Shown: in pieces, positions 1 to 64,000 of the stretch
How the letters are laid out: every line of letters starts with the position of its first letter
How positions within the stretch are numbered: position 1 is the first letter of the stretch
NCBI GenBank assembly: GCA_014762625.1
Contig: JABURQ010000020.1
Span: 1 to 64,000 of the forward strand
DNA: 64,000 nt
Direction of reading: 5' to 3'
From: Planctomycetaceae bacterium
GTDB lineage: Bacteria; Planctomycetota; Planctomycetia; Planctomycetales; Planctomycetaceae
Notes under the pieces: generated by a model
The model's database searches: none
The model's input: the letters and a program-made list of their open reading frames with translations, nothing else
What the model was told of the DNA's origin: nothing
Program-made: the position numbers and the translations under genes

Positions 1-1
1 T

Positions 2-40
2 CGGAACTACTTGAGGCACTGCGGCTACCGCTACAATTAA
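2..40 (+). CDS. C-terminal end of an unknown gene (partial, enters from the left edge)
   Basis: The second forward frame is open from the window edge to a TAA at 38-40 and encodes a 12-residue tail rich in Tyr and Arg. The first forward frame is open too but runs antisense through the sigma-factor gene, and the third stops at once. The tail faces the sigma-factor gene with a hairpin between them, as expected for the end of a convergent gene. With so few residues no family can be named, and it may not be coding. Confidence 0.3.
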   Translation, partial: RNYLRHCGYRYN

Positions 41-60
41 TCTTCATGCGCTCTAATAAG

Positions 61-100
61 CAAAACACGACCAGCCCATCAATCAGGGGACTGGTCGTGT
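61..100 (-). terminator. Intrinsic terminator of the sigma-factor gene
   Basis: A perfect 10-bp inverted repeat, ACACGACCAG at 65-74 and CTGGTCGTGT at 91-100, lies 20 bp past the stop of the minus-strand sigma gene. Read on that strand it is followed by a short T-rich stretch (TTTTGCTTATT). There is no T-run on the plus-strand side, so termination is mainly for the sigma gene. Confidence 0.7.
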
Positions 101-120
101 GGGGGTTCACGCGGGCAAAC

Positions 121-1149
121 TTAAACGGTCGCCACTGCCGGCATATTGTCAATGAGTTGAAGGACGTTCGGTTCTCCCAGCAGGACTTCTTTCAACTTTT
201 CCACGGCGGACATTTGCAACTGGCGGACACGCTCCTTACTGATTCCCAGTTGCTCGCCCACAGATCGCAGTGTTTGTCCGGACTCCTGTTCGTTAATTCC
301 AAATCGAGCACAGACAATATGCTGTTCGCGATCGTCGAGTTCTTCCTCAAACACTTCCATTACTTTTTGATAAAGAACGGCTTGAGTTTTCATCGGAACT
401 TCTTCTTCCGTTTCTTGCCCGAGGTCGCCGAGGAATTCATTCAAATCGCTGGCGATTCGCTGGGCGTTCTTTCGACGTTTCTTGATCTGGCGATAGTAGT
501 CCCGTTGCGTGGCGTGAGTCGCATACGTACTGAATCGGAAGCCGCGCGAGCAATCAAATTTCTCAGTGGCGTTAATCAAGGTCACGTTTCCATCGCTGAC
601 CAACTCCTCGAAGGTTGAATATTGATCGGAAAACTTGCGAGCCAGGGAGACAATCAATCGCAGGTTCGCTTGTACGATTCGGTCTCTCACCTGCTCCGAG
701 CGTCGTAGACACGCATGGATGTCATCGATCAGTTGAGGATCGGGTTTCTCCACATCCAGCGAGACTTTCAGCATGTTGGCGCGATACTTCAGATAATTCA
801 TCGCCCAGAACAGATCGTGTTCTTCCTGCGGTGTCAGCAAGGGAGTTTCGTACAATTTGGCAAAATATGCGGGAAGCTCGGGGGACGGTTTCACTCGAGG
901 TTTTCGCTTATTCTCATACTCGGTGACCAGAATTTCCTCCATTCGCTCGTAACTTCCAGATTTGGAGAATTCATCGTGAGGAATGAAATCGATTTCAAGA
1001 TCGGCAGTCGCCTGAGCCCGCTCCAGAAGTTCCGCGGAAACATCCTGATCTGACCCTCGAGACGATTTCTTGCGAGTTTTGATCCGATTTTTCCCAGCGG
1101 CTTTATTTTTTTTGTGACGAGACTTACTGGTGGTTGCGGGAGCTGACAT
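121..1149 (-). CDS. RNA polymerase sigma-70 family factor, RpoD-like
   Basis: A 342-residue sigma factor that would direct RNA polymerase to promoters. The N-terminus (about 1-45) is a Lys/Arg/Ser-rich disordered segment in place of region 1.1. Region 2 is clear: a region 1.2-like helix with EEHDLFWAMNYLKYRAN, then ANLRLIVSLARKF and the 2.4 segment GFRFSTYATHATQRDYYR. Region 4 near the C-terminus carries LDDREQHIVCARFG and an HTH with SKERVRQLQ. The usual Trp-Trp pair of region 2.4 (ATWWIRQ in RpoD) is replaced by THATQRD, so DNA melting or recognition may differ from a housekeeping factor. I chose the ATG at 1147-1149 because AGGA lies 8 bases upstream; the frame is open 20 codons further but without a ribosome site. 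This is a group 2 or lineage-specific factor rather than certainly RpoD. Confidence 0.9.
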   Translation of the reverse strand: MSAPATTSKSRHKKNKAAGKNRIKTRKKSSRGSDQDVSAELLERAQATADLEIDFIPHDEFSKSGSYERMEEILVTEYENKRKPRVKPSPELPAYFAKLYETPLLTPQEEHDLFWAMNYLKYRANMLKVSLDVEKPDPQLIDDIHACLRRSEQVRDRIVQANLRLIVSLARKFSDQYSTFEELVSDGNVTLINATEKFDCSRGFRFSTYATHATQRDYYRQIKKRRKNAQRIASDLNEFLGDLGQETEEEVPMKTQAVLYQKVMEVFEEELDDREQHIVCARFGINEQESGQTLRSVGEQLGISKERVRQLQMSAVEKLKEVLLGEPNVLQLIDNMPAVATV

Positions 1150-1255
1150 GGAAATTCCTACTTTCTGGTGGTCGATTCGATAGTTGTTGGCGAATCCAAT
1201 AACGTCCAAATCGTCATTTGTAATTTATACGATAGACCTACCTTCGAGACAAGAC

Positions 1256-1388
1256 TAAAACGTCCAAAACGTTCGTTTTTGCAATTATTGTCACAAAACG
1301 CTACAAAACCAGAGCATTGCTGCCGTTCTCGTGGCGATCTCGAACATAGATCCGCAGACTGGTGGCCCTGATAACGCTCAAAACGTTC
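1256..1388. repeat. Repeated CAAAACGTTC-like motifs upstream of the sigma gene
   Basis: Four copies of a decamer occur in the 339-bp gap between the sigma gene and prs: TAAAACGTCC at 1256-1265, CAAAACGTTC at 1265-1274, CAAAACGCTA at 1294-1303 and CAAAACGTTC at 1379-1388. The two exact copies are each followed by a short T-run. They lie about 107-239 bp upstream of the sigma-factor start. They could be binding sites for a regulator of the sigma gene; no protein is known to me for this motif. Nothing else is evident in the gap. Confidence 0.45.
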
Positions 1389-1488
1389 ATTTTTTTAGAT
1401 TTTGCTCAAGAACGGTTTTGGCGATCAACCAAGGCGCGGAGAGAAACCCGACAGCACAGAAAGCAAAAAAACCAAAGGCCGATCAATT

Positions 1489-2436
1489 TTAGTCGAAGAG
1501 GTAGCTCACCGATTCATTTCGATGAATCCGGCGGATAGCTTCGCCCAGCAATGGCGCGATAGAGACCACTCGTAAGTTCGGAAGAGTCTGTTCCGGAGAT
1601 AGCGTCAGGCTGTTGGTCACGACCACCTCTTTGATTGGGGCGTTTTGAAGACGCTCGGTCGCGGGGCCGCAAAAGACCGCATGTGAGGCGGAGACGTAAA
1701 TATCCTTGGCACCGTGCTTATGGGCCACTTCCGCTGCTCCGCAAATGGAACCTGCCGTCGTGATCATGTCGTCAAACATCAACACAGTTTTGCCTTCAAT
1801 TGATCCACCGATCAAATTTGCCTGTTTCGTCTCCGTCGCCGAGGAACGTCGCTTGTCCACAATCGCGAACGAACCGCCGAGGTGATCGAGGTGTTGCAAT
1901 GAACGTTTAATGCTTCCTTCATCGGGCGAGACAATTACCAATTCTTCTTCGGGAATTCCCAGCGATTTGAAATAATCATCGACCACGGGCGCCGCGTACA
2001 AGTGATCGACTGGGAGATCGAAGAATCCCTGAATCTGAGCGGCGTGCAGATCCATCGTCAACACGCGGTCCGCTCCCGCTTCCACAATCAGATTGGCCAC
2101 CATTTTTGCGGTAATCGGTACACGTCCCGAATCCTTGCGATCCTGACGCGCGTAACCGAAATAGGGAATGACCGCGGTGATCCGGGCGGCCGACGCCCGT
2201 CGAACGGCGTCCATGAGAATCAGTAGCTCCATCAGCGATTCGTTCACGGGTGGACCTGTCGGTTGCACGAGGAATACATCGCAACCACGCACGTTTTGTT
2301 CGAGTTGAACGAAAATTTCACCGTCGGGAAAATTGGTGATCTCGACGCGCCCCAGGTCAACTCCCAGATAGTCAGCGATTTCCTGTGCCAGCGGTTGGTT
2401 GGTCCGTCCGCCGAGGATGGTCAGGTTTTCATACAT
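1489..2436 (-). CDS. prs: Ribose-phosphate pyrophosphokinase
   Basis: Makes 5-phosphoribosyl-1-pyrophosphate from ribose 5-phosphate and ATP, the precursor for purines, pyrimidines, NAD, His and Trp. The 315-residue length is standard. Family landmarks are in order: the N-terminal FPDGEI, the ATP loop around ARQDRKDSGRVPITAK, the divalent-cation site VLTMDLHAAQIQGFFD, the catalytic flexible-loop Lys/Arg region VDKRRSS, and the PRPP-binding loop VLMFDDMITTAGS. The start is set at the ATG whose product begins YENLTILGG, the usual family N-terminus; 14 upstream codons are open but unsupported. It follows the prenyl synthase on the same strand with a 109-bp gap and may share its transcript. Confidence 0.97.
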   Translation of the reverse strand: MYENLTILGGRTNQPLAQEIADYLGVDLGRVEITNFPDGEIFVQLEQNVRGCDVFLVQPTGPPVNESLMELLILMDAVRRASAARITAVIPYFGYARQDRKDSGRVPITAKMVANLIVEAGADRVLTMDLHAAQIQGFFDLPVDHLYAAPVVDDYFKSLGIPEEELVIVSPDEGSIKRSLQHLDHLGGSFAIVDKRRSSATETKQANLIGGSIEGKTVLMFDDMITTAGSICGAAEVAHKHGAKDIYVSASHAVFCGPATERLQNAPIKEVVVTNSLTLSPEQTLPNLRVVSIAPLLGEAIRRIHRNESVSYLFD

Positions 2437-2545
2437 CGCCGTTATCCCGCATGAAATCAGGGGCATCAATACCGTCAAGGAACCCTTTTCTCCTCATTCA
2501 GCAGATGGAAGTCAAGCGTCGTATTGAGACTCGGACGGCGGAACC

Positions 2546-3538
2546 CTAGAAGCTGCGTTGAACGGCGAAGTCGGTAAGGTCTTCCAACAAGCGTCGAGCT
2601 GGACTTTCCATCAAACCGCTGAGCGATAATCGGGCTTGCTGCGCGTATTCCTGAGCGCGTTGATGAGCTTCTTCAATGGAGTGGCTCGACCGCAGTTCCT
2701 CCTGCAATCGCCGCCGCGAATCCTGGTCCCCCTGTTCGATCCAGGTGATGATCTGCTCGCGTTGGGTTTCGTCGGCAGATTCCAAAAGACGAATGATGGG
2801 AAGTGTCAGTTTCTGTTTCACAAAATCGCTGCCGAGTGTTTTGCCGGTCTCTTCTTCATTTCCCGTGACGTCGAGCACATCGTCGGCGATCTGAAATGCA
2901 ATTCCCAGCGATCGCCCATATTCCCGCAGCGATTGACTGAGGCCTTCATCGGCTCCCGCGTAGTGAGCCCCCAACTCGCCGCAGAGAGCACACAACTCGG
3001 CCGTTTTCCCGTCAATGATTTTCAAATACTGTTCTTCAGAGAGAGCCAGATTTCCACGTTCGTGAATCTGCATCAGCTCGCCTACGCAAACGCGATTTGT
3101 CGATGCACCGATTAATCGACACGCCAGGGTCGTATCGAGACTCGCGGCCAGATGAAAAGCGTGTGTAAACAGATAATCTCCCAGCAGGACGCTGGTCTCG
3201 TTATTCCAACGATTGTTGATCGTGGCGACGTGCCGACGAATTTCGGCTTCATCGAGAATGTCGTCGTGAACGAGAGTCGCGGTGTGGATCATTTCGGTCA
3301 CCGCGGCGAGGATTGTGTGTTCGGGACGGATATCTCCAGCCGCGCGAGCTGTCAGCAAAACCAGAATCGGTCGCAGGCGTTTACCGCGAAAGCGGCTGAT
3401 GTGTGACAGCAGATCTTTCACAAACGGTTCGGGGTGGCTCAATTCTTCGTCGAATTGCTCTTCGACGCGAAGCAAATGCGGACCGATCAAATCCTCGATA
3501 CGACTTAACAGATGATGCGCGGTGGCCGGCTGTTTCAT
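2546..3538 (-). CDS. Polyprenyl synthetase (trans-isoprenyl diphosphate synthase)
   Basis: A 330-residue class I prenyltransferase that condenses isopentenyl diphosphate onto an allylic diphosphate, most likely to make the side chain of menaquinone or ubiquinone. Both aspartate-rich motifs are intact: [10 protein letters not shown] (first DDxxD) and [11 protein letters not shown] (second). The GKRLRP substrate loop precedes the first motif. The start ATG at 3536-3538 overlaps the moaC TGA in an ATGA junction, so translation is probably coupled. Chain length cannot be read from the sequence, so octaprenyl versus heptaprenyl synthase is left open. Confidence 0.93.
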
Positions 3539-4041
3539 GTCCGGGGTTGCTCCTCGGCAGGGGGGACGGAGGGTTGATGGAAATCGCCGGATTTGCCTCC
3601 CGATTTTTCCAGCAGACGACTCGGGCCTAATTCCATCCCACGATCGACGGCTTTGCACATGTCGTAAACGGTCAAAGCCGCCACGGAGACCGCGGTGAGT
3701 GCTTCCATTTCGACTCCCGTTTTACCGGTCAGCTTGACGAGGGATTCAATGTGCAGCAATGTTTCGCTGTGCGGAATCAATTCCAGTGTCACCGACGTCA
3801 ACGCCAATGGATGACATAGTGGAATCAGATCACTCGTTTTTTTCGCAGCCATAATTCCCGCGAGTCGAGCGACTTCGAGAACATCTCCTTTGGCTAGATC
3901 CTTATTCAGAATCAGTTGCAGTGTTTCAGGCTGCATTCTAACCCAGCTTTCCGCCTTCGCATGACGAGCCGTATCGGATTTCTCACCCACATCGACCATG
4001 CGGCTGGCACCGGATTCGTCAAAATGGGTGAGATCGGACAT
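3535..4041 (-). CDS. moaC: Cyclic pyranopterin monophosphate synthase MoaC
   Basis: Converts the MoaA product 3',8-cyclo-7,8-dihydro-GTP to cyclic pyranopterin monophosphate, an early step of molybdenum cofactor synthesis in the cytoplasm. The 168-residue length is typical. Diagnostic stretches are [14 protein letters not shown] near the N-terminus, [19 protein letters not shown], the substrate-site [11 protein letters not shown], and [23 protein letters not shown]. The start is placed at the ATG preceding [10 protein letters not shown]. Its stop overlaps the start of the prenyl synthase. No other molybdopterin genes are in view. A roughly 200-bp divergent gap to the ceramidase gene must hold both promoters. 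Confidence 0.97.
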
Positions 4042-4241
4042 GAGAGAGGATTTTCCTGAGGACGGTTGACTACAAACTATAAATCGGGACGGAAACAGCG
4101 ACAACCCTTTGGTGCTCGGGGGACGTGCAGATTCCAATCGCTGCTACACTTTCGGAAACGACCTGCTTACAATTGAATTTCAATTTACAGTGAGTTTAAC
4201 CGCCTCTTTAGACCTCGGTTCACCCAAATTTGGAGTCATCT

Positions 4242-5609
4242 ATGCCATTTTCTCGGATCTTCAGCTCGTTCACGCTGATCTCTCTCATTTGCGTCGGGGG
4301 TCTTTTCCAAGCTTCTCCAGTTTCTGCGGATGGGCCTGAAGCAGGACAGTGGCAAGCGGGCGTCTCGCGCATCGTCATCACACCACGAGAAAACATGTGG
4401 ATGTCCGGATATGGTGCCCGATCGGAGCCTGCGGATGGTAAAATTCACAACCTTTACGCTCGAGTGGCTTGCCTGAAACCGGACCACGAATCGCCTGCTT
4501 TTCTGTTCGTCAGTCTGGATCTTGTGGGGGTTCCCGTCAAGATGGCGGAGACTTTGAGTGCTGATTTTGCGAAATCCTATGGCATTCCGAGAGAGAACAT
4601 CATGTTCGCCTGCAGTCACACGCACTGCGGACCGGCTCTCGACCACGATCTCTCCTGGATGCTTGCTATGGATAAAAAGGATTGGCAACAGGTTCACGAG
4701 TACCAAAAATGGCTCAACGATCGAATTCGTTCCGCAGTAAAAACCGCGGTGGCGGACCTCAAACCCGCCGTGCTGCATTACGGAACGGGAACCTGCGGCT
4801 TTGCCAACAATCGACGACCTCCCATCGGGGAAGGCCCCATCGACCATTCTGTTCCCGTCTTGCGTATCTCCAATCTCAAAGGAACCATTCGAGGCCTGAT
4901 CTTCGGTTACGCCTGTCACAACACCACGCTCGGAATTCAACAATGGTGTGGAGATTACGCCGGCTTCGCGCAGCTGAATCTGGAGGATACCTATCCCGAC
5001 GCAGTGGCGATGTTCTTTACTGGCTGTGGAGCCGACCAAAACCCGTTACCGCGTCGGACGATGGAATTATGTGAAAAATATGGGCGACTCCTTTCGGTCT
5101 CCGTGCAGGAAGTTGTCAAGAATGAGATGACGCCGTTGGCTCCCGCAATGTCGGCGACGTTCAAGACCATTCCTCTCGAATTCGCCACGGCTCCCACGCG
5201 GGAACAAATCGAAGACAAGCTCAACAACGGCGACCGTTACGATCAGAACTGGGCCAAAAATCAATTACAGGATCTGGAGGATGATCGTCGAATTGAGATG
5301 ATTTATCCTTTCCCGGTTCAAAGCTGGCGACTGGGGGATCAATTAACATGGATCGCTCTGGGAGGCGAAGTGGTTGTCGATTACTCTCTTCGGTTGAAAA
5401 AACAACTGGGTGAAAAAACGACCTGGGTGACAGGCTATGCGAACGACGTTATGTGTTACATCCCTTCGGAACGCGTCCTTAAGGAGGGAGGGTACGAAGG
5501 AGCAACCTCGATGCGCTATTACCAGAAACCTTCCGTCTGGAAGGCGGGGCTGGAAGACAAAATCATCGATCAGGTGATGACGCAGGTTGAATCCCTTCAA
5601 TCTCGGTGA
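4242..5609 (+). CDS. Secreted neutral/alkaline ceramidase-like hydrolase
   Basis: A 455-residue protein of the neutral/alkaline non-lysosomal ceramidase family (Pfam 04734 type), which cleaves the amide bond of ceramides; the natural substrate in this organism is unknown. A signal peptide covers about residues 1-30, ending ASPVSADG. Zinc-site candidates are the His residues in SHTHCGP and in GYACHNTTLG, the Glu in GGEVVVDY and the Tyr in the YIPSERV-YEGATSM region. It is shorter than the usual 650-residue enzymes because the C-terminal immunoglobulin-like domain is missing, as in many bacterial homologues. The ATG at 4242 has GGAG six bases upstream; an in-frame TTG four codons earlier is rejected for that reason. 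It ends 2 bp from the convergent hydrolase gene. Confidence 0.88.
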   Translation: MPFSRIFSSFTLISLICVGGLFQASPVSADGPEAGQWQAGVSRIVITPRENMWMSGYGARSEPADGKIHNLYARVACLKPDHESPAFLFVSLDLVGVPVKMAETLSADFAKSYGIPRENIMFACSHTHCGPALDHDLSWMLAMDKKDWQQVHEYQKWLNDRIRSAVKTAVADLKPAVLHYGTGTCGFANNRRPPIGEGPIDHSVPVLRISNLKGTIRGLIFGYACHNTTLGIQQWCGDYAGFAQLNLEDTYPDAVAMFFTGCGADQNPLPRRTMELCEKYGRLLSVSVQEVVKNEMTPLAPAMSATFKTIPLEFATAPTREQIEDKLNNGDRYDQNWAKNQLQDLEDDRRIEMIYPFPVQSWRLGDQLTWIALGGEVVVDYSLRLKKQLGEKTTWVTGYANDVMCYIPSERVLKEGGYEGATSMRYYQKPSVWKAGLEDKIIDQVMTQVESLQSR

Positions 5610-5611
5610 TG

Positions 5612-6499
5612 CTACTCCCATTGACGAATCCATTCCTCGATTCGCAACAGAGTCTGCTCCCGCCCTTCCACATAAAACATGTGCCCTACGTCCGATTGCT
5701 GAATCAATGTGGCATGCGGGAGTCGCTCTGCGATGTGTTCCGCTTCGGCGGGAACCACAATTTTGTCCCGTTCGCCTCCCAGGACGAGAACCGGGGCCTG
5801 AATCTCCGCCAGCCGAGCAGAACTGTCGATGTCTCTGAGTCCGGCAAACAGACTTCGAAGAACCTGCTTGTCATGTTGCCGATAAGCGTTATAGGAAAGC
5901 TCCGTCACCTCATCCAGCAATGCTGACTCAGGACGACGTTTGATCGTCACGAGCCACTCAAAGGCTCGATATAATTGCGGAGACCAGGCCACCAGATTCA
6001 TCCCGACGAGCACCATCCAGCCTCTCCACCAACTCCGGCAAGCTTCTTGGAAGTGACCGAGCAAGTGACTCCATTGGCCTTGGACGAAACCGCTTAGGCT
6101 GATGACGCTCTTCACCTTGTTCGGATGTTCAAAGACCGTCATCAACGCCGCATATCCTCCCGTCGACCAACCAACCAGATGCACCTGCTCCTCGGCGAAG
6201 ACCGCTTCAATCGCCGCTGTGAGACAATCCGAAAACAATGCTTCCGTCACATCCTGACGTTGAAAATTCTCGGGAGCGGCGCTCGGATGATGGCCGGGAA
6301 GCCCGACTGAAATCCAGCGACAATGATCCAGAAACGTCCCCCGTATCAATCGGGGCCACAAATCAACTGACATCAGGATCCCATGAACGAAAACGATCGC
6401 TGGCCCTGAACCTCCTTTCGTTCCGTCGATGACGGCGATCTGATGCCCGTTGACTTCGACCATCCGTTGCACGGGTTCGACGGTTCTCTCAGCGGACAT
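5612..6499 (-). CDS. Alpha/beta hydrolase
   Basis: A 295-residue cytoplasmic alpha/beta-fold hydrolase of unknown substrate. The strand-beta3 motif FVHGILMSVDLW gives the oxyanion region, the nucleophile elbow is GWSTGG with its Ser, the acid is probably the Asp in VLGGERDKIV and the base the His in SDVGHMFY. No signal peptide is visible. It starts 23 bp downstream of the epimerase gene on the same strand, so the two probably form an operon acting on one small-molecule pathway. An esterase, lactonase or C-C hydrolase role would all fit. Confidence 0.85.
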   Translation of the reverse strand: MSAERTVEPVQRMVEVNGHQIAVIDGTKGGSGPAIVFVHGILMSVDLWPRLIRGTFLDHCRWISVGLPGHHPSAAPENFQRQDVTEALFSDCLTAAIEAVFAEEQVHLVGWSTGGYAALMTVFEHPNKVKSVISLSGFVQGQWSHLLGHFQEACRSWWRGWMVLVGMNLVAWSPQLYRAFEWLVTIKRRPESALLDEVTELSYNAYRQHDKQVLRSLFAGLRDIDSSARLAEIQAPVLVLGGERDKIVVPAEAEHIAERLPHATLIQQSDVGHMFYVEGREQTLLRIEEWIRQWE

Positions 6500-6522
6500 C
6501 GTGATGATAAACTTTCCTGTGA

Positions 6523-7515
6523 CTAAATGTGTGATTGGCTCGGTGTTTCGAGTTCCAACTCTGGAATGTTCCGATATCCGCCGTGATGTAACATCTCACG
6601 AACCGTTTTTAACGTCGAATAACGGAATTCATAGCCGATTTCTTCCTGAAGACGACGGGGGGTCACCACCCAGGGATAGCGAATGAAATACCACAATCCC
6701 GAAGGGAAATAGAACAGCGGTAATCGCAAGCCCCACCAGATGTTCGTAAACAGACGGCACATGACGAGTGGACTCTTAAGGCAAATCTGTCGTTTCAGTT
6801 TCGCCAGATCTTTCAATGTAATCCAATCGGGAGGAGCGATGTTAAACGGCCCACTGGCATTGGACGTTAGAATTTTGAGTGTGGCCGCAACCACATCCTC
6901 CAGGTGGACGAGTTGAAATGTTGCATTATGGCCGTCCGGCAGGACCATCAAGGGAGACCTCAAAATGAATTTGGTCAGGTAGTTATCGACCCCTTCCCCA
7001 TAGATGATCGCGGCCCTCGTCCAACTGACGGCAATCTCGGGATGCTGATCTCGAAATTCCGCCAACAACTCCTCCACGAGAACTTTATCGTGCGCGTATT
7101 GGTATTCGGTCCGTGGTCGTAAATGATGATCTTCCGGGATCGGAATCGGATTATCGTCCCACGCTCCATACGCTGTCGCACTCGACGAGACCAGCAATCG
7201 TGCAGGGCCAATATTCTCCACGGCGGCGAGTAAATTTCGCGTTCCCTCAATATTGATTTCGTGCATTCTCCTGAGGTCGCGCATCGGATTCACGACAAAC
7301 GCCAGATGAATCACAGTCTCGGGAGCAAACGTTTCCAGATGCGATCTCAGTTTCGGACTGGTCACATCACAATGCAGAAACTCATCGGGGGGATGAACGC
7401 TCGGTTCGACGACATCCAGCCCGAGAATTGTGGCCTCTGGATATAATGAACGCAGTCCTTCGATGAGTCCCCGTCCGTAAAATCCGGAACTCCCGGTGAT
7501 GGCAATTTTTTGCAT
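6523..7515 (-). CDS. NAD(P)-dependent epimerase/dehydratase (SDR family)
   Basis: A 330-residue extended short-chain dehydrogenase. The N-terminal Rossmann motif is TGSSGFYGRG, the adenine-ribose region has LGLDVV, and the catalytic pair is YAHDK (Tyr and Lys of YxxxK) preceded by VSSSATAYG supplying the Ser. The C-terminal half holds the variable substrate-binding part with RYPWVVTPRRL. The start is the ATG at 7513-7515, where MQKIAITGSSG begins; 20 extra upstream codons do not resemble the family. Nucleotide-sugar epimerase activity is possible, but the lack of other sugar genes nearby leaves the substrate unknown. It precedes the alpha/beta hydrolase gene. Confidence 0.87.
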   Translation of the reverse strand: MQKIAITGSSGFYGRGLIEGLRSLYPEATILGLDVVEPSVHPPDEFLHCDVTSPKLRSHLETFAPETVIHLAFVVNPMRDLRRMHEINIEGTRNLLAAVENIGPARLLVSSSATAYGAWDDNPIPIPEDHHLRPRTEYQYAHDKVLVEELLAEFRDQHPEIAVSWTRAAIIYGEGVDNYLTKFILRSPLMVLPDGHNATFQLVHLEDVVAATLKILTSNASGPFNIAPPDWITLKDLAKLKRQICLKSPLVMCRLFTNIWWGLRLPLFYFPSGLWYFIRYPWVVTPRRLQEEIGYEFRYSTLKTVREMLHHGGYRNIPELELETPSQSHI

Positions 7516-7706
7516 CTCAGCTCGACCCTGCCGATCTCCTGCAATCCCACAAAATCTCACTCTGAAAATGACCACTTCGTCGGCTGAAGTATATCGAGCC
7601 TGAAGACGAACCGAAACTGGAGCCCGCGTACTTCGGCCCCCACAGTTCCGCTGGTCGCCCGAATGGCGTAAACTGTTGGCCGCAATCTGCCACTTACGAG
7701 ACCGTC

Positions 7707-9176
7707 ATGGCCACTTCCGTTTCCCAGTCAGACTCTCCCCGCATCATCATTGCCGGTGCCGGTATGAGCGGGCTCTGTCTGGCGATCCAGCTCAAACGAT
7801 CCGGAATCGAATCCTTTCAAATCTTCGAAAAATCGTCCGAGGTCGGCGGCACCTGGCTCGACAATCATTACCCGAATTCTGGGTGCGATATTCCGTCTCA
7901 TCTGTACTCGTTCTCCTTCGATCGACGACACGACTGGTCGCAGAAATACGCTCGACAGCCGGAAATCCTCAACTACTTCAAAACCTGTGCGGATAAGTTC
8001 GGCATTCGATCGTTCATTCAGTTTGACACCAGCATTGAGGAAGCGGTTTTCGACGAAGCCGCGAAAATCTGGCGAGTCACCACGAGCGACGGAAAAACTC
8101 ACGAGGCGGATATCTTCGTCAGCGCTGTCGGTCAACTCAATCGTCCGAAAATTCCCCAGCTCGAAGGGCTCGATCAGTTTCAGGGAGCGACGTGGCATTC
8201 CGCCCGCTGGAACGATGAATTCGATCCGACGGACAGAGACGTCGCCGTCATCGGGAATGGAGCCAGCGCGATTCAGTTTCTGCCCGGTCTCGCCGGGCAG
8301 GCCAGATCGGTGACGCTCTTTCAACGAAGTCCCAACTGGATTCATCCGCTCCATAATTATCGATATCCCGGTTGGGCCAAATTCGCATTCCGCTGGATTC
8401 CTCTCGCCGCACGACTGCATCGCGGTTGGATCTTTCTGATCTCCGAAGGTCGGTTCATTGCGTTTGCCAACGGCGAAAACTTCGCCAACAAGGAATACCG
8501 CCGCTGGCTCACTCGCCGCATGAAAAAGGCCGCCCAACCGAACATTCTGCCGGACGTCATCCCCGACTATCCTCCCGGTTGCAAACGCATTCTGCTGTCG
8601 AGCGATTACATTGAAACGCTCAATCGCGAGAACGTGCGACTGGTCAGCCGGCCGTTGGAAAAGTTCACCTCGGACGGCGTGGTAGTCGGAGACGAAACGA
8701 TCCCCGTCGACGCGGCCATCTTTGCGACCGGGTTTGAAACAACCGGGTTCCTGCAACCGATGCGAATCGTCGGTCGCGACGGCGTCACGCTCGACGAGGC
8801 GTTCCATCCGCGACCGAAAACGTTGTTCGGCGTTATGGCCGCCGGGTTCCCCAACTTTTTCATGCTCTACGGACCGAACACCAACCTGGGACACAACTCC
8901 ATCATCTTTATGGTCGAGTGCCAGGTCAATTACATCCTCAATTGTCTCCAGGCCAGGAAGAATCGACAAGCCCGCGCCATCGAACCGAAAGTCGAAGCCG
9001 TCGAACAGTACGACAATCGCTTACAACATAAACTGAACGCCACCATCTGGGCGGGTGATTGCGCGAGCTGGTACAAAAACGCCCAAGGCAGCATCGTGAA
9101 TAATTGGTGGGGGACGGCCACCGCCTTCTGGAAACAAACCCGCCGACTCGACTCAACTCAGTTTCTTTTTGAGTAA
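7707..9176 (+). CDS. Flavin-containing monooxygenase, Baeyer-Villiger type
   Basis: A 489-residue FAD/NADPH monooxygenase. An FAD-binding GAGMSG lies at about 17-22 followed by the Glu of IFEKSSEVGGTW. A second Rossmann motif (GNGASAIQ, about 182-189) binds NADPH. Between them the stretch FQGATWHSARW at about 158-168 fits FxGxxxHxxxW, the fingerprint that separates Baeyer-Villiger monooxygenases from ordinary FMOs, which have Tyr/Phe at the last position. The late ATG motif IFATGFET is also present. It would insert oxygen next to a carbonyl using NADPH and O2; substrate unknown. It is divergent from the epimerase/hydrolase pair across 190 bp, so the three could serve one degradation route, which is inference. 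Confidence 0.88.
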   Translation: MATSVSQSDSPRIIIAGAGMSGLCLAIQLKRSGIESFQIFEKSSEVGGTWLDNHYPNSGCDIPSHLYSFSFDRRHDWSQKYARQPEILNYFKTCADKFGIRSFIQFDTSIEEAVFDEAAKIWRVTTSDGKTHEADIFVSAVGQLNRPKIPQLEGLDQFQGATWHSARWNDEFDPTDRDVAVIGNGASAIQFLPGLAGQARSVTLFQRSPNWIHPLHNYRYPGWAKFAFRWIPLAARLHRGWIFLISEGRFIAFANGENFANKEYRRWLTRRMKKAAQPNILPDVIPDYPPGCKRILLSSDYIETLNRENVRLVSRPLEKFTSDGVVVGDETIPVDAAIFATGFETTGFLQPMRIVGRDGVTLDEAFHPRPKTLFGVMAAGFPNFFMLYGPNTNLGHNSIIFMVECQVNYILNCLQARKNRQARAIEPKVEAVEQYDNRLQHKLNATIWAGDCASWYKNAQGSIVNNWWGTATAFWKQTRRLDSTQFLFE

Positions 9177-9513
9177 GCCTCCTCTCTCTTTTGCTTTCGG
9201 TGTTTGCCAGGAATTCCGCTGTCTGATGGCTGAACCTCGGGGGTTTTCAAAGATGAGCTTTTTGCAAGACCTCAACTTCTCAAGTTCTCATCTTCGAACG
9301 AAACCCGAGAGTTTTGCCCGGTTTTGAGATCGTCCGCCGCGAAATCTGAAATTGCGTCTGTCTGGGAATGGTCCGTTGTGCTGCGTTTGCAGCCAATTGT
9401 GAGACCACATCAGGGGATTGGGGAGATGGGGATTTTGTATTTGGTTCTTTGTACTTGGTTCTTGGCAGTTTGGATTCCAAAACCGAAGGACAAAAAACAA
9501 AGCAAGAAAGACG

Positions 9514-9739
9514 AAAAACCAAATTGCCAAAGATCGATCTCTCTAGCTAACACTGGTTTGTTGTCAGACAGAGTAGTCAGGAGTCGGGAGTCGGGAAACA
9601 GGATTCAGGAGACAGATATCAGTGAGGAAACCTCCTTGCCTTTCTCTAGTTTCTAGTTTCCAGTTTCTAGTTTCTAGTTTCTTCTCGGCAACTGACCACG
9701 AACCACTGACGACTCACAAAAACCAAATTGTCAAAGATC
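9514..9739 (+). repeat. Direct repeat of a 22-mer flanking about 180 bp
   Basis: AAAAACCAAATTG(C/T)CAAAGATC occurs at 9514-9535 and again at 9718-9739 with one mismatch. The 182 bp between them contain the heptamer array and the GTCGGGAGTCGGG stretch. Two long direct copies around a short low-complexity segment suggest a duplicated intergenic element or the ends of an inserted one. Confidence 0.55.
9646..9680 (+). repeat. Tandem heptamer array (CTAGTTT)x5
   Basis: Five head-to-tail 7-bp units, CTAGTTT with the third reading CCAGTTT, run from 9646 to 9680. Such a short array is prone to slippage and is not part of any gene here. Confidence 0.75.
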
Positions 9740-9769
9740 ACGTTTTTGAGAAGCGACGATAACCGGACG

Positions 9770-9825
9770 CTAGCGAGCAACGGCGACCGCTTCGCGAAAG
9801 CGAAGAGGAAGGACGACGGCGCTAG
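9770..9825. other. Nested inverted repeats, possible structured RNA or mobile repeat
   Basis: CTAGCG at 9770-9775 pairs with CGCTAG at 9820-9825, enclosing a stable inner hairpin CTTCGC-GAAA-GCGAAG at 9790-9805 with a GAAA tetraloop. A second hairpin of similar design, ACTCGC-GACA-GCGAGT, lies at 9897-9912 and is again followed by GCGCTAGCGG. The shared GCTAGCG words suggest an intergenic repeat family. Confidence 0.45.
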
Positions 9826-10020
9826 AAAAAGCACCTCCCTTTTCCGGCTGATTTCGTCGAAGACATATCCAACCCAATCAGCCGCTGGGCGAGCAAACTC
9901 GCGACAGCGAGTGCGCTAGCGGTTGCTTAGCTTTTCCCCACGGTTCCGTTGAAATCATTTTTTGCACACAGTTCGCTCAAAAACGCCGGGTTCCAAAATC
10001 GAATAACCCCGAATGCTAAC

Positions 10021-10044
10021 TCTGGTACGAGTCCGAGTACCAGA
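10021..10044. repeat. Perfect 8-bp inverted repeat
   Basis: TCTGGTAC at 10021-10028 and GTACCAGA at 10037-10044 are exact reverse complements around an 8-base spacer. There is no following T-run, so it is not a terminator. It could be an operator about 300 bp before dabB or a piece of an intergenic repeat. Confidence 0.45.
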
Positions 10045-10215
10045 CCAATCTTGTGTAGCGCAGCAACCGCTCAGACCACCCTCAGAATCGGGAAATCCTC
10101 AAGAAATCATCGAATCTGGTCGAATAAGCACTTGAAGAAATCAGAGTCGAGCACTATTGTCTTGATGATCGTTGCTTTACAGATAAAGACTTCGATTCGG
10201 TTAACAATTTTAAGA

Positions 10216-10244
10216 TTGAACGCTTTAGTTTTGCGAAACATAGA
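10216..10244 (+). promoter_or_regulatory. Promoter-like sequence in front of the dab leader terminator
   Basis: TTGAAC at 10216-10221 and CATAGA at 10239-10244 are separated by 17 bases, matching sigma-70 spacing though the -10 box is imperfect. A transcript from here would begin almost at the base of the terminator hairpin at 10259. A second weak candidate is TTGATG near 10150 with TAAAGA 16 bases later. Neither has support beyond the match. Confidence 0.3.
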
Positions 10245-10258
10245 GTTCGCAGAAAAAA

Positions 10259-10296
10259 GGCCGAAAGGTTCCCCCGAACCTTTCGGCCTTTTTTTT
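10259..10296 (+). terminator. Strong intrinsic terminator or attenuator just upstream of dabB
   Basis: A perfect 13-bp stem, GGCCGAAAGGTTC at 10259-10271 and GAACCTTTCGGCC at 10276-10288, closes a CCCC loop and is followed by eight T residues. An A-run before the stem makes it bidirectional in form. No gene precedes it on the plus strand for more than a kilobase, and dabB starts 43 bp later, so it ends either a non-coding RNA or a leader transcript of the dab operon. Confidence 0.85.
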
Positions 10297-10339
10297 GTAC
10301 CTAAAACATTAGCAAATGAAGACTTAGGGAAAACAAGAG

Positions 10340-11920
10340 ATGTCTTACCAGATCATGATTGTCGTACTCTCAGCACCGCTCTCTTTTCTTCTGACAACGT
10401 TTGTTGCCCTACTACAACCGGGGTTACGGCCCCAATTCGTCAAACGGAGCTTGATGTTGGCGGCTCTATGGGGACTGCCGGTTTCCATGCTGGGAGCCAT
10501 CGCAGTCGTTCGTCACGGCTTGTTGGAAAGTCCACTTTTCGGAATCGCTGGTCTTGGATTTTCCGTTCGGTTGGATCCTCTCACAGCCACGATGTTTGTG
10601 ATGATCGCGTTACTTTCGGTTGTGATTGCCAAGTATTGTCTGAACTATCTTGACGGTGATGACCGACAAGGTGTGTTTCTCGGTCGGCTGGCAATGACCA
10701 TTGCCTCCGTCGAAATGCTGGTCCTGTCAGGTAATCTGGCAATCCTGATGATCGCCTGGATCACTACCAGCTTGACTCTGCACAAGCTCCTTGTTTTCTA
10801 TCCGAACCGACAGCGTGCGGTGTTGGCGGCGAGGAAAAAATTCATTGTCGCCAGAATCGGCGATGTCTGTCTGTTTGTTGCTGCCGGCCTGTTGTACTTT
10901 GAATACGGAACGGGAAATCTTGAAGTCCTGTTTACGAGTGTGAACTCAATGCGAGAAGTCGGCCAGATGGTCTTTTCGGTTGAATTATCTGCCGTACTCA
11001 TTGCCATCGCTGCGATCCTCAAATCGGCTCAGTTCCCAACCCATGGCTGGCTGGTTGAAGTAATGGAAACTCCGACTCCAGTCTCAGCTTTATTGCATGC
11101 AGGGATTCTCAATGCTGGGCCCTACCTGATCGTGCGAATGGCTTACATCATTGACGGCACTCTGGTAGCCCCCTATCTGCTGATAGGTGTCGGAGGTATT
11201 ACAGCACTCTTCGCATCCACCGTATTGTTAACTCAACCCGCAGTGAAAGTGGCCTTGGGATATTCGAGTGCCGCCCATATGGGTTTTATGCTGGTGGTTT
11301 GCGGTTTGGGCGTTTATCCAGCAGCGATGCTTCATCTGGTCGCGCATTCCTTTTACAAAGCTCACGCGTTTTTATCCTCCGGGAGTGTCATCGAGGCCGC
11401 TCGAGCCTCCAGAGTCAAACTTCCTTCTCGTTTGCGAAACCCCGGTCGAGTCGCGCTTACCCTCTTGCTGGCGATGTTCCTGTATGGAGTCTCGGCAATG
11501 GTGTGGGGTGTGGATCCTGTCCATGATCCCGCATTGATGGCGATCGGTGCCTTTCTGGTGATGGGATTGGCTCAATTGCTGGCTCCCGCGTTGGATTCGC
11601 AAGGCGGACTGCAGGGAAGTTTATTGGCGAGTGGTCTGGCGGTCGGTGTCACGACCGCGTTCTTTTCTCTCGAAGCAGGAGCACACGTCATCTTGCACGA
11701 AGTCTTGCCTCATCGACAGGCGTTGGGAACAGGTATGGTGGCTCTGACGGCAGTCATCTCAATCTCTTTTGCTGCTGTGATTCTGTTCCAAATCTTTGAA
11801 GTCAACCGATCTCGCTCTCGGTTGACTCGACAACTCGCGATTCACTTACGAAATGGTTTCTACGCAAATGCGATCTTCGATAATCTCATCGGTGCTCTGC
11901 GTCTCAGTACCCATCATTAA
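10340..11920 (+). CDS. dabB: DAB inorganic carbon transporter subunit DabB (NuoL/MrpA-like membrane protein)
   Basis: A 526-residue polytopic membrane protein of the proton-conducting NuoL/MrpA family. Many hydrophobic segments are visible. The family core is LKSAQFPTHGWLVEVMETP followed by TPVSALLHAGILNAGPY, holding the conserved Lys and His of the ion path, then a second Lys/His set in GYSSAAHMGFML and HLVAHSFYKAHAFL. Complex I genes are absent, while DabA follows 61 bp downstream, so this is DabB rather than NuoL. With DabA it is known to form an energy-coupled system that takes up CO2 and traps it as bicarbonate; DabB is thought to supply cation flow. It may be controlled by the terminator upstream. 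Confidence 0.93.
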   Translation: MSYQIMIVVLSAPLSFLLTTFVALLQPGLRPQFVKRSLMLAALWGLPVSMLGAIAVVRHGLLESPLFGIAGLGFSVRLDPLTATMFVMIALLSVVIAKYCLNYLDGDDRQGVFLGRLAMTIASVEMLVLSGNLAILMIAWITTSLTLHKLLVFYPNRQRAVLAARKKFIVARIGDVCLFVAAGLLYFEYGTGNLEVLFTSVNSMREVGQMVFSVELSAVLIAIAAILKSAQFPTHGWLVEVMETPTPVSALLHAGILNAGPYLIVRMAYIIDGTLVAPYLLIGVGGITALFASTVLLTQPAVKVALGYSSAAHMGFMLVVCGLGVYPAAMLHLVAHSFYKAHAFLSSGSVIEAARASRVKLPSRLRNPGRVALTLLLAMFLYGVSAMVWGVDPVHDPALMAIGAFLVMGLAQLLAPALDSQGGLQGSLLASGLAVGVTTAFFSLEAGAHVILHEVLPHRQALGTGMVALTAVISISFAAVILFQIFEVNRSRSRLTRQLAIHLRNGFYANAIFDNLIGALRLSTHH

Positions 11921-11981
11921 AAACTGATTGAGTCTCGCTTTTATAGAATCATCACTCCCCTGAAAGTTCGGGAAAATAAAT

Positions 11982-14477
11982 ATGTCTCAGGTACTCGTTC
12001 AAAATGAATCGTCGGCAGTGGACGCCTTGTCCCAAAACATCTACGAATCGATGCATCGTGCGTGTCGCCGCATCGCACCGGTCTGGCCTCTGGACAGTTT
12101 CGTGGCCGTGAATCCATTTCTTGGATATTCCGATCATCGCTTTGAAGAGGTCTCCGCGATTTTAGCGAACGCGACGGGGGGCCGCATGACGATGCCCGTC
12201 GATTACTATTTGAACGCGTTCGATTGCGGACAGATCACGCTGCAAGATGTGCAGACGGCGCTACAGAAATACGATGCTCCACACGCGGAGACCCCACAGG
12301 AGTTTCTCGCTTCGGTTCGAACATTCGCCAACGACGAACAACCCTCCGCAAAAGTTCCGACAGTGACCCAACTGGCCAGCCAGTTGACTGGCAAAGATTG
12401 GGAGGCGTTATCGAAGGATCGAGTTTCGTCGTGGGCTGCGGCTTATTTCGATCAGGGAGAAGCGTTGTGGAAATCGACCGATTCATCGGACTCTGTGTAT
12501 TCTGCCTGGAAGTTCGAGGCTGAGATCGATCGCACACCGGAGATCATGGGGCTAAAAGGGTTTCGAATGGCGATTCAAACACTCCCGGATTCTCCGCGAG
12601 CGGCCGCGAAAAAAATTCTAGACGTCCTGTCTCCCATCGAGCAAGGTCGCGAGCTGTATTACTATCGTCTGTTGATGCAAGTCGGTGGTTGGGCCGGCTA
12701 CGCCGCCAAGATTGTGTGGGACAACGAACTGAACGGAGCCGAGAACGATACGTTATTCGAGTTACTGGTGGTCTTGCTGGCTTGGGAATACGGTGTTTAT
12801 TGTTCCCTACCGAGCTCCGAACTTCCTCAACAATGGACGGAATCGCAGTCGCGATTGGCCGAGTTGAGCGGTTCGTCGGCACTCGAAAAAGTCAGACAGG
12901 ACGAACTGATTCTGCAGACCGCATTCGACCACGCAGAACACCGACGCACGCTCTCCCTGATCAATCGGGATGAGTCTCATCTTCCCGCCACAACAGGGCG
13001 TCCCGAAGCCCAGGCCGTCTTCTGTATCGATGTCAGGTCGGAGGTTTATCGCCGACACATCGAAACGGTCAATCCTCACGTCGAGACATTCGGGTTTGCG
13101 GGCTTTTTCGGATTTCCGATTGAATACGTTCCCATCGGTCATACTCAAGGATCTGCTCAGTGTCCGGTGCTATTGAAACCCGGTTACAAAATTCTGGAAG
13201 CGATGCCCAGCGAAGAAGAACAAGCAGCTGCGATCTCACGACGGACTCTCTCTCAGCATCTGGAGCGTGCTTGGAAAAGCTTCAAGATGGGAGCGATTTC
13301 CTGCTTCAGTTTTGTCGGCCCCGTCGGCCTCATCTATCTCCCCAAGCTGATCACCGATTCCATGGGATGGACGCGAACAGTGAAACAACCCGGCAAGAAA
13401 GGGCTATCCGACAAACAGAACCAGCAGAAAACGATGTCCATCGATCATTGTCAGCATGGAAAATATTCGACGGGCCTCTCTGATCAACAAAAGTTGGAAT
13501 TGGCATCGGGTGCTCTGACCGGTATGGGATTGACTCAAGGGTTCGCGCCGCTGGTCTTGATCGCCGGTCACGGATCCAACACCACCAATAACCCGCACGC
13601 CTCCGGACTCGATTGCGGTGCTTGTGGAGGTCAGAGTGGAGAATCCAATGCACGGCTGGCCGTGGCAGTTCTGAATGACGCCAAAGTTCGTGCGGGCTTG
13701 AAAGAACAAGGAATTGAGATCCCGGAGGACACCTTCTTCCTGGCCGGATTGCACGACACCACGACCGATGCCGTCACAATACTCAATAAAAGAGATGTCC
13801 CTGAAAGCCACTTGGCACAATTGCAGACTTTGCAGCAACAGCTCGATCAGGCGGGACAACTTGCCAGGCAAGAGCGGTCCCGCAGACTTAACATACCCGC
13901 CAAAGAGGATGTTGATCGGGCGGTGATGGCTCGAAGCACGGACTGGTCACAAGTCCGCCCCGAATGGGGACTGGCAGGTTGCTCGGCATTTATCGTAGCC
14001 CCCCGATACCGAACGGTTGGGAAGGATATGCAGGGGCGAGCTTTCATGCATTCCTACAACTGGCAGCTGGATGAGAACTTTGAAACTCTGGAACTGATTA
14101 TGACGGCTCCGATGGTCGTCGCGAGTTGGATCAGCCTGCAGTATTACGCCTCGACCGTTGAAAATAAAATCTTTGGAGCCGGTAACAAAACACTTCATAA
14201 TGTGGTCGGCAAAATGGGTGTTCTGGAAGGGAACGGCGGCGATCTGCGCGTCGGTTTGCCTTGGCAATCAATCCATGACGGCGAAAATCATCAACACCCC
14301 CCTCATCGACTGATGGTACTGATTGAAGCCCCGATAGATGCCATTGAGAGAATTATTCAGAAGCACGACACGGTTCGTGAGCTCGTCACCAACGGCTGGT
14401 TGTCTCTCTTGGCGTTGGATCGCGGAGCATATTACCGCTGGACGAAAGATGAAACATGGGTGAAGGAGATTGAATAG
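11982..14477 (+). CDS. dabA: DAB inorganic carbon transporter subunit DabA (former DUF2309)
   Basis: An 831-residue soluble or peripheral protein related to beta-carbonic anhydrases, formerly UPF0753/DUF2309. The zinc site known from Halothiobacillus DabA (Cys, Asp, His, Cys) is complete: CIDVRSE gives C348 and D350, AGHGSNTTN gives H530, and GLDCGACGG gives C545. The 15-residue His-to-Cys spacing equals that of the studied protein (H524, C539). With DabB it hydrates CO2 in one direction and accumulates bicarbonate inside the cell. In a non-autotroph this would supply bicarbonate to carboxylases at low CO2. The pair is the whole operon; no carboxysome or Rubisco genes are in view. Confidence 0.95.
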   Translation: MSQVLVQNESSAVDALSQNIYESMHRACRRIAPVWPLDSFVAVNPFLGYSDHRFEEVSAILANATGGRMTMPVDYYLNAFDCGQITLQDVQTALQKYDAPHAETPQEFLASVRTFANDEQPSAKVPTVTQLASQLTGKDWEALSKDRVSSWAAAYFDQGEALWKSTDSSDSVYSAWKFEAEIDRTPEIMGLKGFRMAIQTLPDSPRAAAKKILDVLSPIEQGRELYYYRLLMQVGGWAGYAAKIVWDNELNGAENDTLFELLVVLLAWEYGVYCSLPSSELPQQWTESQSRLAELSGSSALEKVRQDELILQTAFDHAEHRRTLSLINRDESHLPATTGRPEAQAVFCIDVRSEVYRRHIETVNPHVETFGFAGFFGFPIEYVPIGHTQGSAQCPVLLKPGYKILEAMPSEEEQAAAISRRTLSQHLERAWKSFKMGAISCFSFVGPVGLIYLPKLITDSMGWTRTVKQPGKKGLSDKQNQQKTMSIDHCQHGKYSTGLSDQQKLELASGALTGMGLTQGFAPLVLIAGHGSNTTNNPHASGLDCGACGGQSGESNARLAVAVLNDAKVRAGLKEQGIEIPEDTFFLAGLHDTTTDAVTILNKRDVPESHLAQLQTLQQQLDQAGQLARQERSRRLNIPAKEDVDRAVMARSTDWSQVRPEWGLAGCSAFIVAPRYRTVGKDMQGRAFMHSYNWQLDENFETLELIMTAPMVVASWISLQYYASTVENKIFGAGNKTLHNVVGKMGVLEGNGGDLRVGLPWQSIHDGENHQHPPHRLMVLIEAPIDAIERIIQKHDTVRELVTNGWLSLLALDRGAYYRWTKDETWVKEIE

Positions 14478-14530
14478 CCTGAAGGCCACTGCGTATAAAT
14501 TCTACATCAGCCTCGTCCGAGTCGCGTGCA

Positions 14531-14590
14531 ATGGTCGTTCAGATCACCTGCGAATGCGGTAATGCTCTCAATGTTCGACGGTGTGCTTGA
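14531..14590 (+). pseudogene. Possible remnant: 19-codon ORF with a zinc-ribbon start
   Basis: An ATG at 14531 opens 19 codons reading VVQITCECGNALNVRRC before TGA. The CxCG pattern at the start resembles the N-terminal zinc ribbon common in planctomycete signalling proteins, but the frame stops at once. It may be the stub of a lost gene between dabA and the RND pump, or chance. Confidence 0.25.
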
Positions 14591-14654
14591 CCGCGGTATG
14601 AAAACAATCAAGACACAAGGAAAGAAGAGTCCTTCCCAGCATGGAAGCTAACTT

Positions 14655-17600
14655 TCACCCGAACTCTCGATTTGTCTTTCCGAACCATTCATACAACACC
14701 GGCAGCAGAAAGAGTGTGAGGAAAGTGGAAGACAACAACCCCCCAATAATCACAATCGCCATGGGATGTTCGATTTCATGCCCCGGAAGATTCCCAAGTA
14801 TCACCAGCGGGAGAAGAGCCAGGGCTGTGCTGGAGGCGGTCATGAGAATCGGAGCCAGACGCTCCGCAGCTCCCCGCAAGATTAACTCGCGACCGAACGG
14901 AAGGCTTTCTTCCTGCTGCAGGTGTTGATAGTGGCTGATGAGTAGGATGCCGTTGCGAATCGCCACACCGAAGATGGTCACAAACCCAACCATCGACCCC
15001 AGCGAAATATCTCCTCCGGCAAGCCGTACAGCGGCCACTCCCCCCACGCAAGCCAACGGAACACTGAGCATGACCATGATCGTCAGACGGATCGACTGAA
15101 AATCCAGATATAACAGCAAGAAGATCCCCACCAGCGTCGCCCCGCTGAGCAACATCAGTCGCTGAGAGGCTTGCGCCCGTTCGGCAAATTCTCCGCCGTA
15201 CTCAAGATGGTATTTAGGGGACAGTTCGGCGACATCCTCTTCAATCGTGCGTTGGATGTCTTCCATGACACTCACCACATCCCGACCTTCGGCATTACAA
15301 GTGACGAGAATTCGCCGAGAGGCCTGTTCGCGATTGATCAGATTGGGAGCCGAATCAATGCTGATTTGCGAGACCGACTTCAACGGAATCCGATCCCCGA
15401 CCGGCGACTCGACGAGCAGCTTTCCCAACATCGAGGGATTCGCTCGCACCTCCGGAGACGTCCTCACGATCACGTCGAAGACTCGATCCTGTTCGTAAAC
15501 CTGACCGACTTTTCTTCCTCGCAACAGGGTCTGAACGTCGGCGTTCAACTGGCCGATCGTGAACCCGAACTGGGCCACCTGTTGCGGCTTTAACAGAATT
15601 TCCACCTGCGGCACTTCTACGAGCTGCTCTACCTGCAAGTCGTCAACGCCGTCCACCCCCTCGATGGCTTGAGATATCTCGACGGCTTTTTGTCGCAGAA
15701 GTGGTAGTTCGGGGCCGATGACCTGGATGGCGATATCCGCCTTCGTCCCCGTCAGGACTTCGTCGATCCTTTCCCGGAGGAACTGCTTTAACTGAAACTG
15801 GTAGCCGGGGATTTGCTCCACTAGGTCACGGATCTCTTTGAGAGTTGCATCGTAATCGGCGTCGTCATCGATCATGATCCAGACTTCGCTGACGTTCGGT
15901 CCCCAGGTATCTTCCAAGAGATCGGCGCGTCCGATCTGCTGGGCCACGCTGAGTACATCGGGTATCTTTTGCAATTCCTCCGCGAGATGACCGCCGACTC
16001 GTACCGATTCCTGAAGCGAACTGTCGGACTTGCCCGCCATGAAGACGACTAAATTCGACTCACGAAAATCAGGAAGGAACTCGCCCCCCAGAAACGGCAG
16101 CGCATAGGCGGCCGCAATCATCATGGCCAGCGAGGCCAGAACTGTGGCGGAACGGAATCGTAGAAAAACCGGCAGTACGAGACGATACAGCCCCGTCAAC
16201 ATTCTGATCAGCAGAGGATCGCGTTCTCGCTCCACAGAGGAGCTTCGTAAAAACACGAAACACATGGCCGGAGTTACCGTCAAAGCCACCAGCAAAGAAA
16301 CCAGAATCGCCGCAATGTAAGCAAGCCCCAGAGGCCTGAAGAACGTACCGGCCAATCCCCCCATAAAAAATACGGGGAGGAACACCAAGATGACGATGAA
16401 GCTGGCGTAAACAACTGCGCTACGGACCTCCAAAGACGCGTTCAAAATCACTTTGAACGCCCGATCGGGATGATCCCGGCGGGCATTTTCGCGCAGCCTG
16501 CGAAGCACATTTTCCACATCGACGATCGCATCATCGACTACTTCGCCCAGAGCGATCGCCAGTCCTCCCAGAGTCATCGCATTCAGAGAACTGCCGCAGA
16601 GCCTCAACACGAGGATCGCTCCCAACAGGGAGAGAGGAATCGCCGTCAAACTGATCACAACCGTGCGCCACTGAAAGAGAAATGCGATCAGAATCAGCGT
16701 CACCAGCAGACATCCAATCAATAGAGACATCGACAAATTGCCGATCGCTCGTTCGATGAACGCCGCCTGACGAAACAACACCGGATGCAAAGTCACGCCG
16801 TCAGGAAGCGTCTGCTGAAGTTCGGTGAGCGTCTGTTACACGCTTTCCGAAACGGTGAGGGTGTTGAAGAAAGGCTGTTTATGAACGAGCAGCAAGACGC
16901 CCGGCTGGCCGTTGATGGTCGCGTCCCCCGGCTTATCGGCGGGTCCATTCACGACATCGGCGACCTGTCCCAGAGAAATCGGTATCCCCTGTTCGACGGC
17001 GACGGGAACAGCCGCCAGATCATCGGGCGATTCGATCCGCGTGCGTTGTTGAATCGGCATCCGCTGATTCGACGTCTCGATATATCCTGCGCCACCGAAT
17101 CCGGTGGCCTCCTGAGAAGCGAGGACGACCTCATCGAGAGTGACGTTGTATCGTTGTAGTCGATGAGGATCGACCAGCACCTGATACTGTTTCACGTCGC
17201 CACCGAAAACTTCGACATGAGCGACTCCTTGCACGGACTGCAATCGTCGTCGAAACGTCCAGTCAGCCAGAGTCCGCAATTCCGCGGGAGAGACGGTTTC
17301 AGAAGTCAAACCGATCATCAGGAGGCGGCTGGTCGATGCAGCCAGGGGCGTCATGCGCGGTGCCTCGACGCCGGAAGGAAGTTGCGAGACGACCTGGGTC
17401 AGTCGCTCGGAGACCAACTGGCGTGCGTCGAGTACGTCGGTTCCCTCTTCGAAAATCACCGTCACGACCGACAACCCTTGCGCGGAAGAAGACCGCAGGA
17501 TCTTCACGCGGCTGACTCCGTTGACGGCCGATTCCACAGGAACCGTCACTAGCCGCTCGACTTCCTCCGTCGAGAGTCCGGGGGCTTCGGTTTGAATGCT

Positions 17601-17753
17601 GACTTGCGGCGGTGCAAATTCCGGAAAGACATCCCAGGGAGCGTTCCCGACCATCACCGCTCCCGAGACCATCAGCACCACCGAGAGGAGCAGAACGACA
17701 AGTCGCGAATGAAGTGAAAACTCGATGAGTCGGCTGAGCATATCAGTCGTCAT
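14655..17753 (-). pseudogene. CusA/CzcA-type RND efflux pump, interrupted by an in-frame TAA
   Basis: Two ORFs in the same frame, 16836-17753 (305 residues) and 14655-16796, together give the normal length of about 1,030 codons for a heavy-metal or related RND pump. The only break is TAA at 16836-16838; the amino-acid sequence continues across it (VSESV, stop, QTLTELQQTLPDGVTL), so CAA to TAA is the simplest cause. The N-part holds TM1 and the porter start (VERLVTVPVESAVNGV); the C-part holds the TM4 charged motif VVDDAIVDVENVLRRLRE, GGEFLPDFRESN and the remaining helices. The membrane fusion protein gene overlaps its start by 11 bp; no outer-membrane factor is near. It is either a recent pseudogene, a sequencing error, or read through at low level. 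Metal specificity cannot be told. Confidence 0.85.
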
Positions 17754-18996
17754 CCTCCAGTGAGATCTGCCCTTTGAATTCCTCTCCGTAGAGGGCTTCC
17801 GCTCCCACCGTGACGATTTGTTGTTCTTCCTTTAATCCCCGTGTGACGACGACCGACTCGTCAGTTAAGTCTCCGAGTTCCACCTGCTGCCGACGGAAGG
17901 ACTTTTCGTTGACGCGTACGTAAACCCAGGCATTCCCGAAGCCATCCCAGACGATCGCTGAGCGAGGTACGGTCAATTGCTCGGTCGCCTGCTGGGTGGG
18001 TAATCTGACTTCCACAGGCTGACCTGCTCGCAGCAACCCGGAGGTATTGTCAATTTCGTAGAGTAAATCAATCGTGCGCCGGCCCGGTTCGGTCGACTGC
18101 GTCACATTGACCGGACGCGCGGCAAAGGTGGTGGGGAGTCCCGGTAGGGTGACCTCAATCTCCTCCTCCGGAAGGATTTTAAACACATCGTCAACAAACA
18201 GCGGAATTTTGACCCACATCGTCGACCAGTCAACCACCGTCCACAACGGGTCGCCCTGGGTGACGAATTGACCGAGAACCGCTTCTTGAGAAATAATTCG
18301 TCCCGTCTGAGGAGATTCAATAACGACCTCCTTTAATTCCAGGTTCGCACCGTAGGGCTCCTTCGGCAGGTAGGGGAGTTTGTCTTGAGATTCTCTGTAG
18401 GCAACCTTGGCTCGTTCGACCGTTTCTTCCAGTTCCATCAGCCTCGTCCCGGCAACCGTCCCTTCGGGAGTCTTTTTGAGACGTTCCAGTTGCTGCTCGG
18501 CCAGTCGCAAGGTCACCCGCGATTGATTGATCAAGATGTCGGCTTCCTCTTTCGCAAGCACCATTTGTGCTTCTTCCTGAGGGGAGAGGAAAACCTTCAA
18601 TTTCCCCAGCGGCTGCTCAGAAGCAATCTGTGTACCGATTTCGAGTGCGGCTTCTTCGTCGAGTGGAATGAAGTAGCCTGCTGAGGGAGCTTTAATCACA
18701 GCTTCCTTACCCGGTTTGGTCAATACCCAGCCGTTCGACCGGATGGCACTCGGAAGCAACTTCTTTTCGATCGGTGCGACTTTCACTCCGATCATCTTTT
18801 GTGCTTGCGGCGAGAGTGTCAAAAGTGCGGACGATTCGGAGAGGAGTTCCTCCTGCTCAGCTTCGAGTTCAGACTCTTCCTGTGATGAGCAACCACTGTG
18901 CGTAAGCGACACAACGGAGAGTAAGATCGCAACGATCGTCCGAAGAATAATCCTCTGCGTCAAATGATTTGAGGGATGATTTTCATTTTTATCCAT
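17743..18996 (-). CDS. RND efflux periplasmic adaptor (membrane fusion) lipoprotein, CusB-like
   Basis: A 417-residue HlyD-family adaptor that links an inner-membrane RND pump to an outer-membrane channel. The N-terminus has a basic stretch, a hydrophobic segment (about 19-33) and a lipobox ending SLTHSGC, so it is probably lipid-anchored. After an acidic linker come the barrel-sandwich half (NGWVLTKPGKEAVIKAP), a coiled-coil hairpin (about 140-190, LAEQQLERLKKTPEG), the second half (VIESPQTGRIISQEAVLGQ) and the membrane-proximal domain (VPRSAIVWDGFGNAWVYV). The typical copper-binding Met motifs of CusB are not obvious, so the substrate is open. The gene overlaps the pump gene by 11 bp. Its function is doubtful while the pump carries a stop codon. 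Confidence 0.9.
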   Translation of the reverse strand: MDKNENHPSNHLTQRIILRTIVAILLSVVSLTHSGCSSQEESELEAEQEELLSESSALLTLSPQAQKMIGVKVAPIEKKLLPSAIRSNGWVLTKPGKEAVIKAPSAGYFIPLDEEAALEIGTQIASEQPLGKLKVFLSPQEEAQMVLAKEEADILINQSRVTLRLAEQQLERLKKTPEGTVAGTRLMELEETVERAKVAYRESQDKLPYLPKEPYGANLELKEVVIESPQTGRIISQEAVLGQFVTQGDPLWTVVDWSTMWVKIPLFVDDVFKILPEEEIEVTLPGLPTTFAARPVNVTQSTEPGRRTIDLLYEIDNTSGLLRAGQPVEVRLPTQQATEQLTVPRSAIVWDGFGNAWVYVRVNEKSFRRQQVELGDLTDESVVVTRGLKEEQQIVTVGAEALYGEEFKGQISLEDDD

Positions 18997-19350
18997 GCTG
19001 ACAACATATCAGAAGAGAGGAAATTTCCGCCAGCATGTAACTTATCAGCTCCTCAGGATATTGCACCCATGAGAAAATAATTCCTCTTTCGAGATGCCGT
19101 TTCTATCCAACTCCCGCTGCGCAGAGGTCGTTCAGACCGTGGAACGAAGCGGGAAATCCTTCGAAGTTCAGAGGTGTTATCAACCAAATGCAGAGACGGG
19201 CGATTGGCAAAAGACCGAGGGCGACTTTCCTGCATCGGTCACGCCAAAGAAGGTCAAATTATCCTGTCTTTCGGCGTCCGGGTCGGCGACGATAGTCAGT
19301 CTCAGAATCGCGTTCGGATTATGTTTAGTCAGGCTTCGAGGAACCCATCG
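18997..19350. other. Divergent intergenic region, efflux operon versus M81 gene
   Basis: This 354-bp gap separates two divergent genes and should hold both promoters. A plus-strand frame opens at 19094 and gives some 60 protein-like residues before running into the M81 gene in another frame; it has no recognisable family and is not called. I see no convincing hairpin or operator. Confidence 0.4.
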
Positions 19351-20832
19351 ATGCGTATTGCTACCGGCGGAATCATTCACGAAACGAGTACCTGCGTTGA
19401 CACACAGACGACGCTGGAAGATTTCGAACACGATCGAGGAATTATCCGCGGCAATGACATGCTGACACGGTTTCGCGACACCAACGTCCAGACCGGCGGT
19501 TTCATCGAAGCGGCGGACGAGTATGGATTCGAACTCGTTCCGCTGTTGCGAGCGGCGGCATTTCCAGGAGGACTCATCCGTCGGGAAGATTACGACGCAA
19601 TCAAATCCGAGCTGGTCGAACGCCTGAAAGCCGCCGAGCCGGTTGACGGTGTGTTGCTCGACCTTCACGGCGCGATGGTTGTGGAAGGGATCGACGACGG
19701 AGACGGCGATGTCATCGAAGCCGTGAGGAATGTCGTGGGGCCGGACGTCCCGATCGGCGTCCCTCAGGACCTGCACGGAAACCACACCCGGAAACGGGTC
19801 GAACTCGCGGACGTGATTGTGGGATACGACACGTTTCCCCATATCGATATGGCGGAACGGGGAAAGGAAGCGGGGGAAATTATCGTACGAACGATCCGCG
19901 GCGAGATCCGACCGACGATGGCGATCCACCAGTTACCGATGTTCTGGAGTACGGCCTGCCAGGTGACCGCCAAGCTGCCCATGTCTGACGTCATCGATCG
20001 TTTGCATGAGATGGAACGTCGCGAGGGTGTTCTCAGTATGACTGTGGCAACCGGCTTTCCCTGGGCCGATGTCCCGGAAGTTGGCAGTTCGGTGATTGCC
20101 GTCACCGACGACAATCAGGATCTCGCCCAACAGCTGGCCGACGAACTGGGTGGCTGGATTTGGGGAAATCGTCATCGCTGGTACGCGCCTCCTGTATCCG
20201 TACGGGATGCACTGGCTCAAGGGGAGCAACAAGGCAAATACCCGATTCTCCTGGCCGATCACGCCGACAACACAGGCGGCGGTTCCCCCGGCGATTCGAC
20301 GGAAATGCTGCAAATATTCCTCGACATGGGTCTGACCGATGCCCTGCTCCTCTACATGGTCGATCCCGAAGTCGCCCGGCAGGCTCACGAGGCCGGAGTG
20401 GGTCATCGCATCCAGGTAAGTCTCGGCGGGAAGTCTTCACCCGTTCAAGGACCGCCCGTGAACGCCGAAGCGGAAGTCGTCGCGATCTCCGACGGTGCGT
20501 TCGCCTACGACGGGCCGATGTTCGCCGGTCTGACGGGCAGTATGGGGACCTCCGCCTGGCTGAGAATCGGGGGCGTCAATGTGGTCGTTGTTTGTTCCCG
20601 CGAACAGCCGTTCGATCGGGCCTTTGCACGCAGTTTGGGGATCGACTGTTCCAACATGCGATACATCGGATTGAAATCTGCCGCCCACTTCCGAGCGGCA
20701 TTCGAGCCGATAGCCGGCTCTATTTACAACATTGACGCCGCCGCCATCCACACGCATGATTTTTCGAAACTACCTTATAAAAAGCGCACGCGCCAGGTGT
20801 TTCCGGTGGAAATCCCACCCGACAGCCTTTGA
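19351..20832 (+). CDS. M81 family metallopeptidase, MlrC-like
   Basis: A 493-residue protein of the M81 (MlrC, microcystinase C) family, zinc-dependent enzymes that cleave linear peptides. Likely metal ligands lie in GGIIHETSTC at the N-terminus, LLDLHGAMV and PQDLHGNHT, and in the later ADHADNTGGGSPGDSTE stretch that is the most conserved family block. No signal peptide is seen, so it acts in the cytoplasm; the true substrate is probably not microcystin. I chose the ATG at 19351 because GAGGAA lies seven bases upstream and the family starts MRIA; the frame is open 59 codons further upstream without support. It stands alone. Confidence 0.9.
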   Translation: MRIATGGIIHETSTCVDTQTTLEDFEHDRGIIRGNDMLTRFRDTNVQTGGFIEAADEYGFELVPLLRAAAFPGGLIRREDYDAIKSELVERLKAAEPVDGVLLDLHGAMVVEGIDDGDGDVIEAVRNVVGPDVPIGVPQDLHGNHTRKRVELADVIVGYDTFPHIDMAERGKEAGEIIVRTIRGEIRPTMAIHQLPMFWSTACQVTAKLPMSDVIDRLHEMERREGVLSMTVATGFPWADVPEVGSSVIAVTDDNQDLAQQLADELGGWIWGNRHRWYAPPVSVRDALAQGEQQGKYPILLADHADNTGGGSPGDSTEMLQIFLDMGLTDALLLYMVDPEVARQAHEAGVGHRIQVSLGGKSSPVQGPPVNAEAEVVAISDGAFAYDGPMFAGLTGSMGTSAWLRIGGVNVVVVCSREQPFDRAFARSLGIDCSNMRYIGLKSAAHFRAAFEPIAGSIYNIDAAAIHTHDFSKLPYKKRTRQVFPVEIPPDSL

Positions 20833-21068
20833 AGAATGATCGGCGGTTTGAGATGCCTTAACAGAACAACCCTGCGGAACATCGCACGCCGTCATAAAGA
20901 GGGGTAACTTGAATGCGTCGGCTCGTTCTCACAGCTTGAGTCAGACAAATGCTCGAGGTTTCCGGAAACACGCTTCTTCCCGATTGACGGGTCCTGTATT
21001 CTGCACGGAAGATCAATGGAACTCGTCAATTCATCAAACGACGTTCAACTGGCTGCCAGGTGGAATCT

Positions 21069-22121
21069 ATGAGCGGTATTATCGGACACACTCTCTATGC
21101 CATTCTGGGAGGGAGGGCGGCTGCCCAGCGGAAACTCCCTATTGCTCCCCTGATCCACCGACACTTCAGCAGCTACCTCTGTGGTGCCTATCTGGGTTGT
21201 GACATCCAGACGATGCCGGAGGCGATTTGCGTCCAGACGGGAGAAGAAGTCGGCTATGGCACCGCTCCACTGGAGAAGAGTCCGATTACGGGAGGTGAGG
21301 TCAAGCCGTGGACGTTGACGTTTGAAGAGCGTGACTATCGTCCGCGGGAAATTCATCGCCTGTTTTACGGACGGTCTCATCTGGTTTTTGGTTGGATCCC
21401 TGCCGAACGGAAACTGGCCATTCCCTGGGACCATCTCCCCGACTATGTGGCCATGACGATTCAGGATGCTCTGGAATTGTTTGAACCGGGGGAACGGAAG
21501 TTGGCTTATCTGTTCGGTTGGGTGGCCCACATTGTCAGCGACAGCTTGATTAAATCGGTTCAGCCGGGGATCACGCTCGACCTGCTGGATGGCAAATATA
21601 CGCCCGCCAATCGTCCGATTCAGGATCTGGTCTCCTTTCATCAAATCGGACGGGAGGAATTCGGGCTGAACTGGAAGAATCTATTATCGGATCTGGCCGA
21701 TACGCCGGTCGAGGAAATTCAACTGCACTATATGCGGACGGGGCGTCCTCGCGGTCTGCTGGGAACACACTTTCCCGATGGTTGGGCGATTGATCAGACA
21801 GAGTTGCTCAGGCGGGTGCTGTGGGAAAATCGTCGCTATCAAAAGATCCGGAATCCCAGACTCATCAAACAATATGAGCTGAAGAAGACTAACAGCGGCT
21901 GGGAATGTGACCCCGAACTCAGTCTTCGCACGGGTGGCTTGAGTTACGCGGAAATGGTCGAACTCGCCGACGAAGCCGATTTTCGCCACGCTCTTTGGCA
22001 AATGGGGGAGGCGATCGGTTCGATGTTCGATCAGATCGTCCAACGGGTCCCCGACTTGCAGAATCTGTTCGACCACACCCAACCATCATGGAAAGAGATC
22101 ACCCGACGCTGGAGTTCCTGA
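21069..22121 (+). CDS. Putative zinc-dependent phospholipase C-like protein
   Basis: A 350-residue protein without signal peptide. The N-terminal part (GIIGHTLYAILGGRAA, then HRHFSSYLCGAYLGCDIQTMPEA) and the helix YLFGWVAHIVSDSLIKSV have His and Asp residues spaced along helices as in the Zn-dependent phospholipase C/S1-nuclease fold, where such proteins often read as HxxxH or HxxxD helices. The middle (about 180-260) and the Trp-rich C-terminus are not recognised. Start: ATG at 21069 with AGGTGG five bases upstream; a GTG three codons earlier is less likely. The assignment rests on a general pattern, so a hypothetical protein label would also be fair. It ends 63 bp from the convergent sulfatase. 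Confidence 0.55.
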   Translation: MSGIIGHTLYAILGGRAAAQRKLPIAPLIHRHFSSYLCGAYLGCDIQTMPEAICVQTGEEVGYGTAPLEKSPITGGEVKPWTLTFEERDYRPREIHRLFYGRSHLVFGWIPAERKLAIPWDHLPDYVAMTIQDALELFEPGERKLAYLFGWVAHIVSDSLIKSVQPGITLDLLDGKYTPANRPIQDLVSFHQIGREEFGLNWKNLLSDLADTPVEEIQLHYMRTGRPRGLLGTHFPDGWAIDQTELLRRVLWENRRYQKIRNPRLIKQYELKKTNSGWECDPELSLRTGGLSYAEMVELADEADFRHALWQMGEAIGSMFDQIVQRVPDLQNLFDHTQPSWKEITRRWSS

Positions 22122-22184
22122 ACCTTTGCAATCATTTGAGGTGCCTGCGACTGAGCGGTTTCATCCTCGATTCATGCAATCAGG

Positions 22185-24125
22185 TCAGTCTCTTTTCGTG
22201 GGAGCATCAAAGCTGGCCTCAAAAACAATGTCACCCGCTTTGTTTTTGATGAGGAGTGAATCAAGGCGAACGACGCCTGCGGATTGACCCGGATCGAGAC
22301 GGATCGACAGCACCGGTTTCGACGTCGTAAAATGAACCTGGTAATCGTGAAGTTTCTCGTTGTGATTGAGAGAAAAAGTTTTGCTGCGTTCGCGAAAGAA
22401 CTGCGGCTTGACGCCCCGCTCTTCCCAAAAGAACTGCCCCCGTCCCTGAGTCGAACAGGACATCCTCACTGCGACCACATAATCACCCGCGGGCAGCGGT
22501 TGCGGTAACGAACGACTCAGGTAAGGATCACTTCCCAGACTCGTGATCACGAGTTGTCCCTGTTCCCGTTTGAGTCGGCAATTTCTCGGCGTCCATCCCG
22601 CGACGGCGGGAAACGTCTGACGCTTGCCTCGTTTCGATCGATCGGCGGGAACGCCAATCTTCTCAGGCTGAAATAACTGCGGATCGAACTTCGGATTCGG
22701 CACCGGGACGACGGCACCGGTTTCCTTGAGATGCTGATCGATCAAGGCGTCGAGTTCCTGCACCAGTTCCGGATGTTGGGCCGCCAGGTTGTCGGCTTCG
22801 CCGATATCGTCATGCAGATTAAACAGTTTGTAGTCGTGCGTCGGCTGGCCGTTCTTCAACTTTCCGCCGTGAAAGACGCGAATCAGTTTCCAGTCTCCCC
22901 GATGCACGCTGACCGCAGGGGGCAACCAATCGGGAACCGCAGGATTGTGGGGAAAGTAGGTGAAAATCGGGCCTCGATCGAAGGGTTGGCCTTTCAAGAT
23001 CGGCAAGAGACTGATGCCGTCGAACGTCTGGCCCGGCTCAGGTTCGAGACCGAGAACATCGAGTAACGTCGGATAGAAATCGACGCTTTGAATGCGAGTC
23101 GCGGAACCGGACGCAGCGGGCACAACTCCCGGCCAGACGATCACCCCCGGACCGCGGATTCCACCTTCAAACATGGTCGCTTTGCCGCCGCGCAGCGGGC
23201 GATTGCTGGTGGGTGTGGTGCCATCGATTTCGTTGTACATGTTCCCGCCGTTATCGGAGGCAAACACAATCACGGTCCGGTCGGCCAGTTCCAGCCGATC
23301 CAGCGCATCGAGCAACGTACCGACCGCGTCATCCATACTCTCGATCATCGCCGCGTAGGTGGGGCTGCGCTGTTCGTCATCGGGATCGACCTCTCGGCGG
23401 TAGCTGTCGATCAGGTCCTGTTTGGCATCGAACGGCGCATGCACGCTGAACATCCAATAGTTCAGAAAGAACGGCTCATCCCGATGCTGTTCCATCCAGG
23501 AGACCGCCTCTTTCGCCATCCGGTCTTCGAGATGCTCGTTCGGAATTTCCGGATCGTGGTCGAAGTCCTTGAACTTCCACGGAGCGACGTAACTCCCCGC
23601 CGGACCGGGACCGGGATGATGGGGGATGTCCACATCGAATCCATGTTGCAAGGGAGAATAAGGTTCGGGTCCGAGATGCCATTTGCCGAAATGAGCGGTG
23701 GCGTAACCGGCGTCTTTGAGAGTTTTGGGGAGCGTCTGGTAACTGGTTTTGAGACGCGTGACCGATTCGGTTCCGATCTGCTTCAGTGAAGGATGCGCGG
23801 ACTCTTTAACAGACGGCTCCAGCAGCACCAGAGGCGTGTGACAAACGGGAGCCGTGATGCCGTGACGGGCGGGAGAGAGACCGGTCAGGATACTGGCCCG
23901 CGTCGGCGAACAGAGCGGACTGGAAGAGTACGCGTTGGGGAACAGCATCCCCCGTTGCGCCAGTCGTTCGATGTGGGGCGTTTTGTAGAATTGAGTCGTC
24001 CCGAACAGCGTGGTATCGGACCAGCCGAGATCGTCGGCCAGAATGAACACAACATTCAGTTTTTGTTCCGCGGCCTGAACCGCGGTGGCAAGCATCAGCA
24101 GAATCGTTAGGGCGAAAGAGCGCAT
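22185..24125 (-). CDS. Secreted sulfatase (formylglycine type)
   Basis: A 646-residue arylsulfatase-family enzyme with a signal peptide (about 1-18, ending AVQAAEQ). The metal-binding start is [14 protein letters not shown], and the nucleophile motif is CSPTR at 72-76, whose Cys must be oxidised to formylglycine by a maturase not present here. Further sites include GKWHLG and FASDNGG. A C-terminal beta-rich region after about 500 ([14 protein letters not shown] to VVRLDSLLI) is extra and may bind carbohydrate. It likely removes sulfate from polysaccharides in the periplasm or outside. The start at 24125 lies 2 bp past the DUF368 stop, so the two are one operon. The frame runs open a further 262 codons upstream, but that part overlaps the DUF368 gene and is rejected. 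Confidence 0.92.
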
Positions 24126-24127
24126 GA

Positions 24128-25108
24128 TCAATCTTCCTGAGCAGGGGAGGCTTCCGGCGACCCGGATTCCGAGTGCGTCGGATGTTCGTGACCGTGAGTC
24201 ACGCGATCCAGAATGAGAACAGCAAGAAAAGCCGCAGCAGCAAGGCCAACAGCGAACAAAGTCTCTCCCGTCCACTCTGCCGGCCAGATATTGTCGAACT
24301 GTTTCAATTTCAGTTCGTCGATGTCGGGAGTGAGATCGACTTTGAACGGCCAGATTTTCCGCAGCGAACCGATCATCAAGCCGCACAACACCGCCAGCAT
24401 CTGGGTCTCGTGACGCTCCAGTAACCATTTGAGAAACTTGCTGAACCCAATTAGACCACAGAGACAGCCGAGACTGAAAACCGTCAACGACAAAAACAGA
24501 TCGACGCTCCAGTCGAGCTTGAGAAACTGCTTGATCATGCCGGTGATGTCGGTGTACTTGCCGAGAATCAACAGGATGAACGCTCCGCTGATGCCGGGGA
24601 GGATCATCGCGCAGATGGCGATCAACCCCGCGACGAACAAGTACCACGTCCCGACCGGCGGATTGGTCAACAGCGGCAAACCGACCACCCAATACGCCAC
24701 CGCGGCTCCCGCGATCACCAGGACCGCTTCCGCCGGTTTCCAGCGCGGAATCATCCGGGCGACAATGACCGCCGAGGCGGCGATCAGTCCGAAGAAGACC
24801 GCCGAGGTCGGCTGCCGATGGTCGTGAAGCAGGTAATGCATCAACGACGCCAAACCGCCGATCCCCGAAACGGCCCCGATCCCCAGAAATAGCAGGAATC
24901 GAGAGTCGCAATGCCGGGCCGCTTCCCCGAATTTCCGTTGCTTGAGGAGCGACAGAAATTCGAGATCGAACCGACTGATCGCCGCCACGAGACGCTGATA
25001 GATATTCAGGATGAGCGCCATCGTCCCGCCGGAAACACCGGGGATAATGTCGGCTCCGCCCATCAGGAAACCACGTCCGATCTGTTTCAGGTCTTCTCGG
25101 GAGATCAC
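24128..25108 (-). CDS. DUF368 family polytopic membrane protein
   Basis: A 326-residue inner-membrane protein with about eight to ten hydrophobic segments. The family signature is [18 protein letters not shown] near the N-terminus and its echo [19 protein letters not shown] in the middle, which gives two similar halves. DUF368 proteins have been linked to undecaprenyl-phosphate recycling at the membrane, alongside DedA proteins; that role is from the literature and not shown here. I set the start at GTG 25106-25108 (protein begins [10 protein letters not shown]) because GAGG lies five bases upstream and family members begin close to there; the frame extends much further upstream but antisense to the zinc-ribbon gene. 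A sulfatase gene follows directly. Confidence 0.85.
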
Positions 25109-25246
25109 GTGAGCCTCGGCAGGAATGTCGGAAGGAGGTGCTTGAGTTCTGATCGCCAACTTGGCAGAGTGAGTTATCTTATCCTCTCTCACCTCAATTG
25201 CGTACCGTCGGGACTCGAATCGAGACCGGTCACAGGAAACAGAATT

Positions 25247-25741
25247 ATGAAAGGCCCCGGATTCCGTTACGACATCGATATTAGACGACTCTGGGAATGC
25301 CCGGCTTGCGGAAATCGAATCCGACATCTCGGCAACGTCACCGCCCGGCGCTGTTCGTGCGACGCGGGCGAGTGGATGCGTTTGATCGAAGAGAAAAAAG
25401 TGCGGGAATTTCCAGTCCGGGAACGGATCGTTATTCCGGAGGAGGAACCGCTCGAACCCGACGAAGAACCGACCCCCGAAACCAGCGTCAACGAAGCGGA
25501 TTCTGAGAGCCAATCGGAGTCGATACCGACCGCCGAGGAGAGTTCCGCGCCCGCTGAAAAACCGCGCGGCAAGAAAAAAAAGAGAAACAAGAAGCAACGC
25601 GCCGCCGACAAAAATTCGTCTTCGCAGGATCAGCCCGAGAACTCCGGCGATTCTCCGAACCACGAGACGTCAAACGGCGAGAAGAAAAAGCCCGCTGCGG
25701 ATGACGACGACTCGTTCGGCGAGAACGTTTTCGACGAGTGA
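25247..25741 (+). CDS. Small zinc-ribbon protein with a charged, disordered tail
   Basis: A 164-residue protein with an N-terminal zinc ribbon: CPACGNRI and, 14 residues on, RCSC (four Cys). The segment after it is acidic (EEEPLEPDEEPTPE), then comes a basic block GKKKKRNKKQR and a Ser/Asp/Glu-rich end. The make-up suggests a nucleic-acid or ribosome-associated accessory protein, but no family is recognised. AGGAAA precedes the ATG with suitable spacing. It is divergent from DUF368 (138 bp) and convergent with clpC. Confidence 0.75.
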   Translation: MKGPGFRYDIDIRRLWECPACGNRIRHLGNVTARRCSCDAGEWMRLIEEKKVREFPVRERIVIPEEEPLEPDEEPTPETSVNEADSESQSESIPTAEESSAPAEKPRGKKKKRNKKQRAADKNSSSQDQPENSGDSPNHETSNGEKKKPAADDDDSFGENVFDE

Positions 25742-25742
25742 T

Positions 25743-25777
25743 AAAAAACACCCCGCCGAATCGCTTCGACGGGGTGT
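25743..25777 (-). terminator. Intrinsic terminator of clpC
   Basis: ACACCCCG at 25748-25755 pairs with CGGGGTGT at 25770-25777, with further CGAA/TTCG pairing inside. On the minus strand the stem is followed by TTTTTT (25743-25748), placing it 26 bp past the clpC stop. The same stem ends the convergent zinc-ribbon gene but lacks T residues on that side. Confidence 0.85.
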
Positions 25778-25802
25778 GGAAATTCTGATTCAGCAGTGCT
25801 GA

Positions 25803-28349
<2,547 letters not shown>

Positions 28350-28426
28350 CTATCATCTCCTTTATTTCTCCGTCTCACGGCCAAATGCCGCCGACCGAGG
28401 GGTCTAGTTTTGTATTCTAGGCAATC

Positions 28427-28446
28427 GGGCGGGAAATTTCCTGCCC
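28427..28446. promoter_or_regulatory. 20-bp near-palindrome upstream of clpC, possible operator
   Basis: GGGCGGGAAATTTCCTGCCC is self-complementary except at one base pair and is centred 87 bp before the clpC start. No T-run follows on either strand, so a protein-binding site is likelier than a terminator. It is not a CtsR or CIRCE sequence. Confidence 0.4.
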
Positions 28447-28611
28447 AGTTTGGTGATTCTCAGTAGGGTGTTCCGTCATTTTTCCGGATTCGGCCCCACA
28501 ATTGTGTAAATCTCGTCCCGAATCCGCTCCGTCTCGATCTCGAACGCCTCGAAGACTCTGTATGAGACACTTTTTTGGGGCGAATGACCTCACGAGTCCT
28601 CCTCTGCAGAA

Positions 28612-29391
28612 TCACTGTCCCATCCTCACTAAGAGTTCTCCAACGATTTCTTGCCTATCTAATCCGAACTTCTCGAGCATCGAGATCACGATGCCTCCTC
28701 TTTCTTCCAATATCCCAAGTAGCAAATGATCGACGTCAATCTCGGACGCCCCCATACTCTCAGCCACAGCTTGTGCACCATACATGACATACTCACTGAG
28801 CGATGTGAGTTGAAAAATGTTGTCGTGGTTCCGATTTCGATCTGTAAACGATTCTTGCTCAACGAATTCTTTGACTCGCTGAATAGAGATCTCGTTCTCT
28901 GCCAAGAGTTCGTAACTGATCGTCTTTTCTTGCTGCAAGATGCCCAGAAGAATATGTTCCGGCCCCAGAAATGTATTCTTGAGTTCAAACATCGCTTCCG
29001 CTGCGCTCAACATCACTTTCCGGGCATTGTCAGAATAGGCTGGAATGTTGACGAGCCCTTTTCGTTTTTGCCGGATGGTGCTGTTCGGCTGTTTCTGCGG
29101 TCGAGCTGTGATCTGTTTGGTTTTTTTGTGTGATGGCCGGAGTTGCTTGGAATCTGAATCTCCTAACGAAACCATGTCAGGTCCCCATTGGATGATCTTC
29201 TCAACTTCCAGCCGAATCTTACGCGGATCGACTGCGAGGTTCTTGATTACGTTCGCGGCGACTCCCGTCCCTTCCTCCACGAGACCCAATAATATGTGTT
29301 CGGTCCCGATGTATTCGTCATTGAATTTATTGGCTTCCTGAGTTGCCAATTGTATTACTTTTCTGGCGCGGTCCGTGAATCGTTCATACAT
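28612..29391 (-). CDS. Stand-alone Clp N-domain protein with three repeats, no ATPase
   Basis: A 259-residue protein built from Clp N-repeats only. Repeat 1 (1-77) matches ClpC almost residue for residue (about 63 of 77 by eye), including YIGTEHILLGLV. A basic linker (80-115) follows. Repeat 2 (about 118-178) has NTFLGPEHILLGIL and repeat 3 (about 196-257) has EIDVDHLLLGIL. A normal Clp N-domain has two repeats; three, with no AAA module, is unusual. The N-part looks like a duplication from the adjacent clpC, while repeats 2 and 3 have diverged. It could act as an adaptor, a decoy for ClpC adaptors, or a phosphoarginine binder; these are guesses. Base composition is more AT-rich than clpC. 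ClpC follows 262 bp downstream on the same strand. Confidence 0.85.
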   Translation of the reverse strand: MYERFTDRARKVIQLATQEANKFNDEYIGTEHILLGLVEEGTGVAANVIKNLAVDPRKIRLEVEKIIQWGPDMVSLGDSDSKQLRPSHKKTKQITARPQKQPNSTIRQKRKGLVNIPAYSDNARKVMLSAAEAMFELKNTFLGPEHILLGILQQEKTISYELLAENEISIQRVKEFVEQESFTDRNRNHDNIFQLTSLSEYVMYGAQAVAESMGASEIDVDHLLLGILEERGGIVISMLEKFGLDRQEIVGELLVRMGQ

Positions 29392-29432
29392 GGCAGAAGT
29401 CTCCCCAAAGTCACGAGTCAATGAACAGCAAT

Positions 29433-29723
29433 TCACATGCCCAAGCATACTCTTACACCCACTCTTTGTCGTCTGGAAATCGGGGAGACAATTCGTCCCT
29501 GGAACTTAAACCCTGATCTCAAAACCGTTTCCCATCTTGCACGCCAATCGGGAATTTCTCCCTCCCACACAACTCCTCCTTGACGGTTGATTTCCGCAAG
29601 TCGTAATTCTCCAATAGGTTCAGCGAACAACTCTCGTCGAAAATCTTTCGCAATCGATTCAAACTGAACTTTCCAGGAATTTCCCGCCGTGTACGACCAC
29701 TGGACTGAAGCCGTCCGCCGCAT
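29433..29723 (-). CDS. Candidate small protein upstream of the Clp N-repeat gene
   Basis: A frame ending at 29433 encodes a protein-like stretch: FESIAKDFRRELFAEP, GELRLAEINRQGG, VVWEGEIPDWRARWE, then FKFQGRIV. No family is recognised. The ATG at 29721-29723 has GAGG five bases before it, but using it makes the gene overlap the 5' end of the divergent ThiE fusion by 35 bp; an internal non-ATG start is possible. It would be followed after 41 bp by the three-repeat Clp N protein on the same strand. It could also be chance or a remnant. Confidence 0.4.
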   Translation of the reverse strand: MRRTASVQWSYTAGNSWKVQFESIAKDFRRELFAEPIGELRLAEINRQGGVVWEGEIPDWRARWETVLRSGFKFQGRIVSPISRRQRVGVRVCLGM

Positions 29724-31233
29724 CCTCACCTCGGCAGCCAATCTGGCAGCTTTTCGAGAGCAGGCGACGATCGAGCCGGTCGGTCTGTTGTGGGCGTTGG
29801 TTCACGACGAATCCCGCGGCAGCGAGATTCTCGAACAGGCCGTCATCACCGTCGATGCGTTTCACGTCTACTTCCCCGACTATCCGCGCGAACTTCCCGA
29901 GGACGCTCCCAAGCCGATCGCCGCTCCCCGGTTGATGCTTTCCACCGCCAGCGAGTCGGTCTTCGACGCCGCGGGACGGGCGGCGGGAGAAGCCGGACGA
30001 CACATCGAATTGGGGAGCGAATACCTGCTGTATGGATTATTGACGACTCCCTCGGAAGCGAAACAGTTCCTCAACGAACGAGGCCTCTCCGCCTCGCAAC
30101 TCGAAGCCGAACTCTCTCTCCATTCCGGCTTCGAGACCGAACCGATCAGCGTTGAGGAAAAGCTCTCGTTCGACGGGCCGACTCCCGGCGATCAGACCGA
30201 CGCCTGGAGGATGATCGACGCCGCCGCCAATCGCTGTTCCGAAGGAATCCGCGTCGTCGAGGACATCGTCCGCTTTCGGGAAAACGATCCGACCGGCACC
30301 CGTCTGCTCAAAGAATGGCGACACGAGTTCGCCACCCTCGTGAAACTTCTCCCCGCGAAAGAACGACTCGCCAGCCGCGACACCACCGGCGATGTCGGCA
30401 CCACGATCTCGACCAAAGCCGAACAGCAACGCGCTTCGTTTGCCGACCTGCTGACCGCCAACTTCAAACGGGCCGCCGAGGCTCTCCGCACGATCGAAGA
30501 GACCGGCAAGCTGCTCGGTCCCGCGCATCGCGAGATTCCCAAACTGGCGGAAGCACTCCGCTATCAGGTTTATACGCTGGAAAAGACGATCGTCCGCACG
30601 CAGTCCATTCCCGACCAACTCGCCAACGCGAAACTGTACCTGCTGGTCACCGAGGCGCTCTGCAACACCTCTTTCAAGCAGGTGATCGAAGACTCGCTCG
30701 CCAACGGCGTCGATATCATCCAGCTCCGAGAGAAGACGCTCGACTCAAAGGAATTTCTCGAACGCGCCCGCTGGGTCCGCAAACAGTGTGACGACGCCGG
30801 CGCGTTACTGATGATCAACGACCGACCCGACCTGGCGGTCCTCTCGAATGCCGATGGCGTTCATCTCGGACAGGACGACCTCTCGATCGCCGAGGCGCGA
30901 CGCATTCTCGGTCCCGACAAACTGGTCGGTCGTTCGACGCACAACATCGAACAGGCGCGGACGGCCGTCCTCGAAGGAGCCGACTACCTCGGCGTCGGCC
31001 CGGTCTTTCCCAGCGGGACGAAAGAGTTCGAGGACCATGTCGGTCTCGATTACGTCCAGCAGGCGACCGACGAAATCAGCATTCCCTGGTTCGCGATCGG
31101 CGGCATTCAGGAAACGAACATCAAAGAGGTTCTCGACGCCGGTGCGAAAGGTGTCGCGGTCTGCGGCACGATCTGCGGCTCTTTGGAGCCCGGTTTCGCG
31201 ACGAGTCGCATGAAGCAGGTTCTGACAACTTAA
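29689..31233 (+). CDS. Clp_N-ThiD2-ThiE fusion: thiamine-phosphate synthase with an N-terminal Clp repeat domain
   Basis: A 514-residue three-part protein. Residues 1-62 and 81-143 read as two Clp N-repeats (IEPVGLLWALVHDESRGSEIL; IELGSEYLLYGLLTT). Residues about 171-305 match ThiD2, a hydroxymethylpyrimidine-phosphate kinase family often fused to ThiE, with DAAANRCSEGIRVVEDIVRF and NFKRAAEALRTIEE. Residues about 314-514 are ThiE, which joins HMP-PP and thiazole phosphate to thiamine phosphate: QLREKT, MINDRPDLA, DGVHLGQDDL, GRSTHN, GVGPVFPSGTK and AIGGI are all intact. The start is GTG with AGGAA nine bases upstream. No TPP riboswitch is visible before it. ThiD2-ThiE is known; the Clp_N addition next to clpC is odd. 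The second repeat keeps the Glu (E111) that binds phosphoarginine in ClpC, the first has Val. Confidence 0.9.
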   Translation: MYDHWTEAVRRILTSAANLAAFREQATIEPVGLLWALVHDESRGSEILEQAVITVDAFHVYFPDYPRELPEDAPKPIAAPRLMLSTASESVFDAAGRAAGEAGRHIELGSEYLLYGLLTTPSEAKQFLNERGLSASQLEAELSLHSGFETEPISVEEKLSFDGPTPGDQTDAWRMIDAAANRCSEGIRVVEDIVRFRENDPTGTRLLKEWRHEFATLVKLLPAKERLASRDTTGDVGTTISTKAEQQRASFADLLTANFKRAAEALRTIEETGKLLGPAHREIPKLAEALRYQVYTLEKTIVRTQSIPDQLANAKLYLLVTEALCNTSFKQVIEDSLANGVDIIQLREKTLDSKEFLERARWVRKQCDDAGALLMINDRPDLAVLSNADGVHLGQDDLSIAEARRILGPDKLVGRSTHNIEQARTAVLEGADYLGVGPVFPSGTKEFEDHVGLDYVQQATDEISIPWFAIGGIQETNIKEVLDAGAKGVAVCGTICGSLEPGFATSRMKQVLTT

Positions 31234-31367
31234 GCAAATGGATGGTGCGAATAGTTGGCCACGGATCACACGGAGAAAGACGGATTTCGCTGATGAATTC
31301 CCGACGACACGAGCGAGGGAGAGAAAAACTCGCGTAATGTCGCGGCGACGCCGGGATAATTGGTGTC

Positions 31368-33398
31368 CTATTTCTCAATCGGTTTCCCGTCCGCTCCGTA
31401 GGGATCGATGACGGTCACCTTGTCTGCGCCGATCAGCTGGATCAAATCCGGCAGGTCGTAAGACCTCAACGCTCCGTGCATCGTATTTTCCAGTTGATCG
31501 ATGGTCACTTCGGTTTCGACGACATCGCGCCACGAACGCAAGCCATTGCGGAGTTTGACGGTGGAGAACAATTCGGGTTCCAAAGCGGCAGCGTGGAGCG
31601 CGAGAACCGTCGCATCTTTGACGGCAACCAGTTCGACTCGCGACAGTTCCGGCATTGCTTTGCGTAAATAACGCGACGCAATCAGCAAATCGCCGGTACG
31701 GATCTCAACCAGTGAGATGCCCATCATGTACATGTTGTAATAAGCAGCGGCGTTCGGTCCCGAGTAGGTTTCACTGAATCGCCAGGGCGTCGATTCCGTT
31801 TCCCCATAGCCGGAGAGATCGACGGCCAGCACAGGATGACCGGCTCGAATACTTTCCTGAATTTCTTCGCTGCTTACTCCCTCTGATTTTCCTTCCCCGT
31901 TGACATAGAGAATTGCAGGTTGCGTAATCTTTGTTGGTTGAAAGTACAACATGGGAATCGGAATTCCCCAGGCATTGTTGAAAGACAGCTTTTCGATGGA
32001 GTAATCGGATCGATCGATCGTCTGATACACTGTCACCGGATATTCTGATCGGGAAGACGGAAATTCTCGTTCGCCTTCCAGTTGCCAACGGACTCGAAAA
32101 ACGGCCTTCTCTTTTTCGGTCTGGGGGAGTTTTCGTTTGTTGATGAACAGAGCCAGTTTCTCCCGATACAAATCGAATACAGACTTCGCCCCCTCCAGTA
32201 ACAACACCTGACCGTGAGGCGTGCACTGCAACTCGGCATCGGTATGCACAGCAAACTCGTGTTCGGTCACTGGTTTGTCGATGTCGAGAAGCCAACGCTG
32301 CATCCATTGGGTGACGGCGATACGGAGCGGTTTTGTGAAGCCGTGCTTCTCATCCGCTTCCACGAGGCTGACTCTCTCGGAGATTCCGAGTTTTGTGTAG
32401 AGTCGTTTGGCTTGTCGATACGATTCCCAGGCCCCTTCGATGGGGACGAAATCGTGAGTCGCCGAGCTGATCAATACCGCTCGCGGTGCGGCCAGCATGA
32501 TAAAGTCGGCGTGATCGAGCCCGTACGCCGTTTGCGCGAAGATGTTCTGTTCCGCGTCGCCGGGGCCGGGTCGTTCGTTCTTGATCCGAGTCGTGGTGAT
32601 GAAACAACCGGGAGACGCCGCTTTGATGCGATCGTCGAGCGCCATCAGATAACTGGTCATCATCCCGCCCCCCGAGTTCCCGGTACAGCCGAGCCGGTCG
32701 CCGTCGATATCGTCGCGCGATTGCAGATAATCGAGACCGCGCATGCCGTCCCAGATGAAGTAGGTCGCCAGGTTCTCACCCAGAAGAACGGGAGCGACGC
32801 CGGTCACGTTATGCTCAGCGGTCGCTTTGAAGGGGGCCGTCGCGTGATGGTCGTCATCCTGTTCGAGTATCTGGTTCCGCTCCCCCTGCCCCGGCGGATC
32901 GTAGCAGAAGGCGGCCATGCCGTGCTTGGCGAACATGATGCAGATCCGCTGGTAAGACTCGTACGCCTTGCCGTTGGCGGAGTGCCCACACGGGACGAGA
33001 ACGGCGGGATGTGGACCGGCGGTTTTCGGGAGATACAGATTGGCGGTGACGTAAAACTGCGGACGACTTTCGTAAATCACTTTTTCGAGGCGGTAATCGG
33101 GTTCGTCAATCGTGCCGACGATGTTTGCGTTGAGAGGCGTGCGTTCGGGGAAGCCGCCCAGACTCTGGATGAACTTACCCCGTAACTTCCTCTGCCATTC
33201 GGCGATTTGTTCGGGTGTCTGCAACGCTTCTCGTTCTTTGAGTCGTCGGTCCAGAGCCTCATGAACCAACGGACGGAAGGCATCCTGCAGATAAGTGACT
33301 TTCTTCCCCGGTTCCGGTTTGGGCAGGACGGACAAGTCCTCTGCGGAAACGGACGCCGATGAAAAGAGACAGGTTAAACACAATAGAATTCTGTTCAT
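31368..33398 (-). CDS. Secreted alpha/beta hydrolase, acetylxylan-esterase-like
   Basis: A 676-residue exported protein (signal peptide about 1-19, ending SVSAED). The first hydrolase domain (about 90-380) has the oxyanion region VLVPCGHSANGKAYESY, a Cys/Pro-rich FCYDPPGQGERNQ loop and the nucleophile elbow GNSGGG at about 240, with SSATHDFVPIEG and DEKHGF likely supplying Asp and His. The C-terminal part (about 480-676) resembles another alpha/beta half-domain (ILYVNGEGKSEG, VLAVDLSGYGETES) but lacks a clear GxSxG. This layout is common among planctomycete esterases acting on acetylated polysaccharides. Its ATG overlaps the mug stop in an ATGA junction. Confidence 0.82.
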   Translation of the reverse strand: MNRILLCLTCLFSSASVSAEDLSVLPKPEPGKKVTYLQDAFRPLVHEALDRRLKEREALQTPEQIAEWQRKLRGKFIQSLGGFPERTPLNANIVGTIDEPDYRLEKVIYESRPQFYVTANLYLPKTAGPHPAVLVPCGHSANGKAYESYQRICIMFAKHGMAAFCYDPPGQGERNQILEQDDDHHATAPFKATAEHNVTGVAPVLLGENLATYFIWDGMRGLDYLQSRDDIDGDRLGCTGNSGGGMMTSYLMALDDRIKAASPGCFITTTRIKNERPGPGDAEQNIFAQTAYGLDHADFIMLAAPRAVLISSATHDFVPIEGAWESYRQAKRLYTKLGISERVSLVEADEKHGFTKPLRIAVTQWMQRWLLDIDKPVTEHEFAVHTDAELQCTPHGQVLLLEGAKSVFDLYREKLALFINKRKLPQTEKEKAVFRVRWQLEGEREFPSSRSEYPVTVYQTIDRSDYSIEKLSFNNAWGIPIPMLYFQPTKITQPAILYVNGEGKSEGVSSEEIQESIRAGHPVLAVDLSGYGETESTPWRFSETYSGPNAAAYYNMYMMGISLVEIRTGDLLIASRYLRKAMPELSRVELVAVKDATVLALHAAALEPELFSTVKLRNGLRSWRDVVETEVTIDQLENTMHGALRSYDLPDLIQLIGADKVTVIDPYGADGKPIEK

Positions 33399-33994
33399 TT
33401 CTTGCGGCTCACTTTCGAACGGTCGACCGCTCGTTTGAGTTCATTAAAAAGCTCGGTGATATCGGGGAGCAGAAAGTGAGCGTTCAAGCCGCTCGGATTA
33501 GGCAGGACCCAGACCACCGCCTCGCCGATCGACATCTCCTGACGACCGACCTCTCCTCCTTTAATCCCAAAGGCGGTCCGGAACGAGGTAATGCCGAGAA
33601 AAGCGACGAAACGCGGTTCGTATTTTTTGACTTTCCGGGTCAGCGTTCGCGCGCCGCGCTGGAGTTCGTCTTTGGAAAGTTCGTCGGCTCGCGCGGAGGC
33701 TCGGGGGCAGAGATTGGTGATTCCCATCCCGAAATCCGGCAGGCGGCAATCGTCGAACGCCAGTAGCTCTTCATCCTCAGGAACAAAGTCACTCATGTTG
33801 AGAGCCGGCCAGAAGCGATTCCCCGGTCTGCCGAAATGATGCCGGACCGCCGCCGAGTACAAACCGGGATTGATGCCGACGAACAGCACATCGAGGCCGT
33901 AATCGATGACGTCGTTGACGCGATTGCTGGTTGCGGCGGCGACTTGCTCTTTGGTCGGTTTCCAGATCGGTTCTCGTTTGGTTCTGCGGGGCAT
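33395..33994 (-). CDS. mug: G/U(T) mismatch-specific DNA glycosylase Mug
   Basis: A 199-residue enzyme of the Mug/TDG branch of uracil-DNA glycosylases, removing uracil, ethenocytosine or thymine mispaired with guanine. The catalytic-loop motif VGINPGLYSA (about 39-48) carries the key Asn, followed by HHFGRPGNRFWPAL that forms the base pocket, and the DNA-intercalating loop LPNPSGLNAHF near the C-terminus. It is slightly longer than E. coli Mug because of a basic N-terminal extension (PRRTKREPIWKPTKEQ), a form common outside enterobacteria. The gene runs into the esterase with a 4-bp overlap; the pairing has no evident functional meaning. Confidence 0.94.
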   Translation of the reverse strand: MPRRTKREPIWKPTKEQVAAATSNRVNDVIDYGLDVLFVGINPGLYSAAVRHHFGRPGNRFWPALNMSDFVPEDEELLAFDDCRLPDFGMGITNLCPRASARADELSKDELQRGARTLTRKVKKYEPRFVAFLGITSFRTAFGIKGGEVGRQEMSIGEAVVWVLPNPSGLNAHFLLPDITELFNELKRAVDRSKVSRKK

Positions 33995-34159
33995 GCCTCC
34001 AAACTAACAGGAGAAGGAAGGCGTTGCACGCGTTTGAATCACAGCGTTCTCGACGAATCTATGCTGCGGAGAGAATTCGGACTCGCCGATTGAGAAATCG
34101 TTTCCGGCGGGGTACGTTGCAAACAGAGAATCACCTTCAGATATTGACGAGAACCACTC

Positions 34160-35206
34160 ATGAAACCGTTGCTCACGACTCTGCTGCTTGCATTTCTCAC
34201 GGGACCACTAATTCTGGCGGCGGAGGAGCCGTTTGAATTTCAGGATCGCAAGCCCCGCGAGTACAAACTGACGGCCCGGGCCAGCGAACTGGATTCCCGC
34301 GCGAAAGAGCATCCCGAGATCGACTTCGTCTTCGAGAAGGACGGCAAAGTTCAGGATCTCCAGCATGCGATCGTCAACACGCGAGTGAAACCGCGCGGGA
34401 AACTGGTCATCTGGTTGATGGGTTATAACGACGGGCTGTTCGAGCGAATCAGCAGTTACGGCTTACACGGGATTCAAGTGCATTACGCCAACCGCTGGTT
34501 TTCCAAAGTCTGTCGGGAGGAACCCGTCGGCGAACATTGCCGAGGGAACGTCCGACTCGAAGCGGCGACCGGTCAGGATTTCAGCGATCAGGTCGATATT
34601 CCGCAACCGGACGGCATGATGGAACGTTCCTATCAGTTTGTGAAATGGCTGGCGAAGGAGAATCCTCAGGCGAACTGGGACTACTTTATCGACCCGGACA
34701 AGAAGCAACTTCGCTGGGAGCATGTGATCGTCGCGGGAGCCTCCCACGGTTCGACGACCGCCGCGCGATTCGCCAAGTTTCAGAAAGTGAGCCGGGTGGT
34801 GATGTTTTGCGGTCCCCGCGATCAGTATCAATCGTGGCAGTCGCTTCCCTCGGCGACGCCCGAGAATCGGTATTACGGATTTTCTCACGTTTTGGATACG
34901 GGATGGACCGGGGACCATTACTGCCGCAGTTGGGAACTGATCGGTTTGAACAAGTTCGGTCCGATTGTGAATGTCGATCGGGAACGCGCGCCGTACGGTC
35001 ATACCCGACGACTCGTCACCGACTTCGACGTCAAAGGCAATACCCGCCGGGCCCACAGTTCGGTCTTACCGGGCGGAAACGCCGGCAAGAACAAACGGGG
35101 TGATTACCTGCATGAGGAAGTCTGGCGGTATCTGTTTACCCACAACAATGAATACTTCGGAAATCCAGTTCCTCTGGATGACGGTTGCGAGAAGGATCAG
35201 CGTTGA
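34160..35206 (+). CDS. Secreted alpha/beta hydrolase (GASHG type), function unknown
   Basis: A 348-residue exported protein with a signal peptide (about 1-20, ending LILAAEE). A strand and turn KLVIWLMGYNDGLF leads to a central region with the nucleophile elbow VIVAGASHGST (Ser195). A late RRAHSSVLPGG supplies a candidate His. The two Cys in the first half (SKVCREEPVGEHCRG) could form a disulfide. It resembles a group of uncharacterised alpha/beta hydrolases frequent in planctomycetes; substrate unknown. It is divergent from mug by 165 bp and 137 bp from the kinase gene downstream. Confidence 0.7.
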   Translation: MKPLLTTLLLAFLTGPLILAAEEPFEFQDRKPREYKLTARASELDSRAKEHPEIDFVFEKDGKVQDLQHAIVNTRVKPRGKLVIWLMGYNDGLFERISSYGLHGIQVHYANRWFSKVCREEPVGEHCRGNVRLEAATGQDFSDQVDIPQPDGMMERSYQFVKWLAKENPQANWDYFIDPDKKQLRWEHVIVAGASHGSTTAARFAKFQKVSRVVMFCGPRDQYQSWQSLPSATPENRYYGFSHVLDTGWTGDHYCRSWELIGLNKFGPIVNVDRERAPYGHTRRLVTDFDVKGNTRRAHSSVLPGGNAGKNKRGDYLHEEVWRYLFTHNNEYFGNPVPLDDGCEKDQR

Positions 35207-35343
35207 GTTTGACGGTTCGATCGATGAAAGATGGCTCGTCAGACGGAAATTCCCGAATTGTCTTGTCTCTTTTGTCGACGGGGTTCTAAACTGAAGAGAG
35301 TCGCAATCGTCCAGGAACTTGCCCATCCCCGAGAAAATTTGCG

Positions 35344-38169
35344 ATGGATCACGGCCAATCATCGAAGCTCAACCCCTCGGATAGCGAGCGTCATCTCGAT
35401 CGCTTGTTACACGATACGGACTCTCTCTATCATTCGCTGGTCGAAAATCTTCCCGTCAGCGTCCTGCGAAAAGATCTCGAAGGACGTATCGTCTTTGCGA
35501 ACGAACGCTTTTGCGAAGAAGTGGGGAAATCGATCGATGAGCTGATGGGGCTAACCGATTACGATCTCTTCCCGGCGGAGCTGGCGAAGAAGTATCTGGA
35601 AAATGACCACGATGTCATGCAACAGGGAGAGGTCTTCCACAGCGTCGAAGAACATAGCCTGCCCGACGGACGCAGTCGATTCGTCGAATTGTTCAAAAGT
35701 CCGGTGCGGGACAAGTCCGGCGCAGTGAACGGCTTGCAGTGTATCTACTGGGACGTCACCGAACGCCACGAGATGGAATCGCAACTGACGTACGAACGTC
35801 ATTTGCTCGATAACCTGATGGATCATCTGCCCGACAGTATCTACTTCAAGGATCTCGACAGTCGTTTCCTGCGGGTCAACGAAGGTTTGACGATGAAGTT
35901 CGGCTTGGAGGATCCCGCCGAAGCGATCGGGAAAACGGATGCGGATTTCTTCTCGCCCGAACATTTTCGCGCAGCGCGGGAAGATGAATTGCGAATCATC
36001 GAATCGGGGGAACCGATTTTAGGAATCGTCGAACGAGAAGTGTGGCCGGATGGTCGCGAGTCGTGGTGCTCCACGAGTAAACTGCCGCTACGAGACGAGC
36101 AGGGTCACATCATCGGAACGTTCGGCGTCTCGCGGGATATCACCTTACAGAAACAGGCGGAAGAGGAGCTGCGGCTGGCGAAGGAAGCCGCCGACGAGGC
36201 GAACAAAGCCAAAAGCGATTTCCTGGCGAATATGAGCCACGAGATTCGGACGCCGATGAATGGCATTATCGGGATGTCGGAACTGCTGATGAATACCGAA
36301 CTCGCACCCGAGCAGCGCGAATACCTGAGTATGGTCAAGCAGTCGGCGGACGCGTTGATGAGGCTGCTGAACGATATTCTCGACTTTTCCAAGATCGAAG
36401 CCGGGAAACTCGAACTTGAATCGATCAACTTCCATCTCCGCGACACAGTCACCAACACCGTCCGGACCTTGTCGGCAAGAGCGGCCGAGAAAGGAATCGA
36501 ACTGGCGTGTCGGGTGGATCCCGAAATCCCCGATCATATGCGGGGGGATCCGGGTCGCTTGCGGCAAATTATCGTGAACCTCGTCGGGAACGCGATCAAG
36601 TTTACCGAATCGGGGGAAGTTTATCTGAACGTCGAACCTCGCGAAGTCAGCGATCAATCGATTCAACTGTTATTCTCGGTCAGCGATACCGGCATCGGTA
36701 TCCCGAAAGAAAAACAGGACAAAATCTTCCAGTCGTTCGAACAGGTCGATACCAGCACGACGCGGCGCTTCGGCGGAACCGGCTTAGGGCTCTCGATTTC
36801 CTCGCAACTGGTCGATCTGATGGATGGTCGTATCTGGTTGGAAAGCGAGGTCGGAAGCGGAACGACGTTTTACTTCACCGCCTCCTTTGCTCCGGCGGAA
36901 GAAGAGATTCAGCGGCATGAGGCGGACCTGGAACGGTTTGAGGGGATGCGGGTTCTGATCGTCGACGACAACAAAACCAATCGACGGATCCTTGAAGAAG
37001 TGGTCAAAAGCTGGGGGATGATTCCGGTGATGGCGGAGAGCGGTTCCGCGGGTCTGGCGGAACTTTATCGCAGCGTTCACGAAGAGAACCCGATTCGACT
37101 GGTCTTGCTCGACTGCATGATGCCCGGAATGAGCGGGTTTCAATTCGCGGAATTGGTCCGGGCGAATCCCGACTTCGACGAGTCGGTGATCATCATGATC
37201 TCTTCAGCGATTCGAGCCGGGGATGCGTCACGCTGTCGCAATTTGAACATCGTGCGGTGTATCACCAAACCGGTCAAGCAATCGGAATTACTCGATACGA
37301 TCCTGACGAAATTTGATTTGTCATCGGTACAACAGTCTCGGGATGGTGACGTCTCCGACGCGGGTTCTTCCGTCACCAGCAAACGGGTCTTGCTCGCGGA
37401 AGACGGTCAGGTGAATCAGGAAGTCGCCGTCGGATTTCTGAAACAGCGCGGACATCGAGTCACGGTGGTCGAAAACGGTCAGCAAGCGATCGAGTCCCTC
37501 GAGCAGGAACCGTTTGATGTGATCCTGATGGACGTTCAAATGCCGATCATGGACGGATTACAGGCGACGCGAATCATTCGAGACAAGGAGAACCAGAGCG
37601 GCGAGCACATCCCGATCGTCGCCATGACGGCGAACGCCATGAAGGGGGACCGTCAAAAATGTCTCGATGCGGGAATGGATGCGTATCTCGCGAAACCGAT
37701 CGATCGGGAAGAACTGTACCGTCTGGTTGAAACGACTTGCGCTTCGGAACCGGAGAGTCGGCCGATCTTCGATCGTCTGGAAGGGGATGCGGAATCGCCA
37801 GACTCAAACGATCCGTCGAGCGAAACGATGATCGATTGGGAACGCATGTCAAAGAAACTGCCGGGCGGCGCGGAGGGAGTCCGGAAGCTGGCGGGAATGT
37901 TTATCACGGAGTCTGAACGAAAACTGGATACGATTCGCGACCAAATCCAGGATCGAGACCAGTTGGATGAGTTAAGACGTGCTTGTCATACGTTAAAGAG
38001 TTCCGCAGGCATGTTTGAATGCGAGCCGTTGGAAGAACTGTCGTTCGAACTGGAACAATTGGCGGAACGGGGAGAGCAACAAGAATTTCAGTCCCGATTT
38101 TCTGAGTTGGAAGAGTTGGTGAAGCGGACGCAACAATGTTGCGACTTCTTCCTCAACAAGTCTCCTTGA
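35344..38169 (+). CDS. Hybrid sensor histidine kinase: PAS-PAS-HisKA-HATPase-REC-REC-HPt
   Basis: A 941-residue cytoplasmic phosphorelay kinase with no membrane segment. Two PAS domains (about 22-145 and 146-275) share the fold words ENLPVSVLRKDLEGRIVF and DHLPDSIYFKDLDSRFL. HisKA carries NMSHEIRTPMNG with phospho-His H299; HATPase has NLVGNAIKFTESG, DTGIGI and GGTGLGLSI. Two receivers follow, with phospho-Asp candidates D590 (LLDCMMPG) and D730 (LMDVQMPIMDG). The HPt domain at the end has CHTLKSSAG with H882. The full relay can thus run inside one protein. The REC-GHKL gene starts 38 bp downstream and is the obvious output partner. The input signal is unknown. Confidence 0.95.
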   Translation: MDHGQSSKLNPSDSERHLDRLLHDTDSLYHSLVENLPVSVLRKDLEGRIVFANERFCEEVGKSIDELMGLTDYDLFPAELAKKYLENDHDVMQQGEVFHSVEEHSLPDGRSRFVELFKSPVRDKSGAVNGLQCIYWDVTERHEMESQLTYERHLLDNLMDHLPDSIYFKDLDSRFLRVNEGLTMKFGLEDPAEAIGKTDADFFSPEHFRAAREDELRIIESGEPILGIVEREVWPDGRESWCSTSKLPLRDEQGHIIGTFGVSRDITLQKQAEEELRLAKEAADEANKAKSDFLANMSHEIRTPMNGIIGMSELLMNTELAPEQREYLSMVKQSADALMRLLNDILDFSKIEAGKLELESINFHLRDTVTNTVRTLSARAAEKGIELACRVDPEIPDHMRGDPGRLRQIIVNLVGNAIKFTESGEVYLNVEPREVSDQSIQLLFSVSDTGIGIPKEKQDKIFQSFEQVDTSTTRRFGGTGLGLSISSQLVDLMDGRIWLESEVGSGTTFYFTASFAPAEEEIQRHEADLERFEGMRVLIVDDNKTNRRILEEVVKSWGMIPVMAESGSAGLAELYRSVHEENPIRLVLLDCMMPGMSGFQFAELVRANPDFDESVIIMISSAIRAGDASRCRNLNIVRCITKPVKQSELLDTILTKFDLSSVQQSRDGDVSDAGSSVTSKRVLLAEDGQVNQEVAVGFLKQRGHRVTVVENGQQAIESLEQEPFDVILMDVQMPIMDGLQATRIIRDKENQSGEHIPIVAMTANAMKGDRQKCLDAGMDAYLAKPIDREELYRLVETTCASEPESRPIFDRLEGDAESPDSNDPSSETMIDWERMSKKLPGGAEGVRKLAGMFITESERKLDTIRDQIQDRDQLDELRRACHTLKSSAGMFECEPLEELSFELEQLAERGEQQEFQSRFSELEELVKRTQQCCDFFLNKSP

Positions 38170-38207
38170 GGTCTCTGGATGATTTCAATTGGTGTTGAGG
38201 TAAATTC

Positions 38208-39104
38208 ATGGCAACTCTTCTAATTGTCGACGACAATCCTCTCGACCGGGAACTGGCCGCCGGGTTTTTGCGGGAGGAAGGCTACAAAATTGAATTCGCC
38301 GAACACGGCGCCGACGGCTTGCAGCAAATACGCGAACGGGCTCCCGATCTGGTGCTGACCGATCTCGATATGCCGGAATTGAACGGCTTGGAACTCGTTC
38401 AACAGTTACAACGGGAATCCCCACTGATCCCTGTGATTTTGATGACCGCCAAAGGGAGCGAGGAGATCGCGGCGACGGCATTGAAAGCGGGTGCGGCGAG
38501 CTACGTGCCCAAGCGCACCCTCGATTCCGGACTGGTGGAGACGGTGCGGATCGTTCTCGATTCGGCGCGCACCGAGCAGATGCGAAAAAAAGTCTTTGCG
38601 GGAATGATTTCGACCGAATCGAATTTTGAACTCGGATACGATCCGGGGGCGGTGACCGCGATGGTCGATCACCTGCGGGACTCTCTCGGCTTAATGAAGG
38701 TCGTCCCCGAAGAAGATTTAACACGCATCAGCACCGCGCTTACTGAGGCGCTGATCAACGCCCTCGACCACGGCAATCTGGAATTGGACTCGAGTATGTT
38801 GGAGGGGGAGGACCCTTCCGAATATCATCAATTACGCGAGCAACGAATCCAGAAATCACCCTTTAAAGAGCGACGCTTGCGAGTGCATGCACGCATCAAT
38901 CGGATGGAAGCGGTCTTTACGATCTCCGATGAAGGTCCCGGCTTCGATGTCTCCAAAATCCCCGATCCGACAGACTTCGAAAATCTGATGCGACCTCACG
39001 GCCGGGGGTTATTGCTCATTCGGACGTTCATTCCCGACGTCTCCTTCAACGACAAAGGTAACGAAATCCGTCTCCGCATTCCGAAAGCCGGAGGGGCTAC
39101 TTAA
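38208..39104 (+). CDS. Response regulator with C-terminal GHKL (RsbW-like) ATPase domain
   Basis: A 298-residue protein. The receiver (1-120) has the acidic pocket VDDN, phospho-Asp D52 in LTDLDMPE, and the Thr and Lys of LMTAKG and VPKRT. The C-terminal domain (about 140-295) is a HATPase_c_2 fold like the anti-sigma kinases RsbW/SpoIIAB: N-box EALINALDHGN (N184), G1 DEGPGFD (D241), G2 GRGLLLIR. It lacks a DNA-binding domain, so output is probably protein phosphorylation or partner binding, perhaps a partner-switching circuit. It directly follows the hybrid kinase and overlaps the convergent binding-protein gene by 8 bp at the stop codons. Confidence 0.9.
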   Translation: MATLLIVDDNPLDRELAAGFLREEGYKIEFAEHGADGLQQIRERAPDLVLTDLDMPELNGLELVQQLQRESPLIPVILMTAKGSEEIAATALKAGAASYVPKRTLDSGLVETVRIVLDSARTEQMRKKVFAGMISTESNFELGYDPGAVTAMVDHLRDSLGLMKVVPEEDLTRISTALTEALINALDHGNLELDSSMLEGEDPSEYHQLREQRIQKSPFKERRLRVHARINRMEAVFTISDEGPGFDVSKIPDPTDFENLMRPHGRGLLLIRTFIPDVSFNDKGNEIRLRIPKAGGAT

Positions 39105-40095
39105 GTTCCGGGTCGTTCAACGCGTCTTCCTGTCGATAGAGCGACGTGGAGATGTATTGTGTGGGAGGGAGTTCCTCCCCTTTGAAATGGGCGACGATCG
39201 ATTCGATCACTTTGATCCCCATTTTGTCGGGATACTGGATCGGATCTGCGTAGATTTTTCCTTCTTTGATCGCCTGTTTGCCTTCGGGTTGGCCGTCGAA
39301 TCCGATGATGATCACCTCGTCTCCGAGTTGGGCTTTTTCGAGCGCCGCCCGCGCTCCGAGCGCCGCCGGGTCGTTGATCGCGAAGATGCCGGCGAGATCG
39401 GGATTGCTTTGCAGGGCGTCTTCGGTGGCTTTCAGGCCGACCGCTTTGTCGCCGTTGCTTTCGAGCGTGTTGACGATTTCGATTTTCGACTCCGCGGTCT
39501 TGTTATGCTCGTCGATCACTTTTCGGAAGCCGTTTTCGCGAAGTTCGCACGATTCCGAGCCTTCCTTATTCAGTACGATGATCTTCCCGCCGTCCGGTCC
39601 CAGCGCTTCGATCATAGCTTCCGCGGCTTTTTCGCCTCCTTCGAAGTTATCGGTTGCGACCTGAGTCAGGATCTCGACTCCTTCTTTATTGCAGGGGGTA
39701 TCGACGGTGATGACGGGAATGTTCGCTTCGTTGGCGGCTTGAATGGCGGGAACGATGGCGGCTGACTTCACGGGGCTCACCACAATCACCGACACATCCT
39801 GGACAATCAGATCGTTGATTTGATTATTCTGCGTGGCGGCGTCGTCGTTTGCACTCAACGCAATCACTTCGTAGCCGTACTTCTCGGCTTCCGCTTTCAT
39901 GTTGTCGGCGATCACTTTGAAAAACGGATTGTCGAACGTTAGTAGCGAGACTCCGATCGTGCCGCGCGGCGCCGGTTTCTCTTCCTGAGCGGAGTCTTGC
40001 GAGTTCGAGGAGGTTTCGGAACCTCCCTGGCAACCGTAGAGAGCGAGCGATAAGCAGAGTAAGGCAAACAGGAAAAAAGGATTGAGGCGCTTCAT
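39097..40095 (-). CDS. Sugar-type ABC transporter substrate-binding lipoprotein (orphan)
   Basis: A 332-residue periplasmic binding protein of the ribose/galactose (RbsB, PF13407) family. The signal peptide ends in a lipobox SLALYGC, giving a membrane anchor. The mature part begins GTIGVSLLTFDNPFF and runs through DDAATQNNQINDLIVQDVSVIVV, NIPVITVDTPC and GIFAINDPAALGA, all typical of the fold. No permease or ATPase gene is adjacent, so it either works with a distant transporter or acts as a sensor. Its stop overlaps the end of the convergent REC-GHKL gene. Confidence 0.92.
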   Translation of the reverse strand: MKRLNPFFLFALLCLSLALYGCQGGSETSSNSQDSAQEEKPAPRGTIGVSLLTFDNPFFKVIADNMKAEAEKYGYEVIALSANDDAATQNNQINDLIVQDVSVIVVSPVKSAAIVPAIQAANEANIPVITVDTPCNKEGVEILTQVATDNFEGGEKAAEAMIEALGPDGGKIIVLNKEGSESCELRENGFRKVIDEHNKTAESKIEIVNTLESNGDKAVGLKATEDALQSNPDLAGIFAINDPAALGARAALEKAQLGDEVIIIGFDGQPEGKQAIKEGKIYADPIQYPDKMGIKVIESIVAHFKGEELPPTQYISTSLYRQEDALNDPELK

Positions 40096-40162
40096 GAATC
40101 ACAGTCCTTCGAAGTTGGAATCGCGTGTCGCGTGTGTGGAGCGGGAGTTGTTCAACGGGCTG

Positions 40163-41122
40163 TTAAGGAGTCGTCTCTGTAGACTCTTTTTTCTCGGACG
40201 TTCCCATCAATTCCCAGGCGGGAACCCAGTCGATGCCGGTCAGTTTCATATCATAGGTGTCCAACAGCCGGTGGTGCATGTCTTTGAGATGAGCGGCTCC
40301 GTAGAAGACGCCGATTTTTCGTTTCCCGGCGTCAATCTGTTCCTTCATCACCTGCAAAGCGACTTTATTACGTTCGGTGACAATCGTGGAACCGTCCGGG
40401 CCGTTCAATGCGTCAAGCATGACGTCATTGTTTCCGAGTTCTTCCGCCATCGCCCGCTTGAGCACCATCGGTCCGTTCTTGCGGTCGAAGATCGCCGCCA
40501 GCAGCATGGCGTCGTTCACTTGAGTCGGTTTGTCGGCCTGTTGCGCGAGGCTGGCGCGCATCATGGAGAGAAACATGGAAAGGGGCGACTCGTTTTTCTC
40601 CTGCATCGATTCCCAGAACTGTTCGGGAGACATGTCCGCATGCACGAAATTCTTGGCCTGGTAGTCGATTTGTTCCAGTTGAAACTCCAGTTGCAGCAAA
40701 TTCTTCATAAACCCCTGCAACGCGGAGACGGGACTCGCATTTTCGCGGCGGCCGTTCGCCGGAATGCGCGTTCCTTTGGGAGCCACCAATTCATACAACA
40801 AAACGTCGTAATTCTTGAATCGTTCATCAAGCCGATCGTAGTAAGTCTGGTCGCCAATATGCACGGCACCGATCAAATCGACGACCACGGTCGGCTTCCC
40901 TTTGCGTTTCTGTTCATACCGGGCGATGGCGGTATCGAGAGAAACGAGTTGACCGTCGTCCTGTTTCAGGACGCGAATGAAACGCGGGTTCTTCTCGAGG
41001 GCCGCCTTCGGAGGCGGAGGAGCGGTGTCTGCGCATTTGGACTGGGCAGTCGCCGTTCCCCATAGATTGGTCACAGCCAATGCAACAATAAACAGGATCT
41101 GCTGAATTCGATTCAGAGGCAT
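40163..41122 (-). CDS. TraB/GumN-like putative secreted protease-fold protein
   Basis: A 319-residue protein with a signal peptide (about 1-27, ending GTATAQ). Two conserved blocks identify the TraB/PrgY/GumN (TIKI-like) group: VVVDLIGAVHIGDQTYYDRL near residue 80 and the mirrored RKIGVFYGAAHLKDMHHRL near 280, each with a Gly-x-x-His motif thought to line a metal site. A Pro-rich stretch (APPPPKAAL) links the signal peptide to the domain. Some members of this group are metalloproteases, but activity is not proven for bacterial ones. The ATG at 41120-41122 is preferred to a TTG six codons earlier. The substrate-binding protein gene follows on the same strand. Confidence 0.78.
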   Translation of the reverse strand: MPLNRIQQILFIVALAVTNLWGTATAQSKCADTAPPPPKAALEKNPRFIRVLKQDDGQLVSLDTAIARYEQKRKGKPTVVVDLIGAVHIGDQTYYDRLDERFKNYDVLLYELVAPKGTRIPANGRRENASPVSALQGFMKNLLQLEFQLEQIDYQAKNFVHADMSPEQFWESMQEKNESPLSMFLSMMRASLAQQADKPTQVNDAMLLAAIFDRKNGPMVLKRAMAEELGNNDVMLDALNGPDGSTIVTERNKVALQVMKEQIDAGKRKIGVFYGAAHLKDMHHRLLDTYDMKLTGIDWVPAWELMGTSEKKESTETTP

Positions 41123-41297
41123 GATAGAAATCTCGGTCAAGAATAAGTTCTCACGGGTATCCTCAATTATACAGCAAACGGCTCATTTCTCAGCAGAATT
41201 GTTGTGCCAAAACCGGATGATTCAACGATTCTCACAAAGACGCAGCTTGAGATTACGCCACGGAACACGATAATAAGGCTTCCAAATTACTCTGCGG

Positions 41298-44096
41298 ATG
41301 CTCTGGATGCCTATCACACGGACGTTTCTCGACTGGTCTCGCCCCGCTCTGGTCGCGTTATGCGATTATCTGTTCGATCCGGTCGCCGAACATGGAACCC
41401 TGGATCTGTCCGATCATTTGATGGTGGTTCCGGGGGGACGTGCCGGTCGGCGGTTACAGGAGTTGTTGGTCTCCATGGCCGACGAACGCTCGATCATTCT
41501 GGTGCCACCGGAAATCGTGACCCTCGGTGCGGTTCCGGAACGGCTGTATCTGCAACAAAAACCATTCGCCGACGATCTGACGCAACATCTCGCCTGGATT
41601 CGCGCGTTGCGCGAATTCGACCGGGATCGATTGCAGCCGTTCTTTCCCAATCTTCCCGACGACGACAGCTTTCTGGCGTGGAAGCCGTTCGCGGAGATTC
41701 TGGCCAATCTGCATCGCGAACTGGCGGCCGACAATCTCGATTTCGGCGATGTGATCTCCCGAGGGAGTCAACTCGATAACTTTCCGGAGGTGGCGCGCTG
41801 GAATATCCTCCGCGAAATTCAGGAAAACTATCTGACTCTTCTCGATGAGTTGAATATCTGGGATCGGCAAACGGCTCGGCTGTTCGCCATCAAATACGAG
41901 GAATGCCGGACCGACCGGAACATTATGCTGGTCGGGACGGTCGATATGAATCAAACGACCCGCCAGATGCTCGATCAGGTGGCCGACGATGTCGAATCGA
42001 TCGTCTTTGCTCCGGAAAAATTCTCTCCACGCTTTGACGAACATGGCTGCCTGAAACCGGACGCGTGGCGATATGTCCTGTCGGAAATCAAAGACGAACA
42101 GATCCGGATCGTCGGAAAGCCCGGCGATCAAGCGGACGAAGTTCTGCGGACGTTGGGAGATTTGAACGGTCGCTATGCGGGAGAAGATATTGTCGTCGGC
42201 GTTCCCGATGAATCCCTGGTGCCGGTCGTCGAACAACGACTGGAATCTGCCGGATTGAGAAGTCGTTACGGCGTCGGACGAACCATCAAGCATTCGCTCG
42301 CCGCGAAGCTGCTGTTGCAGCTTGCGGACTGGCTGGACGAGGAAACGGTCGTCGCTTTTCAGAATCTGTTGCGACATCCCGCCGTCGAGCAATACCTGCA
42401 ACGAGAACAGATCGACGGCGACTGGCTCACCGAACTCGACCGTTATCGGAACAAACATCTGCCGGTGAAACTGAACGCTCACTGGCTGGGAAAGGAAGAA
42501 GACCGCCAGACGATTGAAGATGTCCACGAAGCCCTGTCGTCGCTGCTGAAGGATTGGAAACATCAGCAGCGTCTCCTCCCGGAATGGTCGCCGGCGCTGG
42601 TGCAGATTCTCTCGAAACTGTTTGACGGCAGGGAGTTATCCGCCGCGGAGCGGAAGGACTGGTCCCTCATCACCGATGCCATTCGATCAGCGCTTCAGAA
42701 ATTTGCCGATCTTCCCGAAACGCTCGTTCCCGCGGTCAGTGGGGCGGATGTGTTGCGTCTGCTGCATTCCGAAATTGCGAACACCGAGATCCCGCCGGAG
42801 AGCCATCCCGACGCCATCGAATTGCTCGGATGGCTGGAACTTCCCTGGGACGATGCTCCGGTGCTGGTGGTCACGGGAATGAATGAAGGATTCGTCCCCT
42901 CGTCGCAGAACGGCGATCTTTTTCTGCCGAACCAGTTACGGCAGATTCTGGATCTGGAAGATAACCAGCGTCGCGCAGCTCGCGATGCGTACGCGCTCAG
43001 TGTGATGGCGGCCTCGCGAGCGGAATTCACGTTGATCGCCGGTCAGATGTCGGCGAACAACGATCCGCTTGTGCCGAGTCGCTTTCTGTTTGGAGATTCT
43101 CCGGAATTGAATGTCTCCCGAACGCTCAAATTTTTTCGCGAAGAATCGACGAGACCGAGCTCCGTTCCCGGACGACTGCGGGCAGGTCGCGAAATTGCTG
43201 AGTTCTCACCGCCGCGTCTGGAATCGTACGCCACGCAGTTGGAATCGATGCGGGTGACGGAGTTCCGGGATTACATCCAATGCCCCTACCGCTATTTTCT
43301 GAAACATCATCTCAGATTGAAGTCTGTGATTTCGTCCGCGGAAGAACTGGACGGCGGCGCGTTCGGAAATGTACTGCATGAAGTTCTGGAACGATTTGGT
43401 CGCCACGAGGAAATCCGCAGCCAGACGAATCCCGAACCGATTCGCGCCTTCCTGAACCACGAACTGAACCATTTGATGGAAGCGTTTTACGGCACAGATC
43501 CGGAGCCCGCCATCCGCATTCAAACGGAACGCATGCGAGCCCGCCTTTCCAAATTTGCCGAATGGCAAGCCGGTTGGAGTGCCGAGGGATGGCGCATCGA
43601 ACACGTCGAAGAAGAGGTTCGCCGCGAACACGAAGCGGAGTTCGAGGTAGACGGGACGCCGATTCTGTTACGCGGGCGCATCGACCGCATCGACATCCAC
43701 CAGTCTTCGGGGGAGGTCATGGTGTTCGATTACAAAACGAGCGACTCCGGAAAGACGCCCGAAAAGACCCATTATCGAAAACAGAAAGGCGAATGGATCG
43801 ACCTGCAACTCCCGCTCTATCGGCATCTCGTGAAATCGCTCGGGATACAGGCGGACGTCGAGCTGGCCTATATCAACCTCCCGAAAAAACTGGATGACGT
43901 CAAACATCAACCCGCCAACTGGGACGCCGACTTGCTGGCGTCCGCCGATGAAAAGGCGCGGGAAATCGTACGAGCTATTCGGGAGAATATTTTCTGGCCG
44001 CCGAGCGACGATGGCGGTTTGATGCAGGAATTCGCCGAAATTTGTCTGGAAACGACCGTCCTCGAACCGGACGACGAGGAGGGAATGGAACGATGA
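41298..44096 (+). CDS. addB: AddB-like subunit of helicase-nuclease (PD-(D/E)XK nuclease)
   Basis: A 932-residue partner of AddA in the AddAB complex that processes double-strand breaks for recombination. The N-terminal part is an inactivated helicase-like fold (HLMVVPGGRAGRRLQEL replaces a Walker A), the central part includes DAPVLVVTGMNEGFVPS, and the C-terminal nuclease has RIDRIDIHQ and VFDYKTSD (about 790-815) giving the catalytic Asp and Lys. A Cys in QCPYRYFLKHH (C662) matches the first iron-sulfur ligand of Bacillus AddB, but the C-terminal CxxC group is absent, so the cluster is probably missing. ATG at 41298 or 41307 may be used. It overlaps addA by 4 bp. Confidence 0.88.
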   Translation: MLWMPITRTFLDWSRPALVALCDYLFDPVAEHGTLDLSDHLMVVPGGRAGRRLQELLVSMADERSIILVPPEIVTLGAVPERLYLQQKPFADDLTQHLAWIRALREFDRDRLQPFFPNLPDDDSFLAWKPFAEILANLHRELAADNLDFGDVISRGSQLDNFPEVARWNILREIQENYLTLLDELNIWDRQTARLFAIKYEECRTDRNIMLVGTVDMNQTTRQMLDQVADDVESIVFAPEKFSPRFDEHGCLKPDAWRYVLSEIKDEQIRIVGKPGDQADEVLRTLGDLNGRYAGEDIVVGVPDESLVPVVEQRLESAGLRSRYGVGRTIKHSLAAKLLLQLADWLDEETVVAFQNLLRHPAVEQYLQREQIDGDWLTELDRYRNKHLPVKLNAHWLGKEEDRQTIEDVHEALSSLLKDWKHQQRLLPEWSPALVQILSKLFDGRELSAAERKDWSLITDAIRSALQKFADLPETLVPAVSGADVLRLLHSEIANTEIPPESHPDAIELLGWLELPWDDAPVLVVTGMNEGFVPSSQNGDLFLPNQLRQILDLEDNQRRAARDAYALSVMAASRAEFTLIAGQMSANNDPLVPSRFLFGDSPELNVSRTLKFFREESTRPSSVPGRLRAGREIAEFSPPRLESYATQLESMRVTEFRDYIQCPYRYFLKHHLRLKSVISSAEELDGGAFGNVLHEVLERFGRHEEIRSQTNPEPIRAFLNHELNHLMEAFYGTDPEPAIRIQTERMRARLSKFAEWQAGWSAEGWRIEHVEEEVRREHEAEFEVDGTPILLRGRIDRIDIHQSSGEVMVFDYKTSDSGKTPEKTHYRKQKGEWIDLQLPLYRHLVKSLGIQADVELAYINLPKKLDDVKHQPANWDADLLASADEKAREIVRAIRENIFWPPSDDGGLMQEFAEICLETTVLEPDDEEGMER

Positions 44097-47000
44097 CTGA
44101 CCTCTCCCAGCAGTTTCCGGACACCGTCATCCGAGCCTCGGCAGGCACGGGAAAGACGTTCCAGCTTTCGAATCGCTATCTCGGTTTGCTGCATCAGAAT
44201 CAGCCGCCGGAACAGATTCTCGCCAGCACGTTTGCCCGCAAAGCTGCCGGCGAAATTCTGGAACGAGTGATGATGCGTCTGGCGGAAGCGGCGGAAAGCG
44301 AGAATGAGCAGCGGGAACTCGAAGACCATCTGAAGTCCGGGCCGCTGACTCAGGAGCGTGCGGCGATCCTGCTTTCTCAACTGGTGCAGCATCTGCATCA
44401 ATTGCGGGTCGGGACGTTGGATGCCTTCTTCGTGCAGACCGCAAGCCATTTTGCGTTGGAGTTCGGTCTTCCCGGCGGCTGGACGATTCTGGAAGATCTC
44501 GACGATCGGGCCTTACGCATCGAAGCGCTGCGGCAGATGCTGAGAGAAAAGTCGAAGTCGTGGGACGAACTCACTACGTTAATCGGTTTGCTGCAGAAAG
44601 GGGAAAGTGCGCGGGATGTCGTCGATTCTCTGCTGACGACGATCGATGACTTTTACGCGCTCTTCCAGGAGACGGAGGCTCCCGCATGGACGGGACAACC
44701 GAAGCTGCCGACGCTCTCCGAGGAACAGGTCGCACAACAGATTCTGGCGTTACAAGAAGCCCCGCTTCCCGAAAACGGTCATCATAAGAACGCCCACAAG
44801 GCGTCGATCCAATACGCCCAACAGGAACTGTGGGACAATTTCCTGTCGGCGGGATTTCCCAAATGCATTCTGGCCGACAACCTCGTCTTCTATCGAAAAG
44901 AGATCGAACCGCTATTTGTGGAACTGTACGAGCCTTTGGTGACCCATGCTCGCGGCGAGGTCGTCAACAAACTACTCTATCAGACGGAGGCCACCTATCG
45001 CCTGCTGGAGTCGTTTCATGCCTGTTATCATCCGCTCAAGTTGAAACGACGCGGCTTGCGATTTGAGGATATCAGCCGGACGCTCGCCGAGAATCTGCCG
45101 CGAACCGAACTCCAGCATATCGAATTTCGCCTCGATGCCTCTCTGCATCATCTGCTGTTGGATGAGTTCCAGGATACGTCGCTGTTACAGTGGAAGGTGA
45201 TTCAACTTTTCGCCAAAGAGGTTAACCGACAGAACGAGAAAACGTTCTTTTGTGTCGGAGATGTGAAGCAGGCGATCTACGGCTGGCGTGGCGGGATCTC
45301 CGAGATTTTTGACAAGGTGGCGAGTGAACTCGACCAGATTCAGGAATTGCCGCTCGACGAAAGCCGTCGCTCGGCTCCCGTGATCATGGAGGTCGTGAAC
45401 GAAGTCTTCGGATCGTTGTCGACAAATCCCGCACTCGGGGAGGATCCCGACGTCCAGCGTACCTGGCAAACCCGCTTTCAGACTCACAAAACCTTTCACG
45501 AAGACTATACAGGGTTCGTACAGCTCGAAACCTACCCTGTCGATGAAGACGGGAAAACCGATAAATGGCGAAAAGCGAGGTTCGTTGCTGAGAAAGTCGC
45601 CTCGCTCCATCGCGAGCATCCGGGCTGCACCATCGGAGTTCTCACGCGCACGAATCAAACCGTCGGTCGCATCATTCACTACCTCCGCAATCCCGTCGCG
45701 GGGACGCGAGAACCGGTCTTCGCGAGTGAAGAGGGCGGAAACCCGCTCACCGATTCCGCCGCCGTCATCTACATTCTTTCCCTTATGAAACTCGCCGCCC
45801 ATCCGGGAGATCTCGTGGCCCGGTTTAATGTGGTTCATTCGCCGCTCGCGGAGATCGTGAACTACAAAAACCACCGCAGCGATGCGACGGCTCGCGCGGT
45901 GGCCTCGCAAGTGCGGCAACAGTTATTGCAGGAGGGCTACGGCCCGACCATCGAGAATTGGATTCGACAATTGGCTCCCCGTTGCGACCGACGGGAACTC
46001 GACCGCCTGTTGCAACTGGTCGAGCTCGCCTGGCAATATGAAGAACGGGCGACGTTGAATCCGCTCGATTTTGTGCATTACGTCGAAGAAACGAAAGTCG
46101 AGTCTCCTTCCTCGGCGGACGTCCGCGTGATGACCGTCCATCAATCGAAAGGGTTACAGTTCGATCTGGTGGTGTTGCCCGAGCTGGACGGAACGATCGT
46201 CAGCGGACGCGACAAATACATCGTCGATCGAGCTGAACCGACAGCTCCGGTGACACGGGTCACGCGTTACTTCAGCAGTAGACTGCTGCCGTTGATGCCG
46301 GAGGAAATCCAGATCATGTTCGAGCAGCATCGCTCGCGCACCATCAACGAAGCGCTGTGCCTGCTATACGTCGCCATCACCCGGGCCGTTCATTCTCTCT
46401 ATGTGATCACGGAACCCAATCAGAAGCCGGAATCTCTCCGCGCATCGACCATCCTGACCAACGCGCTGTCAGAGGAAGACCCGGAACCCGCGACGGTGCT
46501 GCGGGAAATCGGTGATCCCGACTGGTACGAACGACATCGAGCGAAGTTCGAATCGCGGACCGTCGAACGCGAACCGGAACCTGCGGAAGAACTGACGTCG
46601 ATTCCGTTGGCGCCGGCGGGAAGTCGGCGTTCGAGAAACCTCGACATGATCCAGCCCTCGGCGCACGAAACAGGAATCGCCCCCATGTCCGAATTACTCC
46701 AACCGAGCCGGTCTCTGGAACGGGCTCGGGGGTCGTTGATCCATGCCTGGCTGGAGCAGATCAATTGGTTGGACGAGCACAGACCGACGGAGGACGAATT
46801 GCGGAAAGTCGCCGGTCAGTTCAGCCGTCCCGGTCTCGATCTGGAAGAGACGCTGAACTGGTTCCAACAGCGTTTGGAAATCCCTGCGTTGCGTGCCGAG
46901 TTAGACTCCCGGCAGTATCGCGCTGAGGTTGCACCGTCCCTGTTTCCCGATCTGGCTGAAGAACTCGCGAACGACGAGATCGATCTGGTTGTCCAGCGGG

Positions 47001-47278
47001 AACGAAGAATCGTTTATCGAACGGACCGCGAAATTGTGAACGGCATCGTCGATCGCATGGTTCTGTATCAGCGCGACGGCCAGGTGATCGCCGCCGATGT
47101 CATCGATTACAAAACTGATTTCGCCGACGACGAAGCGTCCATCGAACGGTTGAAGGAGCTTTACCGCCCGCAGTTGGAAAAATACGACCAGGCCATGCAA
47201 ACGCTCTACCAGTTGGAGGAAGAGCGTGTCGTGTTGCGGTTGGGGCTCACTTCCGTCTGCGAATTCCGCCGACTTTAA
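44093..47278 (+). CDS. addA: AddA-like helicase-nuclease (UvrD/REP family)
   Basis: A 1,061-residue superfamily 1A helicase with a C-terminal nuclease. Motif I is RASAGTGKTFQ (Lys21), Ia follows at LASTFARKAAGEI, motif II is LLLDEFQDTS, motif III FFCVGDVKQAIYGWRGG, motif V RVMTVHQSKGLQFDLV and motif VI LLYVAITRAVHS. The end carries a PD-(D/E)XK nuclease with GIVDRMVLYQ and ADVIDYKTDF. With AddB it unwinds and degrades broken DNA ends until a Chi-like site. The start ATG overlaps the addB stop (ATGA), so production of the subunits is coupled. It ends 19 bp from the convergent ccsBA gene. Confidence 0.92.
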   Translation: MTDLSQQFPDTVIRASAGTGKTFQLSNRYLGLLHQNQPPEQILASTFARKAAGEILERVMMRLAEAAESENEQRELEDHLKSGPLTQERAAILLSQLVQHLHQLRVGTLDAFFVQTASHFALEFGLPGGWTILEDLDDRALRIEALRQMLREKSKSWDELTTLIGLLQKGESARDVVDSLLTTIDDFYALFQETEAPAWTGQPKLPTLSEEQVAQQILALQEAPLPENGHHKNAHKASIQYAQQELWDNFLSAGFPKCILADNLVFYRKEIEPLFVELYEPLVTHARGEVVNKLLYQTEATYRLLESFHACYHPLKLKRRGLRFEDISRTLAENLPRTELQHIEFRLDASLHHLLLDEFQDTSLLQWKVIQLFAKEVNRQNEKTFFCVGDVKQAIYGWRGGISEIFDKVASELDQIQELPLDESRRSAPVIMEVVNEVFGSLSTNPALGEDPDVQRTWQTRFQTHKTFHEDYTGFVQLETYPVDEDGKTDKWRKARFVAEKVASLHREHPGCTIGVLTRTNQTVGRIIHYLRNPVAGTREPVFASEEGGNPLTDSAAVIYILSLMKLAAHPGDLVARFNVVHSPLAEIVNYKNHRSDATARAVASQVRQQLLQEGYGPTIENWIRQLAPRCDRRELDRLLQLVELAWQYEERATLNPLDFVHYVEETKVESPSSADVRVMTVHQSKGLQFDLVVLPELDGTIVSGRDKYIVDRAEPTAPVTRVTRYFSSRLLPLMPEEIQIMFEQHRSRTINEALCLLYVAITRAVHSLYVITEPNQKPESLRASTILTNALSEEDPEPATVLREIGDPDWYERHRAKFESRTVEREPEPAEELTSIPLAPAGSRRSRNLDMIQPSAHETGIAPMSELLQPSRSLERARGSLIHAWLEQINWLDEHRPTEDELRKVAGQFSRPGLDLEETLNWFQQRLEIPALRAELDSRQYRAEVAPSLFPDLAEELANDEIDLVVQRERRIVYRTDREIVNGIVDRMVLYQRDGQVIAADVIDYKTDFADDEASIERLKELYRPQLEKYDQAMQTLYQLEEERVVLRLGLTSVCEFRRL

Positions 47279-47297
47279 GAGTCTCGTTTTTCTTCGT

Positions 47298-50200
47298 CTA
47301 TCCGTCCATTGCGTGCCGTTTGAAACTCCACCATTGATTCTGTGGAACGGCGGCAGCCACAGCGATGATAGCCAGTTGCACGAGGCAGAAGACTCCGAGA
47401 GCAAACAAAACCCCTTCGGTGAATCCATACGAGTGGAGGCCGACGCCGAGCTGGTTAACGCCGAACCACGACCAACTGGTCGCGATATTGCCTCCCATCG
47501 CCAGACAAGCGAGACCGCGATCTTTGACCATACCTCCCCAGCGGGCGTGAAGCACTAACGCATTCCACAGCACGATAATCAGGGCTCCGTTCTCTTTCGG
47601 ATCCCAACCCCAGAATCGACCCCAGGAATCATCCGCCCACAAACCTCCCAGTACCGTTCCCACGAAACTGAAGAAGATCGAGAAGCAGAGAATACCGTAA
47701 ATCATCCGGATCAGATCGCGCGACGCACTTTTCTCCAGAGTCGGCGTCAGGAATCCGCGCACGAAGTAGGCGAGACCCAGGAAACCGGCGACAAAGGTGG
47801 TCGCGTACCCGAAGGTGATACAGACCACGTGAGTCGCCAGCCAGAATTGCGTATCGAGGACGGCCTGCAGAACCCCGATCGTGTCTTCTCCGATGGCGAG
47901 AAACTGTGCGATCAGAAGCGTTCCGAAACTCATCGCCGACGAAATCACGACGGCGATACCGATCGGATACAGCCATTCCAAAAGCAATCCCAACGCAATC
48001 GCTCCCCAACCGATGAAGATCGCCGAGGAGTAGAGATTCGTCACGGGAGGACGCCCCGAAATATAAATCCGCGAAGCGAGTCCGTAGGTATGGACCACCA
48101 GCAGAAAAACAGTAATCCAGAACGCCGCATTACGCAGAGGAACCGACCATCCAATCCAGGAAAGCAGCCCCAAAATAAACGCGAAGACGGAGATCACGGC
48201 CGCATAGTAGTAGAGCGAAGTATGATTGAAATAGGCTTCGTAGGCGATTCGTTCTTTATCCATTCCGGGAGGAGGCGCATTATCCAGGAAGGCCAGATAA
48301 CCGGCGACGGCTCGATTGAAATCCTTGACGTCTTTCTCAGCATAAGCTTCGCGGATTTTGGTGAACTGCTTGGTGAGCGGATTGACCGGTTGATTGACGA
48401 ATTCTGCAATCTCGGTCTCGACGACGCTCACTGGATAGTATTCCCAATCGTCTTCATACTTGGGCTCATCCGGATCGACCTCTTCCACGTCGAGGTCCAT
48501 GGTGGGAATCAGTAACGGGGCTTGCAGACGGCTCAGGTATTCCGGATAGGCGGCTCGCAACTGCTGAATCTGTTGTATGCGGGCGATCGCCTCCTCGCGG
48601 TTTCTCATAAACTCTTCTTCTGTGGGAAGTCGAAAGAGATCTTTGGGCAGAAAGCCTTCGCGAATCTGCGAGTAGATTTGAATCTTCTCGGCGACTTCCT
48701 GAAGCTTCAAATCCATTAATGAAATTTTGCCTTCTTTTTCTCCCTTTTGAATCGCGGAAACTTTTTCGAGATGAGCTTGGAGTTTGTCGACTTTGGAAGG
48801 GTATTGTTGCGCCTCCTCTTCATTCTCCGGCGGAGCGGAAATTTCGTCGAAGGAATAGAGAAAGCCTTTCCGGTTTTCGAGATCGAGAAATTGTTGCGCT
48901 TCCAGATTCTCGATGTAAAAAATTTCATAGCCGTCCGCCCGAGTCCCGATCATAAACTTCTCATCAGAATCGGGATCTGTCCCTTTGACGGGGGTCATCA
49001 AGTCGATCAAAAATTGAATCGCGGGTTGTTTCTCGTCATTCAGATCCTTGAATTCCACCTTCTTGGACAAAGCGCGAAGCGTATTGCGGGCGACCGAATC
49101 GAGAGGTTTGAGGCGCCCTTGTTCGCGGACCGGAATTTGCCCGAAGGCGTAGAGATTGATTTCTCCCTCTTCCGGTTCGGGCGTTCGCAGGTGACTTCCC
49201 AGATAAAACGCCATCAACAACGTGATCGCCAACGGGAACCAGATCCCCACATTCGACTTCCAGGATCGTTCGGTCGGCTGCGGAGCCGAAGAAGAAGATT
49301 CCTCGTCCAGTTCGGAGCCCATCGCCGCCTCCACCGGCGTTTGTTCGCGTTCTTTGCGGTTCAGGAACCGCCCCAGAGTCAACAGAAACTGGGCCAGCAT
49401 CCCGACCGCCACGATCATGCAGGAGACGTAAGGGATCATCCAGCCGGTATTCGTCACCACGGAGAGAGTCGTCGAATCGGGACCGTTAGGGTCGTCGAAC
49501 ATCCCCGATTGATAGAAGGTTTCCCCACTGTAACGAAGTGGGTTGTTCATCCAGATTTTCGCTTCGAGCGTATTATCGGTTTCTTTGTCCTGCAGCACGA
49601 TTTGCGAGGAGTAATCGCGCGGGGTGCGGGTTCCTTCATAGTTGATTTGCTCAGCGTTTTCGAGGTAGACCGAATACGGCTTGTAGAGTCGTTTGAAGCG
49701 GAGGAAGACCTGATATTCCTCATCCCCCACGGTGACCGTTTCCCCCTGATCCATCGAGGCCGGTTGGACCGAGAGCAGGTTCTTGCTGAGAATCTTATCG
49801 GGATTTCCTTTCTCGGTGATGGTGACGTAGGCAGACGGTTGATCGACCTGTTCGCTGCTGCTCGCTCCGGTCGCGGCGGCGACCGGTTCGGGGGCGAATT
49901 CTTTCCCGAATCCGCCGGTCACTTTTTTCTGGTCCTCTCCGGAAGCGCGTGTCAGACGTGCGTTTTGAATGTATTCATCGATGCGAATATCGAACGGCAA
50001 TTCTTCGTCCGAAATGAACTGCTCTTCGTGTTTGTTGCCGGGAAAATATTCTTTCAGTACGCTTCCCGGAACGACGGTCACCTGATCTTCCTCGTCGTTG
50101 AGAGGTTTCGTCACCGCCAGTTCGAGCTTGCGAATATCGCGGGCAAAATTGACGGTCTCTCCCTCAACGATATGCATTTGCGCTTCATCGGCGGCGACCC

Positions 50201-51095
50201 CAACCAGCACCTCGTAGAACATCATCAAGCCGATGCCGCCGTGCAGCAGCACAATCCCGGCGCGCTTCTTAAAGACCAGAATGCAGCCGACGAGTAAGAC
50301 CACTCCCGCGAAGGTCCCTTTGACGAGTTGCCAGAGAATGCGCATTCCGGAATCGTCGATCGGCACTTGCGATCCGTTCCAGAACATCCAGACCAACAGC
50401 GGCACAGACAGCACAATCCCCAGAGACATCAACGCTCGATGCCATTTTTTATCCGGGTCGGCTTTGAAAATCCCCACTCCCAGCGTCCCGATCAATCCCA
50501 CCAGCGCCACTTGCATCCCGCGCCAGAGAATATTCCAGGAAACCTGATAGTCGGTTTGGACGTCTTTGCCGGAGCCGCTGATGATGACGCCCCAGGTGAC
50601 CAACATGCCGATCGCCAGAACCCCGAGCCCGATCCACAAGCGGGATCCTTTGGCCTGGGTTTTGAATCGAATGGTATGGGCGGCGATGAGGTTAACGGCC
50701 ATCACCATACCGATCAGCCACCCTTTGGGAAACGGAAATCGCATCCATTCCGGTAGATCCCAGGGCGATCCCGATCCCGTAAACGCGGGAGGGAAGAAAA
50801 TCTGGACGGGGATACTGACGAAGAATTGTTCGAGATGAATCCACGGGAAATCGGAGGTGAGTACGCGACTGAAATCGACGCGGAAGTAAACATCGATCAC
50901 TTCCCAGATATCCATCGACACCTGGGCCAGGGTCCCGAATAACACGATCGCAATCGACAGCGCAAACAGCACGACCGTCAGTTTCAGGGACGCGAGCGGT
51001 GCGAGAATGGCGTTCGCGGTCTTCCCGAAGTTGAGTCGAGCATCTTCGCGCGGCTGGTCGGCCGCGCTTCTGTAGGTCGGTGTTTGTGTGGCCAT
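47298..51095 (-). CDS. ccsBA: Cytochrome c biogenesis protein CcsBA fusion (ResB-ResC)
   Basis: A 1,265-residue membrane protein joining CcsB (ResB) and CcsA (ResC), the system II synthase that carries haem across the membrane and attaches it to apocytochrome c. The N-half starts with helices (LASLKLTVVLFALSIAIVLFG) and contains a large periplasmic section up to the helix MIPYVSCMIVAVGMLAQF. A long hydrophilic segment (about 600-930), absent from shorter CcsBA proteins, follows. The C-half has repeated helices and the haem-binding WWD-type motif WGRFWGWDPKENGALI with flanking His residues (HARWGG). It is several hundred residues longer than typical fusions. The repeat lipoprotein gene lies 54 bp upstream in the same direction. 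Confidence 0.93.
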   Translation of the reverse strand: MATQTPTYRSAADQPREDARLNFGKTANAILAPLASLKLTVVLFALSIAIVLFGTLAQVSMDIWEVIDVYFRVDFSRVLTSDFPWIHLEQFFVSIPVQIFFPPAFTGSGSPWDLPEWMRFPFPKGWLIGMVMAVNLIAAHTIRFKTQAKGSRLWIGLGVLAIGMLVTWGVIISGSGKDVQTDYQVSWNILWRGMQVALVGLIGTLGVGIFKADPDKKWHRALMSLGIVLSVPLLVWMFWNGSQVPIDDSGMRILWQLVKGTFAGVVLLVGCILVFKKRAGIVLLHGGIGLMMFYEVLVGVAADEAQMHIVEGETVNFARDIRKLELAVTKPLNDEEDQVTVVPGSVLKEYFPGNKHEEQFISDEELPFDIRIDEYIQNARLTRASGEDQKKVTGGFGKEFAPEPVAAATGASSSEQVDQPSAYVTITEKGNPDKILSKNLLSVQPASMDQGETVTVGDEEYQVFLRFKRLYKPYSVYLENAEQINYEGTRTPRDYSSQIVLQDKETDNTLEAKIWMNNPLRYSGETFYQSGMFDDPNGPDSTTLSVVTNTGWMIPYVSCMIVAVGMLAQFLLTLGRFLNRKEREQTPVEAAMGSELDEESSSSAPQPTERSWKSNVGIWFPLAITLLMAFYLGSHLRTPEPEEGEINLYAFGQIPVREQGRLKPLDSVARNTLRALSKKVEFKDLNDEKQPAIQFLIDLMTPVKGTDPDSDEKFMIGTRADGYEIFYIENLEAQQFLDLENRKGFLYSFDEISAPPENEEEAQQYPSKVDKLQAHLEKVSAIQKGEKEGKISLMDLKLQEVAEKIQIYSQIREGFLPKDLFRLPTEEEFMRNREEAIARIQQIQQLRAAYPEYLSRLQAPLLIPTMDLDVEEVDPDEPKYEDDWEYYPVSVVETEIAEFVNQPVNPLTKQFTKIREAYAEKDVKDFNRAVAGYLAFLDNAPPPGMDKERIAYEAYFNHTSLYYYAAVISVFAFILGLLSWIGWSVPLRNAAFWITVFLLVVHTYGLASRIYISGRPPVTNLYSSAIFIGWGAIALGLLLEWLYPIGIAVVISSAMSFGTLLIAQFLAIGEDTIGVLQAVLDTQFWLATHVVCITFGYATTFVAGFLGLAYFVRGFLTPTLEKSASRDLIRMIYGILCFSIFFSFVGTVLGGLWADDSWGRFWGWDPKENGALIIVLWNALVLHARWGGMVKDRGLACLAMGGNIATSWSWFGVNQLGVGLHSYGFTEGVLFALGVFCLVQLAIIAVAAAVPQNQWWSFKRHAMDG

Positions 51096-51149
51096 GAATG
51101 CCCCGCGATAATAAGTTGGAGTGTGGTGTAGGCTTGGTTTGGTAGGGTG

Positions 51150-52283
51150 TCAGAATTCGATCGATTTCACGAACGCTTCAAAGTGTTTCATTTCCTCTTC
51201 GGCGATCGACGACGGCCCTTTCAGTTTGATAAACCAGTTCCGACCGTCGCGATTGATAATCGCTCCCAGGATCGCTTCCTCTTCACCCATCAGTTTGACG
51301 TAATCCGCGGTAAATCCCGAGCCGATCAGGTTTATTTTCTGTTCCGACAGTTCCGCTTCCGTCCAGCTCGGCAACATGATCTGCCCCCGCCAACGATTCA
51401 CGTTATCGAGCAATGATCCACTTTGTCCTGAGAGGGGGATGACGGTGATTTCGGCGGTGTTATCGCCGTCTCCGACCACGTAGGCGGCGCGTCTCATCGA
51501 ACTCAGTTCCCCCTGTTTCCAATGATCGGGGGGAGAGAATGTCGGATCGCCGGAAGCGGTGGGAGGCGTCACGGGAGGTTGAGGACGCGACGCGCCCATG
51601 TTGGCGAAGGGAGGACCTCCTCCCGAAGACATCTCGCCAACGAAGTCAATCAGAACGGCTTTCCCCGCCGGTGTCGTGATGGAGACAATTTCTCCCTCGT
51701 CCTCCGGAAGAATTTCGCCGTCTTCGTCGCCGGTCAGGGCCTTCAGGTATTGATCGGTTTCGAGATCCGAGAGCCCGAGTTGACCTCTCCAGCGATTGAT
51801 ATTGGCGACGGCTCCCTCCACTTCATCGGCAGGGCTCGGAAGCATGCTGATGCTTAACTCGGGACCGCCGGGGCCGACCTGATACGTGGTGAATCGCATC
51901 GGCTTGCCGGGAAGTTCACTCCAATCGTCGGGGATTTCCCAGGTCGGTTTTCCGTTTTCAAATCTCGTGGAGGCGACGAAGGTTCCAAACGGCTCTCGCA
52001 ATTGAGCGCCGATATCCGGAGGAGCCGTCAGTTTAAAAAACCAGGTGTTTTCCGGCTGACGCAAAATCGCCGCCAGCATCCGTGTCGGTTCAACCGGCCC
52101 CCCTTGAGAAGCCATTGGAGGCGTCATGGAGATCGGCTTCGCTTTGGGAGCCGTATACGTGTGGATACTTTCCTGCTCGCAGCCGGACATACCTGACAAA
52201 CTGGCGATCAGGAGGAGCAAAGTCGCGCGGCGCAACACAGGAAGCTTGTGGATGAAAATTGATTCTGAGCTGGAATACATCAT
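51150..52283 (-). CDS. Repeat-built lipoprotein of unknown function
   Basis: A 377-residue lipoprotein: hydrophobic segment then lipobox GMSGC. It contains two related modules. Module B occurs twice in tandem: WEIPDDWSELPGKPMRFTTY with INRWRGQLGL, and FSPPDHWKQGELSSMRRAAY with VNRWRGQIML. Module A, reading MLAAILRQPENTWFFKL in the first third, recurs at the end as ILGAIINRDGRNWFIKL followed by FEAFVKSIEF. The order is A-B-B-A. No known family is recognised; the folds may be small alpha-beta sandwiches. It sits 54 bp upstream of ccsBA and may assist cytochrome c assembly at the membrane, which is inference from position only. The ATG at 52281-52283 is preferred to the TTG two codons earlier. 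Confidence 0.75.
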   Translation of the reverse strand: MMYSSSESIFIHKLPVLRRATLLLLIASLSGMSGCEQESIHTYTAPKAKPISMTPPMASQGGPVEPTRMLAAILRQPENTWFFKLTAPPDIGAQLREPFGTFVASTRFENGKPTWEIPDDWSELPGKPMRFTTYQVGPGGPELSISMLPSPADEVEGAVANINRWRGQLGLSDLETDQYLKALTGDEDGEILPEDEGEIVSITTPAGKAVLIDFVGEMSSGGGPPFANMGASRPQPPVTPPTASGDPTFSPPDHWKQGELSSMRRAAYVVGDGDNTAEITVIPLSGQSGSLLDNVNRWRGQIMLPSWTEAELSEQKINLIGSGFTADYVKLMGEEEAILGAIINRDGRNWFIKLKGPSSIAEEEMKHFEAFVKSIEF

Positions 52284-53028
52284 TGGCAACAGTCCCCCCT
52301 GAGGACGGGACTGCCTTGTTGTGGGTGAAAGGTTGATTGTGAAGCCTGCCGGTCAGTGGGCTGGAAATTTCCGGCATCGTCTGGGCGGTCAGGCAGGTAA
52401 TCGTGTCCACCCTGGGGAAGGTTGTCTCATTATACACACCGCTCATCGGATGAGTTGCTGAGTCGGAAATTTTCCGTCGCATCCATCCTGAATGATGAAA
52501 AACGCTGCTAACCCATTATAGACGAGTGGATTCCGGAAAGTACACCACTTAAAAAAAGTCGTGACACACAATCCCCACCACGTTCCCTGTCGGTTGTTGC
52601 TTTTCGCGTGGTACGAACAGAGCCGGCTCTCCGGTTACGTCCCCTGAAAGTGAAGTGTTTGGACTGTTTGACAACAAAGTGACATCAAATGGAGACGCAA
52701 TTTCCCGAATTGGCATGTGGAATGCCTTTTAGACTCCCGTTCCAAGCATTCAGCAATCAGAAGATTGGAGAAATTTGATTGTAAACTCCTGTTGCAAGGA
52801 GTCTTACGATCAACTACAGAACCACCCCCCAACCGGCAAGGATTGCCGGAAAGGGACCGGGAAATTGTAACATTTTCACTATCTTTCCCGTTTTTACATT
52901 TCGCAACGGCAAGGATGCCAAGCAGATACGAAAAGAACCTCAGTCCGGCTCCCGATTGAGAAGAGAGCCCGATTGTGTTTCGGATCCGCCTGATTTCCGG
53001 CCATCGCGGAGCAAGCAGGAGGTCCGAA
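52284..53028. other. Divergent intergenic region before the thioredoxin-protease gene
   Basis: These 745 bp separate the lipoprotein operon from the divergent thioredoxin-trypsin gene. Apart from the promoter-like site and palindrome at 52429-52454 I see no gene; the frames that are open are short and do not resemble proteins. The right half (about 52500-52950) is more AT-rich with A- and T-runs and could hold the promoter of the fusion gene. Confidence 0.5.
52429..52454 (-). promoter_or_regulatory. Probable promoter and palindrome for the lipoprotein-ccsBA operon
   Basis: On the minus strand TATAAT occupies 52429-52434, an exact -10 consensus, about 146 bp before the lipoprotein start. The palindrome CTCATC-G-GATGAG at 52442-52454 lies in the spacer just upstream and could be an operator. 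The -35 box is not convincing. Confidence 0.4.
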
Positions 53029-54594
53029 ATGAATTCGTTATCCGCACTCGTCCTGACGCTTTCAACACTCGGAGGAGCGCCGCAAGGCGAACTTCTCGAC
53101 TTTACGGCAACCTGGTGCGGTCCCTGCCAGTCTGTCGCGCCGACAGTCGAACGCCTCAAACGAAAAGGCTACCCGATACGGAAAGTCGATGTCGACAAGC
53201 ATCCCGAACTCGCCGCCCGCTATGGCGTCGACTCGATTCCTCAGTTTGTCCTGGTGATTGATGGGAAGCCCAAACAGCGTCTGATCGGTCCGCAATCCGA
53301 GGCGACTCTCGCCGGCTTGATGGCCCAGATTCCTCGCGGAGAACCCCAACATCCGGAAGCTTCTGCGGAGAGTAAGGTGGCCGAAGATGATCGACCACTG
53401 TTACGGCGCGGGATTCCGTTGCCGTTTCTGGGAAAAAGCAAAGACATCTCGGCGGAGGACGTTGAGACTGTGCGGGCTCAGAATGATGACACAACCGAAG
53501 CTGTCACTCAAAAGCTCGACTCTGGCCAATCGAACAGCCCCACTCGAAATCCGATGGAAGCCGCCGTTCGCCTGCGGGTGAATCAGGGAGGAAGCATCAA
53601 CTTCGGTACCGGAACGATCATCGAAAGCCGACCGGAATACACGTTGATATTGAGTTGCGGACATATCTTTCGAGGGGCCGATTCCTCAACGCGTATCGCC
53701 GTCGATTATTATGACGGCGAGGAGCCGACCACCTGGGCCGGGAGGCTCGTTCGTTTCAACGACAAATCGGATGTCGGACTGGTCATTGTGAAACCGGAGA
53801 GAGTTCTTCCTGCAGTTCGGATTTCTTCTCGTCCGGACAATGTCTCGAAACGAGAGCTGGTTTTCAGCATCGGTTGCGGCAATGGTGAGCCTCCCACACG
53901 TTGGCAAATGTTCGTGAAATCCGTCGATCAATTCGTCGGTTCGAGCATCATTGAATGCACGCAAGCCCCCGTCTCCGGTCGTTCCGGCGGAGGGTTGTTC
54001 AATCGATCCGGAGAACTGATCGGCGTTTGTATGGCAGCCGATCGGAAACGTAATTCCGGCCTGTATGCAGGTTTGAAAGAAGTTCACAAATTATTGGATG
54101 CCTCGTCGCTCTCCGCCTTGTACCGGCAACCGGAGGAGACCAAAACAGTCGTTTCCGATGATCGAGAATCGACGCCGCGCCCTATGCCTCGTGAAGAATC
54201 TGTGGAAGAACCCATGCAAACTCAAGGAGACACCGCTGCTTCAGTCGTCAGTCGCACACATCCTCTCACCGATTCCGAAATCGATGCCATCGCCGCCGCT
54301 TTGCAGACTTCGAGTCGGTCAGGCGTCACGATCAGTATCGACAATGATCCGAAAGTTGAAGAGGGTTACCAGATCGTCATCAGCAATCGTACGGAACTGC
54401 CCGAACGAACCGTGACGAAAGTGGCGTTGCCGAATTCCTCTTCGGAGCCGTCTCGCGGATCACAAGAACAGATTTCGACGAACAATCTACAACCGGGCCA
54501 AACTCTGGCGTGGGATAATCTTCTCGATTCCCAACACACGACTCAGGATCCTACACCTTCCAACGAACAACTTCTTCCGGCCTGGGCCCGTTGA
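53029..54594 (+). CDS. Secreted thioredoxin-trypsin-like protease fusion
   Basis: A 521-residue protein. A short hydrophobic segment (about 4-18) leads into a thioredoxin domain with the redox motif WCGPC (C30, C33) and the cis-Pro SIPQFVLV. After a linker comes a chymotrypsin/trypsin-fold domain (about 175-360): H212 in SCGHIF, D248 in KSDVGLVIV and S319 in SGRSGGGLF form a complete triad. The rest (about 370-521) is Ser/Thr/Glu-rich and probably disordered. A perfect AGGAGG six bases before ATG 53029 fixes the start. It likely works in the periplasm; whether the hydrophobic stretch is a cleaved signal peptide is uncertain since the thioredoxin strand begins soon after. The combination is uncommon. 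Confidence 0.85.
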   Translation: MNSLSALVLTLSTLGGAPQGELLDFTATWCGPCQSVAPTVERLKRKGYPIRKVDVDKHPELAARYGVDSIPQFVLVIDGKPKQRLIGPQSEATLAGLMAQIPRGEPQHPEASAESKVAEDDRPLLRRGIPLPFLGKSKDISAEDVETVRAQNDDTTEAVTQKLDSGQSNSPTRNPMEAAVRLRVNQGGSINFGTGTIIESRPEYTLILSCGHIFRGADSSTRIAVDYYDGEEPTTWAGRLVRFNDKSDVGLVIVKPERVLPAVRISSRPDNVSKRELVFSIGCGNGEPPTRWQMFVKSVDQFVGSSIIECTQAPVSGRSGGGLFNRSGELIGVCMAADRKRNSGLYAGLKEVHKLLDASSLSALYRQPEETKTVVSDDRESTPRPMPREESVEEPMQTQGDTAASVVSRTHPLTDSEIDAIAAALQTSSRSGVTISIDNDPKVEEGYQIVISNRTELPERTVTKVALPNSSSEPSRGSQEQISTNNLQPGQTLAWDNLLDSQHTTQDPTPSNEQLLPAWAR

Positions 54595-54610
54595 CTGAGC
54601 GAAATGCGGG

Positions 54611-55099
54611 CTAACCCGTCTTGCGAGATTTCAGGTTGATAAGTCCGGTCAGGATCGGTGCCGAAGAAAGACAGTCGCTCGTTTCTCGAGGCGTGTGACT
54701 GGTTGTCTGAGGCTCTTCGGAAAGCTCCACGTTCAGTAGCTCCTGAAGGAATCGCGTTCTCCGCACCACTCCCAGAAACTGGTCCCCGGAAAACACGGGA
54801 ATTTCCACGGCCCGGCTATCCCGAAAAAAAACCGCTGCCTGAAGCAGCGGTTGTGTGGATTCGAGTGTCTCTCCCAGTGGGGAAGCGAGATCACTGAGCG
54901 TTTGCGTTTGCAGTTCGCCCCGGACATACGCCTTAATGATTTTGTAATCGGGGATCGTTCCCCTGACCCGCCCGTCGTCTCCAGTTAGGTAGATTCGATC
55001 AGATTGACAACGTGCCATTATTTCAATGGCAGCAGTGATCGAAGATCGATGGGAGATGGTAAGTCGGGTTTCGACGATCTCGCCAATCAGTTTTGTCAT
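54611..55099 (-). CDS. CBS-domain protein
   Basis: A 162-residue protein made of a pair of CBS motifs (about 1-60 and 65-130), which bind adenosine nucleotides and act as energy or ligand sensors. Landmarks are TISHRSSITAAIEIMARCQSD with VRGTIPDYKIIKAYV, then ESTQPLLQAAVFF with VFSGDQFLGVVRRT. A Ser/Thr-rich tail follows. GGAGG lies seven bases before the ATG at 55097-55099. It converges with the thioredoxin-protease gene (16-bp gap) and stands near a hybrid kinase that has its own CBS pair, so both may read the same ligand. Confidence 0.85.
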   Translation of the reverse strand: MTKLIGEIVETRLTISHRSSITAAIEIMARCQSDRIYLTGDDGRVRGTIPDYKIIKAYVRGELQTQTLSDLASPLGETLESTQPLLQAAVFFRDSRAVEIPVFSGDQFLGVVRRTRFLQELLNVELSEEPQTTSHTPRETSDCLSSAPILTGLINLKSRKTG

Positions 55100-55811
55100 G
55101 GTTTCCCCTCCGGAAGCACTCGGAAGGCCGGAATCATTTGGCCCCGTCAACAAACCTCTTCTATTGATTCAATCGACTATTAAGGTCGTTTTTCCTCTCT
55201 TTTTTTCCGTTCTTTTGCGAAGTTCCAGAATCCTTACTCGCTCCAAGACGATTTCGCGGGATGCACTCTAAGAGCGTGTCTTCTAATTCGCTTTTCGAGG
55301 CGAGAATGAGCGAACTGTTGCCCGATTAAGGCGGTCGAAACAGTCGAATCCTCCAGCATGGCTGGATTGTTGAAATCGCTTGTGAGCGAATTCAACGCGT
55401 CCGATTTTTGATGATCAATGCCAATTAAAACCGTTCCTGGAACGGATTCGACGATGCAGACCAACGAAAAGCGGGTGACTGGCTTGCCATTCGTAGCCAA
55501 AATGGAATTTGAAGACAGGCCCTAATTTGCCTGACACTGTTGCTGAGGGCGCCACCGACAATCAATTCTTGGGAAGATTGCTTGATTCCCTCTTCTCTAA
55601 CCGCGACATTCGATTTCACCGTCACAATCCGCAACGCCGGCTGTGGCTCATCGGCCCGCTAGGATATTCGCCTTCCTTTAGAATGTTTTTCTAGGGAGGC
55701 CCTTTTTTTTCAGACTCGTTATGACGTGTCCCTCAAACTTCAGCTATTATTGAGGGAATTTAGGCTCGTTTACCCTGCCCTAAACGTAGAATCCCTCGTT
55801 AGCAGCCTCTC
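55100..55811. other. Intergenic region before the Ser/Thr kinase
   Basis: These 712 bp contain no recognised gene. The only protein-like frame is at 55234-55500 on the minus strand, listed separately. Near 55690-55710 a short AGGG-AGG-CCCT stem followed by eight T residues looks like a weak terminator for a plus-strand transcript, but no gene precedes it. The segment is more AT-rich than its neighbours. Confidence 0.45.
55234..55500 (-). CDS. Doubtful small ORF, no known family
   Basis: An 88-codon frame with a TTG start and no ribosome site. Its sequence (VTRFSLVCIVESVPGTVLIG, then HQKSDALNSLTSDFNNP) is protein-like in composition and ends with a basic segment. The next upstream minus-strand frame (55425-55634) overlaps it, so a frameshifted remnant is possible. 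I cannot assign it. Confidence 0.25.
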   Translation of the reverse strand: MATNGKPVTRFSLVCIVESVPGTVLIGIDHQKSDALNSLTSDFNNPAMLEDSTVSTALIGQQFAHSRLEKRIRRHALRVHPAKSSWSE

Positions 55812-57287
55812 ATGGCAGATGAACAACAAGAATCTGTCTCTGACAGTCAAGAACTTCTCGTCAATGATGATGACGGCCTCATGGAGCCCGATCATACATT
55901 TGGGCGCTACCGGTTCGAACGTTCTCTCGGGAGCGGCGCGATGGCGACGGTTCTGCTGGCGACGGATACGGTGTTGGGACGCAAAGTCGCCTTAAAGGTT
56001 CCGCTGATCCGTCCGGAAGCGAACGACCGCGACATCCAGAAACGCTTTCTGCGAGAAGCGAAAGCCGCCGCACGCCTATCTCATCCCAATATCTGCCAGA
56101 TTCACGACGTAGGGGTGGTGGAGAACTCGCTGTACATCTCGATGGCTTACATCGAGGGGATTTCTTTGATGCAGGTCATCGATGAGACGGAGAAATTCGA
56201 AGAAAAGGAAATCGCGCATCTCGTTCGGGGGATCGCGTCCGCGGTGGCCGAGGCTCACAGCCAGGGAGTGCTTCATCGGGATCTGAAACCTGGAAATATC
56301 ATGGTCGATCGCCGGGGCGAACCGGTGGTTCTCGACTTCGGCCTGGCCAGTTTTTTTACCAAGAACGAAGACTCGTTGATGACTCTGGAAGGACACGCAT
56401 TAGGAACTCCCGCCTACATGTCCCCGGAACAAGCCACTAACGAGCAGGAACTCACCCCCGCCACCGACATCTACAGTCTCGGTGTCATCATGTGGGAACT
56501 GATCACCGGCGAACGCCTTTACTCCGGGGACACCATGCAAATCCTCGGGCAAATCGTCCACGGTGAAATGATCAAACCGTCGACCAAGCGTCCCGGGGTT
56601 TCCCCCGATCTGGAGGCGATTTGTTTGAAAGCTCTGGCCAAAAGGCCCAGCGAACGTTTTCGGTCGATGGATGATTTCGTCCTCGCCGTCGAGGGATGGT
56701 TGCAGTTGCGAGGCGTGAAGGTTCTGGGAGATTCCGGGTCGGGTATTCTGATCGAATCGCAAACCGATATCTCCGTTCCCGATTTTGAGGCGGTCCTCGA
56801 TCAAACTCGTCACGAAATTGAAGTGGTCTCGCGGATGCGTGAGCAGCGATGGATGTACGTGATTGCCTTTCTGGCCGGGATTATCGGCTTGTTGCTCTAT
56901 CTGTTGTGGGGACAAATGCAAAAGCTTCCGGACAGTGTGAACGCGAATGCGATCGATTCGGAAACCTCAACGGCTCCCTCCCCGGACGGTCGATTCGAGG
57001 AAGGCAGACTCGACTTTCATCTCAATCCACCCCGACCGGAGATGTCGATTGATGAGTTGTTCTCGAACTATGATGTCAACAACGATGAGCGACTGGAACC
57101 GTATGAATTCCCGCGCCACATCATTCGCCGCGCCGATACGAATAACGACGATTTGCTCAACAAGGATGAATTAGAGACTGCGTTCGAACAACTCGGACCG
57201 AAGGTCTTGATGCGTCCACCGAACGGTCAGCGTCCCGGCGAACGACCGCGACCCAATCCTCCCCCTCCTCCGCGGAATCGATATTGA
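55812..57287 (+). CDS. Transmembrane Ser/Thr protein kinase with C-terminal EF-hands
   Basis: A 491-residue Hanks-type kinase. The kinase domain (about 33-300) has the Gly loop LGSGAMATV (third Gly is Ala), catalytic K62 in VALKVPL, HRDLKPGN with D157, and DFG at 175-177, plus GTPAYMSPEQ in the activation segment, so it should be active. One membrane helix follows (about 347-366). The short outer part carries two calcium-binding EF-hand loops, DVNNDERLEPYE (421-432) and DTNNDDLLNKDE (442-453), each with Asp/Asn at 1, 3, 5 and Glu at 12, then a Pro-rich tail. This suggests a kinase sensing external calcium. A double-FHA protein encoded 3 kb away could read its phosphothreonines. Confidence 0.93.
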   Translation: MADEQQESVSDSQELLVNDDDGLMEPDHTFGRYRFERSLGSGAMATVLLATDTVLGRKVALKVPLIRPEANDRDIQKRFLREAKAAARLSHPNICQIHDVGVVENSLYISMAYIEGISLMQVIDETEKFEEKEIAHLVRGIASAVAEAHSQGVLHRDLKPGNIMVDRRGEPVVLDFGLASFFTKNEDSLMTLEGHALGTPAYMSPEQATNEQELTPATDIYSLGVIMWELITGERLYSGDTMQILGQIVHGEMIKPSTKRPGVSPDLEAICLKALAKRPSERFRSMDDFVLAVEGWLQLRGVKVLGDSGSGILIESQTDISVPDFEAVLDQTRHEIEVVSRMREQRWMYVIAFLAGIIGLLLYLLWGQMQKLPDSVNANAIDSETSTAPSPDGRFEEGRLDFHLNPPRPEMSIDELFSNYDVNNDERLEPYEFPRHIIRRADTNNDDLLNKDELETAFEQLGPKVLMRPPNGQRPGERPRPNPPPPPRNRY

Positions 57288-57423
57288 AGGCGGTTTTCTT
57301 CATCGATTATTCACAGAATGGTCTCCAAATTTGTCGTCCGATTTTGACAGAATGAGACCTCCATCTTCTCGTCAATAGAGTTGTTGGATGGTTTTTCTTC
57401 AACGCTGAATCGAAGGCGCAATC

Positions 57424-59502
57424 ATGCCTGAAGATCCTCGCTCGCCGATCAAATTTGCTCGTGTTTTGGCGGACCTACCGGTTCATCGATACGCTGTTTC
57501 TCTTGAGACGCTCACGGGCGACGTTGTGGCTTATCTGGAAAAACATTCGGACGCACCGGGAGTGATCGTCGAGCACGAAGGGAAGCTGGTCGGGATGATC
57601 ATCCGGGAACAGTTGCTCGAACAGCTCAGTCGACCGTTCGGCCAGGAACTGTTTTTGCGTCGACCCGTCGAAAATCTGCTTAAAAGCGTGGACTCTTCCA
57701 TGCTCGCCCTGCCTGGATCTTCCACCATCAACGAATCTGCGCAAGCGGTTCTGGGTCGGGATCTGAAACATGTTTACGATCCGCTGGTGGTATTGGATGA
57801 GTCCGGCGATCATTCCGGGATTCTGGATGTTCACACGCTGCTTTCGGCGCAATCGCTCCTGCTCGAACAGGCCAACGAAGCGTTTCAACAGCAAAAAGAG
57901 GTCGCGGAAGCGGCGAACACTGCCAAAAGTCAGTTTCTCGCCAACATGAGCCATGAGATTCGGACGCCGCTGACGGCGATCATTGGTTTTGCGGAAAACC
58001 TGATGGATCCCAGTTATTCGGCGGACGAAAAAGCAATCGCCACCAAAACCATCCTTCACAACGGACGACACCTGCTCGAGATCATTAACGACCTGCTCGA
58101 CTTATCCAAAATCGAAGCGGGCAAACTGGAAACGGAACTCCTCCCCATTTCACCCATCGACATCGCCGCGGATGTATTTTCTTTGATGAAAGTACGGGCG
58201 AAAGAAAGACAGTTGCCCTTGAAATTGACGTTCGATGAACAACTTCCCGAGCAGATTCTCTCCGACCCGACTCGATTGCGGCAGATCCTGATGAACCTTC
58301 TCGGGAACGCCATCAAGTTTACCGAACGTGGTTCCGTGCGATTGCATGTTGGATTCAAACCAAGCTCTGCGAGTCGAGGGAAAATTATTTTTGACGTGAT
58401 TGATACCGGAATTGGTTTGAGTGAAAACCAGATCGAGAAGCTCTTCCAGCCATTTACGCAAGCAGACGGCTCCACGACGAGGAAATTTGGCGGAACCGGC
58501 CTGGGTTTGTCGATCAGTCGCCGTCTGGCCAATATGCTCGGGGGAGACGTCAAGGTACAAAGCCAACTGGATGAAGGGAGTACTTTCTCCGTCATGATCG
58601 ATGCGGGCGACCTGACGGGAGTGTCTCTGATCGAACCACCGAAAGATCTCAACGTCCGAGCCGCCGAAGCGTTCCTGCAAGCCTCCTCCGTGGAACCGCT
58701 GTCGTGTCGAATTCTACTGGCAGAAGACGGGCCCGATAATCAATTACTGATCCGGACTTTTTTGGAGAAGGCGGGCGCGAACGTGGAAATTGCCGAGCAC
58801 GGCCAAATGGCGCTGGAAGCCGCGCTGGAGGCCGATAATGCCAATCAGCCTTTCGATGTGATCCTGATGGACATGCAGATGCCCGTGATGGATGGTTATG
58901 CGGCAACGACGGAATTACGGAATCGAGGCTATCACCGGCCTATCATCGCATTAACGGCGAACGCCATGGGGGGCGATCGCGATCGTTGCCTCGCTAGTGG
59001 ATGCGACGATTACGCCACCAAACCAATCGATCGCGAAAAGTTGATTTCGCAAATCCGAAATCAGGTCGGTCCGTCGCCAGCCCCGGCAACAGGTCAAACC
59101 GAAATACATCAAAATTCCCCCCAGAGCTGTTCCCGGTCATCGGAGGGATTAACGGCCTCTCCGATGAGTCATGAGGTTGCTCTGGAGCAGTGTGGAGGAG
59201 ATCACGACTTACTCGGAAGCCTGGTCGAGATGTTTGTGACGGAGAGTCCCGCCTGGTTTGAAAATCTCGAAGATGCCTGGAAGAAAGACGATCGGACGGT
59301 CGCTCATCGACACGCCCACACGCTCAAGAATTCGTTCGCCAATCTCGGACTCACCGAACTCCAGGACCAGATGTTCCAACTCGAGCAGCGATTCACAAAC
59401 GATCGGGAAGACGGGGAAACGGAATTGATCGAATCTCTTAAAGAGAGTCTGCGCGAGGTGCGCGAGTGGATGGCGACGGAATTTTCTGTGAGCACTCTGT
59501 AA
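57424..59502 (+). CDS. Hybrid sensor histidine kinase: CBS-HisKA-HATPase-REC-HPt
   Basis: A 692-residue soluble kinase. The N-terminus (about 10-145) is a CBS pair (APGVIVEHEGKLVGMIIRE; YDPLVVLDESGDHSGILDV), so a nucleotide may be the input. HisKA has NMSHEIRTPLTA with H177, HATPase has NLLGNAIKFTERG, DTGIGL and GGTGLGLSI. One receiver follows with D483 in LMDMQMPVMDG, then an HPt domain with HTLKNSFANLG (H632). The kinase resembles the PAS kinase at 35-38 kb in its core but differs in input and has one receiver fewer. It ends 9 bp from a convergent REC-GHKL gene, its probable partner. Confidence 0.94.
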   Translation: MPEDPRSPIKFARVLADLPVHRYAVSLETLTGDVVAYLEKHSDAPGVIVEHEGKLVGMIIREQLLEQLSRPFGQELFLRRPVENLLKSVDSSMLALPGSSTINESAQAVLGRDLKHVYDPLVVLDESGDHSGILDVHTLLSAQSLLLEQANEAFQQQKEVAEAANTAKSQFLANMSHEIRTPLTAIIGFAENLMDPSYSADEKAIATKTILHNGRHLLEIINDLLDLSKIEAGKLETELLPISPIDIAADVFSLMKVRAKERQLPLKLTFDEQLPEQILSDPTRLRQILMNLLGNAIKFTERGSVRLHVGFKPSSASRGKIIFDVIDTGIGLSENQIEKLFQPFTQADGSTTRKFGGTGLGLSISRRLANMLGGDVKVQSQLDEGSTFSVMIDAGDLTGVSLIEPPKDLNVRAAEAFLQASSVEPLSCRILLAEDGPDNQLLIRTFLEKAGANVEIAEHGQMALEAALEADNANQPFDVILMDMQMPVMDGYAATTELRNRGYHRPIIALTANAMGGDRDRCLASGCDDYATKPIDREKLISQIRNQVGPSPAPATGQTEIHQNSPQSCSRSSEGLTASPMSHEVALEQCGGDHDLLGSLVEMFVTESPAWFENLEDAWKKDDRTVAHRHAHTLKNSFANLGLTELQDQMFQLEQRFTNDREDGETELIESLKESLREVREWMATEFSVSTL

Positions 59503-59511
59503 CCTGGACTT

Positions 59512-60432
59512 TTAGGCTTGTCCCTCGGACGAGCCGACGATGCTCAATTCCTCTTCGAGTCGCGCTTCTTTCGTCAGCGTCAGCAATTGGCCGTCTTCCG
59601 AAACTTCGACTTGATCCATAATCGATTGCATCAGCAAAATCGCCCGGTCGTACGGTCGGTGGGAACTGGTATCGGTCACTCCCGGTTCCGGTATTTGCAG
59701 CGGCGCCCCCTGGTGGCGAATTCGGAAGACCGCTTTGGTCTCCGAGATCTCTGCGGAGACACTCATACTGCGTGATGAGTATTTCTGCATGCGGCTGCGA
59801 TTTTGCGTCTGCTCTCGCAAATCGTTTTCGTTTTCGATCGCGGGATCGAGTTCCAGATTTCCAAACAGCCAGACGTGCCACAGAGCATGTTTGAGGGCCT
59901 CGCCGGATCGTAAACGTTCCCCCTCATCCTGAAGTGGCAAGCCGCGCAACATCTCTTCAAAGAACTGAACCACCAACTCGATCAATTCCGGATCGTTCTG
60001 CAGTGTAAACTGTGACTGGCTGTGATCCAGGGCGTGCATCAATCGGGAGTGCATTCGATCCCGATAAGCGGCGTTCAAAGTGCGTTCAATGGTTTGCGGC
60101 AGGTGCTCCGCCATGGTCGATTTCGGAACGTAACTGACCGCTCCGACTTTCAATGCCTTGGCGGCAATTTGTTCGCTCCCTTTCGACGTGATCAGGATGA
60201 CCGGAATCAGCGGGTGTTTGAGTTTCACTTCACGCACGAGCTCAAACCCGTCCATTTCCGGCATTTGCATATCGGTGACGACAATATCGGGACTCGTATT
60301 CTCAATTTGTAACAGGGCCTCTTTGCCGTCCGCGGCGAACGAGATGCGATAATCGACGTGGCTCTTTTCCAGAAAGTTACCGACGCGGACTCGATCCATG
60401 GGTGAATCGTCTACAACCAGGATGCGTGGCAC
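59512..60432 (-). CDS. Response regulator with a degenerate GHKL-like C-terminal domain
   Basis: A 306-residue relative of the REC-GHKL protein at 38.2 kb. The receiver is intact: VDDS, D54 in VTDMQMPEMDG, and the LITSKG and VPKST switch residues. The C-terminal domain keeps the frame GEALKHALWHVWLFGNLELD, which aligns with EALINALDHGN of the paralogue, but the N-box Asn is His182, four residues are inserted, the G1 Asp is replaced (RHQGAPLQ in place of SDEGPGFD) and the G2 glycines are gone (DRAILLMQ). It therefore cannot bind ATP in the usual way and may act as a phosphorylation-controlled binding protein. It converges with the CBS hybrid kinase gene. Confidence 0.88.
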   Translation of the reverse strand: MPRILVVDDSPMDRVRVGNFLEKSHVDYRISFAADGKEALLQIENTSPDIVVTDMQMPEMDGFELVREVKLKHPLIPVILITSKGSEQIAAKALKVGAVSYVPKSTMAEHLPQTIERTLNAAYRDRMHSRLMHALDHSQSQFTLQNDPELIELVVQFFEEMLRGLPLQDEGERLRSGEALKHALWHVWLFGNLELDPAIENENDLREQTQNRSRMQKYSSRSMSVSAEISETKAVFRIRHQGAPLQIPEPGVTDTSSHRPYDRAILLMQSIMDQVEVSEDGQLLTLTKEARLEEELSIVGSSEGQA

Positions 60433-60505
60433 GGCTGAGTTCCTTATGAATGTTTGATATTTTCAAATCAGGGGTTAATGTGATTGTCGATCCGCGACAA
60501 AGCAA

Positions 60506-61378
60506 TCATTCGGAATGATCCAATTTTGAATGTTCATAGTCGTTGTTCTCGAAGGTCTCTTCCGGATCATCCCGAGTCGAGGAGCCGAATAAACGTTCTT
60601 CGAGCGATTCGTGACGGCTGGCGATCCGCTCACTTTCTTCTTCACCGATTCCCGCGATATCGGTCAGACTTCGAGCGGTATAAGGAATATCATCATCATC
60701 GGGAAGGCTTCCGTCGGGCTGGTACTCCATGCGATAGCGATTGAGAGAAATCATTACCTCTTCGCCGGGAAGGAGCCACTTCTTCTGATAGGCGATCCCA
60801 TCGACCATGATGCCGTTCGTGCTGCCCAGATCGACGATTCGCCAATGGCCTTCCAGAAATTCGAGTCCGCAATGCAAACTCGAAACCGTTTTGTCGTTGA
60901 TGACGACGTCGCAGGTCTGTTCCCGACCGAGCGTGTTTCGATGTTTCCGGAGCGGAATCGCTTTGCCGCCGCGACTCGGAATCAAAACTCCCAAGACCGG
61001 CGGACCGGTCGGCTGCTCGGAGTCCTTACGAGCGCTCTGCTTTCCAAAACCAAACATGGAAAACATCGAGGAGCGTTTACGGGAGGGCGGTCGCGAGGTT
61101 TTTTCTTCCTCGATCAACTCAAGACGATAACGCAACTTTCCAATCGCAATCAAATCTCCCGACTTGATGGTTTGGCTTTCGACGGGGTGGCCGTTGACGC
61201 GAACTTCAATTTCATCTCGCAGCGCTTTGATCGTCCAATTGTTTTTCTGCAGTTCCAGCTCGCAAAAATAGGACTTCGAGCCGTCCGCCTGACTTCCCGT
61301 ACGTTTCCCCAGACTCAACGATGTTTTGGACAGGGGAATCGCTTTCCCCCCTCGGCAGGGGATGAGATGGCCGTACAT
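60506..61378 (-). CDS. Double FHA-domain protein
   Basis: A 290-residue protein with two forkhead-associated domains. The first (about 1-100) is atypical: LSLGKRTG in place of a clear GR, and no SxxH. The second (about 130-235) is canonical for phosphothreonine binding: TLGREQTCDVVI, VSSLHCGLEF and DLGSTNGIMVDG. An acidic, Ser-rich tail follows and contains DIAGIGEEESERI. Each FHA is preceded by a similar IP(C/S)RGGKAIPL sequence, showing internal duplication. It probably reads the output of a Ser/Thr kinase such as the one encoded at 55.8 kb. The ATG at 61376-61378 starts the first repeat; 13 upstream codons are ignored. Confidence 0.9.
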   Translation of the reverse strand: MYGHLIPCRGGKAIPLSKTSLSLGKRTGSQADGSKSYFCELELQKNNWTIKALRDEIEVRVNGHPVESQTIKSGDLIAIGKLRYRLELIEEEKTSRPPSRKRSSMFSMFGFGKQSARKDSEQPTGPPVLGVLIPSRGGKAIPLRKHRNTLGREQTCDVVINDKTVSSLHCGLEFLEGHWRIVDLGSTNGIMVDGIAYQKKWLLPGEEVMISLNRYRMEYQPDGSLPDDDDIPYTARSLTDIAGIGEEESERIASRHESLEERLFGSSTRDDPEETFENNDYEHSKLDHSE

Positions 61379-61588
61379 AATGAGAACGCGTCTTCTTAAG
61401 AGGTGTTTGGAATTCACCTAATCTAAAGGATTCCGAGCTGTGGCCCGAGCGCCGTTGGGCCATGTTCATCGATAATTCATCTTTACAAGATGTTCACAAT
61501 TGAGGCGAAAGCTGAGAGAAGACTGACCGATAAGTTCCCGTCAGAAGAAGAAGTGCTGACCCCAGAAGCTCTGACAAACGCGGGTACC

Positions 61589-61626
61589 AAAAAAGAACCC
61601 CGTGGGAAAGGATTTCCACGGGGTTC
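61589..61626 (-). terminator. Intrinsic terminator of the secDF gene
   Basis: GAACCCCGTGG at 61595-61605 pairs perfectly with CCACGGGGTTC at 61616-61626; on the minus strand the stem is followed by TTTTTT at 61589-61594. It lies 32 bp past the secDF stop. Confidence 0.9.
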
Positions 61627-61657
61627 GAGAAGAATTCATCTACTCGCTGAGGCCGCT

Positions 61658-64000
61658 CTAAGCCGAGGCGGCGGCCGCTTGCTGTTTTTCCTGTTCTTCG
61701 GCTTCCGCTTTTGCGGTGGCCATCCCGATTTCGCTTCCCGGTCGATTGATCAACCAGAGCAACACGGGGCTGGCGACGTAAATCGAACTGTAAGTACCGA
61801 CAATCACGCCCAATACGAGACAGAACGCGAAACCGTGAATTCCTTCTCCGCCGAAGCAGTAGAGAATCACCACCACGATGAACGTCGTCAACGAGGTGAG
61901 CAACGTTCGCGATAGCGTCTGGTTCAAGCTCAGATTCACCATCGAAGTGGTCATCGCAGGGTTCTTGCCGCGGACTTCTCGAATCCGGTCGAACACCACA
62001 ATCGTATCGTTCAGAGAGTAACCGACGATCGTCAGGAACGCCGCGACCATCGGTAAGTTAATCTTGAAGTCGAGGAATCCTAACGCGGCTCCGATCGGAG
62101 TGCTGCTGAGGTTCGATGCGATCGCCACCATCCCTAACACAACCAGAACGTCGTGAACGAGAGCCGCAACAGCGGCCAACCCGAACGTCACTTTGTCGAA
62201 GCGAATCCAGATATAGAACACAATCGCCAGCAAGCTGATGAAGATCGCTTTGATGGCATCGTTCCGCATATCGCTGGCGACCGAACTATCGAAGCTGTTC
62301 ACTTCGTCGAAGAGCGGGTTCGATGCCATATGTTCCTGCATCGAGCTGACGGCCTGTTTGAGGTCTTCCAGAGGCACGGTCGGATCGACCTCGATTTCGG
62401 CCTGATCGTAAGTTTTGACTTCCGATTCGGCCGCTTCCAATCCGCTTCCGCCCGTTCCTTTCACTTCAAACAATTCTCCGGGCAGTTCGTATTTCGGAAT
62501 CCCCTCGGTGTCTTTGAGAGCAGCGAGTTCGTTGCCGAAGTAAAGCTGAATCGTTGCGGGTGAGATCTCTTCGGAGAAGCTGACTTCGACGGAATGCCCC
62601 CCCTGGAACGGAACCTCCGGAGCTTCCGCCTCCCCTTCGGTTTCGGGAGGGGTGATTTCTTTCATCTCACCGATTTCCATGGTCACTTTGCGCGGCTCGT
62701 ATTCTTTCCCTTCGAACGCCTGGCCGACCAATTGCTGAATGGTGGGACGTTCTTCATCCCCCTCTTCCCTCTCGGCGTCGCGAAGATTGGTTCGCATGCG
62801 GTAACGTCGTCCGACGTCTCCCTGTTCTCCGGCGAGCGTCAGCCGTTCCAGAGTGATGTTTCCGAATTTTTCTTCGAGGATATCTCTCACTTCTTCGATC
62901 GGAGCCGGTTCGACGAGTTCGAACGTGACCATCGTACCGCCGGTAAAGTCGATATCGAGATTATCCGTTCCGCGTTGCGCGAAGACCGCCATCCCTCCGC
63001 CGATGGCCAGAATCGAAACGATGACTGCGTATTTTCGTCCCGCCAGGAAGTTGATGTGAGTGCGTCCGACGATGGACATCATCTTCATCTCACCCAGCAA
63101 CTTCTTGCGTTCTCCAATATCGAACAGCAAGCGTCCGAAGATCAGCGCCGAGAAGACCGACATCACGATCCCGATGAACAACGCGACCGCGAATCCTTTG
63201 ACCTGGTCGGAGCCGATGAAGTAGAGAATCACGGCGGTAATCAGCGTCGTGACGTTGGCGTCGATAATGGTGGAGAAGGCTTTATCGAATCCGTTCTGGA
63301 TCGCCATACGCGGCGACGCTTTGCGTTCCTTTTCCTCTCGAATCCGCTCGAAAATCAGCACATTGGCATCGACCGCCATACCGATCGTCAACACCAGACC
63401 GGCAAGCCCCGGCAACGTAAACGTCGCGGAAAAGATCGACATCGCACCGATGACCAGAATCATGTTCAGCAGGAGGCCGAGATCGGCAATCACTCCACAT
63501 CGCATGTAGAATATGAGCATAAACCCAAACACCACAACGCCGGCCACCTTAATGGAAAACAGGCCCTTGGCACGGACGTCGGCTCCCAGCAGCGGGCTGA
63601 TTGAGAATTCACTGATCGGATCCGGCTTGATCGGAACTTTCAAAGCCCCGGCATTCAGAATATCCACCAGTTCCTTAACTTCCTTCTGACGATCGAGTCC
63701 ACTGATTTGAATGTCGCTGGAGAGTTGTTGCTTGATGCTGGGCGCCTGATGGATCATGTCGTCGAGCAGAATGGCGAGGCGACGCTCGAATCCATCCTGG
63801 CTCGGCAGGTTGTCGCTGGTCAGATTGCTCATGTTACTAGAGCCGCGACCGTCGAGTCGGAAACTGACCGCCGGATTGCCGTTTTGATCGCGGCTCGGCT
63901 GAACTCCGGAGAGGTTTTCGCCGGTGATCCGCTCCTCTTCGTCAGGATTTCTGAGGACGAGGAACTGGTCGTACGTCTTTCCGTAGCGGGTCACTTCACG
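61658..64000 (-). CDS. SecD-SecF fusion protein translocase subunit (partial, N-terminus beyond the window)
   Basis: The frame is open to the window edge, giving the last 780 residues. The SecD part has the end of the P1 region, then the SecD signature LLGADVRAKGL, TLPGLAGLVLTIGMAVDANVLIFERIREE and helices 2-6. The SecF part begins at KMMSIVGRTHINFLAGRKYA, has GGTMVTFELVEP, a long acidic insert, and the mirrored MVAAFLTIVGYSLNDTIVVFDRIREV. The complex uses the proton gradient to pull exported proteins from the Sec channel. Fusion of SecD and SecF is common in several phyla including planctomycetes. The C-terminus is Ala/Glu/Gln-rich. Confidence 0.95.
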   Translation of the reverse strand, partial: REVTRYGKTYDQFLVLRNPDEEERITGENLSGVQPSRDQNGNPAVSFRLDGRGSSNMSNLTSDNLPSQDGFERRLAILLDDMIHQAPSIKQQLSSDIQISGLDRQKEVKELVDILNAGALKVPIKPDPISEFSISPLLGADVRAKGLFSIKVAGVVVFGFMLIFYMRCGVIADLGLLLNMILVIGAMSIFSATFTLPGLAGLVLTIGMAVDANVLIFERIREEKERKASPRMAIQNGFDKAFSTIIDANVTTLITAVILYFIGSDQVKGFAVALFIGIVMSVFSALIFGRLLFDIGERKKLLGEMKMMSIVGRTHINFLAGRKYAVIVSILAIGGGMAVFAQRGTDNLDIDFTGGTMVTFELVEPAPIEEVRDILEEKFGNITLERLTLAGEQGDVGRRYRMRTNLRDAEREEGDEERPTIQQLVGQAFEGKEYEPRKVTMEIGEMKEITPPETEGEAEAPEVPFQGGHSVEVSFSEEISPATIQLYFGNELAALKDTEGIPKYELPGELFEVKGTGGSGLEAAESEVKTYDQAEIEVDPTVPLEDLKQAVSSMQEHMASNPLFDEVNSFDSSVASDMRNDAIKAIFISLLAIVFYIWIRFDKVTFGLAAVAALVHDVLVVLGMVAIASNLSSTPIGAALGFLDFKINLPMVAAFLTIVGYSLNDTIVVFDRIREVRGKNPAMTTSMVNLSLNQTLSRTLLTSLTTFIVVVILYCFGGEGIHGFAFCLVLGVIVGTYSSIYVASPVLLWLINRPGSEIGMATAKAEAEEQEKQQAAAASA

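Follow-up and report, generated by a model that had tools for sequence, protein, structure and literature searches.

Why does a planctomycete enzyme of vitamin B1 synthesis begin with the N-terminal domain of a Clp unfoldase, and what could this domain be doing there? The question arises from one gene in the window, the whole stretch of 64,000 nucleotides that was analysed, whose product a sequence-only reading had described as a Clp N-domain fused to a ThiD2-ThiE enzyme. This description was borne out by Pfam and NCBIfam profiles together with the predicted fold (Table 1). A Pfam survey puts Clp_N first among its low-versatility domains, with a versatility index of 0.231 (PMC2588589), and for this reason one would not expect to meet it throughout a class as a standing part of a vitamin enzyme. 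The component families are known, whereas the combination is, to our knowledge, new as a described object; a search of the open-access literature found no paper on a Clp_N-ThiD2-ThiE fusion.

The fused protein and its predicted fold

Table 1. Coordinates, in the window, of the fusion gene, its parts and its neighbours
Feature	Position	Strand	Details
Clp_N-ThiD2-ThiE fusion gene	29689-31233	+	GTG start, 514 aa
Clp_N repeat 1 (residues 1-66)	29689-29886	+	helices 7-22, 30-39, 43-50, 55-61
Clp_N repeat 2 (residues 82-146)	29932-30126	+	helices 86-101, 110-119, 123-130, 135-146
Span with fusion-specific Arg11, Glu41 and Arg43, plus Val31	29719-29817	+	
Arg11 codon	29719-29721	+	
Val31 codon	29779-29781	+	
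Glu41 codon	29809-29811	+	
Arg43 codon	29815-29817	+	
Glu111 codon	30019-30021	+	counterpart of ClpC Glu106 (pArg1 site)
Linker (residues 147-173)	30127-30207	+	low predicted confidence
ThiD2 domain (residues 174-300)	30208-30588	+	HMP-P kinase family; PF17792, E 1.2e-37
ThiE domain (residues 316-495)	30634-31173	+	thiamine-phosphate synthase; PF02581 and TIGR00693 above cut-off
clpC	25803-28349	-	divergent (head-to-head) neighbour of thiE
Clp_N-only gene	28612-29448	-	between clpC and thiE; three Clp_N repeats

The N-terminal residues gave a significant match to the Clp_N profile (Pfam PF02861), with 22.1 bits for the whole protein against a cut-off of 20.7, and with 27.6 bits in two stretches when residues 1-164 were scanned alone. 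In alignment A1 the same family was matched by 12/12 relatives, with an E value of 1.7e-15 at best. This family evidence is far stronger than that of a single-sequence search of solved structures, which returned weak matches, every one of them a Clp or Hsp100 N-domain. After the N-domain, Pfam and NCBIfam identified ThiD2 and TMP-TENI only, the AAA+ modules being absent. ThiD2 scored 129.5 bits against a Pfam cut-off of 23.5, and TMP-TENI was matched with an E value of 3.2e-63. The enzyme part as a whole exceeded the NCBIfam cut-offs of PRK02615 (370.4 bits; cut-off 335) and of TIGR00693 thiE (195.2 bits; cut-off 145.1). The ThiE domain is complete, with the motifs QLREK, NDRPDLA, DGVHLGQDD, STHN, GPVFPSGTK and IGGI intact. 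The ThiD2 family is described as phosphorylating HMP-P, not HMP (PMC12345177). Genome-wide, the fusion protein is the single match to TMP-TENI, and the sole match to Phos_pyr_kin is weak and partial (37 bits); judged from these profile searches, the cell therefore probably has no thiamine-phosphate synthase other than the fused protein, which may also serve as its HMP-P kinase.

The AF2 model of residues 1-174, computed from 12 aligned sequences taken from the window and named contigs, had a mean pLDDT of 86 and a pTM of 0.78, and in it residues 1-146 form two four-helix repeats with high confidence. By using Foldseek against solved structures, ClpC N-domains were obtained as the top matches (E 1.3e-5 down), and the whole leading part of the list consisted of Clp/Hsp100 N-domains and their relatives, including ClpC2 and ClpT2. 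In VIA-align, most ClpC N-domains scored Z 17-19, against 17.1 for ClpB and 15-16 for ClpA, over 127-142 residues. The two-repeat helical fold of the ClpC N-domain was thus found in the prediction; together with the significant profile match, this disposes of one of the two outcomes that the sequence-only reading had named as fatal to its proposal.

Among the closest known systems is the ClpC N-domain (PDB 5HBN, 2Y1Q, 3WDB and 3FH2), which likewise has two four-helix Clp_N repeats at the N-terminus and superposes with Z 17.0-19.2 and an rmsd of 2.6-3.4 A over 131-139 residues. However, the identity is about 20%, and the fusion domains lack the AAA+ modules and form a separate tree group. The ClpB N-domain (PDB 1KHY) has the same fold, but here too the fusion is without the disaggregase modules and falls in a separate group. 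Plant ClpT1/ClpT2 and the Chlamydomonas ClpP-S1 entry, which serve the plastid Clp core as accessory subunits, resemble the fusion in having a Clp N-domain fold without AAA+ (Z 15-17), yet they are not fused to an enzyme. Another example is mycobacterial ClpC2 (PDB 8AD9 and 8B9O; Z ~16), in which a ClpC-like N-domain is also found off the unfoldase and linked to another domain; in ClpC2 this is a small dimerisation domain and the protein represses its own gene (PMC10030653), whereas the part attached in the fusion is a metabolic enzyme. The cyanobacterial-type ThiD2-ThiE (PRK02615) has the same enzyme halves in the same order but, unlike the fusion, lacks the N-terminal extension, whether it comes from cyanobacteria, Phycisphaerae or other phyla.

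The full-length model had a pTM of 0.49, with the domains well predicted and residues 147-162 poorly so, and the placement of the domains relative to each other is therefore undefined. The predicted linker has a pLDDT of ~55; since the alignment behind the model is shallow, at 12 sequences, this loose tether may be partly an artefact. The linker measures ~25 aa in this protein and >90 aa in some Pirellulales sequences, and Pro152 within it is nearly invariant. In four Pirellulales-type loci (L043, L044, L047 and L048) a long linker joins the N-domain to ThiD2 and includes low-complexity sequence, as in SGEWRGESEEGRGEREEGRGE of L043.

Selection, distribution and the clpC neighbourhood

If translation began near residue 165, the Clp_N reading frame would go untranslated, and the enzymes of some relatives do begin there. 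This was addressed by comparison with two same-genus orthologues, at dS of about 0.9-1.5. The dN/dS values were 0.12-0.15 for repeat 1 and 0.09 for repeat 2, close to those of ThiD2 (0.08) and ThiE (0.08-0.10), and in the closer orthologue pair they were 0.06-0.13 throughout. At the protein level, purifying selection acts on residues 1-146 as it does on the enzyme domains, which places the translation start near residue 1. The frame is also intact in the same-genus orthologues, and 59 intact related extensions were collected. The late start, which the sequence-only reading had named as fatal to its proposal, is ruled out by this selection and conservation and retains a negligible probability. 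Across the class the mean column identity of the extension is 27%, the conservation being mainly at the level of the fold.

The distribution was followed with a full-length profile. Of the best matches listed for the class, about 150 in number, most start at model position 1-24 and, by our count, about a dozen start at position 159 or later, i.e., without the extension. A script test for the extension gave a clean split, with 27-181 bits for extensions and <4 for the others. The extension occurs in at least nine families (f1, f2, f3, f4, f8, f9, f14 and f20, with a divergent form in f7). Among the carriers are Singulisphaera acidiphila DSM 18658, Planctomycetes bacterium Pan216 and metagenome-assembled genomes of Isosphaeraceae, Gemmatales, Pirellulales and Planctomycetaceae. 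Outside the class, none of the roughly 110 matches listed from a phylum-wide sample has the extension, all of them beginning at position 142 or later; the ThiD2-ThiE of cyanobacteria, Phycisphaerae and others lacks it. The extension has been lost in some lineages: it is absent, with the enzyme kept, in genomes of genus g34, in genus g7 (G007, G061) and in G015. The genomes seen of family f5 also keep the enzyme without it, whether by loss or by original absence. No stand-alone copy of it was found in the clpC-thiE gap of the extension-less genomes, where strong matches read as clpC, and no plasmid match was obtained. The fusion is real, old, kept by selection and not special to this genome, and it can be used to mark the class.

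A maximum-likelihood tree of 48 N-domains unites the 23 fusion domains in one group (support 96/85), apart from both the ClpC group (99/99) and the ClpB group (96/96). Most simply, a complete two-repeat Clp N-domain was joined once, in this planctomycete class, to the front of ThiD2-ThiE. Repeat 2 of the fusion scores best with ClpC repeat 2 (37-38 bits, vs 29.7 for ClpB), whereas for repeat 1 the order is the opposite, the first repeat of ClpB scoring above that of ClpC. An inverted duplication of the 5' end of the adjacent clpC was considered as the source, an attractive idea as the genes stand head to head; since the extension falls outside ClpC in the tree and its first repeat lies nearer to ClpB, this origin is kept as a candidate only.

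The earlier statement that the enzyme is encoded beside clpC was supported, with one correction. The pairing is conserved, with clpC and thiE head to head in 43 of the 47 informative same-family genomes that hold both on one contig, at 264-1859 nt from the clpC start to the ThiD2 start; in this genome, however, clpC is two genes away, with the Clp_N-only gene in between. A further 39 genomes have the two genes on different contigs, which is uninformative for fragmented assemblies. Nor is proximity needed for the domain to be retained, as the extension is kept in four genomes with clpC and thiE 0.4-4.9 Mb apart (G001, G004, G048 and G070). The pairing is also seen where the extension is absent (G007, G061, G015 and the f5 genomes G153 and G162), and linkage to clpC and possession of the extension are thus separable. 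The conservation of the divergent pair even without the extension suggests a shared control region. In the window, no TPP riboswitch or other RNA family was found at gathering scores. A contig filed under Candidatus Kuenenia (L101, CALQRA010000017.1) carries planctomycete-like clpC and thiE head to head. It is GC-rich, unlike Kuenenia, and is probably mis-binned; its use as proof that the pairing predates the class was set aside.

Conserved residues and the phosphoarginine question

Among the aligned extensions, Arg11 is found in 57/57, Glu41 in 57/59 and Arg43 in 50/59. This set, found in neither ClpC nor ClpB, distinguishes the fusion domains: at the three positions ClpC has Lys, Ser and Val, and ClpB has Glu, Gly/Asp/Gln and Ile. 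The fusion further has Pro-x-His in repeat 1 and Thr/Ser-Glu-His in repeat 2, which is the ClpB pattern (Pro-x-His and Thr-Glu-His), not that of ClpC.

The phosphoarginine sites of ClpC need Glu32 and Glu106, the latter mattering most for activation (PMC12583610). The residues previously named at the corresponding positions of this protein, E111 and V31, are correct. The counterpart of Glu106 is Glu in 54/59 extensions and that of Glu32 (position 31) in 4/59 only, so that one of the two glutamates is kept and the other lost. Glu111 had been offered as a hint of phosphoarginine binding, but its counterpart is Glu in 15/15 ClpC and also in 10/10 ClpB second repeats, and repeat 1 is ClpB-like; the residue is therefore no evidence for such binding and was discarded as a diagnostic. 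The positions that would correspond to F80, K85 and E89 of ClpC1 vary among the extensions. An McsB-family (ATP-guanido phosphotransferase) gene lies elsewhere in this genome (G000:C154:42911-43507, L170). Across the class, 118/119 genomes have such an arginine kinase gene, irrespective of the extension. Arginine phosphorylation of proteins is therefore probably a general feature of the class, and the signal probably exists there.

Possible roles of the domain and a neighbouring Clp_N gene

What we infer about the role of the N-domain takes three forms: docking, assembly, and control by ClpC adaptors or phosphoarginine. The preferred one, tentatively held and as a whole given slightly less than an even chance, is that the domain would be a docking module tethered to ThiD2-ThiE. 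It would stand outside catalysis, since the enzyme occurs without it in other phyla and in several lineages of the class. It would bind one Clp-type ligand, whether an adaptor, a partner protein or an unfolded or modified peptide, and would bring the presumed sole thiamine-phosphate synthase to this partner, which would serve to place the enzyme, control its activity or turn it over. The relevant face would probably be the Arg11/Glu41/Arg43 patch of repeat 1 rather than the two phosphoarginine pockets of ClpC. Several observations are consistent with docking: the Clp-type fold and profile; purifying selection near that on the enzyme domains; the single tree group apart from ClpC and ClpB; presence in most class genomes searched and in none of the listed out-of-class matches; retention with clpC far away, and absence in G007, G061, G015, g34 and f5 without loss of the enzyme; a low-confidence linker between well-predicted domains; and invariant polar residues specific to the family, on an enzyme whose ThiE is the only one in this genome. 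Fold-level conservation, however, is equally expected of a structural or oligomerising domain, the tether may owe some of its looseness to the small alignment, and Arg11/Glu41 could be a mere buried salt bridge. In the main rival, assembly or stabilisation, which is rather unlikely, the N-domain would oligomerise the enzyme or pack on ThiD2/ThiE, for stability or HMP-PP channelling, with no outside partner. The fusion-specific residues could then make an intramolecular contact, and the concentration of conservation in core and fold, as well as retention independently of clpC, would fit; yet the domain-less ThiD2-ThiE is the common form outside the class and occurs in some lineages within it, the long linker varies among sequences and is predicted with low confidence, and Clp N-domains are as a rule mobile and do not oligomerise.

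Improbable, by comparison with these, is a tie to ClpC/ClpP in which the N-domain would recruit or compete for ClpC adaptors or arginine-phosphorylated proteins, leading to regulated turnover of the enzyme or acting as a decoy for ClpC ligands. Although such ligands are known for ClpC N-domains (PMC12583610), the counterpart of Glu106 is kept in 54/59 extensions and the N-domain of mycobacterial ClpC2, off ClpC, can compete for ClpC ligands (PMC10030653), Glu111 is equally conserved in ClpB, the other site is lost and the ClpC1-equivalent positions vary; the near-universal McsB-family kinase and the frequent head-to-head clpC speak for the tie, but both are also present where the domain is missing. 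Control by ClpC adaptors or phosphoarginine is thus possible, with nothing specific to support it, and the fuller version, in which the domain would read the adaptor or arginine-phosphorylation signals of ClpC so that stress loading ClpC moves, sequesters or destroys the enzyme, is more improbable still. If this is true, planctomycetes would have subjected vitamin B1 synthesis to the protein quality-control system. Were the extension a neutral relic, left by an accident at the boundary of two genes that stand head to head, this would agree with the divergent clpC, with the absence of the extension in several lineages and with another Clp_N duplicate in the same gap of this genome; dN/dS of 0.06-0.15 in both repeats nearly refutes this reading, and with invariant residues across the class and retention after separation from clpC it is very improbable. 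The fusion makes it possible to ask whether central metabolism is coupled to Clp signals, and its natural occurrence in the cultured Singulisphaera acidiphila allows the binding role of a Clp N-domain to be studied away from an unfoldase.

The product of the Clp_N-only gene is a protein of 278 aa with three repeats, of which the first closely copies ClpC repeat 1 and the other two are divergent. Its translation may in fact begin at an internal ATG at 29391 (MYERF...). In two same-genus genomes (G003 and G059) the clpC-thiE gap is ~0.5 kb, which leaves no room for this gene, and it therefore looks like a separate duplication; its product is possibly a ClpC2-like decoy or ligand binder.
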